The notes beneath the pieces are model-generated. The model saw only the letters and a program-made list of their open reading frames with translations, had not been told where the DNA came from and ran no database searches. Below are positions 1-64,000 of a stretch of DNA of 64,000 nucleotides, one piece after another. The stretch is from Saururus chinensis (Eukaryota > Streptophyta > Magnoliopsida > Piperales > Saururaceae), in the NCBI GenBank assembly GCA_035235625.1, contig CP141148.1, forward strand, positions 4,149,001-4,213,000, given 5' to 3'. Each line of letters starts with the position of its first letter. Position 1 is the first letter of the stretch. The position numbers were made by a program, and so were the translations under genes.

Positions 1-800
1 TTTTGAATGTTCCACATTGTGTTTACTGCAAGCTTCAGTCACTACTCCATCCCAAATTCTTTAAAGAATAGAAAATTGGATTTTTTGCTTTTTACCACAT
101 TTCCACCGACCTGCATTTCGTTTGTTCCGCATTTTTTGATGGGCTTTCTTTCAGCTTACCACACTTCTATATGTCGGAGAGAATAAACTGCATATGCTTT
201 GTGGTTATTTTTATTTTTGAATCTGAAGTCCTAGATCGACAAAGTGAGGCCTTTTCATCTCCTGCAAATCAAAATTATGTTGTCCAGAGCCTCTTCTCTG
301 TTGTGCTTTTTCCAGGAAAAATTGTATCTTTTCCACTTTGGAATTTTTTGTTGCCTGTCTACTGATGAAACTGCATATGCTTTGTGTTTATTTTTATTTT
401 TTAATCTGAAGTCCTAGATCACCAAAGTGAGGCCTTTTCGTCTCCTGCAAATCAAAATTATGTTGTCCAGAGCCTCTTCTCCGTTTTGTTTTTTCCAGGA
501 AAAATTGTATCTTTTCCACTTTGGAATTTTTTGTTGCATGTCTACTGATGATTGTGAACACCGAATGGTTTCATTTCTCATGTTCACGAAACCTACCACG
601 CATAAAAGGATTTTAGAGTGTCCCCTTTGTCTTCTCTTTATATCAACTAAATGCTTGCCGATGATTTTGATGCCTTTAAATGTTCAATTATTTTGATGCC
701 TTCAATTCATATAAGCCTTGCAGCAATATTGCTGTAGGGTTGGAGCAATATTGCTCCAACCTTGAGTAATATTGCATCAGCATTGGAGCAATATTGCTCC
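1..800. repeat. Left terminal inverted repeat of the MULE
   Basis: Reverse complement of about 9140-9937. Base 1 corresponds to about 9937 on the right side, so the outermost part is missing from the window. The match runs into the start of the palindrome array and is nearly perfect by eye. It contains an internal direct duplication of about 180 bp (189-367 and 371-549). Short reading frames here are not credible genes. Confidence 0.9.
189..549 (+). repeat. About 180-bp tandem duplication inside the TIR
   Basis: A block starting CTGCATATGCTTTGTG at 189 is repeated from 371. Both copies contain the same run through TCCAGGAAAAATTGTATC and TGTCTACTGATGA. The same pair is seen inverted in the right TIR (about 9389-9749), so the duplication predates insertion of this copy. 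Confidence 0.85.
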
Positions 801-1575
801 AACTTGGAGCAATATTGCATCAACCTTGGAGCAATATTCTTCCAACTTGGAGCAATATTGCATCAACCTTGTAGCAATATTGCTCCAACCTTGGAGCAAT
901 ATTGTTTCAACTTGGAGCAATATTACATCAACATTGGAGCAATATTGCTCCAACCTTGGACAATATAGCATCAACATTGGGGCAATATTGCTCCAACCTG
1001 AAACTGTTCATTGATTTTGATGCCTTTAAATGTTTACCGATGATTTTGATGCCTTTAATATTCGATTATTTTGATGCCTTCAATTTATATAAGCCTTGCA
1101 GCAATATTGTTGTAGGGTTGGAGCAATATTGATTCAACTTGGAGCAATATTGTTCCAACTTGGAGCAATATTGTTCCAACTTGGAGCAATATTGCTCCAA
1201 CCTTTGAGCAATATTGCTCCAACCTGAAATGTTCTATAATTTTGATGCCTTTAATTTATATATGTCTTGGAGCAAAATTGCTATAGGGTTGGAGCAATAT
1301 TACATCAACATTGGAGCAATATTGCTCCAACCTTGGAGCAATATTGCTACACCGTCAAAGCAATATTGCTCCAACATAAAATGTATTATTACTACACCGT
1401 CGGAGCAATATTGCTCCAACCTGATAGGTTCGATGATTTTGATGCCTTTAATTTATTTAAGTCTTGGAGCAATATTGCTACACCGTAGGAGCAATATTAC
1501 TACACCTTAGGATCAATATTGCTCCAACCTTGCAACAATATTGATGCAAGGATTGAGCAATATTGCTACAATTGT
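730..1575. repeat. Array of palindromic GGAGCAATATTGCTCC units
   Basis: The 16-mer GGAGCAATATTGCTCC is its own reverse complement. It or close variants (CATCAACATTGG half-units, TACACCGT variants) recur a few dozen times, often every 20-22 bases and separated by AACTT or AACCTT. They alternate with short blocks containing TTTTGATGCCTTTAA. Repetitive peptides rich in WSNIA and LEQYC in several frames are by-products of the array. The right TIR has only a few units (9125-9215), so the left array has expanded or the right one contracted. A role as transposase-binding sites or a hairpin/small-RNA source is inference. Confidence 0.9.
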
Positions 1576-2056
1576 AAATTATAAATGCTAATAATTCTTA
1601 ACAACATTATAACTTTTGTAATGTGCTTTTTGATATTTCAGGAACAGTGTCTTCACTATAGTAGGGCTTCCTTTCATTGAATATCTATCATGGCAACTAA
1701 ATCAAGTAGGTTTTTTTTAGTCCCTACATTTAAAATGTTTGTGGATGTTGTTGATGTACTAATATTAATGCTTATGCATTAGGATTATTGCTCTTGTTAT
1801 AACAATATTTTAAATGTTAATCCTATTATCAATAATTGAATTATATGCGACATTTTAAAGACATTATTGCTACAACATTTCTGCATTATTGGTAATTTTA
1901 TAGCACACTAGCTAAAAATGTTGTAGCATTATTTCAGCTATACTCATACCATCTTAAATATGATGTCAGTGTATATTTTAAATATTGCTATGTTATTTAC
2001 GGGGTTATATTCAACACTTTTATTATATGTCTAGGTACCTTCTTACTAATACTTAG
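1576..2056. other. AT-rich 5' region of the MULE protease gene
   Basis: No clear gene. A short candidate first exon ATGGCAACTAAATCAAGTAG at about 1690-1709 is followed by a GT donor, and TACTTAG near 2057 could be an acceptor. The reading frame across that junction does not join cleanly, so the start of the protease gene is unresolved. Confidence 0.35.
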
Positions 2057-5000
2057 ATATGTATTGATGCAGAAGTTCTTGAATCAAAGAAGAAGGGCTC
2101 AAACCTTGGAGGAGGATCAGGAAGAAATAGGCGAGAGTCATTGAAAGTCCCTTGTTTCCCCTCGGGACTAGCAAAGTCAGTGAGCATATTGTCTACCTTC
2201 TCAGAGGTGAAGACTCTTGTTAGCCAAACCCCCTTCATCCAATTGTTAGACGCCAGAAACATCGTTTGTCAGGCGTCACTTTTTGAAGTAATTTTGGGTT
2301 ATTGGACTGAGGCCCAACCTGGGGTCACATTCAAAGGATGTAGAGTGGACTTCACTGTGGAGGATGTGGCCCTCATTACTGGCCTGAAGAAGGGGGGCAA
2401 TCGGGTGGTCTTCGCCCAAGAAAGGGAGGAGAGGGGTGCGTATTGTAAGCGTCGTTTTGGGAAGAAGCAGGTTACAAGATCTAAAATTGAGAAGACCATG
2501 GACGTTTTAACTACCACGACCGACCCTACATCGGTGGAGGATTGTGCAAGAATGATCATCTTGCACATTTTCTCATGCCTCCTATTTCCTCAGACCCACA
2601 CTGTGGTCAATAACGCGTTAATTGACCTGGTGGAAGACATGAGCAGCCTCCATCAATATGACTGGCCTCAAGCTATTTATGAATTTTTAGTAGTCTCAGC
2701 CTCAACCCTCCATAGGAAGATTATGTCGAAGGAGGCAGGCAAGTCTGAGGGCTATGGATCATTGATTGGAGCAGCATTTGTCCTACAGGTATTTTATACT
2801 TGCTACATAATTGTATTTACATGATTATATAGGAGTTACAAAATGCTAATTTTTATCTTTTATATGTTATAGGTTTGGGTATTTGAGCATTTTAAGATGT
2901 TCATATCCCCTGTGCCGCATAAGCTGCCCCGATTTGCGAAGTGGCCAAATTGTGGCATGCTAAAGGGGAAAAAGAGGCTAAGCACCATAGGTCGGTGGGC
3001 AAATATGCACAAATATTTAAATTCCTGAGACCACAAGAGGTAATTGTGACTATTTTTTATATTGAAATGTTTGAGTTTTTAAAATCTGTTCAACTTTTTA
3101 GTTTATTGAACTTTGCATGTTAACTAATTGTGCATATGTTGACCACAGGTTCTATCTGTGTTGGTTCCTGTTGCGAATGAGGCAAATCTCATTGAAGGGG
3201 CAGGAAAGGCCTTAAAAAAAAGGAAGGTAGGAATGAAGGTGGGGCGCTGGTGAAGGCGAGTGGGGGAGGAATGTTGGTCCTGAAGTCGGCACTAGATAAT
3301 ATGGCATCTGCACTTAGAGTTGTGCATATTGCCATGCATATATTGGAGGAGGAGGGCTACCCTACTAACCATCTACATGGTGTCATGGACACCATTTCAG
3401 AAAATTTTTTGACATTTAAGAACATGGCCAATCATTTGGTTAAGAGGCCATCAAAGAGGATGAGGCATACCTCCCCTGCAGCAGCGGACGAGGATGAATG
3501 TGGCAAAGCTGACGAGGAAGATATTGGAGATAATAATGATGATAATGAAGAGGAGGGTGAGGAGGAGGGAGGGGAAGAGGAGGGTGAGGAGGAGGAAGAG
3601 GGGGGAGAAGGAGGAGAGGAGGCCGAGGGGGGAGAGGATGGGGGAGAGGAGGAAGAGGGGGAAGAGGAGGTGGGAAAGGATGGGGGAGAGGAGGAAGAGG
3701 GGGAGAGGATGGGGGAGAGGCAGGAGAGGAGGGGGGAGTGGATGAGGGAGAGGGGAGAGAGGCGGATGAAGAGGAGGGGGGAGCGGAGCAAGGGGAGGAT
3801 AAGAGAGAGGAGGGTCCAGATGGGGAGGAGAGTATGAATGATGAGGAGGGAGATGGGGAGGGAGATAAAGAGGGTCTCACTTCGAAAAGACCTCTACGGA
3901 TAAAATATAAAAGTAAGAAGTATGGGACCCCTTTTACTCATGAGACAAAGAGGAAGAGGAGGGAGAAGAAGGAAATGACTGTGGAGGAGGCTGCAACCAT
4001 TTTAGTTTCTTGCGAAGCCTCAGCCAAGCAAGCATCACGTACCTTCCCTCGCCGTCCAATGAAGATTAACTTATGCAGTCCTCTATCTAATTTGTGTAAG
4101 CGAGATCAAGACACTATTCAAAAATTCATTACAGATAGGAGCCATTCTGTGGTGGGTGTCGGTGTCGCAGACAATGACTTAGTGGATATGTTGAAGGCGG
4201 AGTACATCTCGTCTAATGTAAGACTACAATTTCTATCTCTTTAAATCTTAAGTATTCAATATTGATTTTATACTAAGTGTATGCTTCAATGTATGTAGGT
4301 AATAGATGCTTACATGTATATGCTACAACAAAGAGCATCTAGATCTACTGGAAATGCCTTCCCCAAATGCCACTTTGGGACCTTTGCGTTGCAATTTTAT
4401 TTCACCAAGGTATGGTCCAAAGCCTAATATTTTTATGTATTAGGTTAAGTTAGGATATGGACTAAGTCAAATCCAGTGGGAATTGCAATTGAAGGTTATG
4501 GCAGAGGACGCATTGGAGGACCTCACAACCACATGTTTTGGAGCGGATAAAGAATGTCTTGATTTCATCTTTATACTAATGTGTGACAATGCACATTTTC
4601 ACTTATTGGTCATAGATGTTGACAAGACTGAAGTAAAATGGTTCGATTCCATGCCTGGGTATGGCCATAAGAAACGACATCCTAATGTAAAAAAATTGGT
4701 GAGTTAATGTATGATTCATTGAAACCAATTTTTTTTTAAACAATTGCTTTGAAACTAATTTGGCAAATATGTGAATAATAGATGGATAGCATTGGAGTAT
4801 TTCTTGAGGAGCACCTTAAGGTACCTAATGCTAAAAAGTGGAAGATCGTTAGTAAGAAGGGACCATACCAATCAAACGGGGTTGATTGTGGGTTCTTCCT
4901 CATGCGTACTGTATATTGCATTATTCTGGTTTGCTAGTTGATTATACTCCGGTATAATGGGGTTAATAAGATATATGGGCCAATTGCATATATTTTTTTA

Positions 5001-5128
5001 TTTCTTCTTTATTCCTTCAGTCAAAATGGGATACTAACAAATTTATTCGTTTCAACTTTTTTAGAAAGATATCTCTCAACGTTTGAGACTTGGAATGGCT
5101 ACAGAGATCCTAAGAGGCTCTATTGATT
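2057..5128 (+). pseudogene. Ulp1/C48-type cysteine protease gene carried by the MULE, degraded
   Basis: Ulp1-family proteases remove SUMO-like modifiers; plant MULEs often carry such genes. An N-terminal exon (about 2057-2788, then intron 2789-2872) encodes a DUF1985-like region with VEDVALITGLKKGG. Later pieces lie at 2873-3040 and about 3149-3228, followed by a very acidic Glu/Gly tract (about 3480-3870) and a basic segment (KRKRREKKE). The protease core is split over exons at about 4299-4410, 4480-4701, 4782-4935 and 5065-5128. It has the expected His (NAHFHLLVID), Asp (WFDS), Gln (GPYQSNG) and Cys (VDCGFFLMR). GT/AG junctions are visible. Frames do not connect within exon 2 (stop before LRPQE), near 3225 and inside the acidic tract, so it is probably not translatable as one protein. 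No ATG fits the first exon. Confidence 0.8.
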
Positions 5129-6018
5129 GAGTATGAGTCTTTATGGTGATGGTGAGAACCTTAAATGATATGTATTAATGTTTCCTAGATCCATAGGTAT
5201 GTATATATGAAAGGGGTGAATCTAACATTTGCTTGGGCTTTACTTTGTATTAATGGTTGAAAGCTGATGAATTTGGTTTCCGTTTGTTTTTTTTTTTATT
5301 CTACTACTTACATTGGTGGTTAGATGAATGAAGACAAAAGTTCCCGGTTGAGACTGTCATGGGGTCTTTTGTTTTTATCCGCCCAATATTTAACTCTCTT
5401 CTTCTTCATTATCTCCTTCAATGTTTATCACCCAATTATTTCTTTTTCTCCATAAAAAAGTGATGATAGATGAGAAGCCTTTGTTTTAAATGGTAGAGTA
5501 TAATACAAAGGTTCTCACCGAATTTATATTCATCTCTTTTTCTTTCTCACTTTCTATCAAATGCTTATACCAAATTCATTAACAGTTCGCCATTATTTGC
5601 TAGAGGTCTTCTAATGAAATGTATGTTTAATTTTTTTATGATCCTGATTGTTCACTCGTCAATTAATTTCGCCATAACCCTCATTCTTTGAATATTACCC
5701 AATTAGCTTTCAAAAGAAAACTAACTATTGCTTTGGCTGATCCTAGTTGTTCTCACTCATCAATTAGATACGTCATGACACTCATCCTTTGAACTGTTAC
5801 CCAGCTAGCTTAAAAATGAAAATTGTTTCTGCATCATGTGATTATATGTTGAAGTCACGGTTTGTGGTGTGATCCATATATGGGACATGGTGATATACCT
5901 TTGTATTTTACATTTTTTCCTTTTTGTTTTGAATAATAAAGAGCATTTGCAACTATGTTGAATAAAATGTTGGCCCATTTGTTTGTGGTGATAGAATCAT
6001 CTGAGACTTGAAATGTAG
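5129..6018. other. Non-coding spacer inside the MULE
   Basis: AT-rich DNA with no convincing reading frame. A motif containing CTCATCAATTA and TTTGAA occurs in two related copies near 5650-5710 and 5750-5810, which suggests a short local duplication. Part of it may be intron sequence captured with the UFL1 fragment that follows. Confidence 0.4.
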
Positions 6019-7790
6019 GCAGAAATTGAAAAGTCTGGACGAGTTTCATTGATAGATCTTGCTGATAATATTGGTGATGATTTGTTCTATGTGGAGATGC
6101 AGTCTCAATAGATAGTTTCTAGCAATTCAGATCTCATGCTAATACAAGGAGATATAATAGCTCAATCCTATTTGGTCTGCAGTTGCTGAAGAAATTAATG
6201 AGAGGCTTCGAGAATGTAGTCAAATTGCATTAGCAGATCTCGCTGCTCAGTTGCATGTCAGCTCAAAGTTGCTGGCTTCTGTTTTGGAGACCCGTCTTTG
6301 GATTCTTGTAAGCATATATTTCTCCTTGCATTTATATCGTATAATGTTTGTGTGATTGTAGATGACCACTGTATGCAACAGGGTGTCATGAAGTTTGCAC
6401 TTTGTTATCAAATTATATCTTTCCCCTTGTTGAAACCACATAGTACATCAACGTGCCAACTTTGTATTTGTAGGATATGAAAAATGTTGTAGAAAAGTTA
6501 ATATGATTCTTTGTGCTGCACTGACCAATTTATAGCCAACATCGACAATTTTACATATTTCATGAATAGTTATCACCTTTATTATCATCTTATCTGTTGC
6601 TCATTTGAGAAAATTGAATTTGATTGAGATTATGGCACCCACAAAGTGTGGATCATCTGCTGCTACTAATTGACTAGTGGATACTTATTATCTTTCTCTT
6701 GTTTATTTTTATTTTCTTCATCCTACGTTAACATGCATTCAAATTCTTCCATGTTAAATTCAATGAAACTTTTTATCATGTAATAATTTTGTGTATGCCA
6801 AAAACCTCATTGTCAAGTGGAGCAGTAGCTAGGACTATCATTTATGTGAATAGCACAATATCATATGAACTTAACTATTCCAAGAAAATAAAGATGAATA
6901 GAAGATTAGGTTAACTACTATTTATAAGTTAAAATGTTCTTCTACAGGGATATGTGGAGCCAAAAACTATGAGGTGCTACTCATAGAAACTTAGATCTGA
7001 ATATAATCCTCTGAGTTCTAGTCATAATGGGATTTTATACTTCTGAGAGCTGAAAGAAATACCAAGCAATCACTTGTAGCCATGTCACTGGCCTACGAAG
7101 AAAAGGATCTCCATGACTTTTACAACTTTTTTCTTTATTTTTGTTCTCTGAGACATTCTTTACTACTCAAAAATATGCTTCATCAATAACCATTTGTATT
7201 TATCATGTCTCCAATTGTCAAAGCAATACCAACATTACAATTTTATTCTTTCTAGGTGCAAGGAAGACTTTAGGGAGGACAGCTGTATACACCTGCATAT
7301 GTTGCACGTATTAATGCTATGGTGCGTGGAGCTTCAAGGGGTATCATTGTTCCCACTAATTTATCAACAGTTTGGAGCTCTCTACAACAATTATTATTTG
7401 AGACAGATGGATCGAGTGGTGTATCTGTTGAAGGTGTTTTCTTCCAATCTTTATGTAATGGTCTAGTTAAGGAAGGCGAGATACTTGGATCACTTCGTGC
7501 TGGAGTTCAATGGACACCTGCTATATGAAACATCTTATTAGCATTTGTTGCTCTTAATTATGTTGTGGCTTTCAAAATCTCCAGTTTTCTGGCTTGATTT
7601 GCTTAAATTTACGTGAACTTTTATGATAAAAAGTTACCAGGATTAAGAATGTGAAAATGGGAGCAAATTAAACTGTTAGTAATTTGATGAAGGTTGTTGT
7701 GGGACATTTATTTTTAAATGCTGTTGTTGGTTTTGTGCTGTAGGTTTTTGCCCATGCTCAAAAAGAAAGCATAGAATCTTTTTTCACTTA
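6019..7790 (+). pseudogene. UFL1: Captured fragment of the host UFM1-protein ligase gene UFL1
   Basis: UFL1 is the E3 ligase that attaches UFM1 at the endoplasmic reticulum. Three collinear pieces match plant UFL1 as I remember it. The first (6019-6300) reads EIEKSGRVSLIDLADNIG, then LMLIQGDIIAQSY and VAEEINERLRECSQ. The second (about 7255-7527) reads GGQLYTPAYVARINAMVRGA, then IIVPTNLST and GSLRAGVQWTP. The third (about 7744-7790) reads FAHAQKESIESFF. They are separated by intron-like DNA at the expected GT/AG borders, so genomic DNA rather than cDNA was taken. The copy is broken: a stop after VEMQSQ, a frame change before VAEEINERL, and TAG replacing a codon in QGRL-GGQL. Both ends of the gene are missing. 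It ends where the truncated transposase begins. Confidence 0.85.
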
Positions 7791-7804
7791 GGTAGGAGTG
7801 CATA

Positions 7805-9016
7805 CTAGCTTTCCAGCTTGAAACAGATTTTTATTTTTAAGAACTCCTCCTCTGTTTCAAACTCAAATATGCATTGTTTTAGATCTCTTGCAAATGACTG
7901 AAACTTTTCAAAAACATGGCTGAGATGTTTAGCTGCATTTTGATATATATGCCATATACATAAGCGATGATGGGTTTCCGGCATAACAACTCGAATAGCT
8001 TTAGCCATTGCTGTACATTGGTCTGTAATGATAGTAACCGGTTTCTTACCAAACATTGCAACAAGATAAGTCTCAAGTAACCAAATAAAAGAATCAGCAG
8101 TCTCATCATATAACAAGGCAGCCCCAAATATGGTATTTTGGCGATGATGATTTACACCAGTGAACAATGCACACGGCCAATTTATGTTAGTAGTTCTATA
8201 CGTGGTATCAAAGCTGATCACATCCCCAAAATTCTCATAGTCTACTATCATCCTCGCATCTGCCCAAAAGATATTAGTTATCAGACTATCTTCATCCAAC
8301 TGCATTGAGTAGAAGAAAGATGGATTATCCTTTTGTTTTCTTTTGAAGTATTCTAACAAAGCCGCTGCTTCTCCTTTTTCTATCACCTTTTGACGCTTAG
8401 TACGTAAATAATTTTTCAGATCCACTGCAAGAAACCCTACATTTTGTTGACCACCAGCTTGGCTTGCTTGCAAAGCTATAGAATCTTTAGGTGGAATGCC
8501 TACACTTGCCGCTGAATCAGCCAACACAGATTGAGACATACTCATGCGTCTATGTGAATTCAAAAATGGGACCTTTGTTGGGGTCACAACCATGTGATTA
8601 TGACTTGGCTCAAATTCTACAATTTTATACATGTCACCTACAAGCTTGATAACCATCATAGCTAAACAACCCGTTCTTGTTTCTGGACAAGGATTCTTCA
8701 CCACTCTATTTCTTTTATCTTCAACTCTTTTGCCTTCTTTTGAACAACAAAATCTTCGCATTCTAATTATGTCATCTTTTTTCCATTTCCATCCTCTTCG
8801 AATGCTAAATCCAATTGTTGCACTATAATCATTGTAGAATTTGTAAGTCATCTCCTCTGTTGCAAACTCCATTCCAATATTTGGTACTCTTTCTTCTACT
8901 TCATGAAAATCTAATTTCCGACAAGTAGAGTTTACTTGGCTCCCTATTTGAATGTTATTTTGTTCATCACCTTCATTATGCCCATCACATCGAACACTTG
9001 ACCCCTCACTTGCCAT
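7805..9016 (-). CDS. FAR1-type MULE transposase, C-terminally truncated
   Basis: The frame could open at 9166 inside the palindrome array, but the ATG at 9016 (MASEGSSVRCDG) is the likelier start, giving 403 residues. Residues about 49-145 are a FAR1 DNA-binding domain (EFATEEMTYKFYNDY, GFSIRRGW, RRFCCSKEGKR). Residues about 260-390 are the MULE transposase domain, with the first two acidic catalytic residues in VISFDTTYR and VTIITDQ and the Cys-His pair in LCIWHIYQNAAKHL. The frame stops soon after EFETEEEFLK. Family members usually run several hundred residues further, with the third catalytic Glu and a SWIM zinc finger; both are absent. The loss coincides with the edge of the captured UFL1 DNA. 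FHY3/FAR1 transcription factors are domesticated relatives, but the TIR context marks this as a transposon gene. Confidence 0.88.
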   Translation of the reverse strand: MASEGSSVRCDGHNEGDEQNNIQIGSQVNSTCRKLDFHEVEERVPNIGMEFATEEMTYKFYNDYSATIGFSIRRGWKWKKDDIIRMRRFCCSKEGKRVEDKRNRVVKNPCPETRTGCLAMMVIKLVGDMYKIVEFEPSHNHMVVTPTKVPFLNSHRRMSMSQSVLADSAASVGIPPKDSIALQASQAGGQQNVGFLAVDLKNYLRTKRQKVIEKGEAAALLEYFKRKQKDNPSFFYSMQLDEDSLITNIFWADARMIVDYENFGDVISFDTTYRTTNINWPCALFTGVNHHRQNTIFGAALLYDETADSFIWLLETYLVAMFGKKPVTIITDQCTAMAKAIRVVMPETHHRLCIWHIYQNAAKHLSHVFEKFQSFARDLKQCIFEFETEEEFLKIKICFKLES

Positions 9017-9124
9017 TGCCCTACACAAGTCCATAAAAATATTATGAAGAAAAGAAGGGAATATATTCAAAATTTTGAAACTAAGACATTTTATTAGTGT
9101 GTAACAAAATACTATATGGCTATA

Positions 9125-9215
9125 TTGTAGCAATAATGCTCCAATATTGCTCCAATGCTGATGCAATATTGCTCAAGGTTGGAGCAATATTGCTCCAACC
9201 CTACAGCAATATTGC
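9125..9215. repeat. Short palindrome array in the right TIR
   Basis: A few copies of the GAGCAATATTGCTCC palindrome, mirror image of the start of the left array. It lies just upstream of the transposase start and could act as its promoter-proximal binding site; that is inference. Confidence 0.8.
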
Positions 9216-10070
9216 TGCAAGGCTTATATGAATTGAAGGCATCAAAATAATTGAACATTTAAAGGCATCAAAATCATCGGCAAGCATTTAGTTGATATAA
9301 AGAGAAGACAAAGGGGACACTCTAAAATCCTTTTATGCGTGGTAGGTTTCGTGAACATGAGAAATGAAACCATTCGGTGTTCACAATCATCAGTAGACAT
9401 GCAACAAAAAATTCCAAAGTGGAAAAGATACAATTTTTCCTGGAAAAAACAAAACGGAGAAGAGGCTCTGGACAACATAATTTTGATTTGCAGGAGACGA
9501 AAAGGCCGCACTTTGGCGATCTAGGACTTCAGATTAAAAAATAAAAATAAACACAGAGCATATGCAGTTTCATCAGTAGACAGGCAACAAAAAATTCCAA
9601 AGTGGAAAAGATACAATTTTTCCTGGAAAAAGCAAAACAGAGAAGAGGCTCTGGACAACATAATTTTGATTTGCAGGAGATGAAAAGGCCTCACTTTGTC
9701 GATCTAGGACTTCAGATTCAAAAATAAAAATAACCACAGATCATATGCAGTTTATTCTCTCTGACATATAGAAGTGTGGTAAGCTGAAAGAAAGCCCATC
9801 AAAAAATGCGGAACAAACGAAATGCAGGTCGGTGGAAATGTGGTAAAAAGCAAAAAATCCAATTTTCTATTCTTTAAAGAATTTGGGATGGAGTAGTGAC
9901 TGAAGCTTGCAGTAAACACAATGTGGAACATTCAAAACCCAGAAAATATCTGTGAAAGAAAATGGAACCTAAAGAATTCGGGATGAAGCAGTCACTTTGG
10001 CGCGCAGTAAACACAATGCAGAACAATCAAACCCCAGAAGTTGTCCGTGAAAGAAAATGAAATGTTAAAA
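9140..10070. repeat. Right terminal inverted repeat of the MULE
   Basis: Reverse complement of window bases 1-800 up to about 9937. Beyond that, a block of about 90-100 bp is duplicated: AAAGAATTTGGGATGGAGTA at about 9875 and AAAGAATTCGGGATGAAGCA at about 9970, each followed by CAGTAAACACAATG and GTGAAAGAAAATG. The outer TIR tip therefore carries a degenerate tandem duplication. Confidence 0.85.
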
Positions 10071-10299
10071 CAATCGAAGTTCCTTTTTTTCCCCTGGAAT
10101 GACGGATAGAGACAAAAAAAAATACATAAGCGCATCTGCATCTCAAGTTCGTTTGTTGTACCTCAATGATCGTGCTTTTTCGACTGTCGAACAGGAATCA
10201 AACCGACTTGCAGGAGCGAGCGCCAACAGACTCCACCTCCTATTTCATTTTTTATGTGTCGGCTGCCTCTAAGAATGTTGCTGCCTGACCACTCTTCTT

Positions 10300-10745
10300 C
10301 GGCGTCGATCACCGCTTCTCTGGTCACCAGGATGGGTGAGTTGCAGAGCGCTCTTCCGATCGCCGGGGTGGGTGGGAGCGGGAGTTCTAAAAGTGGGTTC
10401 CTTGAAGAACACTCCACTCTTCTTCGGCGTCGATCGGTGCTTCTTTGGTCACTAGGTGGGAGCGGGAGCAGTGGGACGGAGTGAGTTGCAGAGTGCTCCA
10501 AGGATCACCGGGGCAGAGCAGAGCGGGAGCTCTTCCGATCGCAGGGGTGGGTGGGAGCGGGAGTTCTGAAAGTGGGTTCCTTGAAGAACACTCCACTCTT
10601 CTCCGGCGACAATCGGTGCTTCTCTAGTCACCAGGTGGGAGCGGGAGCAACGGGATGGAGTGAGTTGCAGAGTGCTCCAAGGATCACCGGGGCAGATCAG
10701 AGCGGGAGTTTTGGGTTCCGTGAAATGCACTCCACTGGCCTGGCC
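10300..10745. repeat. GC-rich tandem repeat, period about 179 bp
   Basis: GGAGTTCT(A/G)AAAGTGGGTT at 10381 recurs at 10560, and GAGTGAGTTGCAGAGTGCTC at about 10476 recurs at about 10656. Parts of a further unit flank both sides. The block is far more GC-rich than its surroundings and all frames are open by composition only. No gene is recognised. Confidence 0.75.
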
Positions 10746-10889
10746 TGGCTCTGATCTGATTAATACCTTCGCCCGGTCGTCCTGTTCATGAAACCATCGG
10801 TCACCCGAGTCACCGAGTAACCCGGTCTCCTGCTGCCACCCTGGTGACGTGGTTTCACCTGATTCAGCACTCCCACCCACCCCGGTGGG

Positions 10890-11170
10890 AGTGCATCACA
10901 GCCGATCCGAAGCGGCCATGAACGGCGCCCGGAGGTTGGTCACTTGTGCATGGATTTGAGGGGCGTGGGTTAACGTGGGGAAAATGACAGACACCCATTT
11001 GACCATGGAATCGGTAGGTGAAAGGAAGAAAGGGCATTGAGTATGTAGCAAGGCAATTTATACCTATTGTTCGCCCATTAGTTTATGTGAGCTTTTGAAG
11101 ATTGTGCTGGCCTTTAGGGAAACAAGAAATGGTAGTTTAATTGTGTGCCAAGTATGCAAGTGATGAAGGT
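10890..11170 (+). repeat. Dispersed block, copy 1 (also at 32.4-33.4 kb and 43.4-43.9 kb)
   Basis: Shared landmarks are CACTTGTGCATGG, GTGGGGAAAATGACA, CCATTAGTTTATGTGAGCTT and AGATTGTGCTGG. Copies 2 and 3 lie next to PIP-type peptide genes. This copy would lie next to the first peptide gene if the LTR nest at 12.2-19.5 kb were removed. No coding potential is seen. Confidence 0.7.
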
Positions 11171-11299
11171 CTTATGATGCTCAGAGTTAAAGGGATTCAT
11201 AACTTGAAGATATATGTGGTTTTGCTTGGAATTGATGATGTACATCAGCTTAGTTTGAAATACAAGGAGAAATGGGACAGATAGAGGAAGATATGCTAA

Positions 11300-11830
11300 G
11301 TTCCCTTCAGCGATCGATTAGGATCCAAGGGTGATCAATCACCTTTGGTGGTCAATCACCTTTGGTGGAATTTCTTTGTAAAAATTAAATTGGGCAAAGG
11401 GTGATTGATCAGGCATATAAGTGACTGATCAATGGAATGATTGATCGGTTTACCAAAATGATCAATTGACACTATTTACATATGTGTAAAATGAAAGGTA
11501 GAGTTGGCAATTGATCGATCTGATCAATAGTGATAGATAGTTTCAATAATGATGCAGTTCTGAAATTCTTTTTAGATAAGGATTTTGTTCCAAATTGATA
11601 ATTTTTATGTGTTTTGCTTTCCTATGAGTCTTAATTCCTTATTCCTTTAATTATTTAGGGATTTTCTTATTATTCTTTTTTGTAATTTTGATTGGTTAGT
11701 CATAAGATAGTTAGAATTAAATTTTTTATTTTCAATTATGCCACTGGGAGTTGTATAAATACTTGGCTCTAGAAGCTATGGTTAATAAGTTCTGTAATTT
11801 TTCTGATATTCCGAAGAAGAAAAAAAAGAG
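11300..11830 (+). repeat. GATTGATC-rich dispersed repeat, inverted copy at 24.0-24.4 kb
   Basis: The first half is dense in TGATTGATC and TGATCAATC motifs. The second half (TTTTGATTGGTTAGTC, GGGAGTTGTATAAATACTTGG) matches the reverse complement of about 24040-24230. A TATA-like TATAAATA and the dispersed nature suggest an LTR or other transposon fragment; no ends were found. Confidence 0.5.
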
Positions 11831-12239
11831 GTTATTCATTTCCCTTTTGTTTTTCCTCTATTTTTTTATGAATTTGCCATTGAAATTTGTGAGATGGAAA
11901 GGTTGTGTATGCATGTAGCCAGATTCATCGAACGTCATTCATCCTATCAATCTCGTCCTGCATCAGTATGTCCACTTTTGCAAGATGCTTTTGGGCTGCA
12001 TGATTTTGATGCAGCTCATATTAATTACTCGGGGGCTACATAGTTTTCCAGCAACCCATATTACTTAGGGGAAAGCTTGAATTATCTGCCCTACCGCATG
12101 ATCTGATGTGAGTTATCAAAGCATCATGACATGGCGCATATTTTTCCACATGCAATTCAATGCATCTTAACTTTATCATTGAAAAATATGCACCTATGTA
12201 CGCAATACAAATTGTTGGATTGTGATATGAAGGCTTGTG
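11831..12239. other. Intergenic DNA without recognised features
   Basis: Moderately AT-rich sequence with no credible reading frame. It lies between the dispersed repeat and the target-site duplication TTAGA (12240-12244) of the solo LTR. Confidence 0.5.
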
Positions 12240-12859
12240 TTAGATGTAATGGCCTGTTTTTTTATTAGATCTAACTCAAGGGTTTAGGGGCAATTATAGA
12301 ATTTTGGATAGGATGTAGGGGGTTGCGAAGGAAGAACTCCTTATATATAGGTAGGGCTTAAAGTAACGAGCATAATAGATCAAAAAATAGAGGTCAAAAG
12401 TGAAAGTTATGACCTTGAAAAGTGTGTCTCGTATACAAGACCTACTTAACAAGAGCGTTATAACCTACCTTTAGAGGTTTAGTTTTGAGGGCTCATTAAT
12501 ACAAGCTCAACGGTACCAAAAAAGCTTGAATCACAAACCAGAGTAGAAAGATATATGCGTTCGAAGATAAAAATAAAATAAAAATAAAAATACTACACAC
12601 ACGATGTGGCCACACTGCACATGATGGATGCACGCAATGCGCAGTCCCGTGTGACACGCACCCATGAAACTGCTGGCGCGCCATCAAAATTGGTGGCGTA
12701 GCACCACTGTTTCAGCGCGTCAATACCCTATAGGAGGGGTTTTGGGGTTCTTTTTGAGGGGAGACCCTATTTACTCTGCTTTGGGGTTATTCTAAATCCG
12801 ATTTAGTCCATTTAAAAGGCATTCTTGACTAAATAGAGAGTTCTCTAAGCAATGGAATG

Positions 12860-13425
12860 GTCCATTCTTTGAGTTTGGTACTCTAGAGAGAGAAAACTTC
12901 CTAGGGTAAGAGGAGGCTCTGTTTGATGCCCTCAGGCCCAAAGTGAGAGAGAAGTAGCCTAAGTGAGAAGAGGTTCTATCCTCCACTGTCAGGCCGTACT
13001 AAGAGAAGTGGCCCTAAGTAAGGGAAGGTTTTGTCCTTTAGTGGTGGGCCACGCAGTGTGAGAAGCATCCATGATATGGGGAAGTTCTATCCTCTGCATA
13101 CGGGTACGAAAAGTGAGAAATGTCTCCGAGTAAGGGGAGGTTCTGTCCGCCGCCTATAGGCACGGAAAGTTAAAAGCATCTTTAGGTATGAGGAGGTTGT
13201 CTGCCGCCTTCGAGCATGCAAAAAGTGATACGTCTCCGGGTAAGGGGAGATTTTGTCTGTTGCTTTCAGACATAGATGAGCCCTGGGAAAGGAGAGTATT
13301 TGTCTGTAGCATTCAGGCAGAATAAGAGAAATGTTCAAGAGCAAGAGGAGGCTCTGCCATCTCCGAACATGAAGGGGAGGATAGCCTGAAGGAAGGAGCA
13401 ACTTTGTACACAACTACTTCTGAGG
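12860..13425 (+). repeat. Degenerate tandem repeat of about 60-65 bp inside the LTR
   Basis: Around eight units, each with a variant of AAGGGGAGGTTCTGTCCGCC followed by CAGGC and GTGAGAAG. The corresponding part of copy 2 (28760-29400, inverted) carries related but differently rearranged units, so this segment of the LTR is unstable. Confidence 0.7.
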
Positions 13426-13509
13426 AACTTCAAAGGAGTAAGCATTTCTAACCTTTTGACTTAATATATAATTATATGTGTGTGTACATATTAAGTTGTT
13501 AACTTAAGA

Positions 13510-13516
13510 TGATATA

Positions 13517-13559
<43 letters not shown>
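13510..13559. repeat. (AT)n microsatellite
   Basis: About 45 bases of nearly pure AT dinucleotides within the solo LTR. Confidence 0.95.
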
Positions 13560-13561
<2 letters not shown>

Positions 13562-13683
13562 GCTCTAATCCGATGTGTTCAAATCTGCTTTGAAATGCTC
13601 TATTTTGATGTGATATGTTTCGATATGATCTGATATGGTTGGATGAGATATGAGATGATCTAATATGCTTGGATGTATTTTGC

Positions 13684-16600
13684 TATTGTGCACGATTATC
13701 AGACTATTTTATTTCCTTGTTATTTTAGGGCATTAAGCTATTTTCTTATGTATTAGCTTAGTATTTCATTATGTAATTGGATGATGAACTGTTATTGGAC
13801 CAGCTAGTGGCCCCAGAGTAGCCTGGCCCACTAGCTAGTGCGCACCCCTAGGAGAGTGCGCTATTCTTGGCGTGACTCCCTAAAGGAGTGGTCTTCCCCT
13901 ATATGGGTCGACTCCCTCTTTTGTTTTGGATTATGCAAATTGATTATTCCATATCTCTTCCATTTCTTCTTCTTCGCTCCTCTTTCTCTATGTGATCGTT
14001 CAAGGTACCATTTGTGCCTACATCGGGCACAACATTTGTATCGGAGCTATCATGATCCCCAGCCATGGCGTCAGGCAAACAACCCACCACAGCCCCAGAA
14101 CCGCAGCCCGAGAAGGAGGTCGATGCTCCAACGGCCAGTCCCCAATCAGCCCTAGAGACTGTCAGTGCTCCTACTCTGGCGCAAATTATGACCAAGCTTA
14201 TGTCTCTGACAATGGCTGTTGCCCAGCTCCAAGCAGGGCCTTCAGCGCCCTCAGCACCACTTCTCGCCAGACCCCCGGTCACGAACATGGAGAAGGGGGA
14301 AGCATCACAGGCTCCAGAACAGCATGAGCCAGGCCATCAGGCAACGACGGACAGGGAGATGCATGTTCCTCAGGCTCCCCTGCGCTTTGGACCCTTGATC
14401 ATGCTGGCAAAGGGAGGTGTCAGGCCTGGGATAGACAAGGCCTACCAGGTGTTCAAGAAAATGCCCCAATGGTGCTGCCCCCCAGAAACCTTTTTCCAGA
14501 GGTAGAGGATGACTGGGAGGAGTACCTGGGACCTCGCAGAGGACCACGGGGAGGAGCAGGGCCCCGTTTGGCCCGCCTACAGTTTGCCCGCAACAATGGG
14601 GATGATGATCCAGTGGTATGGTTGTACAAGTTTGAGAAGTTTTTTTCCTATCAGAGCGTGCATTCTGAGGTGGAACGACTGCACATAGCGGCCTTCTACT
14701 TGGATAGGGACGCATCGGTGTGGTTCTAGGGCTTCGAGAAAGAGTGCACTACCCAACTTGAGCCGCCTTCTCCAATGAGTTGTGCGTTCAGTTTGGCCCG
14801 AACGAGTTCCAAGACTTCAACAAGATGCTCTCCACATTGCACTAGACTACCATAGTTTGCGCCTATTATACGGAGTTTATGAAGGTGGCCAATCGCCTCC
14901 CAGACTGGCCAGTGGCCGCCTTGGTGGGCACCTTCAAGCGCGGCATCAAGCCTCAAATTTTGGAAGAGATGCACCACTTTCCCTGCTCCAACATGCAAGA
15001 CATCACGCGCCAGGCTTGAATTGAGGAGGAAAAGTTGGCTAGGCAGCGGCGAGGGGGCGGCTTGGGCCTTTTCCCAGATTTGCGGTTGGCGCTAACTCCC
15101 CTGCCGTCCCGGCCAACAGCCCCATGGCCGGCCGCCCTGGCCAACAGCTTGGTCAGGCCAGTAGTGTGGTTCGTCAACTTACACCTGCATAGATAGAGGA
15201 ACGCCGGTCTAAGGGTCTTTGCTTCTGCTGCGATGAGAAGTTTGTCCCATGTCACCGTTGTGCCATCAAGGGCAGCCTCCTCTTGGAGGAGGTCGACGAA
15301 GATGACGAGGTGGCAGCTATGGGTGACTCATCCCACCAGGACAACGTGCTACCTGAGATCTCTATCCATGCCTTCTTTGGGGTGTTTATTCCATGTACCA
15401 TGCGGGTTCAAGGCCATCTCAAGTGGCAGCAAGTGGCCATCCTGATCGACAGTGGTTCCACTCACAATTTCATCAACAACAAGGTGGCCCAACGGCTGGG
15501 TTGCTTCATGTCGGATTCAATGCCATTTGACATGTTGATTAGCAATGCCAAACATCTCCAGAGCACCATGGTATGTGCGCAGGCCACGCTCTCCATCCAA
15601 GGCCACACATTTGTCACTGGCCTCTTCTTGTTGCCTACGAAGGGGCCGGACATGGTGCTGGGGTACAATGGCTCCAAGAGCTTGGGGATGTGGTCTGGAA
15701 CTTCAGGGACATGGTGATGGACTTCGACATTTAGGGGTAGCGGGTTCGGCTTGAAGGATCCCAGTCAGGCACCCTCCTTTCAGCCCAGTCGGTGAGCTCC
15801 TTCTTCTGGTTCGCACTGCAAGGGTTCCTCTTGCAGCAGCAGGCAACAGTCGAGGTGCATCAGGATGAGCCACCTCCGGACCTTCTTGAGTTATTGGAGG
15901 AGCATCAAGACGTGTTTGCTGAGCCGACGGGTAGTGCGACTGCATGACCACCATATTCCCATTATCCCGAGAGCCCACCGACCAATGTCCGCCCATACCG
16001 CTATCCTCATATTCAGAAGTCAGAGATAGAGCATCTCGTGGCTGACATGCTCCAAGCAAGTATATTCCGCCCTAGCACAAGTTCGTACCCATCCCCAGTG
16101 TTGCTGGTTCTAAAGAAAGACAGTACATGGCAGTGCTGTGTTGACTACCACGCCTTGAATGCCATCACCATCAAAGACAAGTATCCAATACCTGTGATCG
16201 GGGAACTTTGGATGAGTTGGCTGGTGCACAGGTTTTTAGTAAACTCAACTTTCATTTGGGTTACCATCAGATTTGGGTGCAGCCAGCCGATGTGCACAAG
16301 ACCGCCTTTCGGACTCATGACGGTCATTTTAAGTTTCTCGTCATGCCATTCGGGCTGACCAACACCCCCTCCACCTTCCAAAGCCTCATGAATGATCTCT
16401 TTAGGCCTTACCTCCGCCGCTACATATTGGTATTCTTTGACGACATCCTTGTGTACAGTCAGTCATGGGCGGAGCATCTAGAGCATCTCAGGTCGGTCTT
16501 CTCTGTTCTGCAAGATAATTCCTTATTTCTTAAGTGTTTGAAGTGTTCATTTGGTAGCCGACGGGTGGATTATTTGGGACATATCATCTCGCGAGACGAC

Positions 16601-19055
16601 ATCGCCACAGACCCGTCAAAAGTGGCCTCCATGCTCTCATGGCCGCAACCCACCAATGTTCGGGCGTTGAGGGGCTTCCTGGGCCTCACTGGCTATTATA
16701 GACGGTTCATCAACAGGTATGGGGAGATGGCTTGACCCCTTACAATGCTTCTCAAGAAGGGGGCATTCGATTGGAATGCAGTGGCTTAGGCGGCATTTGA
16801 GGAGTTGAAACAGGCTATGGCATTGGCCCCTGTGCTGATCTTACCTGATTTCAGTCGGCCCTTCGTGGTGGAAACCTATGCTTCGTAAACAGGGCTCGGG
16901 GTGGTGCTGTTACAGAATGAGTGCCTCATTGCCTACTTCAGCAAGGCTTTGGCAGGCTACTCTTTGTCCTTGTTAGTTTATAAAAAGGATATGCTAGCTA
17001 CTGTCCTCACCGTTGGCAAGTGGCGACCCTATTTACTTGGCCATCGATTCTTGATTCACACTGACCACCAACCTCTGAAGTACTTCCTGGAATAGCAGGT
17101 GTCTACTCCCTCTCAACAACTGTGCGTCAGTAAGCTACTTGGTTATGACTATGAGGTCGTGTACAAGAAAGGGGTGGACAACACCGTGGCCAATGCACTG
17201 TCTCGCAGCTCTGCCTCGAAATCATGCTTGGCCATTTCTACGTTGTCCTACCCTTTCATTGATGAGTTGATGCGGGCATACTTGGAGGATTCCCAAACGC
17301 ATTCATTGATTATAGGCATCTAGGCCGACCCAGCGGCCCATCCTTTCTTTGTGCGGCAGGATGACCTCCTCTATTGGAAAGATCGCCTTTGGGTTCCAAA
17401 TGTGGATGATCTGCACAGGCGAGTTCTTTCTCACTTCCATGACACCCTAGTAGCCGGTCATGAGGGAGCTTTTCGCACTTATAAGTGGGTTTGCCAGAGT
17501 TTTTTGTGGCATGGTATTCGACATGCAAACCAGGAGTATGTGGCCGCTTGTGATGTCTGTCAGAGGGCTAAGGCCTCTACCACCTCTCCTGCAGGGTTGC
17601 TTCAGCCCTTACCTATTCTTGATAAGGTCTGGGAGGATGTCTCGATGGATTTCGTGGATACATTGCCCTTGGTGAAAGGCAAGTCGGTGATTATGGTGGT
17701 AGTAGATCGGTTGTCCAAGTACGCTCACTTTTACGCTCTGGGCCACCCATTCACCGCCAAGATAGTGGTCGAGCTCTATGTTCAGGAGGTCGCTAAGCTA
17801 CATGGCATGCCCCGCACTATTGTCTCCGTTCATGACCAGATCTTTATCTCTTGGTTTTGGTAGGAGTTCTTCACGTTCCAGGGCACTTCGCTACACATGA
17901 GTACCGCTTATCATCCTCAGACAAATGGCCAGACCGAGGTGGTCAACAGATGCTTAGAGCAGTACCTCAGTTGTTTCACGATGTCTCAACCCCGCAGATG
18001 GCTTCAACTTCTTCCATGGGAAGAGTGGTCCTATAATACCGCCTATCACACTTGTGCCGGTTTCACTCCTTTCAAGGTGTTATATGGCCGACCACCACCG
18101 ACCGTGTTGTCTTTTGTCCCTCATCGCTTCTCTGTAGCTAAGGTGGACTACATGTTCCAGACAAGGGACGAGGTTCTTCACTAGCTCAAGGCAAACTTGT
18201 CCTCTACTCAAAACAGGATGAAGCAAATCTATGACGGTCATCACACTGATCGGGAGTTTGAGGTGAGTGACTTGGTTTATGTTTCAGTTCTTCCTCCGCA
18301 TCAGACTTCTTTGTTTCAGCCAGAGCACTCCAAGCTCACCCCCCGTTTTCATGGTCCATATGATGTGGAGGAACATATTGGTCCACTGGCTTATCGTCTT
18401 GCCCTACCACCTCGTTCTTTGGTCCATACGGTGTTCCATGTGTCACGTCTTTGTTGTTGTGTGGGGAATGCTTCTCTCGCCACTAATGCTCCACCACCTC
18501 CTTTGATGGGACCGATTTCTACTGCAAATCTGGGTCCGGCCTCGGTCATTGAAAAACATCGGGTCCGCCGTTCCAGTCGCATTATGATAGAGGTTTTGAT
18601 TTCCTGGCAGGGCCAGCCACTAGAGGATGCTACCTGAATGCCTGAGGATGAGTTCACAACCAGATATCCTACTTGGTTGCCTTAAGGACAAGGCGAATAG
18701 CGGAAGCATGGTGGAATGTTGTGCACGATTATCAAACTATTTTATTTCCTTGTTATTTTAGGGAATTAGACTATTTTCTTATGTATTAGCTTAGTATTTT
18801 ATTATGTAAATAGATGATGAACTGTTATTGGACCAGCTAGTAGCCTGGTCTACTAGTTGGCTTGTGCCCCTAGGAGAGCGCATTGTGCTTAGAGCGACTC
18901 CTAGGGGAGTGGTCGTCCCCTATATGGGTCGACTCCCTCTTTTGTTATGGATTATGCAAATTGATTATTCCAAATCTCCTCCATTTCTTCTTCTTCTCTC
19001 CTCTTTCTCTATGTGATAGTTCAAGGTACCACTTGTGCCTGCATTGGGCATAACA
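13684..19055 (+). mobile_element. Decayed Ty3/gypsy LTR retrotransposon, Reina-like chromovirus
   Basis: The LTRs are 13684-14034 (351 bp) and 18717-19055 (339 bp). The flanking 5-bp duplication TTTGC lies at 13679-13683 and 19056-19060. A primer-binding site resembling the initiator-Met type (TATCGGAGC) follows the 5' LTR, and a purine-rich tract (GGAAGCATGGTGGAA) precedes the 3' LTR. Parts in order: gag about 14065-15260, aspartic protease about 15430-15690 (LIDSGSTHNF), reverse transcriptase about 16050-16740 (FDDILVYSQ), RNase H about 16830-17230 (TDHQPLKYFLE), integrase about 17340-18200, and a chromodomain-like tail about 18580-18690. Protease-RT-RNase H-integrase order plus the tail gives the chromovirus branch; the short LTRs and total length of 5.4 kb suggest Reina. 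The LTRs differ at about 34 of 335 aligned positions by eye, so it is probably several million years old. It is a fossil with roughly ten breaks. Confidence 0.9.
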
Positions 19056-20426
19056 TTTGCTCTCTTTGTGATAGAGTAAGATGTGTGATTTCGTTAATTT
19101 TTTAACTTTTGTTTGACTCCGATGATTTCCATCTGACTTCAATTAAATAGTTGGATACACATATTTTGATGTATATGTGTTTTTGTATTGCCTAATGCAT
19201 GTATTAGCCGTTAGGCAGAATTACATTCAAATCCGATCGTATTAAAATAACATTGAAGATGTTATCCAATACATATGTAGGCAACCAACGGCACAATAAT
19301 GTTGGTCCGATCTAAATTAGTTATAAATATGAATTTTATTTCGGCTTACGTGCGATGAAGCTTTCAAGTTCTAAAGTGAGTATAGGAACGTTATAGCTCT
19401 CGTACATAGATGATGTTTCATTGTTTAAAGAAGAACAATTATAATTCAAAAATTATGGACCCTGGGTTAGGTTGGGCCATTACATTAGATTAAGGTGGCC
19501 GGCGAGTAATTCAATTCTGCCTACCCCTTGAATAATATGAGCTGCATGATCAAAATCGTGAGGCCCAAAAGTATCTTGCAGACATAGAATTACCTATAGG
19601 CAATCTAATGTCTATTATGAAAAAAATTAATCTAAAACAAACATGCTTAATTATATATCCTTCTTATATAGGACTCAAATAAATAACTATTTAACATTCT
19701 TTGCAAAAAAGGGAAAAGTATGGAGTGATTGACTGTTGCCATCTTCTAATCTTTTATTAAAAATTTGGCAAAAAATATTATTATAATTATTTACTATAAC
19801 TATAATATATGACCAATGATATGCGGAGGAGGAAACCTAAGGAACTATTAGATTCGCTTCCTAAGTTTTTCTTTCGCCACTTCTACAGTGGTGAGGCAGC
19901 CTCCCATTCTCAGACACGAAGCCTTGGTCATGCTTACACAAGTCTAGAGCCGGATATGTACTACTTGATGTGGCTGGGGCGTGGCAACTTTAAGTGACGT
20001 ACTTCAGCCTCGTCGAACCTATGTCCCTCTCAATGTGACATGTACTAGATTTGTCTCATGTTGAAAAACGGAGCTATCAATCAGTAAGCAAGCTTACTTG
20101 TTATCTGAAAGTGCTGGAAGCCAGTGGAACAAGTTATATAGTTGACAAAGTGAAGTAAAAATGGATGGATTAGGCATCCATTATAGTATCTTATACAGAA
20201 AGTCCACCCTCGTGTCTACATTCAATACTTCAACGACTCAAACTCTATAATTGAAACACAAAGTCGTCTGATTTTTTTTTCTTTTACAAGAGACACATGT
20301 GCCATTGCACATAGTGCATAATGAATCAAAATTGAATTACTGTGACATAGTGTTTTCACCTGGAATGTGACAAAATAAAACAAATAAATTTGAATCATAT
20401 TATCCTACAAAAGATATAATCTTTCT

Positions 20427-20771
20427 TCAGTGGCGCACATCATCCACCATCCCATGGCCAGCTCCTGGGCTGGGTCCGGATTCCTTGATCCCTTGAATGC
20501 TATCTACATTTGCAAACCTAGGGCCCCTGCCATGGGTGTAAGAGTTCCCAGCTACAGAGCTTGGACCAGAGTCCTTCATTCCTGCGAGAGCATAGCCGTT
20601 GATATGTGCATGGTTGTCTCCAGGAGTTGGTCCGGAGTCCTTTACCGCTCCGAGAGAGAGGCCATCCAAGATCTCTCTGAGAAACGGATTGAATGGTCTG
20701 GCATGGACAGGGCTTAAGACTGAGCTGAACAAGACGGCAAGCAGAAAGAGAAGAAAAAGCTTCATGATCAT
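20427..20771 (-). CDS. PIP-type secreted peptide precursor 1 (SGPS motifs)
   Basis: The product is 114 residues. Residues 1-24 form a signal peptide (hydrophobic core LFLLFLLAVLF). A conserved segment HARPFNPFLREILDGLSLGA follows, then three peptide-like units: SGPTPGDNHAH (46-56), SGPSSVAGNSYTH (68-80) and SGPSPGAGH (98-106), each after a G-x-x-K leader. PAMP-induced secreted peptides end in SGPSPxGxGH, are secreted, trimmed and proline-hydroxylated, and act as immune or growth signals through a receptor kinase; assignment here rests on that motif. The third unit is closest to canonical. A TATA box (20877-20886) lies about 105 bases upstream on the minus strand. The gene is a paralogue of the one at 34802-35203. 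An IDA- or CEP-like name is possible, but the GH-ending SGPSP core favours PIP/PIPL. Confidence 0.85.
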   Translation of the reverse strand: MIMKLFLLFLLAVLFSSVLSPVHARPFNPFLREILDGLSLGAVKDSGPTPGDNHAHINGYALAGMKDSGPSSVAGNSYTHGRGPRFANVDSIQGIKESGPSPGAGHGMVDDVRH

Positions 20772-20876
20772 TGATCAGGTAGTGTTCTGCCTAAGATTGG
20801 AGAATATTGCTAGCTTTGGAAGAGTGGGAAATGCTGTAAATGACTAGGCTAGCTTGCTACTGAAAACTGGGAAGGA

Positions 20877-20886
20877 TATATTTATA
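20877..20886 (-). promoter_or_regulatory. TATA box of PIP-type gene 1
   Basis: TATAAATATA on the minus strand, about 105 bases before the ATG at 20771. The paralogue at 35203 has a TATA box at the same relative place. Confidence 0.7.
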
Positions 20887-21529
20887 AGGGCGAGGTGATT
20901 CAAAGGTACTGACGAATACAAGATAGGGCCAGGCGGCATTCAAAGCCATGTGAGGGGGGTTGCTCCTCATAAGCCGCCAACTTCAACGTCTGTGAGAGTA
21001 ACAGGAAACATCCAAGGGGGATTCATCCACCTAGAAGATGGAACCTGGGTAGCTTTGTGTCTAAGGACGGGAGAAGAAAAGGACGTGGGGAATTTAATCT
21101 AGGACTTGTTTAGCATTATCAATTTTTATGACCAAGGCTTGTGACAACGATTAGAGGCTGCCACATTATCAAGCAAGTGGCAAGAGAGAAATGGGGAACT
21201 GAATCTAACACTTTTCAAGGTTTCGCCTCCGTGTCCACAGGTCATGCATTGTGGTCATAATAAGTAGTCACGAAAATATTTTTCTTTAATTTATTTGAGA
21301 GAAGGGTTTTCTATTTCCACGTTTAAACCCGTTACTAGTGTTTGGACTGGTGTCGATCTGGGCTTTGTTTTCAAGGCACAGCTTTATTTGACTCTTCTTA
21401 GTTGGCTACTTTGCATGCTAAAGTAAAAAAAAGTTTATTGCACCAAATGTTAGATTAGAAAGTCTCCAATATATTGGGTTTAGGCCATTTGATTAATGTT
21501 TATAGATTAAAAAACTATTATCCCTCACT

Positions 21530-21990
21530 TAGGGATATCACTGGGTCTGGTTTGGGTTAGGTTTTGCCAAATCCAAACTTAATATTATTTAAAAAATAGT
21601 AAATTTGAATCGGACCCGAATAACTATTTAGGTTGAATATGAAAGCCCAAACCTGACTTATTTAGTTCGAGTAAGGTCAAGTTTTACTAAAATATCAAAA
21701 AATATAAAATATTTATATTTATAACTTTATTTGGGTTAGGTCGAGTTAGCGAATAACTATTCAGGTTGAATATCAAAACCCAAACCTGATTTATTCAATT
21801 CGAGTTAGGTCAAGTTTTACTAGAATATAAAAATATATATATTTATAACCTGATTTGGGTCGGGTTGAGTTAGATGTCCTGAAACTGAACCCAACCTCAA
21901 TAGTTATTCAGGTTGAATTTGAAAACCCAAATCCAACCCATTAGGGTTGGGTTGGGTTTTACCAAATACTCGACCCGAGTAGCATCCCTA
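21530..21990. mobile_element. hAT-type MITE rich in GGGTTGGGTT/AACCCAACC
   Basis: The ends TAGGGATATCACTGGGT and the inverse of ACCCGAGTAGCATCCCTA form terminal inverted repeats. Flanks are CCCTCACT (21522-21529) and CCCTCACC (21991-21998), an 8-bp duplication with one mismatch, as expected for hAT. The interior has repeated GGTTGAATATNAAAACCCAAACC motifs. It has no coding capacity. Confidence 0.75.
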
Positions 21991-22019
21991 CCCTCACCCC
22001 CCAACTTTTGATTTAACAT

Positions 22020-22632
22020 TTTTTGGGTCCCTCATTTCTTATTTCACCAACCATATTTACTAAAATCTCTTATTCTTCTCTCATATCTAAAAATAATATT
22101 TTACCATCTCTTTACCCCATGCCTTCTTTTCTCCAATGCCAGTGTTGGCTATCAGCAACCTCTTTTTTTTCTTCTCCCTCCTACTTCTCAACCCTCGTGC
22201 TTGGCAATTGCAACCAAAGTTGTAGCCTTTTTTGTTGCATTGGCTATAGCAAATGCCCCGCCAAAGTCGAGGCCAGGGCAGCCAATTACAGATTTGGCCT
22301 TGGCCACGATAGCTAGAGTCAAGCCAGACAGACCGTGGACAAATCTAGCATGGCTTGGGAGAGTTGTTGCAAGCTAGGCTAGGCTAGATTTAGTTGTAGC
22401 TGCCAGAGATAGGTCAGGCCACGACAACAAGACATGGCCTAGCTTGGCTAGTTGTGGCTCGCTACAAGGCTATATAGGTGATGCAGGGCTAGGATTGATG
22501 AGATGAACGGCATTTGACAAATCCATCTACAAGTATACATGACCTTCCTGTCTTGTGAATTTATAATAAAAAATTCACAAAGAATATAGAGAAAACAATG
22601 GAGAAAGAAGTATTGTACTTTCTTCTTCTTCA
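22020..22632. other. Low-information intergenic DNA
   Basis: Pyrimidine-rich at the left (about 22020-22240), then short GCTAGGCTAG/GGCCAGG-like repeats around 22310-22470. No reliable gene. Confidence 0.4.
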
Positions 22633-22663
<31 letters not shown>

Positions 22664-23997
22664 AATGATATGGGTATTTTTAAGCATCATAATAGAACTT
22701 CCGAACAAAGCACAACTATTTAAGGAAGACATAACAATTCAATCAAAAGAGTTGATTCATATCCAAATACTTTAGAGAGAGAGCGATATGCATGCTGGAG
22801 AATCTGGATCCCTATTCCAACAATCAATGCATGTTTGACTCCTGGTTCTAAGAGATCACTCTACTTTGGCCATTTTGCTGCCATGGGCAGCCAAATGAAG
22901 TGGAGTGCTTCTAGGGCATATGCAAATAGGAATTTTACTACTTAAACAAAATATATTACCACTTATTTATGCAAAACCTATATAAACTAAAGAAAGAGCA
23001 TTCTCACCCATATTCACTGGTAAAAGCACATACAAGAGCTCCATTATCTAAGAGAACATAAACACATTCAGGCCGACTTTTCTGTGCAGCTAAATGTAAG
23101 GGTGTGGCTACTTTACCATCTACTATATTCACAAATCAAGAAAATCCCCTGACATAGAACATAAATGGTAGCAGGAACCAGAACTTATATGGTACCTTGT
23201 TACAAAATGAAACCATAATTACATCCAACAATAAGAAATTGAAAAAATATCAACCAAAGCACCAAGCATTGCCCCAAAAATTTAATGTTGGGAAAGAAAC
23301 AATTTTTGTATAAGAAAGTGATTGAAAGAAAACAATTTGTATGAAGTAAAATCATCAAAGATCCATCTGACAACCTCAAGGCGACCATATTTCAGCCAGT
23401 CCCCATTCCCAGGACTATCACAAGAGTTTCATTTGCTTCCAAAGTCAGCCTCTTTGGAGACCTACTCCTCTACTGAAGAGGAAGGTCTGCGCTTGAATAT
23501 GGAGAAGGGGAAGGACGGGCCATGTGGAGATGGAAAGGGAAGGGGAAAGAAGGGAGCGGAGAGGTGGGTGGCAGGGGAGGCGAGATGGAGGGGGCAGGAC
23601 TGGTGGCTGTCGAGACAATGGAGAGGAAGGGGAGGGTCGAATGGGAAAATAGAGGCTGGAAGTTGCTAGAGGGAGGATCGATGAGAGCATAAGAGAAGTA
23701 GGTTGGAGGGAGGTGCAATGGAGGCTACAGGAGCCTAGCAGTGGGGATTGACCGGAAGCAGAGCAGAAGAACCATGTTAGGGCGACCGGACTCGAACGAA
23801 AGTGGGAAGGATCATAGAGAGGGGCAATTTTGGTATAAAATAAAAATGTTTAAGTAAGAAGCTGATTGGAGGAGAGTAGCGCCTCTTTTCCAGCGGCGTG
23901 ATTTAAGATGAACGGGCGAGAGTGACACGACTCAATTGGCCTATTCTATACAGCGGCTCACTATATCATTTCTCTCTCTCTCTCTCTCTATATATAT
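22633..23997. mobile_element. Inverted-repeat element carrying XBAT-like ankyrin exons
   Basis: The left end reads (TA)n(GA)nAAATGATAT and the right end is its inverse, ATATCATTT(CT)n(TA)n. The shared non-microsatellite core AAATGATAT in inverted orientation argues for real terminal repeats rather than chance microsatellites. Inside are minus-strand fragments of a host ankyrin-repeat E3 ligase gene and a purine-rich stretch (23500-23860). It may be a Pack-type non-autonomous transposon; the superfamily and target-site duplication are not established. Confidence 0.5.
22865..23402 (-). pseudogene. Captured XBAT-like (XBAT31 group) ankyrin-repeat E3 ligase fragment
   Basis: Read on the minus strand, about 23126-23007 gives ATPLHLAAQKSRPECVYVLL then DNGALVCAFTSEYG, and about 22915-22871 gives PRSTPLHLAAHGSKM. 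Further upstream, 23402-23351 gives LKYGRLEVVRWIFDD. These follow the ankyrin region of plant XBAT E3 ubiquitin ligases in order. The RING finger and C-terminal parts are absent, a stop follows KMAKVE, and intron-like DNA separates the pieces. The fragment sits wholly inside an inverted-repeat element, so capture by a transposon is the simplest reading. Confidence 0.65.
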
Positions 23998-23999
23998 AA

Positions 24000-24400
24000 A
24001 CTCAAAACTATGGGTTCCATGAAAGATCTAAGTTTTTATACAAGTTCAAGTGACAAAATTGTAAATAAATGAATCCAATATCTAACAACTTTAAGACTAA
24101 CCAATCAAAAGTAAGGAAAATAAACACTAAAATCCCCAAATAAACAAAGTAACAAAGAATAAATACTCTAAGGACATCAAAAGACTTAAAAACAAATCAA
24201 TCCAAAATCAAACTCTTATCTATAATGGAGTTGGAAGTCATCCTGCTGAAGTAGCAATCGATCACTATAAAGGCCGATCATTCGCTTGTGCTCTTGGTCT
24301 GATTTTACACAAGGTCATTCAATGTGCCGATTGATCACTCCGATAACCCAATCAATCGATCAATTGCCTGTAGTTGTCGATTGATTGTTCAATAGAAACT
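24000..24400 (-). repeat. Inverted copy of the 11.3-11.8 kb dispersed repeat
   Basis: The reverse complement of about 24040-24230 matches 11565-11790 (TTGATTGGTTAGTCTTA). About 24240-24400 again holds clustered GATTGATC/CGATCAAT motifs. The two copies are in opposite orientation. Confidence 0.6.
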
Positions 24401-24777
24401 GTACATTTTCTGCTTATAACCCCATTGCTCCATGTAGTTCAAAGCTAGCTGATTTATATCATCAATTCCAATCCAATTTTCATGCTTCTTCAAGCTAGAA
24501 ACCTTCTTATCAACTTGCTTCAATATAGATTTAACTTGAATCATATAACTCATTTTTAGGATTTTACGATCTACATCATTCTCCCCAGGTGAGAAAAAAC
24601 TTGTCCTCGAGTTTAGAAAAAATGAAGTGATATTCAGGAAATGCTCATAGCTAGTTGTCTTGTTCAATACTTGTAAACCATGAATAGCATAAAGTGAAGA
24701 CCCATATAGAGTAGCACCCTAATCTAGCGAATTTGGAAGTTTCAGATAAGATATTATAGCAATAAACATCATATGAC
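24401..24777. other. Intergenic DNA without recognised features
   Basis: A minus-strand reading frame of 92 residues at 24389-24667 resembles no family I know and may be chance or a transposon remnant. Confidence 0.35.
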
Positions 24778-26000
24778 TTGTATAACACCCGAGAATTTTC
24801 TAAATTATTTATACTTGGCCATGTCGAAATAAATGGTTTAACGCTTAGGTCTTCTCGGTATAATAACTTCCTCCATACATTAAGTTTGGATATTAAATTT
24901 TATTAATAAATAGTATACATAAAGACTTTGCATAGCTATTAAGAGTGTGTAAATCGAAGCTCAAATGAGGAATTTATGATCAAAGGTGGAGCCAGGAAGG
25001 TTTTAGGAGGGGGGGGGGAGGGGCAGTATGTGCACTAGAGAGGAAAGGGGGGAAGAGGGAGGGGAAGGGGCATGGACATTTATATGTATGCCCGGGGAGG
25101 AGTAAGTCATAACGTGGTTATGCCCATGGTTATGATAGATGTAACATCAAGGAAAATTTGGAGTTCATGTTGAAAACAATGAATTTGAATATTTGTTATT
25201 CTCAGTACAATAACTTATTACATCGGTGGAATTTAAGTGTGAAACTTTTGGAATAGAAAACTAGACAGACATATCTTTGTAATGCCACAAAGAATGCATT
25301 AATTAGAGTTCACATGAGGAAGATATGGTCGTCCGAAGTTGGAACTTAGTGAGTCATCAGTCATAGACGTGTCGATAACCTTGTCGATGGTGCGGGCAAT
25401 TTTGCAGTTTTGCTAAAAAACCACCTAGTTTGACTATTTAAAACCAGAACTTCATCTTTTATTTTAAAATTTGATTAATTAATCATCCATCAAAACTAAT
25501 AAATTGTTCGTAAACAAAATCCGATAATTAATTCAGAGTCGAATAAATCATTGCTCAGAAATCTAATATATAATTCAAAATCAGAAATATTGTTCATTTC
25601 AGAATTTGATAAACCAATCATTTAGTCAGAGAGCCGTGATACCTAACGGCTTACTCCCGCACTCATGGGGCCATAGAAGCTAGAAGGATAGGAGTTTTCC
25701 ATGATGTTTTACAAGTGTGCGTGCTAGAACCAATTATTTCTCTCGGTGGTTATCCTTATTTAAATCTGTGATACTGAATGGCTTACCCCCGCACTCATGG
25801 AGATACGGAGGCCAGAAGGATATGAGTTTTCCCATAATGCTCCACACTTGTGCACGCCAAAACTGATCATTTATCTCGGTAGGTATCCAAAATCGATAGC
25901 TTTTGGGCTTTATACCAAATAACTATCCAGAGAGTCCGAAGACCCAAATCACCGAAATCTTCATCATCAAATCAAATTCTAACAAACATTTCCGATTAAA
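24778..26000. repeat. Probable LTR-type fragment related to the solo LTR at 29668-31391
   Basis: Begins TGTATAACACCCGAG, like LTR starts elsewhere in the window. It contains two tandem copies (25635 and 25768, period about 133 bp) of a block with GTGATAC, GGCTTAC, CCCGCACTCATGG and GTGCACGCCAAAACTG. A single copy of this block lies in the solo LTR at about 30068-30180. A poly-G tract lies at about 25003-25020. No target-site duplication or right end was found. Confidence 0.45.
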
Positions 26001-26039
26001 CCAAATTTGAAATCGAAATTCATTTCAATACACTAGTGG

Positions 26040-26640
26040 AATAAACCTTAAAGCTATCCACTAACACTACATGCCTCATACCACGGGTGTTTGATAGTTT
26101 CTTCTTAGTAATTCCATAAGCAATTGAGATAAATTTACTAAATTTCAAATCCGTTTTCAATTTACATAAGATTTGAAATTAAATTTCATATCAAATCCAC
26201 CAGTAGGTTCAACCTTAGAGAGATCCACTCACGCTTGATATTTCATACTACAGGTGTTTAGTGATTTCTCTTCAGAATTTTTAATATTTTTCAAAACAAA
26301 ATTGCTTGAAGTTCAAGAGAACTTTCAAAATATTAACATTTTAGAATTGAATTTCATATCAATACATTGGCAGAATTTACTGCAGAGTGACCAACTAACA
26401 CCTTACCCCTTATACTGCAGGCGTTTAGTAGTTACTCTTAGGTAGTTCAACCGCCTTTTAAAACAAATTCATATGTGAATCAAAAACATTTTCTGAAATG
26501 AACAATTCAAAATCAATTTGTTTTTCAATACCCAGGTACAATTAACAGTAGAGTTTTCCACTAACGCCTCATGTCCCATACCATTAGCATTTGGTTGTTA
26601 CCCCTTAGCAATTCTACCATTGTTTAAAATATATTTGAAA
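26040..26640. repeat. Tandem repeat, period about 165 bp, four degenerate units
   Basis: A motif of the form CATACYRCAGGYGTTTAGTR recurs at about 26067, 26232, 26398 and 26563, spaced 165-166 bases. Each is followed by a TTCTTAG/CCCTTAGCAATT variant. Sequence between motifs is AT-rich and diverged. It lies in what appears to be the internal region of the LTR element whose 5' LTR starts at 31647 (minus). Confidence 0.65.
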
Positions 26641-27875
26641 TCAAAGCAACTGAAAACATTTTAAAAAAATCACATAAGAAATTTCAAAACAAAATTTATG
26701 ATCAAGTCAAATTCAAAATCAAAATTCATAAAATCAAAGTGTCAAATTAAATCCAAGGCCATACATGCAAAACAAAATTTTAATTCATTATCGATTAAAA
26801 ATTGAAATTCACAAAAAAAAAAATCGAACTCCGTTTCAAATCCGATATGTCACATGCATAAAGGAATTTTAAATTAAATCTAAATTAACTTATTCTTAAA
26901 AAGATTTTCAAATAACTTATGATAAAAAATTAGAATTTACGAAATCGGAATTCATATAAAATCTGATGTTACATATACAAAATGAAAAGATCAAAATCAA
27001 AGTTGATATTAAATCTGAGTCCACAGTCAAAACAAAAATTAATTCAATCTTTTAAAAATATTAGACCTCATGCAGTATATTTAGACATAAAATTTAAATT
27101 AATTCAAATTTTAAAAAATTAAACACGCTGCAACACATTCAAACATAAATAATTTTTTATTCAAACATCAAAATCATCAAGTCCATGTTTGCATTATATC
27201 CCTTGTAACACATGGCCAATAAAAATTTCAAATGATTCTTCGATTAAAATTCGTATTAAATCAGATGTAACAAATTCAAAGCAAAAATTTCAGATCATCC
27301 AAATTTAAAATCGACATTTGCAAATAAATCAGAATTTATCAAAATTGGAGTTTTATGCAATTTTAATATTACACGAGTAAAACAGAATTATAATTCAAAA
27401 TCTAATAAAGACATTTTTAGATCATTTTGGATTTAAGATCAAAATTTATAAAATTGATGTTTGTATCAAATCTATTGCAAAACATGCCAACAAAAATTCC
27501 AAATTAAAATTCGCTTGAGAATTGGTGTTCCTAAAATCGGAGCATGCAATAATTCCAATGTCACATGTATAGAACAAAAGGTTCAAAATTAGAATTTGGA
27601 TTAAGTCTGATATCATACATTCATAACCAAAAGTTCAAAATTCGAATTCAATTTAAATTAATGATGAAATACACATAACATAAATTTCAAATTATTTTAG
27701 ATTTAATTTCACATTCAAAATGAAAATTTCAAATAATATCGAATTTAAAATTAGAATTCATTTCAAATTGATGACAACACATTCAAAATAGAAATTCCCA
27801 ATTATTTCACAATTAAAATCAAAATTCTTACTAATTTATTAATAAAATATTATACTCTCGCAAACAAATCAATGT
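26641..27875. other. AT-rich internal region of an LTR-type element
   Basis: Dense in AAAATTCAAAAT/TTTCAAAT-like motifs with no gag or pol similarity on either strand, as in non-autonomous retroelements. It adjoins a primer-binding-site-like sequence at 27876-27887. Confidence 0.4.
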
Positions 27876-29667
27876 TCCGATACCATTTGTAATGCCCCAA
27901 CCCGAGCTGGGGTCCAGAAATCACCTAATAAAAAATTTTATTTCTCAAATAAAGAATCATCATCTGTGTGCGAAAGGTACAACGTTCATCTACGCACTAC
28001 GGAGCTTCAAAGCTTCCTTGTACGTAAACTCGAGTTGTAATAATTATATATACCCAACAAAGCTCCAAACTTCATTGCGTGTAAATCAGAATAAAACTTA
28101 TAATTATAATTAATTTGGATCGGGCCAACGTTGCCTTGTTGTTGGTTGACTATGTACGTATTAGATAACATTTACAATCAATACGATTAGATCCAAACGT
28201 AGTTTTGCCTAATGGATATTACATACATTAGGCATCACAAAATTATATATATTAAAATACGTATATACTAATAGTTAATCGGAGTAATACTGAAATACAT
28301 AATCTATCGGAGTCAAGCGAAAGTTATTAAATTAATGAAATCACACATCTCGCTCTACTATAGAGCAGAACATAACACATTTACACGTCTCACTCCACCC
28401 TAGAGCAAGACCAAACACATCACACATTTCATTCCATCCCAGAATGAGACAGGTCACATTTAGTCATATCTAAACACAGCATATCAGAACACAATAGATC
28501 AAAGCATAACAGGATACTTCAGATCATATAGGATAAAGCATAACAAAATAATTCAAATCAAAACATATTAAATCATAACAAATCATACATCTTAATTAAT
28601 ATATTATTATCACTAATTAAGATGTGCAAGCATATAAGTCATTTAACATCCTAAGTTAACTACTTCGGACACATACGTATTCTTAAACCCATATTAAAAG
28701 ATAAGGTTAGAAATAAATACTTATAGGAGATGCAGAAGGTGGTGGCATCTAAAGCTATTCAAGTATGAAGATGGTAGGCAGAATCACCTCTGAAATAGGC
28801 GGATGTAGCATCCTTTTTCCTGGAGACGCTTCTTACTTTCCTTGCTCAAAGGTGACTGACAAAACAACCTCTTTTCAGAGACATTTTTCTCTTTCTGCAC
28901 TTATGAACTATGGACAAAGCCGCCCCTTAGCTTGGGGATGCCTCTCTTATTGAGTGGCTCTTCAGTGGAGGACATAGCCTCCCATACTCCAAGTCACTTT
29001 TCTCTTTGTGGCCCGGCAATTGCAGACAGAACCCCTTCATGTTCATGACCCCTTTTTCTTTCTCCAGTACCCGAGGACAATGGGCAGGGCATCTCCTTGT
29101 TTCGAGGTGTTTTCTCCTCATATGGTTGCCAACTCAGAGACCCCTCCATTGCGTAAAAGACACTTGATTCATTTAAGAATGCCTCTTAAATGAGCTAAAT
29201 CAGAGTCATAATGTTTAGAAACAGAGAAGAGAAGTTCGCTGGTGCTCGAGGATGGTATGCAGAGTCTCTTCTTGTCTTGGGATGTTTCCTCATCATATGG
29301 TCTCCAACTCAAAGAAAATACCTCTTCATTACATAGAGCACACTTAATTTAGTTAAGAATGCCTCTTGATTGAGCTAAATCAGACTCAAAATGCTCAGAA
29401 ACAGATAAAGCGGAGTTCTAAATCAAAAATGGCCTCAAATGGCTATATATAAGCCTCGAAGCCATTTTTAAACTGCGGCGCCACCAAAATTGTGGTGCCC
29501 GCCATTACACACCACTCGCATGCAGCGTATCGTCGGTATGTCGCAGTCGTGCGTTACGCGCACCACATATTTTATTTTTTTAATACATATCTTCAAACGC
29601 ACGTATCTTTCTACCCCGGATTTGGATTCATACATTCTTGGTACTATTGGACTCGTATCGACGAGCC

Positions 29668-31391
29668 TGTAACGCTCCTCGTATTTTCGAATAAAAGAAA
29701 ACAATTTTGAAAATGTAACAAAATTTAATTACAATTGCCAAGGATCACCGTGTACTAAAACAGTAATTACAACATACTTTGTATTATACAAAGATTGTCA
29801 AAATTAGGCATCAAGTGCCTTTGTACATTGGTCAATATAATAATTTACATAAGTACAAAAATAGTAGTACAAAACTTGTAATTTAAGGAAACCCTTCGTC
29901 GACTCCTTCAGAATCGAGTGAAACACCTGCAGAGTCTGAGGGTAGGTGAGTAAATTTATACTCAGTAGGTCGAATTAAGTTCTAAGAATATGCTTCGTGC
30001 ACATGCCATTTTTCTTCTTTTTTTTTTTGAAATCATCCGGAAAACCTGAAAACACGATCACAGAACGTCGCGATACCAGACGACTTACACCCGCCCATGG
30101 GGCGACGCGAGACTGAAAGGAAGGGATTTACCCATGACATCCCAATCCTGTGCGCGCCAGATGCCAAATTTGGCGGTATCCAAAATCATAATAATTCTTA
30201 GCTCCGAAGAACCGAGAACTATCCAGACAGCACGATTGCCCAAAACTCGGAGAAATTTTTGAAAAGAGGAGATGATGTTGAAGTCAGAGCTTTTTATTTT
30301 TATAAAGTAACAGAAAACTTTTAGTAAAACTTCAGCGAGTCAAAATCTCGGCATACGATTAGAATTTAAAACTACCTACCTATAACACGTACAAAATCTC
30401 CTCGTAGCGTAAAGAGAGTCCCGCCTTAATATATCAGCCTTTGAGCGAGAATTTCAGCAGAATAACTCCTCCAACGCGTAGAATGTCCTTGATTTAGTAG
30501 GGTAGGGCTTTGGAACGGGTTAAAAAGGTTTAGGAATGGCCCAGAAACAGTAAAAAGATGAAAAGGGAAGATTAGGGAAGGGGCACATTTTTTGAGGTCT
30601 TAGAGGGGTTGTCTCAGGAAAATAACTCTTCCGGTGCGTAGAGCACCCTTGAATTAGTAGGAAACGGGTCTTGAAACGTGAAAATCGGACTTAAAACGGG
30701 TCGGGAATGGTGAAAACAGTGAAAGGGGCTGAAAATCGGATGTGGGTGAAGAAGTGGCCGGAAAGGGAATTTATAGGGGAGGCGGAGGCATATTCCGGTG
30801 GGCGCCGCCGCCAGAACAGGTGGGCGCCCACCGGCGCCGCCAAAAAATCCGGCCGGTGCCCACTGGCGCCGGCGAAACCACGTTCGCGCGTGACGAACGC
30901 GCATTCGTCACGCGTGCGGTGACGAACGCGCATTCGTCACGCGTGCGGTGACGAACGCGCGTTCGTCACCGCGAAAGCGCGGTTCGTCACGCGTTCGATG
31001 CGCGCATTCGGCACGCGCCGCGCGGCACACGCCGCGCGTTGTGCTGCGCCGAGTCGCGCCGTGCCGAAATAAAATATTATTTTATAATTTCAAAAATTCC
31101 AAAAATCGTAACTTCCTATCCCGAACTCCGATTTGCGCGTTCTTGGTACCGTTGAGTTCGTATTCACGAGCCCTACAATACTAGACTATTTAAGAATCAT
31201 TCCACCTAAATTTTAAAAGTGGGTCCCGCCGGTTGAACGCGTTTCCCAAGGTCGCAACTTTTGTTCCCGACCTCCGATCTTTGCGTTTTAAGACTTGTTA
31301 CGCTCGTCTCTACGAGCTCTAACCAAAACTTAGGAAAATTATAAATAACAAAATATGTAAGAAGATCGTGTTAGAAATTAGGGTTATTACA
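29668..31391 (-). mobile_element. Solo LTR (family B), 1.72 kb, inside the family-A LTR
   Basis: Starts TGTAACGCTCC and ends GGGTTATTACA (TGTAA/TTACA inverted ends). It is flanked by a perfect 5-bp duplication GAGCC at 29663-29667 and 31392-31396. On either side the family-A LTR sequence continues, which proves insertion. The strand is inferred from similarity of its right end to the 5' part of family A. It carries no coding sequence. Confidence 0.85.
30885..30975. repeat. CpG-rich 29-bp tandem repeat in the solo LTR
   Basis: GACGAACGCGCATTCGTC plus CGCGTGCGGT recurs every 29 bases, about three times. Each unit contains a near-palindrome (GACGAACGCGCGTTCGTC). The GC- and CpG-rich stretch continues to about 31070, in contrast to the AT-rich surroundings. 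Confidence 0.85.
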
Positions 31392-31802
31392 GAGCCATTC
31401 GCCCACTTAAAGTAGTATATCCCGCTCTTTTCAAGTGGGTTTCGCTTATATTGTATGCTTCCCGATGTCATAACTTTTGCTCCCGACCTTTGTTTTGCGT
31501 ATTTTATGATTTGTTACGTTCGTTTCTTCGAGTTCTACTCATATACAAAGGCTTCAACCTCTGAAACATTATAGAATTTATTAAAAAAAATAACTAATTA
31601 CCTCTAAACTCTTTGGTGTAACATAATCAGAAAAGCAAAACGTTACACCTTAGGAGTCTAGTCGTGTCTCAGTCATGGTGTGGTTGATCATCTTCTTAGA
31701 CCTAAATAGCCCCAGTGAAAATTTATAAAAAACAATAATGAATTCCTCTCCAAAAGTGAAAAATGACCCCGAGTGAATAAAAATTAGAGATCACGAAAAG
31801 GG

Positions 31803-32003
31803 GAGCATTTTTTATGCTCTCTATTTATATTAAGCCTAGTGTAAATAATGCATAAGGAGCCGTCCATGTGGAAAATTGATGGCACACATACTAGCATATG
31901 TTAGCATAAGGGCCAATGTGTATCGTCAATTTTAAAAATCAACAGCTTTCATACATTCCTTACACTAAGCTCACTATCAATAAAGAACATAAAAAATACT
32001 CCT
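31803..32003. mobile_element. Palindromic MITE, copy 1
   Basis: Left end AGCATTTTTTATGCTC with AAGCCTAGTGTAA; the right end is their approximate inverse (TTACACTAAGCTC, CATAAAAAATACTC). About 200 bp and non-coding. Copy 2 is at 32751-32971. Confidence 0.7.
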
Positions 32004-32409
32004 CAGAAAAATATACTTATAGAACAAAAAGAAAGAGCAGCCATGAGTATTACCATCAACAATGCATAAGCAGGGGTAACCGAGTACGTACTATGATAGC
32101 GTTGAGTATGAGTCTGAAAACCACATACATTTGGTGTATCAATGTTTTGTTCATACTAGTGTTTATGGTGGCCGAAGATTCATTTAGTTGACCGCTGGAA
32201 TTCGGGTTCGGCACGTCTAGAAATATGAGGGCAGGGGCCTTGTCGGTTGTCATCTTTTCCACCCATTTCTTGCACGAGTAGAAGGGGAAGGTTGGGAGGA
32301 AGCATTGATCTCATCTTTTTATTTGGTCGGTAAATGAAGAGGAGAAATTCAAGTATCTCATCAAGTAGGCTAGACATGGAGGATTGAAACTGAGAGCAAG
32401 AGGGTCAAG

Positions 32410-33375
32410 AATTGTCTATGACTTGTGGGGATGAGCCATCTTAGAAAGATTTCTTCCATGGTCTGATTTGCTTCGCTGAGTAAAAAAGGAGAATTGATGG
32501 CAGAAATTAATAGGGGATCTTCTGATCAGCTTTTAGTCCTTCCTGTTCAATGGTTTCATAGCCTGAAAATCCTGACTAGGTGACCACCGGCGGCCACGAA
32601 TGGCACCAGGAGGTTGGGCACTTGTGCATGGCTTTTAGTGGTGGGGAAAATGACACACGCCTCTTTGACCAAGGAATGTGTAGGCCATAAACTGTATAGA
32701 TGACAAGCAAAACCTAACGAGATGGTGAAAGCGGTAATAGACATTTAAGGGAAGTATTTTTTTATGCTACTAATTAAGAATGAGTCTAATGTAAGGATCA
32801 CATAAGTCATTCATCTATAAAATTGACGGGATATATACTAACACATGTTAGCTTCAAAGCTAATGATGCTAACGTGTGCTAAGAGTACGTGCAGTCAATT
32901 CTAAATATCAATAACTCTCATACATTCTTTAAGCTAAGCTCATTGCTATTAGGAAGCATAGAAAATACTTCAGCCTTTAACGATGTACCAAGGTAATTAA
33001 CATTTGGCCATTAGTTTAGGATGTGGATAAGTTAACTCTATATCACTTCCAACTAAATTTTGTACTATGTTATAATTAAAATAAAAAGTGGGTCTCACGT
33101 GATAATAGGAAAACTCACTTTTCTCTATCTAATCAAAACCTAATGCAAGGTCTTGTTGGACGATAGAAGGTAATGTAGGAAAATCTTTCTCCATTAGTTT
33201 ATGTGGGCTTTCAAAGATTGTACTAGACTTTAAGAATCAATAAGATGTAATTTAATTGTGTGTTACCCAATCTAATTACCCACATATAAAGTTAATTTGT
33301 TATTATGGTGGGACTAACCATAGGGATGATTTTAGCAATAATGAGTAAGCTATCATGAAGTTGCATGGTATTGAA
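32410..33375 (+). repeat. Dispersed block, copy 2
   Basis: Matches copy 3 (43375-43920, inverted) from ATGGTCTGATTTGCTT through CCTGAAAATCCTGACTA, CACTTGTGCATGGCTTT and CCATTAGTTTATGTG to TTATGGTGGGACTAACCA. It is interrupted by MITE copy 2 (32751-32971). It sits next to the segmental duplication holding peptide gene 2. Confidence 0.75.
32751..32971. mobile_element. Palindromic MITE, copy 2
   Basis: Ends GAAGTATTTTTTTATGCT and AGCATAGAAAATACTTC are inverted; the interior is homologous to 31803-32003. It is inserted within the dispersed block, since the other copies of that block lack it. Confidence 0.75.
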
Positions 33376-33889
33376 AGGTGATTGTACTTTACAGCCTCAG
33401 ACATACTATTAAAAGCGGGTTGCTGCTTATAATCAATGAAGCATATGTTAGCAAAAAAAAAAAATTAAAGCATATGATCATTGTTGGGTTCACATTGTGG
33501 AAGCATTAATTGTGACTGATTTAATTACACGTCTCCATTAATATTTCCTGTACAGTAAGAGAATCTAGGTATGTTCATATTCCTGGGAACTTTTATCTGG
33601 TTTTAAGAAGAGACATTTCTAAATTTATTTATTGCTTACTTTATATGAAAATGCGACCTATATATGGTAAATGGAATTTCCTTGGTCCTGCAGGTATACC
33701 AAGTTGGGTTTACTGGATGGATCCAAGAGACAATTACTGAAATCATTCTCATGCCATGTTTATATCATATCAACAGTTGCCAAACACTGTAACCATGCAC
33801 CAAGACCCATAAAAAATGGCTCACATTCATTTTCAGCAGCTTCAAGTGCCTAACTCACTATCCGATTGCTCCAATGTCATCCTCATTCT
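33376..33889. other. Intergenic DNA without recognised features
   Basis: Holds a poly-A tract near 33454 and no credible gene. A 60-residue frame at 33671 has no family resemblance. Confidence 0.4.
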
Positions 33890-34801
33890 GATGAGCAATC
33901 CATTTGTCTCATTTGGAAAATTGAATTAAAATGAACAAGCTTATATTCCCTTCTTATTTAAGACTCCAACGCAGGCCAAACTAGCAACATTCTTCACAGG
34001 AAAGGGAAAAGTATACTGACTGTCCACATCTTCAATTCTTCTATCAAAATTCGGCTAAATTTTTTAATGTTCCTTTCTAGTAGTTGATGCGGCACTAGCG
34101 TGGCAACTTTAACCCCCCTACTTACAGTTCTTATCACAGCCTTGTCCCTCTCAATGTGGCATGTAATTGACTTGTCTCATGTAGAAAAAGGGAGTCAACA
34201 ACCACTAAGCAAGCTTCCTTGTTCTCTGAAAGTGCTTCAAGCTAGCCACTGGAACAAGTTATGTAGATGGGGAAGTGAAGTAAAAAGAACCTTAGGCCTC
34301 CATTTTAGGATCTTCTACGGCAAATCCACCATGCATGCTGTCTATTCTCAGGGAGAAATTATTAAGAAGATCTGTTGTAGTTAAAACAGTTGGAGCCCCT
34401 GAATAGCTCTTGGCAATGAAGGCAAAGGGCTCTAACTATTAATTAGCGCATGAAGCAAGATAAGCACGGTAAACATGGCTCACGTTTTTGACATGAGGGT
34501 GTGTTCTACAGCGCACCTGTCCATGTGCTTACGGCACCTAATAAACTTCATATAAAGACAAATAACTAAGTCCTCAAATGTTTTTTCTCATGCCAGAAAT
34601 ACATGTGTCACGCTACACATAGTACTACAGAACGAATCGTTGAATTCCTGTGACAAAGATGTTGGCATTTGTCACGTGGAAAGTGAAGAACAAGAAAGAA
34701 AAAATGCAAGTAAAATAAAATAAATCATATCTTACAACAGATAAAAATATATATGAGAAAAAGATGATAATCTGCCATTACTGGTGATCATCATCCATTT
34801 T

Positions 34802-35203
34802 TCATTGGCCAACTCCCGGGCTGGGTTCGGGGTTCTTCATCTCCCCGATGCTGTCTACACTTGCAAACGTATGCCCCCCGCCATGAGTGTAAGAGTTCCC
34901 AACTCCAGGGCTTGGACCAGCATCCTTCATCCCTCCAAGAGGGTACTTTGCAGGGAATTCACTCTCCTCTTTATCACTGTGTGCGTGCCCTTGTCCGGGG
35001 CTGGGCCCGGAGTCCTTAACCCCACCAAGAGTATAGCCGTTGGTGTGTGCATGGTTGTCTCCGGGACTTGGGCCAGCCTTTACTGCTCCTAGAGAGAGGC
35101 CATCGATGATCTCTCTGAGAAACGGATTTAATGGTCTGGCATGGGCAGGGCTCGAGAGTGAGCAGAGCAAGATAGGAAGCAAAAGAAGAAGAAAAAGCTT
35201 CAT
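34802..35203 (-). CDS. PIP-type secreted peptide precursor 2 (four SGPS-like units)
   Basis: The product is 133 residues. Residues 1-22 form a signal peptide (LFLLLLLPILL). HARPLNPFLREIIDGLSLGA then matches precursor 1 almost exactly. Units: AGPSPGDNHAH (43-53), SGPSPGQGH (65-73, nearest to canonical), AGPSPGVGNSYTHGGGH (95-111) and PEPSPGVGQ (125-133). The last unit has lost SGPS and the final His, and a stop follows immediately, whereas precursor 1 keeps SGPSPGAGH and a short tail. The second unit and the acidic linker SDKEESEFP are additional compared with precursor 1, so unit number changes between paralogues. A TATA box at 35305-35312 and TTGAC motifs upstream (35335-35340, 35564-35569) fit a stress-inducible promoter. 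Secretion and processing are inferred from the family. Confidence 0.85.
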   Translation of the reverse strand: MKLFLLLLLPILLCSLSSPAHARPLNPFLREIIDGLSLGAVKAGPSPGDNHAHTNGYTLGGVKDSGPSPGQGHAHSDKEESEFPAKYPLGGMKDAGPSPGVGNSYTHGGGHTFASVDSIGEMKNPEPSPGVGQ

Positions 35204-35304
35204 GGGCTCCTGATTGCCACTCCCAAGCTTAAGAGTTTGCTATCTTTGGAAGAGTAGGAAATGCTGTGAATGGATATGGATTGCTACTGAATATGGATTC
35301 CTTG

Positions 35305-35312
35305 TATTTATA
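35305..35312 (-). promoter_or_regulatory. TATA box of PIP-type gene 2
   Basis: TATAAATA on the minus strand, about 100 bases before the ATG at 35203, at the same place as in the paralogue. Confidence 0.7.
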
Positions 35313-35705
35313 GTGGCGAGAAGAATCGAAGGTATTGACGAAAGCAAGATGGAGTCAGGGGCCATTCAAAGCCATGTGAGTAAATTGTTCCTCATTGGCC
35401 ACCATCTTCAACGTCTGTGAGGTAAGGAAGCATCCAGGGGGATTCATCCACGTAGAAGATGGAAATTGGGTGCCTTGGAGTCCAAGTGCAGATGAGATGA
35501 GAAGAAAGGGATGTGCAGGAAATTCAATTGAATTTTTTCAGGAAAGTTTTTTTGTTGCTGGATTTGACCGGCTGCTACTGTTTTGGACTCTTTGCTGATC
35601 CGGGCTTTATCCTCAAGTCACATCATTAGTATTAATTCTTCTCGTTTGCCCGTTTTACATGTTAAACTCTGCCTTTATTATACCGTGTGTTGGACTATAG
35701 AGAGC

Positions 35706-37128
35706 AGGGCAAGTGTGAACAAGGCCACTAATATGTGGCCGTATTGTCCATTTGATTTTACATTGTATTTGAATCAAAGTTTCCGTGTAATAGAGGAATT
35801 AGAATGTTCTTTGAAGTTGGGCAAGGAAAACCATGAGGCTAACATCATGTGTTGCTAGTGCATTCTGATCTCACAAGTGATCCAATGCCCTCACAGAATC
35901 TACCGATCTATAGAAAGAGCTCTTTGTGTAGTGTTATGTGACTTCATAATGAACAGGTTCCTTCACAGAACTGTAAGTTTAAATAAGTTTCTTCAACTTT
36001 TAGGCTCAGAGAAAACAAAAAATTTATACCAATAAGTAACAAGTAAACGATAATTGATGATCTTGAAAAAAAAAATTTTGTTGCTGATAAGAGGTTGTCC
36101 TGTTCATCATCATTCTGAGCAACCTTTGTGTTTTCCCACTTGCATCTATTTCTTGCATTCCCTTCAAAAATGAATGATAAAATTAAGAAGAAAATGGTGT
36201 TGAGCCAAACACAAGTATATTTGAACTTGGCTAAATCTATTTTAAGTTTGAGTTAGAACACAAATCAAGTCGAACTTACTTTAATACCCCTACTTGCTTA
36301 TAGATGAATGCATGAGCGTGCATGGCCTACCACAACCAAATTCATATATGTGTATGCATGGCCTGTTATGGTTGCACACATTGGCTAGCCATGGCTTTGT
36401 TAGTGGGGTTGTCAAAACTTGAGCCAACTCATTTGTTTGACCCTACCTTTTTAATAAGGATAATGGTTAGGGTATAAAAAATTGATTATAATATAAGGGT
36501 TGGGTCGTCTAAACTCACTAAATCTATTTTCTTTGCATTCTCTCTATTTTCCTTACCTCCCCGATTTGTGACTTAGGAGGATATGTTTTTTCATTGTCAA
36601 TTGGTCTAATTTCAAGTGCCAATTGTAAATAATAAGATTTCGTGTACATAATCTTTCTGTAATTCTAACCCGAAGCAAATATGCATGATATACACTCAAT
36701 GTTTGTTAAAAAATGTAAACGATATAAGATTATTAAAATAATATTCTGTTACCTGAATAACCCAACTCAACATAGTTAAGGTTTACATGTTTAACTCTTT
36801 CAATTAATAAGGTCTAATGCTTTAAGGTTAGGGCCAAGGCCGACCTAACCCAACCCAGCCCTTTTGACATGGGTCTTTACTCTTTATAGTTGTACTCTTC
36901 CCCTTCTTAGGCTTATGCTTACGTGGCAATGTGTAAGTAATGCTGGTTTTATTTTTTATATATAAAAAATGGTGATCACTTAAGGAATTGGTCCAACAAA
37001 AGCTTTCAATTGGATTTTAATTGGGCAGCCATGTCAGGCATAGTGAGCTTGGTATGCAGCCCACATGTTCTGTCCAGCCAAAACCTATTTAAAAAATTTT
37101 ACTAGATGTATTCCTTTCATGTGCATCA
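35706..37128. other. Intergenic, AT-rich
   Basis: No gene recognised. Sequence around 36400-36860 is bounded by loosely inverse GGGGTTGTCAAAA and TTTTGACATGGG, possibly a hAT-type MITE like the one at 21530, but the ends are too degenerate to assert. Confidence 0.35.
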
Positions 37129-37680
37129 CTATGCTTTTATGTTATGAATGTACACAGACAGAGCAAGGAAAAGCTCTGCCACAGAAATTAATCTGTGAAC
37201 TATTGATCGGATAGAGTGAGGTGGCGTGTTGATCCAACAAGATAAGATCAATGGACTAAAAGTATCTGCTCTGGCATTAGCTTCTCTAAAAATGTAGCTG
37301 ATGGACACTTCACAGAAGAACAATATGATGGATATGATTTGCTGGGAAGTTCGAGAAATTCTCCAAGAAAACTGAGAGGCTCTAGTGAGATAACGTAGCA
37401 GAGTGAGTGAGTCCCCTGGAGTTGGAATTGAGTGGTTCCCATGGATTGGCGAGAGTAAGGGATGAAGGCATGCCACAGCTTCAGCTTTGAGTGTTGCGGA
37501 GGTTCCAATGGCAAATGATGGTCTAGCAATGAATTGGTCATCCGATTTTTGAATGATAGCACCAATAGCAGAACAAGCAGAAGAGGCCATGGAGGCTCCA
37601 TCAAAATTGAGTTTGCAACAACCATGTGGGTGCGGCGTCCAATATACAGCTAGTTGGATTGCCACTCTAATAAAATATCA
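37129..37680 (-). pseudogene. LINE-type RNase H (RVT_3) remnant
   Basis: An open frame of 178 residues from 37665 reads KLNFDGAS (first catalytic Asp), IGAIIQKSDDQFI, LKAEAVACL (Glu), PGDSLTLLRYL (Asp) and IFREANARAD (final His replaced; Asp kept). This is the order of the RNase H domain found at the C-terminus of some plant LINE/L1-type open reading frames and in solitary RVT_3 genes. The upstream reverse transcriptase is not visible beyond 37680, so it is a 5'-truncated remnant. A small intact RVT_3 host gene is less likely because the start lies inside the domain boundary. Confidence 0.7.
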
Positions 37681-37859
37681 AAAATCCCTCTGCTAAGTTG
37701 AGTGAATGATTCAGCTTGATATAAGGTTCTGGCATGTTGGCTTGCCCACCAGCGTTAGCCATGCGATTGCTGGCAGGTTGCCACCATGCTACTTGTTATA
37801 ATTACTCTTTAGGGCTTTATTTTGTAATTTCTCTCCTATACTATCCCCTCAGTTCAATA

Positions 37860-39525
37860 TAAATAGCTTTATTTATTTTTTAAAATAAAATAAATAAATA
37901 AATAAGATTTATGTTTCCTAACAACATTATCAGACATGTATTTGTTAACTAATAGTGCTACCATCCCACATTAATAACATTATTTAGTTTTAAAAAAAAA
38001 TTATATTAATAATATTTTTTTAAAATATTTATTAAAATAGTATTTAGTAAGAAATATTTACCTAAATAGTATTGGTTTTTGTCATGTAGGCGTCAGCTTC
38101 TATGATTTTTTTAAAAAAGTTTATGATGTCATCCTTTGAAATGACAAAATTAATGGCAAAACCAAATTTTATCCTTTCAAAAGACGAAATCATTTAGTTA
38201 ATTTGTCTTCTCCTCTCTCTCCTCTCTCTTTTCTCCTCTCTCGTCACTTTCTCATCTTCTCTCTCTCCTCTCTCTCCTCTATTCTCTCTCTTTCTCTCCT
38301 CTCTCCTCTCTCCTCTCTTCTCTCTCTCCTCTCTCTGATCAATCTCTCTCTTCTCTCTCTCTCCTCTTTCTCTCTTTTCACTCTCTCTCCTCTTCTTCTC
38401 TCTGTTTATTCTCTCTCCTCTCTCTTTTGGCTCTCTCTTTCTTTCTCTATTCACTCTCTCTCCTCTCTCTTTTTTTTTTAAAAAAAGTTTATGATGTCAT
38501 CCTTTGAAATGACAAAATTAATGGCAAAACCAAATTTTATCCTTTCAAAAGACGAAATCATTTAGTTAATTTGTCTTCTCCTCTCTCTCCTCTCTCTTTT
38601 CTCCTCTCTCGTCACTTTCTCATCTTCTCTCTCTCCTCTCTCTCCTCTATTCTCTCTCTTTCTCTCCTCTCTCTCCTCTCTCCTCTCTTCTCTCTCTCCT
38701 CTCTCTAATCAATCTCTCTTCTCTCTCTCTCCTCTTTCTCTCTTTTCACTCTCTCTCCTCTTCTTCTCTCTGTTTATTCTCTCTCCTCTCTCTTTTGGCT
38801 CTCTCTTTCTTTCTCTATTCACTCTCTCTCCTCTCTCTTTTGGCTCTCTCTCCTCACAGGCTGGGTAGAGAGAGAAAAGAGAGATAGAAGGGAGATAGTG
38901 AATAGAGGTGTGAGAGAGAGAAAGAGGAGAGAGAGTGGAGTGAAAGAGATAAGAGATAAGAGAGAGGAGAGAGACATAAGAGAGAGAGTGATGAAAGGAG
39001 AGAGAGGGAGGAGAGAGAAGAGATTGAAAGAGGAGAGAGAAAAGAGAGACTAATAAGAAAGAGAAGAGAAAAGAGAGGGAGAGGACAAATTAATTAAATA
39101 ATTTTATCTTTTAGAATGATGAAATTAGGAGATAAGAGAAGAGAGGTGAGGAGGGAGATAACAAATCAATTAAATGATTTCGTCCTTCCAATTAATGAAA
39201 TTAGATTTGTGCTTTTAAATAACGAAATTATCAAATTTAAAAAAAAAAACGGCTTGTACCCTAGTGCCTGCATGGTAAAAACTAACACCATTTAAGTAAA
39301 TATTTCTAACCAAACACTATTTCAATAAATATTTTTATAAAAAAATATTATTTATATAATTTTTCCTTTTTAAAATGAGCTAAATATGGAGCTATTAATG
39401 TTTTATTTTGAAAAACTAAATATAACTATTAATATAGGGTGAAAGTAGTATTAATTAACAAATACATATTTTATAGCATTGTTAGAAAATTAAATCTTAT
39501 TTATTTATTTTATATTCTAATACCC
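37860..39525. mobile_element. Inverted-repeat element with long CT- and GA-rich arms
   Basis: The arms at about 37955-38190 and 39090-39446 are inverse copies (AATAATATTTTTTT, AGTAAGAAATATTTAC, ATGTAGGCGTCAGC; inside them a TTTCGTCATTT-like module). The left inner arm runs into CT-rich and the right into GA-rich DNA (38200-39090), so the strand could fold into one large hairpin. The outermost TACCATCCCACATTAATAA and its inverse near 39440 look like a Stowaway-type MITE that received the inner element. The long Arg/Glu- and Ser/Leu-rich reading frames here are composition artefacts. Confidence 0.65.
38111..38840. repeat. Near-identical tandem duplication, about 370-bp unit
   Basis: The run TTAAAAAAGTTTATGATGTC plus its entire CT-rich continuation occurs at 38111 and again at about 38479. 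Only scattered differences were seen over more than 300 bases, so it is a recent duplication within the element. Confidence 0.85.
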
Positions 39526-39710
39526 TTTTTCACATTTGTGTATCAAGCACAACACAAAATACAATTCAGCTATATATACCGACACTAAGACTAGAACCTA
39601 AGGCCTCCCTGAGAGAGTTTTGATACCATGTTAGATAACTATTACTCGTCAAAAACTCAAGCTGTTAAGACACAAAAAACTTATTTATTTCGTTTATATG
39701 CTAACAATAA
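39526..39710 (-). repeat. LTR retrotransposon remnant at a primer-binding-site-like motif
   Basis: Minus strand ...ATCTAACATGGTATCAAAACTC: an LTR end in TAACA next to TGGTATCAAAACTC, an initiator-Met-type primer site. The adjacent CTCAAGCTGTTA/ACTTATTTATTT block recurs twice at 45440-45690. Copia-type origin is likely; only a fragment remains. Confidence 0.4.
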
Positions 39711-42700
39711 AAATACATTCATCGTCCCACTTTATGTGTTTCCAGCTTCCATTGCTTTGTTCCATTCATCGCAAACCTACATCATCAATCTACCGTTTGC
39801 CTTGCCTTCCAAGCTAGAAGCCAATTCGCATATCTTAAGGTCAGGTCTGTGACTATTCTTTGGCACAAGGCCTTCCAAGTGCCGCATGGTTGGTGCTCCA
39901 ATGCGACGCTGTTACTCGCTTTGTTTCTCATCTCCGGTGGCAGTGTGGGAACTACTTTTGAGTGTAGGCTCATAGTAGTCTTTTCCTTAAAAAAAGTGTC
40001 AATTTCAGCAATATAATTAAACATTTGGTCGTATTCATACTTCGTGGAACTCAGCAACTGTTAGCATATCTGAGTATTCTTGGTAGGGGACCGTGATGAA
40101 CTTTCAATTGCTGTGCTCCTTTTGACTGATCATATTCGTAGAATTCCAACAGCTAAGGGAAGTGGCATCTTAATTTCTTGTAAAAGACAATGTAGAAAAT
40201 TCACAGACATTCAATTTTTAATGGATGATAGAAATTTTCACCTTTGACTGGTTTCATTGAATGGAAACTATTGGGAGCATGACTCTACGCTGTTGGTCTA
40301 AGTTGAATAAAATCTTCGCACTTGGAATCCAACCTACAAGTATTAACACGTGAGAGAATACTAGTGATCAGAAGAACAAAGAATAGTCGATGAACTTCTA
40401 TGGAGACAATTCTTGTCTGAATGTTGTGTTACTTTGCCAATATCTCGGGCTTCAAGAACTCTTTGGATAATGCTAATTGGGGATCACTTTACCGATATAT
40501 TATTATATCAGATCAAATGCAAATTGGGGACTATGTTTTTTTAAAAAAAAGTCATACATCAAAGCAAATTGGGGAACGCATCTCATACATGTCTTGAAGG
40601 ATCTCACCCTTGTTACAAGTAAGTGTTAACGTTCTAAAATAAGTCTCTTTTATATGCAACCAAGTGCATGTGCACGGCATGCACCTAGCACTTATCAACC
40701 TCACGATTTTGATTGTGTAGCGCTCATAAACTAGAGGGTAGGAGAGGGTAGGTGGGATTTTTAAGTTTTGCTTACCCCTAAAATATGGAAAAATGATATA
40801 CCTGCCTTACTTTCTTCGTACTTAAACTTTAGTCTTTGAGACAAAAATGAATCCCCCTATTATCAGGTGAGACGTACTTTTCTCCATCCAACCTTAAAAA
40901 AATAGACTAGGAATGTTAACTTCTTAGAGTATACATACTGACGGTACCACCCTATATGCGCAAGGGCACATGTTAACGTTTTCTTTCTATAATAATAATG
41001 TATTTTTCAAGGGATTATATTGACCATTGAATAAGACAAGATAAAAATGGCTAAATTTATATTGGATATGTTGTAACCAATGGGTCTCATTAATAAAAGT
41101 ATTCATAAATCTCATTTGACTATAACCCCACAATTTGTAACCAAAATCTCCTGCTCGCCCCCTACACTACATCATGGTGCTTACTTAAAAAGGGAAAAAA
41201 GAAATAAAAACATAACATTTAGCCCGAGAAAGCCCACATATTTGGATCCTATGTGAGTACACTCACAACACATTTGAACAAAGGCTCGAAGTCATAATAT
41301 GTGGGTCCAATACAGGCTGAGGAATGGAGCTACTAGTAGAGTTGTCAACTATACTCGTTATACCTTTCTACCATTTGTATCATACAGCTAAGTAGTTAAA
41401 GGGTATGGTTAAATTTATTTGACTAATAAATAACAAAATAATTTTATCCAATCATTTTCTAAACGGAACAGCTACATAAAAAGTTATTCCAACCTTCGTT
41501 TATATATAATATGAATATATTTTTTAGGTACATTTTATATATAATATATATTTCATAATAAACTTTTATTTCCCTTTCTACCCCCATCGAGAACTATATC
41601 GGGGGGATTAGGGTCTCTATCAGCGATTGAATTTGGAGCCACCCACCCCTCCTCTCTACCTCGCCTTAGTCTCTTCCCTTATCGTCCTTTCTTTTTCTTT
41701 CTCATCCTCCTTTCTTTTTATTCATAACCTTTATAAAAAATAATGAAGAGCGCATTAGATTGTTTGTTGGCATTAGACCGTATAGTCTAAATCTAATATA
41801 TGTAAAAATATTCACGCTAATTTTCATTTCATGTTTGATCCTCACAATGTATTTCTAATAACTATCAACAATAGTAGTAATGCTATTAGTTTTTTATCTT
41901 ACTAATATCTAATTCAGTGAATCAATTTGTGAAAATTACTTATTCTAACCTTTTTGAACTATTTTGGCTGATTTAGTGATGTTTTAAAATGTTTTAACCC
42001 TAAAACTAGATTGGTAGTAACTGATATATTGTAAGAAGGTGAACTACTTTAAGTACTTTGCCACATATAACAATATGTTGGTTGAACTTGTGAATATTTA
42101 TTTTAGACCTTTTAAGTTCTAAGTAACATGTATCCTACTCCTACAAATACTTTTTAATATTTAAGTTGCATGTAGTTAAAGAATTAATCTAGACATGTAC
42201 ATCTAATTAGCATTCACTACGCTTATGGTGTGGATTGCTTCCTCAAATTAAGAAAGTTTGAATAGTCTGGTTATTTTGCTAAATGGGCTATTAATTTTTA
42301 GGATTAGCTATGTTTATCACCTTGAATTGTGAAACCTTACGAAATGAGTAATGGATAATGATTAACCAATTGACTAGTCGATTATTAGTGGATAAAATGG
42401 ATATAAAAGAACCTATATCATTTACTTAATAAAACAATTATGGATAAGGATTTAGGAATTGGTTATGGCAGTGGAATAAGTTATACTGTCACTGTATTAT
42501 TCTATTGGCAACCCTAGCTATCGGTGCATGCTACAAGTATTCTTGTGTGTGAGCGAACATTGCATTTTCATACCTTATAACATTAACACTAATAGGATAT
42601 TTATCCTTTTATAATTGGCATGGTTGAATACTTGAAGCTAAAAAAATTCTACTATGCAGACCTTAACAAGACATTAATCTTTACTATGAAGTTAACATGT

Positions 42701-43033
42701 GCCTGGACAGGAATATGTAGTCACTTCTCTTGCTTAGAAAGAATGCCTCATGATCAAGCAAAGAGAGTGTCGCATAGATGAGACAAGAGGCCGTTCATTT
42801 CTTCAAAGAATCTGTACATTCTTCATGAATGTATCACCTTTCAATACTCATAAGTAGTTATCATTAATTGCACATTTTGAAATTGAACGCCCCCATTTTT
42901 TAGTTCTGGTGATTGAGGCTTTATGATGAAAAATACTATGGGTGGACTTGTACCCTAGTGTAGCCAAAATTTACATGTTCAAAACTAAAGTGAGTAAAAG
43001 ATTGAATTGATTCATCTAAGTAAGATAAATATA
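39711..43033. other. Gene-poor intergenic stretch
   Basis: AT-rich. I saw no gene family, no clear transposon ends and no strong repeats. Reading frames such as 39785-40057 (minus) lack any recognisable motif. Much of it is probably decayed transposon DNA. Confidence 0.4.
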
Positions 43034-43190
43034 TACTCCCTCCATCATATATTAATAGCTCTATTTATTCAATTTAATGGTTGGGTATTTAAAAAGGAGT
43101 ATCATAAATTTATTTTTTCTTCTCTTCGATGTGATTTTTTCATTCAATAAAAATCACTATTTTTTCAAATGTAACTATTAATATTGAGTA
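43034..43190. mobile_element. Stowaway-like MITE
   Basis: Begins TACTCCCTCCATCATATATT and ends with the inverse-type ACTATTAATATTGAGTA. TA lies at both ends and it is 157 bp long, as for mariner-related Stowaway elements. Non-coding. Confidence 0.65.
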
Positions 43191-43374
43191 TTGTACAATT
43201 TTGTAACTCCAAACTTCCTAAGCACTTCCTAATTAATGCTAAAATCATCCTTGTGATCAGCTCCACCAAAAAAACTCACCTTAAGAAAATCTTAGTTTTA
43301 TATTTGGTTTTATTAAATTGGGATAATATAGACTCAAAAAGAAAAATAGCACTGCAAATATTTGATTGTGGAAC

Positions 43375-43920
43375 ACCCACTTCCCGATCACTTCCTAATT
43401 AATGCTAAAATTATCCCCATGGTCAGCCCCACCATAAGAACACCTTAATTTTATATGTAAATTAATTAGATTGGTTTTCACACAACTAATCCCCCAGTTC
43501 TTGTTTCCTAAAGTCCAGCACAATCCTCAAAAGTTCACATAAACTAATGGACAAACATTAGGTTATTAATTGCCTTAGTCCATCCTCCATGGCCTTTCTC
43601 CCTTTCACTTTCTCGTTAGGTTTTGACTGTCCTCTATTCTTGCGATGGTCTACTCATTCCTTGCTCAAATGTGTGTCATTTTCCCCACATTAATATATGC
43701 CACTCAAAGCCATGCACAAGTTCCCAGTTTCAAGGTGCCATTCATGGCCGCCGTTGGTCTCTACCTTAGTCAGGATTTTCAGGCCATGAAACCATTGGAT
43801 CACCCCACCTAAACAGAAAAAGACTAAAAGGTGACCGAAAGATCTCCCCCATTATTTTCAACCATTAACCCTCCTTTTCAACTCAATAAAGCAAATCAGA
43901 CCATAGAATATATACTGCTA
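43375..43920 (-). repeat. Dispersed block, copy 3, in the upstream region of PIP-type gene 3
   Basis: Reverse complement of copy 2 (32410-33375), without the MITE. A partial extra copy of its inner end occurs at about 43200-43290 (ACTTCCTAATTAATGCTAAA in both). It forms the DNA 300-850 bases upstream of the ATG at 44227 and may contribute regulatory sequence. Confidence 0.75.
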
Positions 43921-43953
43921 AGATGGCTTCCCCCCACATGTCATAGAGAACTC

Positions 43954-44103
43954 TTGACCCTTCTTGCTCTCATTTCCATCCTCCATCTCTAGCCAACTTG
44001 ATGAGATGCTTCCTCCCAATCTTCCCTTTCCAGTAATGCAAGACAGTAGCTCCAAGGATGACAAGGGCTTCTGAACGTGCCTACCCCAATTACGAACGGT
44101 CAA
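43954..44103 (+). promoter_or_regulatory. Two W-box motifs upstream of PIP-type gene 3
   Basis: TTGACC at 43954-43959 and its inverse GGTCAA at 44098-44103, within 275 bases of the ATG. WRKY factors bind TTGAC[C/T], and PIP genes are known to be induced by immune elicitors, so the motifs fit. Motifs this short also occur by chance. Confidence 0.4.
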
Positions 44104-44140
44104 CTAATTGAATCTTCGCCCACCATATACTACGAACCAC

Positions 44141-44150
44141 CTATAAATAC
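44141..44150 (+). promoter_or_regulatory. TATA box of PIP-type gene 3
   Basis: CTATAAATAC, 77-86 bases before the ATG at 44227. The core TATAAATA is shared with the promoters of the other two peptide genes. Confidence 0.75.
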
Positions 44151-44226
44151 ACCAACTGCATGGCTTTCAGCCTGATACCGCATAACATTGTTATAGTACT
44201 GTTGCCTATTACTGAGGGTAGGATTC

Positions 44227-44760
44227 ATGGCCCAAAAGCTGTTGTCTCTTCTTGTTCTTCAAGTCTTTCTTTTCCTTCTCTCCGCTTCTTACTCTTGTGT
44301 TCACGCACGGCCGTTGCCCCCTTTTGAGCACGAAACCAATGCTCTTCGTGATGAATCTCCACTTGGGGTAATCAATGGCCTTGTCTTGGATGGGATGAAG
44401 AACTCCGGCCCAAGCCCAGGTGGTGGTGGCCACAAGTTCACGGCCACTAGCACACTGGGCGCGATTAAGGATTCGGGACCAAGCCCGCAAGGCCCCGGCC
44501 ACAGGTTCGTAGACCCCGGAGCTTTGGGTGGGATAAAAAACTCCGGCCCGAGCTCAGGTGGTGGTGGCCATGCCTACTCTAATGCTGATATTCTTGGTGG
44601 GATCAAGCATTCTGGGCCAAGCCCCGGTGGTGGTGGCCACGAGCTTGTGACTGCTGTTGGTGGAATTAAGGCATCCGGCCCTAGCCCAAAAGGTGGTGGT
44701 CACAAGCTCATGACCTTAGGTGGGAGTAAGCAGTCAATGATGAGGCTGGGACGACAATAA
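44227..44760 (+). CDS. PIP-type precursor 3 with five SGPSPxGxGH units
   Basis: The product is 177 residues. Residues 1-27 form a signal peptide (hydrophobic LLVLQVFLFLL), followed by HARPLPPF as in the two paralogues. Five complete units follow at 60-69 (SGPSPGGGGH), 83-92 (SGPSPQGPGH), 106-115 (SGPSSGGGGH), 129-138 (SGPSPGGGGH) and 150-159 (SGPSPKGGGH). Start-to-start spacing is 23, 23, 23 and 21 residues, each after a leader of the form L-G-x-I-K-x. PIP precursors usually hold one or two such motifs at the C-terminus, so five in series looks like a poly-peptide precursor. The tail (KQSMMRLGRQ) lacks the motif. Each unit could be released and hydroxylated at its prolines; that is inference. 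There is a good TATA box, and no frame damage is seen. Confidence 0.88.
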   Translation: MAQKLLSLLVLQVFLFLLSASYSCVHARPLPPFEHETNALRDESPLGVINGLVLDGMKNSGPSPGGGGHKFTATSTLGAIKDSGPSPQGPGHRFVDPGALGGIKNSGPSSGGGGHAYSNADILGGIKHSGPSPGGGGHELVTAVGGIKASGPSPKGGGHKLMTLGGSKQSMMRLGRQ

Positions 44761-46072
44761 ACACTTAATTGCATGGAATGAATTGTTAAATTATGGGTCT
44801 GGTAACATAGTGCATAGGAGAGTGCTCCTTAATTTTATTAAATTTATTTGTCGAAATAGTATATATATGTCCCATTGAAATGAGCCTGGAGCATATCGAC
44901 CCCATGATTCCGATCACGAAGCCGGCAGTAGGGGGACTGAAAACCCACTGCCCCCTACATCGGCGGATTACGATTTGCCTGTTCCATATACATATTGTAT
45001 TCATATGAGAATCTATGTATTTGTATTTTGTGTTTCGTCTGGTCTAGATGTTGATTAATTTACTGTAACAAAAATGTTGATGGAATGAAAATTGATTTTA
45101 AATTTTGCATGGCCGGCACCAATGCTCCATTTTCAGTTGACATCAATTGAACTAGTTTCCTTGTTTTGCAACTTTTTGTCTTAAGCCTTTATAAGTATAT
45201 TATGTTCACCTGCTGTGTTCTAAGTGGAGAGTCCAATACAGGCTTTCTACTTCGCACTTGTCTTCTCCTCATGAAGGACCAAATGTGCCCAGCAGCAAGC
45301 CACCCATGCAAAACATAAGTGCCTGGCAGAAAGAGAAAAAAGGTGCGGCGATTAGGGGATGACTGTGTTTCCTTGTCTGGTGATGCTATCAAAGCCTATC
45401 AAAGCTGATCAATCGTCACTAACTAAATGAGCATACTGATGTAAGATAACCAACTTTCTCAAAAGTTTGAGCCATTAGAAGAAAAAAAAAACTTATTTAT
45501 TTCTTTTATCTTCTAACTAGTAACACCATCCTTCACATGCAAGGATCAATCAAATACAACACGTGGGGACATCCCAAAACCTAAAACTTTGATTCCATAT
45601 AAGATAATCAAGTTTTCCAAAACCTCAAGCTGTTAGGAAGGGAAAATCTTATATATTTATTTGACATTCTGATAACTAAGACTTGAAAACTGTTTGTGGC
45701 TGATTAAAACAAATGATCTATACCTTTTTGGCAATAAACAAATGATCTACACTTTTTTTGCTAAAGAACAAATGATCGATATTTCAACCACCACAGCCCA
45801 AGACGGATTCTACAACCTTACAAAATTTTGAGATATAACTTCAACCCATATAAAAAATGTCGAAGTTACAAAAAGGTTTGACAGATACCTTTCTGTTTTT
45901 TATACTAATACCCATCATCTTGCATACCCAATTTTTTCCCTCCCTCCCCTTGCACCCCTCCCTCCCTCCCTCATGCATACCAACATATTAAATCACACAC
46001 ATAATACACATGATAATGCACACATACACAGATTACGAATATCGAAGTGACATGTAAAAAACTAAATATTAC
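44761..46072. other. Spacer between the peptide gene and the RPC3 exons
   Basis: Contains the peptide gene's 3' region and, at 45440-45690, two units of a block (CTCAAGCTGTTAGGA, ACTTATTTATTT) also seen at 39526-39710. I looked here for the missing C-terminal exons of RPC3 on the minus strand and did not find them. Confidence 0.4.
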
Positions 46073-48437
46073 CTCCATATGCAAGTACCCCGCCTTAAAT
46101 AGCATACAAAGATTTTTCAGTGCTTCCTTTTTGTCAATTAATATCTGATCGGATATCTAAAACACAAAAGTTTAGACCCATGAGATTATTATTACCAATT
46201 TCCTTGAAAACATACTTTGCTAAAACTTCCCCTCTTAAAATGATCAAAACGTATACTACAAATTCATATGTCCTTATTTATAAAAGATAAAATGACAATT
46301 GTTCTCATGATTTATGATATATCCTTTTCTATGCTTCTAGAGCATGCAATAATAGGCTAATTTTTCTTTAATACAAATGGGCTTAAATAAGCATAATATA
46401 AGGTCTGACACAAAGTACTAATACAAAGACAACCATCACTAGCTTCATGATTGCAACAATTTTTAAGAACAGAGAGATACTTTACCCATAGGTTCACTAA
46501 GATTGATCACTATTAAACGTTACAGACACAAGGTAAGAACTATTATTTGAAAATTGATATTCAAAAAGGTCAAAATAGTTCAGAATGGTATGAACCAGTG
46601 ATTAATGTTGATCAACTAACTGCAACTATTTTATGTTGACAGTACCACTTTTTAGTCGTTTCTATGAATGTCACTGTGCTCTGACTTAAATCAGTTGCTC
46701 GCAAACCGTTTCCAACTCTAAGAGCTCAATAGAGTGCCAGCACATCTCATCAATATATTACTTACCTTCTCGGTCAGCCCCGTGAAGGACAGGCCAACTT
46801 ATATTCAAGATAGATTTATCCAAGCATTTCTATTTAATCTAAGAGAAGAACATGGAGAACAAAGAACCTCATGCCCTATGATCCACAAGAGAATAGGGAG
46901 TTAGCTTCTACATGGCATAATGCTGTGATCCCAGCTACTGGTTAGATAAAAAATTGATATAAAAAAAAACTCAAAAGTGATAGATAGCATTCAAGGGAGA
47001 TAAAACCTGATAAACACCCACTGGTTTTGGCCATCTACAGACATGCGGCTACCGGAAAAAGATCCCGGTGGCACTTTCACTAAGAACACTGGCAAAGACT
47101 ATCAATATGGTAATGAGGACAGATTACTGCCCAGAAAACAGAATAAAGACGAAAATGGAAGTAAGAAGTTGAACACAAAAGGTATTTTCTTAGTTCATCA
47201 TAAGATAGTACTGTTTACAGCAACTATTGTTTCCCTGTTTTCATAACAATACTGACCAATAGTTCTATCCTAAATTGAACACACATAGGGGATAGGACAT
47301 GACATTTTCAAATGATAAGTGAATACAGATAGCACACAAACAACAGGACATATTTATATGATCCAAAACCTACCCGACTTGTTTCAACCAGGGAACGACT
47401 CCTTGTTAAAAAGCGGAAAATTCTATGTGCATCTATTCCATATCTTCTCTTAATCAATGATTCTACCTGTCAAATATACTACAGTCAAAATAGCAAGGAG
47501 ACCTATACCTCAATAAACCAAAAGATAAGAACATCAAGGACGTTATAAATTTTACCTCTGCTATTTGTGCAGCTTGGATAATCTTCTTCAAATCTACTAG
47601 ATAGACAGCCAGAGTTGAGAATGGACATAGACAAATGCCACATTCAGCAGCTCAGTTCAGTAAGTTAACACCACTTGTACATAATCATCACCATTACTAC
47701 TATAAAAAGGTTTGGACAAAATATTTTCACAATTCCAAAAAAAGCATTGTGAATTGAGTTTAAACTGGCATACATTTAAGGTGATTGACAAGGGTTTTAT
47801 AATAAAAGGCCGCCAACCTGCAGATAATGGCAGCTTACTCCTTTTGACCATTGAAACAGGCATAAATTGATTTCCAATGCCGATTACCATTTCTCATGGG
47901 TTTTGGCTTCTGCAGCCCACGTGATGTGTCTACTTTGCACAGCTGACTCCCATAAGTACAGCAAGACCCTTACTATTTTGACCAAGCTATGTCATGGTCT
48001 ATGATAAATCCATAAATGGCTCTCCTCTCTCTGCATAAATAACATATAACCATGTTAATTTTGATATGTACCCTTCAGGTCCCATTTATTTAGTTATATG
48101 ACAACATGGATACCCCTAACAAAAGGATCACCATGCTGAGGAGGAAAGTGAAATTGGAGGGATTCTACCACTTGTCGTCCTCTCCAACCCACAACAACCT
48201 AATTAGTTGGAATAGGCTTATAAGCCTTAGTAAATATAACTAGAACTATGTTTTTTATATAAATAAATGGTCTTCAACATTTCATTTTGCCTTTATTCTT
48301 ACAATTATATGTAATAAGAGGATCTTAGTTTTCATTGACATTTCATTTAATTCTTGCTTTATTTTTTAAGTTTGAAGATGTATTTATAACCATTTGGCTA
48401 TTGTATTACTTTTTATCAATTGTAGTTTCCTCTTGAC

Positions 48438-48841
48438 TAAGGGCGATAACAAGCTAAGCTGTCTCCATCTTCTAGCCCGCTCAGCTCAATCAAGTCCCTC
48501 TACTGAGTCAAGTTGAACCAGCTCAATCTCATATGAGATCAAACTAACTCGTTTTTTTACCCACTATTTCTTGACCCATTTTACAGTGAAATTTGGCTTA
48601 GTTTCCCAAAAATCACAAATGTTAAGAGATATATGAATAAACATATTTCACTACACCTTTAAAGTATAAAAAATACTAAACAAACTTAAGGTAATTCATA
48701 TTGAATAATTTTATACAATTAAGTATGCAATTGTGTAATATATAATTGAGTCGAGTTAAGCTCAGCTCGATCAGCTTGCAATTAAGCTGCAAGTCAAGCC
48801 AGCAAGGCTTGCAGAGCCAACTCAGCTTGTTATCAGCCCTA
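48438..48841. mobile_element. hAT-type MITE in the RPC3 intron
   Basis: Left end TAAGGGCGATAACAAGCTAA, right end the inverse of TAGGGCTGATAACAAGCTGA. Flanks CTCTTGAC and CTTTTGAT match at 6 of 8 positions. The interior is rich in CAGCTCAAT-type motifs. 404 bp, non-coding. Confidence 0.7.
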
Positions 48842-48913
48842 CTTTTGATGTTTACAGATCATTTAAAAAATTACAATTTAATATAAATCAACTCAATTTC
48901 TGAAAATAACAAA

Positions 48914-49010
48914 TACTCCATCCATCCAAAAATATGTGTCCTATTTGGTTTTCAAAAATAAATCATTTTGAAAAACCAAATAGGACACTTATTTTGGGAC
49001 AGAGGAAGTA
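48914..49010. mobile_element. Stowaway MITE in the RPC3 intron
   Basis: TACTCCATCCATCCAAAAAT at the left and TATTTTGGGACAGAGGAAGTA at the right are inverse. It is nearly all terminal repeat (TTTGGTTTTCAAAA inside), 97 bp, bounded by TA. Confidence 0.85.
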
Positions 49011-49790
49011 CATGAAAGAAACGTAATTATAAAACCATGACAAAAATTAACATGGACAATAGTATTACAAAAATATATATGACATATATAATTCGATGAA
49101 GTGAGTTTCCAGCTATATATATTTAAAAGCAGCAAATACAAAATCATTCTAACATTTTACTCGGTTTTGATGGTAAACATATCTTTTATTTTCTATATTT
49201 GTTTGCCTTTTTTATCTAGAAATTCTTTTTTTATTTCTTCTGTATGATTATTTAATAAAAAAACTATTAATTTATTACCTATATTATGATAGTTCTCATA
49301 ACTATTCATCTTAGCAATTTATGTATTTTAAATTAGAGTAAAGACCTCATAAACATCTTAAAGGCACTACTGTAAATTGAAAAAAGACATTCATTATCTC
49401 TGTACAAATTTGTTTGTGAACTTTCCCTTCGAAGCTTGTGCAAACTTCTTTTTTTAGGCCAAATCTTTGCATTCAAGAAGAGTGTTCATCCATAATTACT
49501 TGTAATTTTTTATAACTGTTCCTTTTATCATGGTAATGTATGCCTTTTTTTAAAACAACAATTAAACGCAAATTTTTGCCACTTTCTACAATATCCTCTG
49601 AAGATTTGTACTGTTACGTTAGTGTTTACTTTCTGAAGATAAGTTAATGATGCCTTTATCTCAATCATATATATTTCTTCTCATTGTTTTTCCAAAAAAT
49701 TTTAATCCAATACAACATCAAACAACTAATATGCTTTTTTTCTTGCTTGCTAATTTAGAGACAAATCATAATCATTAAATTTACTGTGAC

Positions 49791-50362
49791 ATGGTTCACA
49801 ATATCTGAGATATATCTAAGATTTATATCTATTGCTTGACCAACACAAGATATGAAGGAAGATTTTATTGCATATATATCTATAAAATTTGAGATATATC
49901 TCAGATTTTGGAAACATATAAGAGATGTTTAGCGATATCTTGGGCCCACCCCCCCTTTTCAGCATACTCCTAAATAACAGCATTTGGACACTCCAACACG
50001 TTTTCCAACATCTTCTCTAGTGCCGCGACCAATACACTATCATGTTCTCCATTATATATTCTTATTTTGACTTTTAAGCTTTCTTTAGAGACACAAGATC
50101 ATGTTCTCCAGTTAATCATTGATATTACCTTCAAACTAGTTCTTCTTTATCTTTTTTTATCATGTTTTCTACTTGATAATATAATTTATGTTAGTATAGT
50201 ATTTTTGTGTGTTATGATTGTTTGAGATTAGTATTAGGGCTTTTAGATGTTAATAATATGATTAGATTAACAAGATACTTGTAAAAACATTTTGGGGTCA
50301 CCATATATTTTCCTACATATCCTATCTTTAGGTTACTCCGATAAAAGATATTGCAAACCATG
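49791..50362. mobile_element. Non-autonomous hAT-like element in the RPC3 intron
   Basis: Terminal inverted repeats ATGGTTCACAATATC and GATATTGCAAACCAT, flanked by a perfect 8-bp direct repeat ACTGTGAC (49783-49790 and 50363-50370). 572 bp, non-coding. A related copy in inverse orientation lies at about 56685-57345. Confidence 0.75.
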
Positions 50363-51656
50363 ACTGTGACCTAATAATCCCAATATAAACCTATAAAAGG
50401 TAATATAGTTAGTATGTAAGCATTAATCTTAAAAGATTCTAAATGGTTTCAAATGGTTAAAATTCTAGAGATCCCATACTAACATCAGACTTAACCCATT
50501 TAAAATCACATGCAACTGGTTTGACTAGAAGATGCAAAAACAATAAGGCAAACAGATGAGAAAAACATCATAAAATCATACCAATGCTAAACAGCTTTTC
50601 CTCTTCTCCTTCACATGCTTCACATCCTAATCTTCTTAGAGCATCCAAAACTTGTTCTCTGGTTAACTGGGGATATGGCCTTCCCTTAAGTTCTTGCAAA
50701 ATTGCATTTAAAGATAGAGGAACTGCAAATTAAATTATTAGTCACTACAGACAAGAGAAGATGGGGGAGGGGAGGAGAGGGGAGTTGGGAAGTATTTAAA
50801 CATGTATGTACGTAATTATTGAACAATGTGTTTAATAGGAATAGTGACTACTCAAATACAATAAAATGAAGTAAAATATTCAGATATCAATAGATTTCTA
50901 TATGGCAAAGCTAGATGGATTTGACATACACAAGGAGAAGATTGTACTCAAATGAAAGAGTGCCAGCCTTATGCCCTAGTAGAAAGAGTAGCATGGAAAC
51001 AAAGTCAAGACATTGCATCATCTACTCGTCAACTTCACAAATAATATGATGAAGGTATGTTAATACATATACAAGAAGATCATTAATGCACTAATCACAA
51101 GTAAAACTAATGATGGAACTTGAGTATACAGAGCAAAACGCTAATCCTTTTAATATTCTATGACAACTATTGTAGGTGGTCTATCGTACTACTGATGTAT
51201 ATTATACAAGACAAACAAGATATAAACCTTGTGCCTAAGACCCCGGATGAACTCCACAAAGTTTGGACACCATAACACTTTTTTTTCACAAACTGATGTT
51301 CTGGTCTCATTGTCCATTTCCAAAGCCTCGTGCTTGCACTGCAAAACGTAAAAAACTGTTAGAACCAATGGCTATCTAATTGTATTCCCCCAATTGCATG
51401 ATTTACACATCAACCTTTTCTCCAACTGTGATTTGTGAACTCGTTGTGCCATTTGTCTCTGAAGAACAGTTATGGTCTGTATTTACAACAATAAAGAATT
51501 TCTCTGCATCTAATGGAGCTGCAGCTGAAAGAGCTTGTTGCCCAAGAGTTTCTGTTATTCCAGCTGTCTGAAAAAAAATAATGCAAAAAGGTGATTGAAA
51601 CGGGTCAAAATAAACCAATGAGATAGCAAAATACAAGTCACAATGATATAAACAAA

Positions 51657-52080
51657 ATTGCAGCAGCAAGCAGGTAGAAAAGTTGACATAAACAACAGGA
51701 ACTTCTATAGTTTCCTAAAAAGCTTCCGAGCAACATCATTTCCAAAACTCCTAACCAATCACACACCAACTTTATCTTTTAACTTTTCTCACAATGCCAA
51801 ATTCAACTAACATTCAGAAAGATAACAAGCATGGCAACAAAATACTTCAAAAGAAGATTTTTATTATACAAAATTGCAGCAGAAAGCAGGTAGAAAAGTT
51901 GACATAAACAATTGGAACTTCTATAGTTTCCTGAAAAGCTTCTGAGTAACATCCTTTCCTTAATTCCTAACCAATTACATACCAACTTCATCTTTTAACT
52001 TTTCTCTCAATATCAAATTCAACTAACATTCAGAAAGATAATAAGAATGGCAACAAAATATTTCAAAAGAAAATTTATTA
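51657..52080. repeat. Tandem duplication of about 214 bp in an RPC3 intron
   Basis: ATTGCAGCAGCAAGCAGGTA at 51658 recurs as ATTGCAGCAGAAAGCAGGTA at about 51872. Both units continue through AAAAGTTGACATAAACAA to ATTCAACTAACATTCAGAAA. Confidence 0.9.
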
Positions 52081-52745
52081 TACATAAAAAGTGACACCAG
52101 AATTTATTGGAAATAAAAACATATATTACACAGAAAATTATAAAGAACAATGTGCAGCTATATCAAACAAAAGTAAATCATTGAACACATACTTTGGCCC
52201 ATTTTGCTGTTGGATCGGGGCTCAGGAGTCTCGAGAGAGGGCTCAGCCTTAGGGCAGCGCACCACAAAGTGTGCATTCACAAGTCTAACAAAATTTGCAC
52301 GTATAAAATCAGCATTCGCTATAAAATTCATCATCATTAAGAATTAGCCCAAGAACGCATTATTTAAATTATTAATGGGCAATATTAATGTAAGTACAAA
52401 AGAAATAACAAGGAGAAAGAGAATGAAAATACAATGACAACATGAAGTTAACAATGTGAAGAATATGTTGACACCTTCAGTTTGTTTTGACATTGCTCGA
52501 GACATAATCTGCTCCAAAGTAAGCCTACCATGTTGAAGAATCCCCTCAAAAAGACCTTCACACTGCCCCAACATCAGAGCACACGACGATTACAGTAGTG
52601 ATCACAAACAATTACCAACATTAAAATATACACCCGAGTCTCACCACTTTGTCCATACGCTCTGCCACAATAGCAAGAAACATTGGAAATCGCATCCTGT
52701 GAAGGTTGTTATTAAACAACGCCATGGAGTGAGTAACAAATTTCC

Positions 52746-53955
52746 CTGTGCACCCCAAAAGCCACCGTTTGGAAAAGATAAACAATTAAGAGAATTTCAA
52801 GAAAATTTTCAACCTTTTCATGTTACATTTGAACACAACCACCTAAAAGTAAAGTATAAAGTGCATAAACTTAAGATTCAAATTAAAGAGGGCACATCTC
52901 AATCTTAATCTTTCTACACAGTATGAGTCAAACCCTTTGCTAATTACAATAATTGAAGAAGAAAACAAAATTTAAAGAAAAATTTTCATCAGAAGTAATT
53001 CTTCCTTTTTACCCTGGTTCTAAAAGAGGATAGATAATGCTTAGACAAAAATTTAGAAAGACCTAAGCAAACGCTAGAGAATTATGAGCAATTGCCGTCA
53101 AAATCACTTAAAACTAGTGGAGTTGGCCATTTTAGCGACAGTGCCCATCCATGTTGATTTTGGCTTGCTATGATGCATCAGAAAAATTGTGCATTGAACA
53201 AAATGTAGCCAATTCATGCAATCATTTAAATTTAGATGACGCAAATTGGTGCATCTTGGCACCTTGGCACAAATTTAGTGTTTACGTAGATGATGGCTTC
53301 CGTTCAGATGTTCTACTTCTTTACAATAGGGGCCCGGCGGCCTATAGAATCACAACGAAGAGGTGATAGGAATCCCATTTTTCTGTCTGGTCAACTGATC
53401 CCATTTCACGGCTATGAATCGATTTGAAACCCTTCAATTGATATAACCAACAAAACAGCCCCAATTAAACCATTGTCTCTTATTAATTAAAACAATTAGA
53501 ACATTTTGGTCTTCTTAAACCCAAACGCCACTCTGATCCCCAAAATGACGCTTGCAGATCATGCTGTTCAACTGACAACTGGAACTGCACTGAAAAACAT
53601 GCAGCTACAGTGAAGTTATATCAAATAGCAACGAACTTCAAATATGAAAGTGTTTCCTTTCTCAAAACTTCAAGAAATAGATAGAACGGACAAAATTGGA
53701 AAATAACCAAAGTTGAAGGATCATGACAGCTACAACTTTTGACAAAACAAAATTACCAACCACTTATATCAGGAAAAAATCATAGACGACAAGATAATTT
53801 ATTCTTCAGCATAAGTACTTCACGTAAATGCAAGACGAGCAAGAACATCAACAAGATACCAATGGAAAACTACAATCACCCATCCTTTTCTAAAGGTCCT
53901 AACTTGTAGATCTCTACCCCAAATACCTAGACTCGTTCAGCTGCCGTAACAACAT
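52746..53955. other. Spacer between RPC3 and the PPR gene
   Basis: No reliable gene. A minus-strand HFGD around 53545-53565 might be a decayed piece of the RPC3 N-terminus (family motif SHFGDLV), but nothing around it supports this. A 71-residue plus-strand frame at 53151 has no recognised relatives. Confidence 0.35.
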
Positions 53956-56250
53956 TCAGTTTGCAGTTATTACAATCTTTTTTCCTTTCTTGCCTCTCCC
54001 CGTCATCATCCTTGAAAGAATATCTGCCTGCTTTGTATTTCCCTCCGCATGAAGACTCCTAATCAAATCTTCACCGCTACTCCAATCCACAGCCCCACCC
54101 TTCTCCATGATCTTGCAAAATATGGAATATGCATTAAGTGTTTTTCCAGCAGCCAAAAGAGCATCCAAAACCCGTTCATAGCTTGAGAAACTAATGTTGA
54201 AATCCCTTTCTAAACCATAATCCAATAGTTTAAGAGCTGCACTTGTCTTATCCATTTCACAAAGGACTTTGAGAAACTGATCAAAATCAAGAAGACACCC
54301 ATTATGCATCAGCAAATTAATTCGCCCAAGAGCCTCCTCAACATGACCTCTGATTAAAAGGGCTTCCAAAATTTTTGAAACAAAATCCATGTTCTCCTTC
54401 ACTCCTTTCTCAATCATACTGTTTATAACCCGACTTGCTGTTTGAACTCTTCCATCATTGAAAAGACCCTCCATGACTACTCTATATAGAGATGCATCAG
54501 GAAGATAGCCCCCTTCAATCATACCATCTAAAGCAGTTTTTGCATCTGCAGGCTCACCTTTCCTCAAGAAGCTCTCAATAAGAGCTTGATAAGATTCCAC
54601 ATCTGCCAAAACTCCACGCCTTTGCATTATCCTTAGAAGCTCAACAGCCAATTCAGGAGCCCCTTCCCTACAATGCCCATGAAGCAAATTGTTAAAAGCA
54701 ACTGAATCCAGCACACCTTTCTTCATCAATTGTCTAAAGAACACCTCAGCCTTCTTAGTGTCACCATTTTGACACAAATACTCAATTATTGGATTATAAG
54801 CATTTGATTCCATCTCAGAAGAACTTGAAGGGTTCAGCAAAATTCCCTTTTCTAGCACTTTATCCAGCATATGGATTGCTCTTTCATATAGTCCTGCCTT
54901 ACAGAAATTCTCAATTAAAAGACCATAATGCGCCGATTCCGTTGGAATACTCAATCTAATCATTCCCTTCAGCACCTCAGAAGCACCATCCATGTTCCCT
55001 GATATGCACATTGAGGAAATCAATCTCAAGAATATGGAATTATCCCTTGGTGTGAGATGTCTCTGCACCATGTCTTTTAAGATCATTCTTGCATCCGCCA
55101 TTTTGTTAGAGTCACATAGACCAGGTAACAAGGTTGTGTAAGTATGATCATTTGGTTCAATTCCAAAGTTACGCATCTCATCAAGTAACCGCAATGAATC
55201 ATCCACACAACCAACAGAAACATACCCTTTGATCATAGTTGTGTAAGTAATCACAGTTGGAGATAGATTTTTTCCTCTCATCTCCACAAAGAATTTTTCA
55301 GCCTCTTCCATCTTCTTGAGACGACAACATCCATTAATCATTGTATTGTAAGTAACCACATCCGGGATAATCCCACGAGTCTTCATATCATCAAAGAATC
55401 TAAATGCAGTTTCTGATTTCAAAGAAAGGAAAAATCCCCATATGAGAATATTATAGGTATGCCGTGTGGGAATTACTCCTTCCACTAGCATAGCATTAAA
55501 ATACCGTTTTGCCATTTGAACTCGACCCCGACGCATGATCACCTTAAATAGAGTGTCATATGATTTTGAAGTCCTCTCAACCCCCAATACTTTCATCTTC
55601 TGAAACATCTTTACAGACTCTTGGACAATTCCAGCTTTACCATAGCTGTCAATCATTATGACAAACATATCTTCATCCCACTCAACACCCTTCTTTGGCA
55701 TATCAAGCAAGATACACCTTGCATGATTAAGCTTAGAAGCACGCCCCAAGATTTCAATTATCTTCAAATGGGTAGTTCGATCATGGCGAAATCCAGTCTT
55801 CTCAACCCAACGAAAGAATTGAAGAGCATGATCAGAATTTCGAGCTCCATGTAGCACATTGTACACAAGCGAATCATCAAACTGAGGAACCAGTGACCGG
55901 ATCGAATTCTGTAATCTGGTTGTCCAGGCCCTTTGAGCCATCATTCGGCAGATTATATCTTCAAGTTTTTCGGAGTTCTGAGGCTTTCTTCGGGCAGCCC
56001 TTTGAGGGATCTTATCCTGTTGAAGGTGCAAATCAGATTGCACAGCATAGGATGGACCAGCATCAGGGATTTCTAGCTGAGTTTGATTCACATCTGAAGT
56101 GGATTCTAACAGAGGCAGAATCGTAGAGGACGTCGAACAGAAGGGGTGAGCAAAACGAAAAGAAATTGAGGACACCCATGGAAAATACTTGAATTCCCAT
56201 TTTGAAGGAGCAACCTTTGAAGCAGAGGAGATAATTTTCATATTTAGCAT
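53956..56250 (-). CDS. P-class pentatricopeptide repeat (PPR) protein
   Basis: A single uninterrupted frame of 764 residues, probably the orthologue of Arabidopsis At2g37230 judging from remembered similarity of the MMAQRAWTTRLQNSIR region and repeats. P-class PPR proteins bind organelle RNA and affect its processing, stability or translation. Residues 1-60 are rich in Ser, Lys and Arg and poor in acids, as in a mitochondrial or plastid targeting peptide. From about residue 157 to 735 there are roughly 14-16 tandem 35-residue repeats, for example HTYNILIWGFFLSLKSETAF, VTYNTMINGCCRLKKMEEAE and HTYTTLLPGLCDSNKMADA. No E or DYW editing domain follows; the C-terminus ends in a basic tail (GRGKKGKKIV). 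ATG 56250 is chosen for length; Met-4 (56241) is equally possible. There are no introns, as usual for the family. It looks intact. Confidence 0.92.
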   Translation of the reverse strand: MLNMKIISSASKVAPSKWEFKYFPWVSSISFRFAHPFCSTSSTILPLLESTSDVNQTQLEIPDAGPSYAVQSDLHLQQDKIPQRAARRKPQNSEKLEDIICRMMAQRAWTTRLQNSIRSLVPQFDDSLVYNVLHGARNSDHALQFFRWVEKTGFRHDRTTHLKIIEILGRASKLNHARCILLDMPKKGVEWDEDMFVIMIDSYGKAGIVQESVKMFQKMKVLGVERTSKSYDTLFKVIMRRGRVQMAKRYFNAMLVEGVIPTRHTYNILIWGFFLSLKSETAFRFFDDMKTRGIIPDVVTYNTMINGCCRLKKMEEAEKFFVEMRGKNLSPTVITYTTMIKGYVSVGCVDDSLRLLDEMRNFGIEPNDHTYTTLLPGLCDSNKMADARMILKDMVQRHLTPRDNSIFLRLISSMCISGNMDGASEVLKGMIRLSIPTESAHYGLLIENFCKAGLYERAIHMLDKVLEKGILLNPSSSSEMESNAYNPIIEYLCQNGDTKKAEVFFRQLMKKGVLDSVAFNNLLHGHCREGAPELAVELLRIMQRRGVLADVESYQALIESFLRKGEPADAKTALDGMIEGGYLPDASLYRVVMEGLFNDGRVQTASRVINSMIEKGVKENMDFVSKILEALLIRGHVEEALGRINLLMHNGCLLDFDQFLKVLCEMDKTSAALKLLDYGLERDFNISFSSYERVLDALLAAGKTLNAYSIFCKIMEKGGAVDWSSGEDLIRSLHAEGNTKQADILSRMMTGRGKKGKKIVITAN

Positions 56251-56684
56251 TCAGACAGAAAGCGGAAGCTGTAACTGAAAAAGATCCAAGCAGGCGCATC
56301 AGCATGAGAACAGACAACAAGAAAGAAAAAATGCAAAAACCAAAAGCCTGATATCAATCTTGATGTAAACCAAGGCATACCATAAAATATGCAATTTTTT
56401 AAGACAATAAGGCAAGAAACTAATTTAAGATTTCTTCAGGTGGACCAGTCAAATTCCAGCAACTATACAAAAGAATGATAATAGAAGCTAGGGAGTAACA
56501 ATAAAATATGTAACATAAAAATGCTTACATTTTGTTCACCCTGGGAATAAAGTGCTTAAAAATGGGTGCTTGGACGACAATAGCAAAGGGGATTCAAATG
56601 GTAGCAGCTAAGGGAAGAGTGGAGGCCAGCAGTGAGTCTAGGGCCTAGTGATCGGTGTCCAAGAAGGAACTAATAGACTGTTTG
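56251..56684. other. Upstream region of the PPR gene
   Basis: No gene and no obvious TATA box close to the start. It ends at the repeat copy beginning about 56685. Confidence 0.35.
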
Positions 56685-57345
56685 GCAACCCAAAAAATTT
56701 CACAAATATCTTGTTAATCTAAGAATATATTAATATCTAAAAATACTAATACTAATCTCAAACAATCATAACACCATGTGAATACACTATACTAACATAA
56801 ATTACATTTATCAAGAGGAAAACATGATCAATAATGATAAAGAAGAACAACTTTGAAGGTAATATCAATGATTAAGAGGAGAACGTGATGGTGTAATCTA
56901 AATAAAGCTTAAAAGTCAAAACAAGAATATATAAAGGAGAACACGATAATGTATTGGTCGCTAGCGCCGGAGAAGATGCTGGAAAGGGCATTAAAGTGTT
57001 CAAATGCTGTTGCTGGGTATTTGAAAAGGGACTGGAAAGTGGGGTGGGTCCAATACATTGCCAAATATCTGAGGTATATCACTAATATCTGATATATATA
57101 TATATATGAGATATCAAGCTTCCCCTATATCTTGTATATGTCAAGCGACAAATATAGATATATCTCAGTCTCAGATATTGAGATCCATGGTACAATGGCA
57201 AACAATGATGATATAGGATCTTTACATATTGTCTTTTATAATGTTTCGGTTTAAAAATCAACAGTGATGTATGATGCAGATTCATTTGATTGTGGCTTTT
57301 ATGTTGTTACTTTACAAAATAAAAGATATTGTGAACCATGCATTG
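56685..57345. mobile_element. Inverted, diverged copy of the hAT-like element at 49791-50362
   Basis: The reverse complement matches the first copy over CTAATACTAATCTCAAACAA, GGAGAAGATG(C/T)TGGAAA and a stretch of ATATCTCAGATATTG motifs. GATATTGTGAACCATG near 57330-57345 equals one terminal repeat. The left end starts TGTTTGGCAACCC. Boundaries are approximate and no target-site duplication was found. Confidence 0.55.
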
Positions 57346-57679
57346 TACAATTGTTTGTTCTTTCCTTTTAAGTGAAAACTATTTGACTCAGCTTCCCTTT
57401 GATGCTTTGATGAGGAAAAAAGAAGCCAGATGTGTAAAATACTTGCTTCAGTTCATTGAGAATTTAGACCATGCCATTTTTTTTTATCCATATTTTTCGA
57501 AGTCAAAATTTATTTAACTTCTTATTTTAATTCATTTTAATATCCAACCAGTTATTGTACTGAGAGAACTCGGACCTGACTGGTTTAGTAGAATATTTTG
57601 AACTGTTGGTTTCTTGGAATAAAAGGGGAAGGGGTGGGAGAGGTAGGATTGAATGGGGCGGAGTAGAAGCGAGGTGGAA

Positions 57680-58073
57680 TGTTGTGACCAAATATTGGTC
57701 ACTGTGGGGCCCGCACATAAGCCACATGCTCTCTTCTCCCTTGTAATAGACAAATTAGGAGTTACTTGATAGGTAGTCTACTATAGAAAGTAGATGTTTA
57801 GTAATAGTTAATTTCCTTATCGTAGAAGGAGATGATTTAGGTTATTCTATTTGGAGTATGATAGTAGAGCTCGATCTCTATATATTGTACCAAATTGAAA
57901 TCAGTGAAAGAATTTACACAATTTTAGTTAATTGAATAGATAGTTTTTACTGAATGACCTCTCTCTCTCTCTCCTCTCTCTCTGATTATTGTCTGTTCTC
58001 ATGAAGGGTCTTGCTTGCTTGTATTCCACTACCCGCTACCCTAAACCATGGATTGTAGGCAAGTATATGAACA
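57680..58073 (+). repeat. Probable LTR remnant
   Basis: Starts TGTTGTGACC after a purine-rich GGTGGAA. It contains a TATA-like CTATATATTG at about 57879 and a downstream AAGAATTTACAC, and may end ATGAACA. The layout resembles the promoter/R-U5 part of an LTR. No partner LTR or duplication was seen. Confidence 0.4.
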
Positions 58074-58164
58074 GGTGTGAGCTGAAACTATATGCTTGGA
58101 AAACCTTACTATCGACATTTTTTTTTATAGGGATTGAATGTCACACATTATGGTTGCTGGATGC

Positions 58165-59245
58165 TTAGAGTAGTGATACCACCGGATCAAGTTCGGGTCG
58201 GGTTTTGGTAAACCCGACTCCGATACCATTTAAAAAATCAAAACCCGAATCCTATACCAAACCCGTCACGGGTTAAAAAACTTACACCAAACCCGACTCC
58301 TAATGGTAAAATCAAAACCCGAACCCGACCCAAATAATTTACCACTAACCCTACCCGACCAGAACCGAACCGAATCTGAAAAAATATCACAGCTCACGCC
58401 ATTGATAAAACCTCTGCTCACACCATTGGAAACGATTCAAAACCTCTGCTCACACCATTGAAAACGATGATTCAGTAAGCAAATTCCACACTACCAACTA
58501 TCCATGTCATCCAGAACAGCAAAAACAACAAAAAAACAAAATAATTGAGTATCAAAAAATCCACAAAAAAAAAAAATTGCCTCCTTCAACAGAAACACAG
58601 CTGCAGCACTTCAAATCGTCAATTCTCACGGACCGGGTTTCGTAGAGTCGGAGCTTCTCGAGGGAGTAAGAAAGGCAGATCCAGACGGACCAGAGGCCCG
58701 CGACGGCGAAAGACAGATCCAGACGGACCAGACACAGATCCAGACACAACTTGAGTAAAAGAAGTACCTTTCACTTCGGGTCACAGAAGAGGGAGGAGGA
58801 TTGAAGCGGATTCAGTGCGAAAATTTTGCTTCCTCCGTCAGCAAAGGCTGCCGTCAGGAGCAGGCACTTGCAGCGAGCCTCCGGTGAGATGGAAAGGGGT
58901 CTTGACTGGAGTCTGGAGTCGGCGAGACAGAGAGGAGGTGCCTGGCATCACTGCGCCGGCGAGATAGAAAGGACCAGTCGACGAGCTCTGGAGGCGGAGC
59001 GGCGGACTGGTCGACCGTAAAATTGAAATGAGGTCCGGGAGAGAATTAGGGTATGGATAACATATACCGGGTCGGGTCGGGTTGGGTAAGGAAAAACCCG
59101 AATCCGACCCGACCCGAATAGTTCGAGTCAAAATTTAAACCCGAACCTAATTTATTTTACTATTTAACATATCTAAACATAACTCAATAGGGTCGGGTCG
59201 GGTCGGGTCAGGTTTATAAAAAACCCGACCCGAGTGTTAGTGAAT
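58165..59245. repeat. CCCGACCC/GGGTCGGG-rich transposon-like repeat
   Basis: The left part (58190-58380) and right part (59060-59245) are full of AACCCGA, GGGTCGGGT and their inverses, a signature shared with the MITE at 21530-21990. The central part is more GC-rich with a small duplication (CTCTGCTCACACCATTG twice near 58412 and 58447). Ends are not well defined. No credible gene lies inside. Confidence 0.5.
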
Positions 59246-59384
59246 GTCTCTCATCCGTTATTTCTGCACCTATATAACTAACTGATGATCCATTGGTCGG
59301 AAACCATACCTGGCATTTAGATGCCTCATTTGTTATGTGTTGCGTGGATCTAAAAAAGAGCTGGTCTTTATTATTGGAACATAA

Positions 59385-62300
59385 TTATAAGGAAAATTAT
59401 GAAAATAATATTTAAAAAATTATTATTAAAATTATATTTTTTTATATTTTTGCCGAATGACGAAATTAGTTTTAAGTTAATTTTATCCTTTCGAATGATC
59501 AAATCACCACACTTCGGGTTTTTGACTGAAGGTTTTGACGTTTAAGTGGATTTCATCTTTATGAAAGTTGATTCTGTCCTTACGAATGATAAAATACACT
59601 TAACACTAGATTTCTTCTTAATTTTTTTTAAAATAAATTAAAATTGAAAGCAACCTCTGTCCCTGTATAACATCACATATGTTCTACACAACAAACATAT
59701 AAATTACAATAATATCAACATATCAGGTGATTAAAAAGTATATGGGTAATATATAAATTATATATAATATTCACATAATGTTTTGGTTTACAAAACAAGC
59801 ATATAACAACTCTAAGTCACTCTACCTCTCCTACCCTTGTGACCTCGACCACGACCCCAACTCCGATGGTGCTCCTCCTACTCCTCCGGATTTGTATAAG
59901 TAATAGATGGCTCACCATAAGTAACAGAAGGCTCCACATAAGATAATGGGATAAGATATGTACAAGCTGCCTAATGTCGTCTATGATATACTATCGGATC
60001 TAGCTGGGAGTAGTTTAAATGTAGAGCAACCGGAGATGATGAACATGGAGGAGAGCACGAGCCAGGTGTTGTAGATGAAGATGGAATATCCGGGAATGGA
60101 GCGTGCCTCGACCGTGTCTGAGCTACCTCATCGGTGGGATACTGTCCATGAACGACTATAATAACCAATTGAAGTAGTGGCAAGCTATGAAGGACATCTT
60201 CATGTTGTCTGATCATCAACTAACATGATGCTAATAGGACCTTACCTGAAGTATAGGTGTTAATTGCATCAGTCATATAGGCATATGTTCATCGCACTAA
60301 ACCAAGTTATAAAAAAATTAAAATAAAAGTCATATAAATAATAAAAGAGAAATAAAAAAATATTATTATATAATTAATTAAGATATACTTACCAAAACTA
60401 CCTCAGATACACCCCTAAGCTGATATGTCATTTCCTCTATATCATCGCGTAGTAAAATATGTCTGTGCATAATGGGTAAATACCACTGCACATAGAGGCT
60501 AAAAATATCTCGCGATATTGTAGCCATCTCCCTTTAGATAATAGTGGCTCTCTATTATCCCATTGAGCGATATATGCTACATGATGTAGAGCCCAGTCAG
60601 TAATATGACAGCCTTATCAGTAGGCAATTGCATTGTCTACCACAACATCCCTTGTGTCGTCAACCATCTGTTGAGCACCTTTCTCATCTCTAACACCTTC
60701 TTATTTCATACCTTACTCTTCTTCACTTGCTTCGTCAATATTACCTTCACCTTCATTGGCCTCATTTACATCAGCATCATCATCATGGACATAGGTGCCC
60801 CTACACATAAATATCACACATGTATTGAATTTCATATTACTTAAACACTTTTTTAAAAACTAAAAATGTTAGATTCGTTTATAAATATATATTTCACCTT
60901 TGATTGGATGGTCCAACATCAGTATGTCCAACACCTGTGTAGGGGTAATGGATGCCCATCGAGTTCCAAACCAGGCACCGCCTTGAGACATTTCAATGCT
61001 AAATGTCTCCTGTACATACAATGTGTACCTTCTGCATTGCACACAAAATTCAAATTTTGATATCCTAATTTTCATTGTCAATTATTAGATTCACATAGGA
61101 TTCACATCTTAAGAAACCTTATCTCCAATTGGTCCACTTCCATCATCAAAAGGTGCAAACAACCTATGGCGTTCATTTGAAGATACTGCCATCAATAAAT
61201 TTCTTCTTCATTATCATCCACTCGCATTTGCATGTGTCTTTCACTTCTCACATTTGTTTCAGAGCTCCTGTGTAAACTCCTACTTACACAGCGCCCTTCA
61301 CTAGGCACTCGGGCCTCTTTTTCGAGAAATAGATCGAAACAAAATATGTGAGACAAATGGTAAAATATTTGTCTTAATGTTGCATCATCATCTACACGTA
61401 GTAGTCTTGATCTCCATCCAAATATCGGAATATTACATTTTATAGTAATTTTCTATCTCCTTCGATCCCAACCAACTTCGCTAACTACTTACATCTTAAG
61501 TTCATCATAAACAAATGGTTTCTTGATGAATAATCCATCTATGCCTCCTTCACGGTGAAACATAAAACTAACTATTTCTTTCACCATCTCTATTTACTTA
61601 ATTCATAACTAATAAATTATAGAAATAATACATTAAACAATTACTTCAAAATAAGTATTTTACTTAATGAAATATGATATTAATCTATTACTCGAACGTA
61701 ATCAAGCAATCCCACTCTAACAACAAAAATCATATCACAATTCCATAAAACCATAGCACAATTCCACTCCCTTAACACTAAAATTAATAGTGCTAATATA
61801 TGACTTGATTGCAAAATTAAAACAACCAGTCAAATCAGCTAGTATGTAAAATGTAATGAATCTCGCCTAAAAAAATATTACTAAAAAAGCTTAAGAACGA
61901 CAACAACTACTCTTACATTTAAGAAAAAATCAAAATATTTTAAACAAATATATTGCAAGAAAGCAACAATCCAGCAACAGAATCAAACATCATAACTACT
62001 TTCTTTAAATAAAAACTACAAATATTTCAAAAATCTAAGCAGTTCTTCAAACCCAATTCATCATAAACATGGAATGTTTTCAAAAATCAATTGTAGAGTT
62101 CATGAATGACAAATAAGTAGTCATCAAGTTTGTAACTTGAACACAAACACTATCAAAATCAGCAGAATTTTGAGAAAATTGCCCCAAAACATGTTGTTTT
62201 TAATGTAGAAACCAACTTTGAATCCAAAAAAGCAATTCGTCAAAGACAAGGGAAGACTGGATTACAAATATTAGGAACAAGCAGCAAAATTTTGAAGGCT

Positions 62301-62900
62301 AAAGCAGGAAATTTACCTAGAAATTGTAGCAGATTTGTGCAAAATGGTGGAGGATCTGGGCGGATTTGGGCAAAATTGAGGCGGCCGATTGTTTTGAGCG
62401 AAGGGGACAGCGGATCTGGGCAAAGTAAAGTGGCGGATGGCGGATCTAGATGAAGTTCTGGATGGCAGAGGTCGGTGGACAGTGGAGAACAGGGCACACA
62501 ACAGTCTGGAAGTGACAAAAATGGTGAAATAGGAGACGAAGAACAGCCAGGAGGGGGGACTGGTGAGTAAGTAGCCCACAGATTTCGTCCTTTTGAATGA
62601 CAAAATCAACTTAAGTCCCGATACGTTTGTTTCGATAAGGGCAAATTTGGAGATTTAATCCTTTGAAAGGATGAAATCACTCGAAAGAGGATTTGGTCCT
62701 TCGGAATGACAAAATCAACTTTAAGCTGATTTCATCCTTCAAAAGGACGAAATTAGGGGAAAGTAAAAAAAAATGTCACACAAGCGCCAGCATTTGGCTA
62801 GCACCTACAAGGCCAAAACGGACACCACTTTGGGAAATATTTTTCTAACTTTGCGATTTTGGTAATTATTTTTTTAATATTATTTTAATAATTTTCCCCA
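59385..62900. mobile_element. 3.5-kb inverted-repeat (MULE-like) element with plant-mobile-domain-like exons
   Basis: GGAAAATTATGAAAATAATATT at the left is the approximate inverse of AATATTATTTTAATAATTTTCC at the right. Inside each end are repeated modules of the TTTCATCCTTT-GAATGACAAAAT type, which also occur in the element at 37860-39525. The minus strand holds broken coding pieces. A flanking duplication was not found and the superfamily is inferred. Confidence 0.55.
59825..61330 (-). pseudogene. Plant-mobile-domain-like transposon gene, broken
   Basis: Minus-strand pieces: about 61330-61165 (EARVPSEGRCVSRSLHRSSE, SERHMQMRVDDNEEE), about 61050-60930 (GGAWFGTRWASITPTQ), about 60600-60425 (DWALHHVAYIAQWDNREPLL, then IYPLCTDIFYYAMI and a stop), about 60225-59970 (VVHGQYPTDEVAQTRSRHAP) and a basic Gly/Arg tail RSWGRGRGHKGRRGRV at about 59875-59825. 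HVxYIxxWDxR and a Gly/Arg-rich C-terminus recall plant mobile domain (MAIN-like) proteins spread by MULEs. Pieces are out of frame with one another, and intron positions are not certain. The assignment is tentative. Confidence 0.45.
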
Positions 62901-62949
62901 TATCAAACTAAACAAGCTTTAAATGAATTTATGAGTCAAATTCCCATTG

Positions 62950-63060
62950 AAGTCTCTTCAATAGAGTTCTAGTTTGACCAATTAAAGGAAGAAACATTGA
63001 AAGGATTGTTTCTGTTCTATAGTATTTATCCTGAGGACTACAACATCCCCTTTTATGAGA
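62950..63060 (+). pseudogene. NB-ARC (NBS-LRR resistance gene) remnant
   Basis: The plus strand reads SSIEF, a stop, then FDQLKEETLKGLFLFYSIYP and EDYNIP. In CC-NBS-LRR immune receptors this region is LEFSYDQLKDETLKxCFLYC followed by SxxPEDY. The stop replaces the Ser of FSYD, and the sequence loses similarity after EDYNIP. Only the RNBS-D region is recognisable. Confidence 0.55.
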
Positions 63061-64000
63061 TTTTTGTGCCAATCTATTTATTATTCCATCAAGTGAGATT
63101 TCTTTTATTGCAGTCCATCTTTTTTATTTTTAACAGGATTTGACCAGTCTCACCAAAAATGTAGCAAGTAAAAGCATTTAACACCAAGCAGTATTCAATA
63201 TTGAAGAATTTCAAACCAAGACAAAATTTCTCCATGACATTGACGATGACCTACTTGAATTAGTAAATACATCATGAGAAAAAATATCTTGAGAGCCACA
63301 TATTTGACACATTTGAGAGTTTGTTTCATACTCAAGTCAGATCAATATGTGCAAGTTTATTGCAAAAGCTACTGAGTAACCAAAATGATTACGAATTAAA
63401 GCCAATTTAAAGCAAGGGTTGAACAAGGTAGTGCATTTAATACCATATGACTTTGCACACAACATGTTGAGCATCCTTAGAGAAGCTTCTGGGACATTGT
63501 CATGGCTATGCCTCTTTTTAGTTTTGAGGGATCCCCTCGTGAGATAATGAGTGCCACAAGGACCACAGAAAGAAAAGTAAATACGATGAATGACAACGCT
63601 AGCCTAAGTTTCATTTACCTGGCAAGCCACTAACCTGCTCCAATGCTTTTGCTATTCCTTGGCATTGCTAACCATTGTGTATTTTTCCTGGTCAGTCCTC
63701 TAATTAGCCTTCCATGCAAGTGAAAAAAGTTAAAAGGGTGCTCCTATTTATCTTCCTTGAGCTTATCCGTACTATAGGTTGAGTTACCCGATCATTCAAG
63801 GAGTAAATATGTATTTACTCAAATCAAACCTTTGGACTGAGATTTTGCAACTAGGTTACAAGCCAACTCCACATCAAAAGCATGGGAAGAGAATTAGCAT
63901 CCTTTCAACATACCGAATTACATAAGTAATATGACTTTACTGTGCCAAAAAGCCCAAGCTGAAGTGGAAAAAAGCAGCCCAGAAGAATGAACTATGTGCT
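63061..64000. other. Right end of the window, nothing recognised
   Basis: AT-rich DNA with stops in all frames. It may contain further decayed resistance-gene sequence next to the NB-ARC remnant, but I could not support any piece. Confidence 0.35.

Follow-up and report, generated by a model that had tools for sequence, protein, structure and literature searches.

A five-unit PIP2/CEP-II-like candidate prepropeptide in a tandem gene cluster of Saururus chinensis

Introduction

PIP and PIPL precursors of Arabidopsis carry the motif once in eight of 11 cases and twice in three (PMC4154866), and the first-pass annotation of the DNA presented here was right for this species in expecting one or two. 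According to the account in PMC4526919, Arabidopsis PIPs sit at the C-terminus of their precursor, and a signal peptide followed by Arg is characteristic of the family. AtPIP2, AtPIP3 and TIPTOP of N. benthamiana are reported with two SGPS units, and a study of 23 species reports one and two SGP motifs, SGP there meaning within the peptide. In Arabidopsis, PIP1 and PIP2 are described as acting through RLK7, and the PIP-like group II CEPs as being perceived mainly by CEPR2 (PMC12494267).

Precursors comprised of several units are already known. In apple, MdCEP4, MdCEP5 and MdCEP10 are reported to hold five to seven units per secreted precursor, and the seven-residue linker KFTNVET of multi-domain (“group 2”) MdCEPs is stated to be similar in 11 plant species (PMC6387203). 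Two or three domains per precursor are described for pea PsCEP20-24, and both these and Medicago MtPIP8 combine CEP-II and PIP domains in one precursor (PMC9739355). Multi-domain members and tandem clusters are reported among tomato CEP genes, with two units in SlCEP11. Arabidopsis CEP9 has a precursor with five motifs but is a CEP, and CEPs are said in the same source to be without the SGPS motif (PMC4526919). What is less usual in the gene described here, termed A1, is that five units occur in PIP form. No precursor with five PIP-form units was found in print among the listed open-licence papers, as judged from their main text, and PMC9369194 yielded no SGPS or PIP passage.

Organization of the five-unit open reading frame

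The window, i.e. the whole 64-kb stretch of DNA analysed, corresponds to C9:4149001-4213000 in a genome of 516,460,831 bases in 11 contigs. Features of A1 are listed below with window positions; identities refer to leader plus core in A2, the closest intact paralogue.

44142..44147, plus strand: TATA-box-like TATAAA, 85 nt upstream of the ATG (consensus match only)
44227..44760, plus strand: A1, five-unit PIP2/CEP-II-like prepropeptide ORF, intact from ATG to TAA, 177 aa
44227..44307, plus strand: likely signal peptide, residues 1-27, with cleavage before Arg28 (VHA-RP), from hydropathy
44395..44433, plus strand: unit 1, predicted 13-mer MKNSGPSPGGGGH, 16/16 identical in A2
44464..44502, plus strand: unit 2, predicted 13-mer IKDSGPSPQGPGH, with the proline pattern of AtPIP2, 12/16 identical in A2
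44533..44571, plus strand: unit 3, predicted 13-mer IKNSGPSSGGGGH, with SGPSS and one Pro, 16/16 aligned residues identical in A2
44602..44640, plus strand: unit 4, predicted 13-mer IKHSGPSPGGGGH, 15/16 identical in A2
44665..44703, plus strand: unit 5, predicted 13-mer IKASGPSPKGGGH, 15/16 identical in A2
44716..44736, plus strand: LGGSKQS, leader-like and interpreted as belonging to an incomplete sixth unit; its counterpart in A2 is LGGIKHS

The protein is laid out as a hydrophobic segment (residues 1-27), Arg28-Pro29, a 30-residue variable region plus first leader, and then the units. Matches to SGPS..G.GH begin at residues 60, 83, 106, 129 and 150, which bears out the five PIP-like motifs at 23-23-23-21 spacing recorded in the first-pass annotation. 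They are the only matches in six frames of the window, and none occurred in 60 dinucleotide-Markov randomised windows, each inspected in six frames. In terms of DNA, the array consists of five 47-nt copies that form a single family, the other four being 64-89% identical to the reference copy.

All five units possess the SGPS core and GxGH end of PIP/PIPL peptides, the C-terminal GxGH being shared with group II CEPs. The form SGPSPxGxGH, initially ascribed to all of them, fits four, unit 3 being SGPSSGGGGH, while the annotated GGGG, QGPG and KGGG variants are real. Similarly, the leader L-G-x-I-K proved to be a feature of units 2-4 only (LGAIK, LGGIK and LGGIK), with LDGMK in unit 1 and VGGIK in unit 5. 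With near-identical units, linkers of similar length and a single signal peptide, A1 conforms to the multi-domain CEP/PIP precursor type, which is a functional type and not a family.

The signal peptide proposed ahead of the motifs is supported by hydropathy and by its junction, which reads H-A-R-P in five of six aligned proteins and H-S-R-P in the sixth. R28 and P29 are invariant in all six, so that A1 has both the N-terminal signal peptide and the conserved Arg behind it that are described for PIP/PIPL precursors. A Pfam search with the A1 protein gave no family matches at E up to 1. Upstream of A1, W-box cores number 3 against 2.0 expected, and there is no sign of pathogen induction in this respect.

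Comparison with described precursors

A1 departs from Arabidopsis PIP/PIPL precursors in having five motifs instead of one or two, and in the 18 residues that extend beyond unit 5, owing to which the last unit is not C-terminal. Because of this tail, A1 is classed as PIP2-like and not as a strict Arabidopsis-type PIP; residues also trail the motif in potato StPIP1-4, as reported. The arrangement of signal peptide and Arg is the one described for the Arabidopsis family (PMC4526919). AtPIP2 contains V-K-x-SGPSP, and A1 units 2 and 4 are each identical to it in 10 of 13 positions, while the two SGPS units of AtPIP2, AtPIP3 and TIPTOP contrast with five in A1.

In the number of units per secreted precursor, A1 resembles apple MdCEP4, MdCEP5 and MdCEP10, and the apple KFTNVET is comparable to KFTATST after unit 1. 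A1 also shares its leader with the apple MdCEP1 peptide, LGGIKDSGPSPGSGN, and the two cores are similar, although MdCEP1 has one domain only (PMC6387203). Because domain sequences are not printed in the text of PMC6387203, we infer the likeness to MdCEP4, 5 and 10 from the linker and the MdCEP1 peptide. The first-pass annotation would have taken its proposal as refuted by common five-unit PIP precursors described across plants; these three apple genes go part of the way and weaken the proposal, though they bear the CEP name.

An LGGIK or LGIK leader with (S)GPSPGEGH is likewise reported for potato StPIP1-4 and tomato SlCEP10 and SlCEP11, which differ from A1 in having the CEP-II register where A1 has the PIP register; SlCEP11 also differs in its number of units. 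The pea precursors PsCEP20-24 share with A1 the multi-domain organization and a PIP-like SGPSSGG domain, as in unit 3 (PMC9739355). Unlike pea and Medicago, where the two forms are mixed, A1 has five units and the PIP and CEP-II forms reside in separate neighbouring genes.

A tandem cluster of A-type and B-type genes

In two protein searches of the S. chinensis genome, in which the best candidates were scored, all matches with E < 0.01 fell on contig C9 at 4.095-4.193 Mb, and one further weak match was on C10 (E 0.24). A genome search with a partly invented PIP1-like query returned no matches, an empty answer that the tool itself states to be uninformative. A six-frame scan of 214 kb disclosed seven loci, three A-type and four B-type, among which A1 is the only one on the plus strand. 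The other six are:

C9:4095447-4096019, minus strand: A2, A-type, 176 aa, ending one residue before A1, closest intact paralogue
C9:4124694, minus strand: B1, B-type
C9:4142978-4143612, minus strand: A3, A-type, frameshifted and split over two reading frames (six-frame scan)
C9:4146601, minus strand: B2, B-type
C9:4169430 (window 20430..20765), minus strand: B3, B-type, three units, shortened
C9:4183805 (window 34805..35203), minus strand: B4, B-type, units in CEP-II register, one TGA in the matched stretch

Protein identity to A1 is 77% for A2 and 47-50% for the B proteins. In A3, units 1 and 2 are well kept and units 3-5 are changed (SGQSS, GGGWH, GGGPK); by its appearance, this locus is a pseudogene. 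B4 has a degenerate last unit, and its ORF stops earlier than those of B1 and B2. With a frameshift in one A-type locus out of three and shortening of two B-type loci out of four, the cluster is in the course of losing copies.

Similarity among A-type loci extends into upstream DNA, where A1 is 78.0% identical to A2 over window positions 43334-43814 and 78.8% to A3 over 43316-43543; A1-like upstream DNA is also present near B1 and B2, in shorter matches. Additional pieces similar to the A1 upstream DNA (74-84%) are located at window positions 32106-32731, 33182-33361 and 10912-11147 (C9 near 4182-4181 and 4160 kb). A regional tblastn found no related coding sequence beside them, and they are perhaps remains of lost cluster members. 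A short stretch resembling the B-type C-terminus, AGHGKVDDVR (C9:4130090-4130122, E 0.43), is perhaps another relic.

For the neighbourhood, Pfam was applied to 10 open frames out of the 23 that reach 130 aa or more. The window contains an open frame of 455 residues with FAR1 and MULE transposase domains (7808-9172, minus strand), fragments of an LTR-type retroelement with aspartyl protease, reverse transcriptase and integrase in separate frames (15193-18634, plus strand), and an open frame of 764 residues for a PPR-repeat protein (53959-56250, minus strand). Genome-wide, NB-ARC gave 124 scored matches.

Proline register of the units

Proline positions were numbered in a 15-mer ending at the last residue of a unit. 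In A1, Pro8 occurs in all five units and Pro10 in four, unit 3 having Pro8 alone, and unit 2 also has Pro13. This is the PIP register: AtPIP1 has Pro8 and Pro10, and AtPIP2 has Pro8, Pro10 and Pro13. The combination of Pro9 and Pro11 with PSPG, typical of group II CEPs, is found in none of the five A1 units. Pro9 and Pro11 are present in 13 of the 15 B-type units listed, a pattern common to MdCEP1, SlCEP10, SlCEP11b and most B-type units. The A1 core has ten residues, in PIP form, and the printed apple unit has a nine-residue CEP-II core. With A1 in the PIP register and B-type units mostly in that of CEP-II, one core residue therefore divides two forms within a single cluster.

Conservation of units

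For the comparison of A1 and A2, unit residues were defined as six of the leader and ten of the core, five times. Identity amounts to 74/80 in units and 60/95 in the rest (Fisher p 4.2e-6). Codon differences, given as synonymous/nonsynonymous, are 17/6 in units and 15/35 elsewhere (p 7.8e-4), and this contrast persists when the signal peptide is excluded (p 0.003). The strong difference between units and the rest derives from a single gene pair. Values of dN/dS for this pair are 0.39 by NG86 and 0.72 by YN00, of which NG86 is preferred, since YN00 gave invalid-value warnings and no value for 3 of 15 pairs; the NG86 estimates comparing A with B genes, being saturated or undefined, were left unused.

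Units at the same position in A1 and A2 are separated by distances of 0, 4, 1, 2 and 2 (over 17 residues, gaps uncounted; unit 3 of A2 has one extra Gly), and the true order of units is the single best among 120 possible pairings. As same-position units match best and units are kept, the array of five distinct units is older than the duplication that separated A1 and A2. Judged from this sequence comparison, the five-unit array is probably maintained by selection. The proposal of a secreted precursor of slightly different PIP-like peptides thereby gains support, in that the units are kept with respect to A2, in contrast to the drifting remainder of the protein, and a separate variant is retained at each position.

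The most changed is unit 2, differing in four of 16 residues. In A2 this unit shows two substitutions of note, Ser to Cys and, at the final His, Asn. The Ser-to-Cys change is reported to abolish activity of apple MdCEP1 (PMC6387203), and single units can therefore be lost.

In the B subfamily, all six pairs, which are not independent, show a higher ratio of synonymous to nonsynonymous differences within units than outside them. Unit identity exceeds that of the remaining sequence in four of the six; one pair is about equal (45/59 in units, 57/74 elsewhere) and one has lower identity in units (29/44 and 43/59).

Proposed processing and alternative readings

We consider it probable that A1 encodes a secreted prepropeptide in the continuum of PIP2-like and group-II-CEP-like precursors, with five ligand units from which several hydroxylated PIP2-like peptides are released. 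Precursors of this kind are processed by subtilases. In the proposed course of events, the signal peptide would be removed before Arg28, leading to secretion; subtilase-type proteases would cleave in the linkers between units; prolines of the SGPSP core would become hydroxylated; and up to five peptides of 13-16 residues with a GH end would reach the apoplast. Once released, they may be perceived by RLK7/CEPR-group receptor kinases and thereby adjust responses to stress, immune responses or root growth. Having five units on each transcript would bring a higher yield together with a mixture of fixed variants. Release from more than one domain is described for the two-domain precursor MtCEP1, for which mass spectrometry of overexpressing root cultures revealed nine peptide species, of which domain 1 accounted for eight and domain 2 for the remaining one (PMC4526912).

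Regarding the response, root inhibition is reported for the apple peptide LGGIKDSGPSPGSGN (PMC6387203) and drought tolerance for tomato TLGGIKAGPSPGEGH and YLGIKNSGPSPGEGH, and the potato StPIP1 peptide work describes that ROS production was not found. Because root-growth and drought effects are printed for peptides with the same leader, immunity is only one option for A1. These effects also bear on the possibility, conceivable although on the doubtful side, that A1 is a CEP-II-type hormone and not a PIP, perceived mainly by CEPR2-like receptors, with responses in root growth, drought or nitrogen, and immunity secondary. Its LGGIK-x-SGPSP leader is that of MdCEP1 and close to that of SlCEP10/11b, known for root growth and drought tolerance. 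PIP-like group II CEPs are perceived through CEPR2 in Arabidopsis (PMC12494267), and the neighbouring B-type paralogues are mostly in the CEP-II register. However, all five A1 units are in the PIP register with a ten-residue core. Function separates the two poorly, since group II CEPs are described as acting in immunity too (PMC12494267).

The C-terminal position of Arabidopsis PIPs (PMC4526919) would suit a precursor in which one unit, for instance the last, is the real ligand and four others are unprocessed repeats, and so would the MdCEP1-inactivating Cys and the Asn at the last His in unit 2 of A2. We regard this as decidedly unlikely: units 1, 3, 4 and 5 are near-identical between A1 and A2 (16, 16, 15 and 15 of 16), and conservation thus extends beyond the last unit, while peptides were found for both domains of MtCEP1 (PMC4526912). 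The frameshift in A3, the shortened B3 and B4, and the promoter-like and coding relics in the cluster raise the question of whether the family is decaying, with the A1 ORF surviving by chance and without present function. Considering that the ORF is intact and that codon differences from A2 within units are mostly synonymous (17 vs 6), this has little probability. Hardly any weight is given to a Gly/Pro-rich cell-wall protein resembling PIPs by chance: G, P and S are abundant in the units, but five ten-residue motif matches, lysine-bearing leaders and unit identities common to the paralogue speak against it.

Returning to the prepropeptide with several ligand units, its most far-reaching version would see in A1 a selected cocktail, each position with its own PIP-form variant, and in B-type genes the source of CEP-II-form peptides. 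The cluster would then supply an RLK7-type and a CEPR2-type signal, with the one-residue shift as a switch. We put this forward as a speculation that is unlikely to hold.

Discussion

Should the precursor architecture alone hold true, A1 would be a regular and well-formed representative of a known type. Multi-unit precursors exist, but evidence for the use of several units is scarce; on this and on why variants are kept, the A1-A2 pair contributes conservation of the units taken together and, individually, of all but one. A paper from 2025 counts the specificity with which CEPs and PIPs pair with CEPR1, CEPR2 and RLK7 among the important tasks ahead (PMC12494267). The PIP-register and CEP-II-register units of the S. 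chinensis cluster offer a natural test of the choice between RLK7 and CEPR2.
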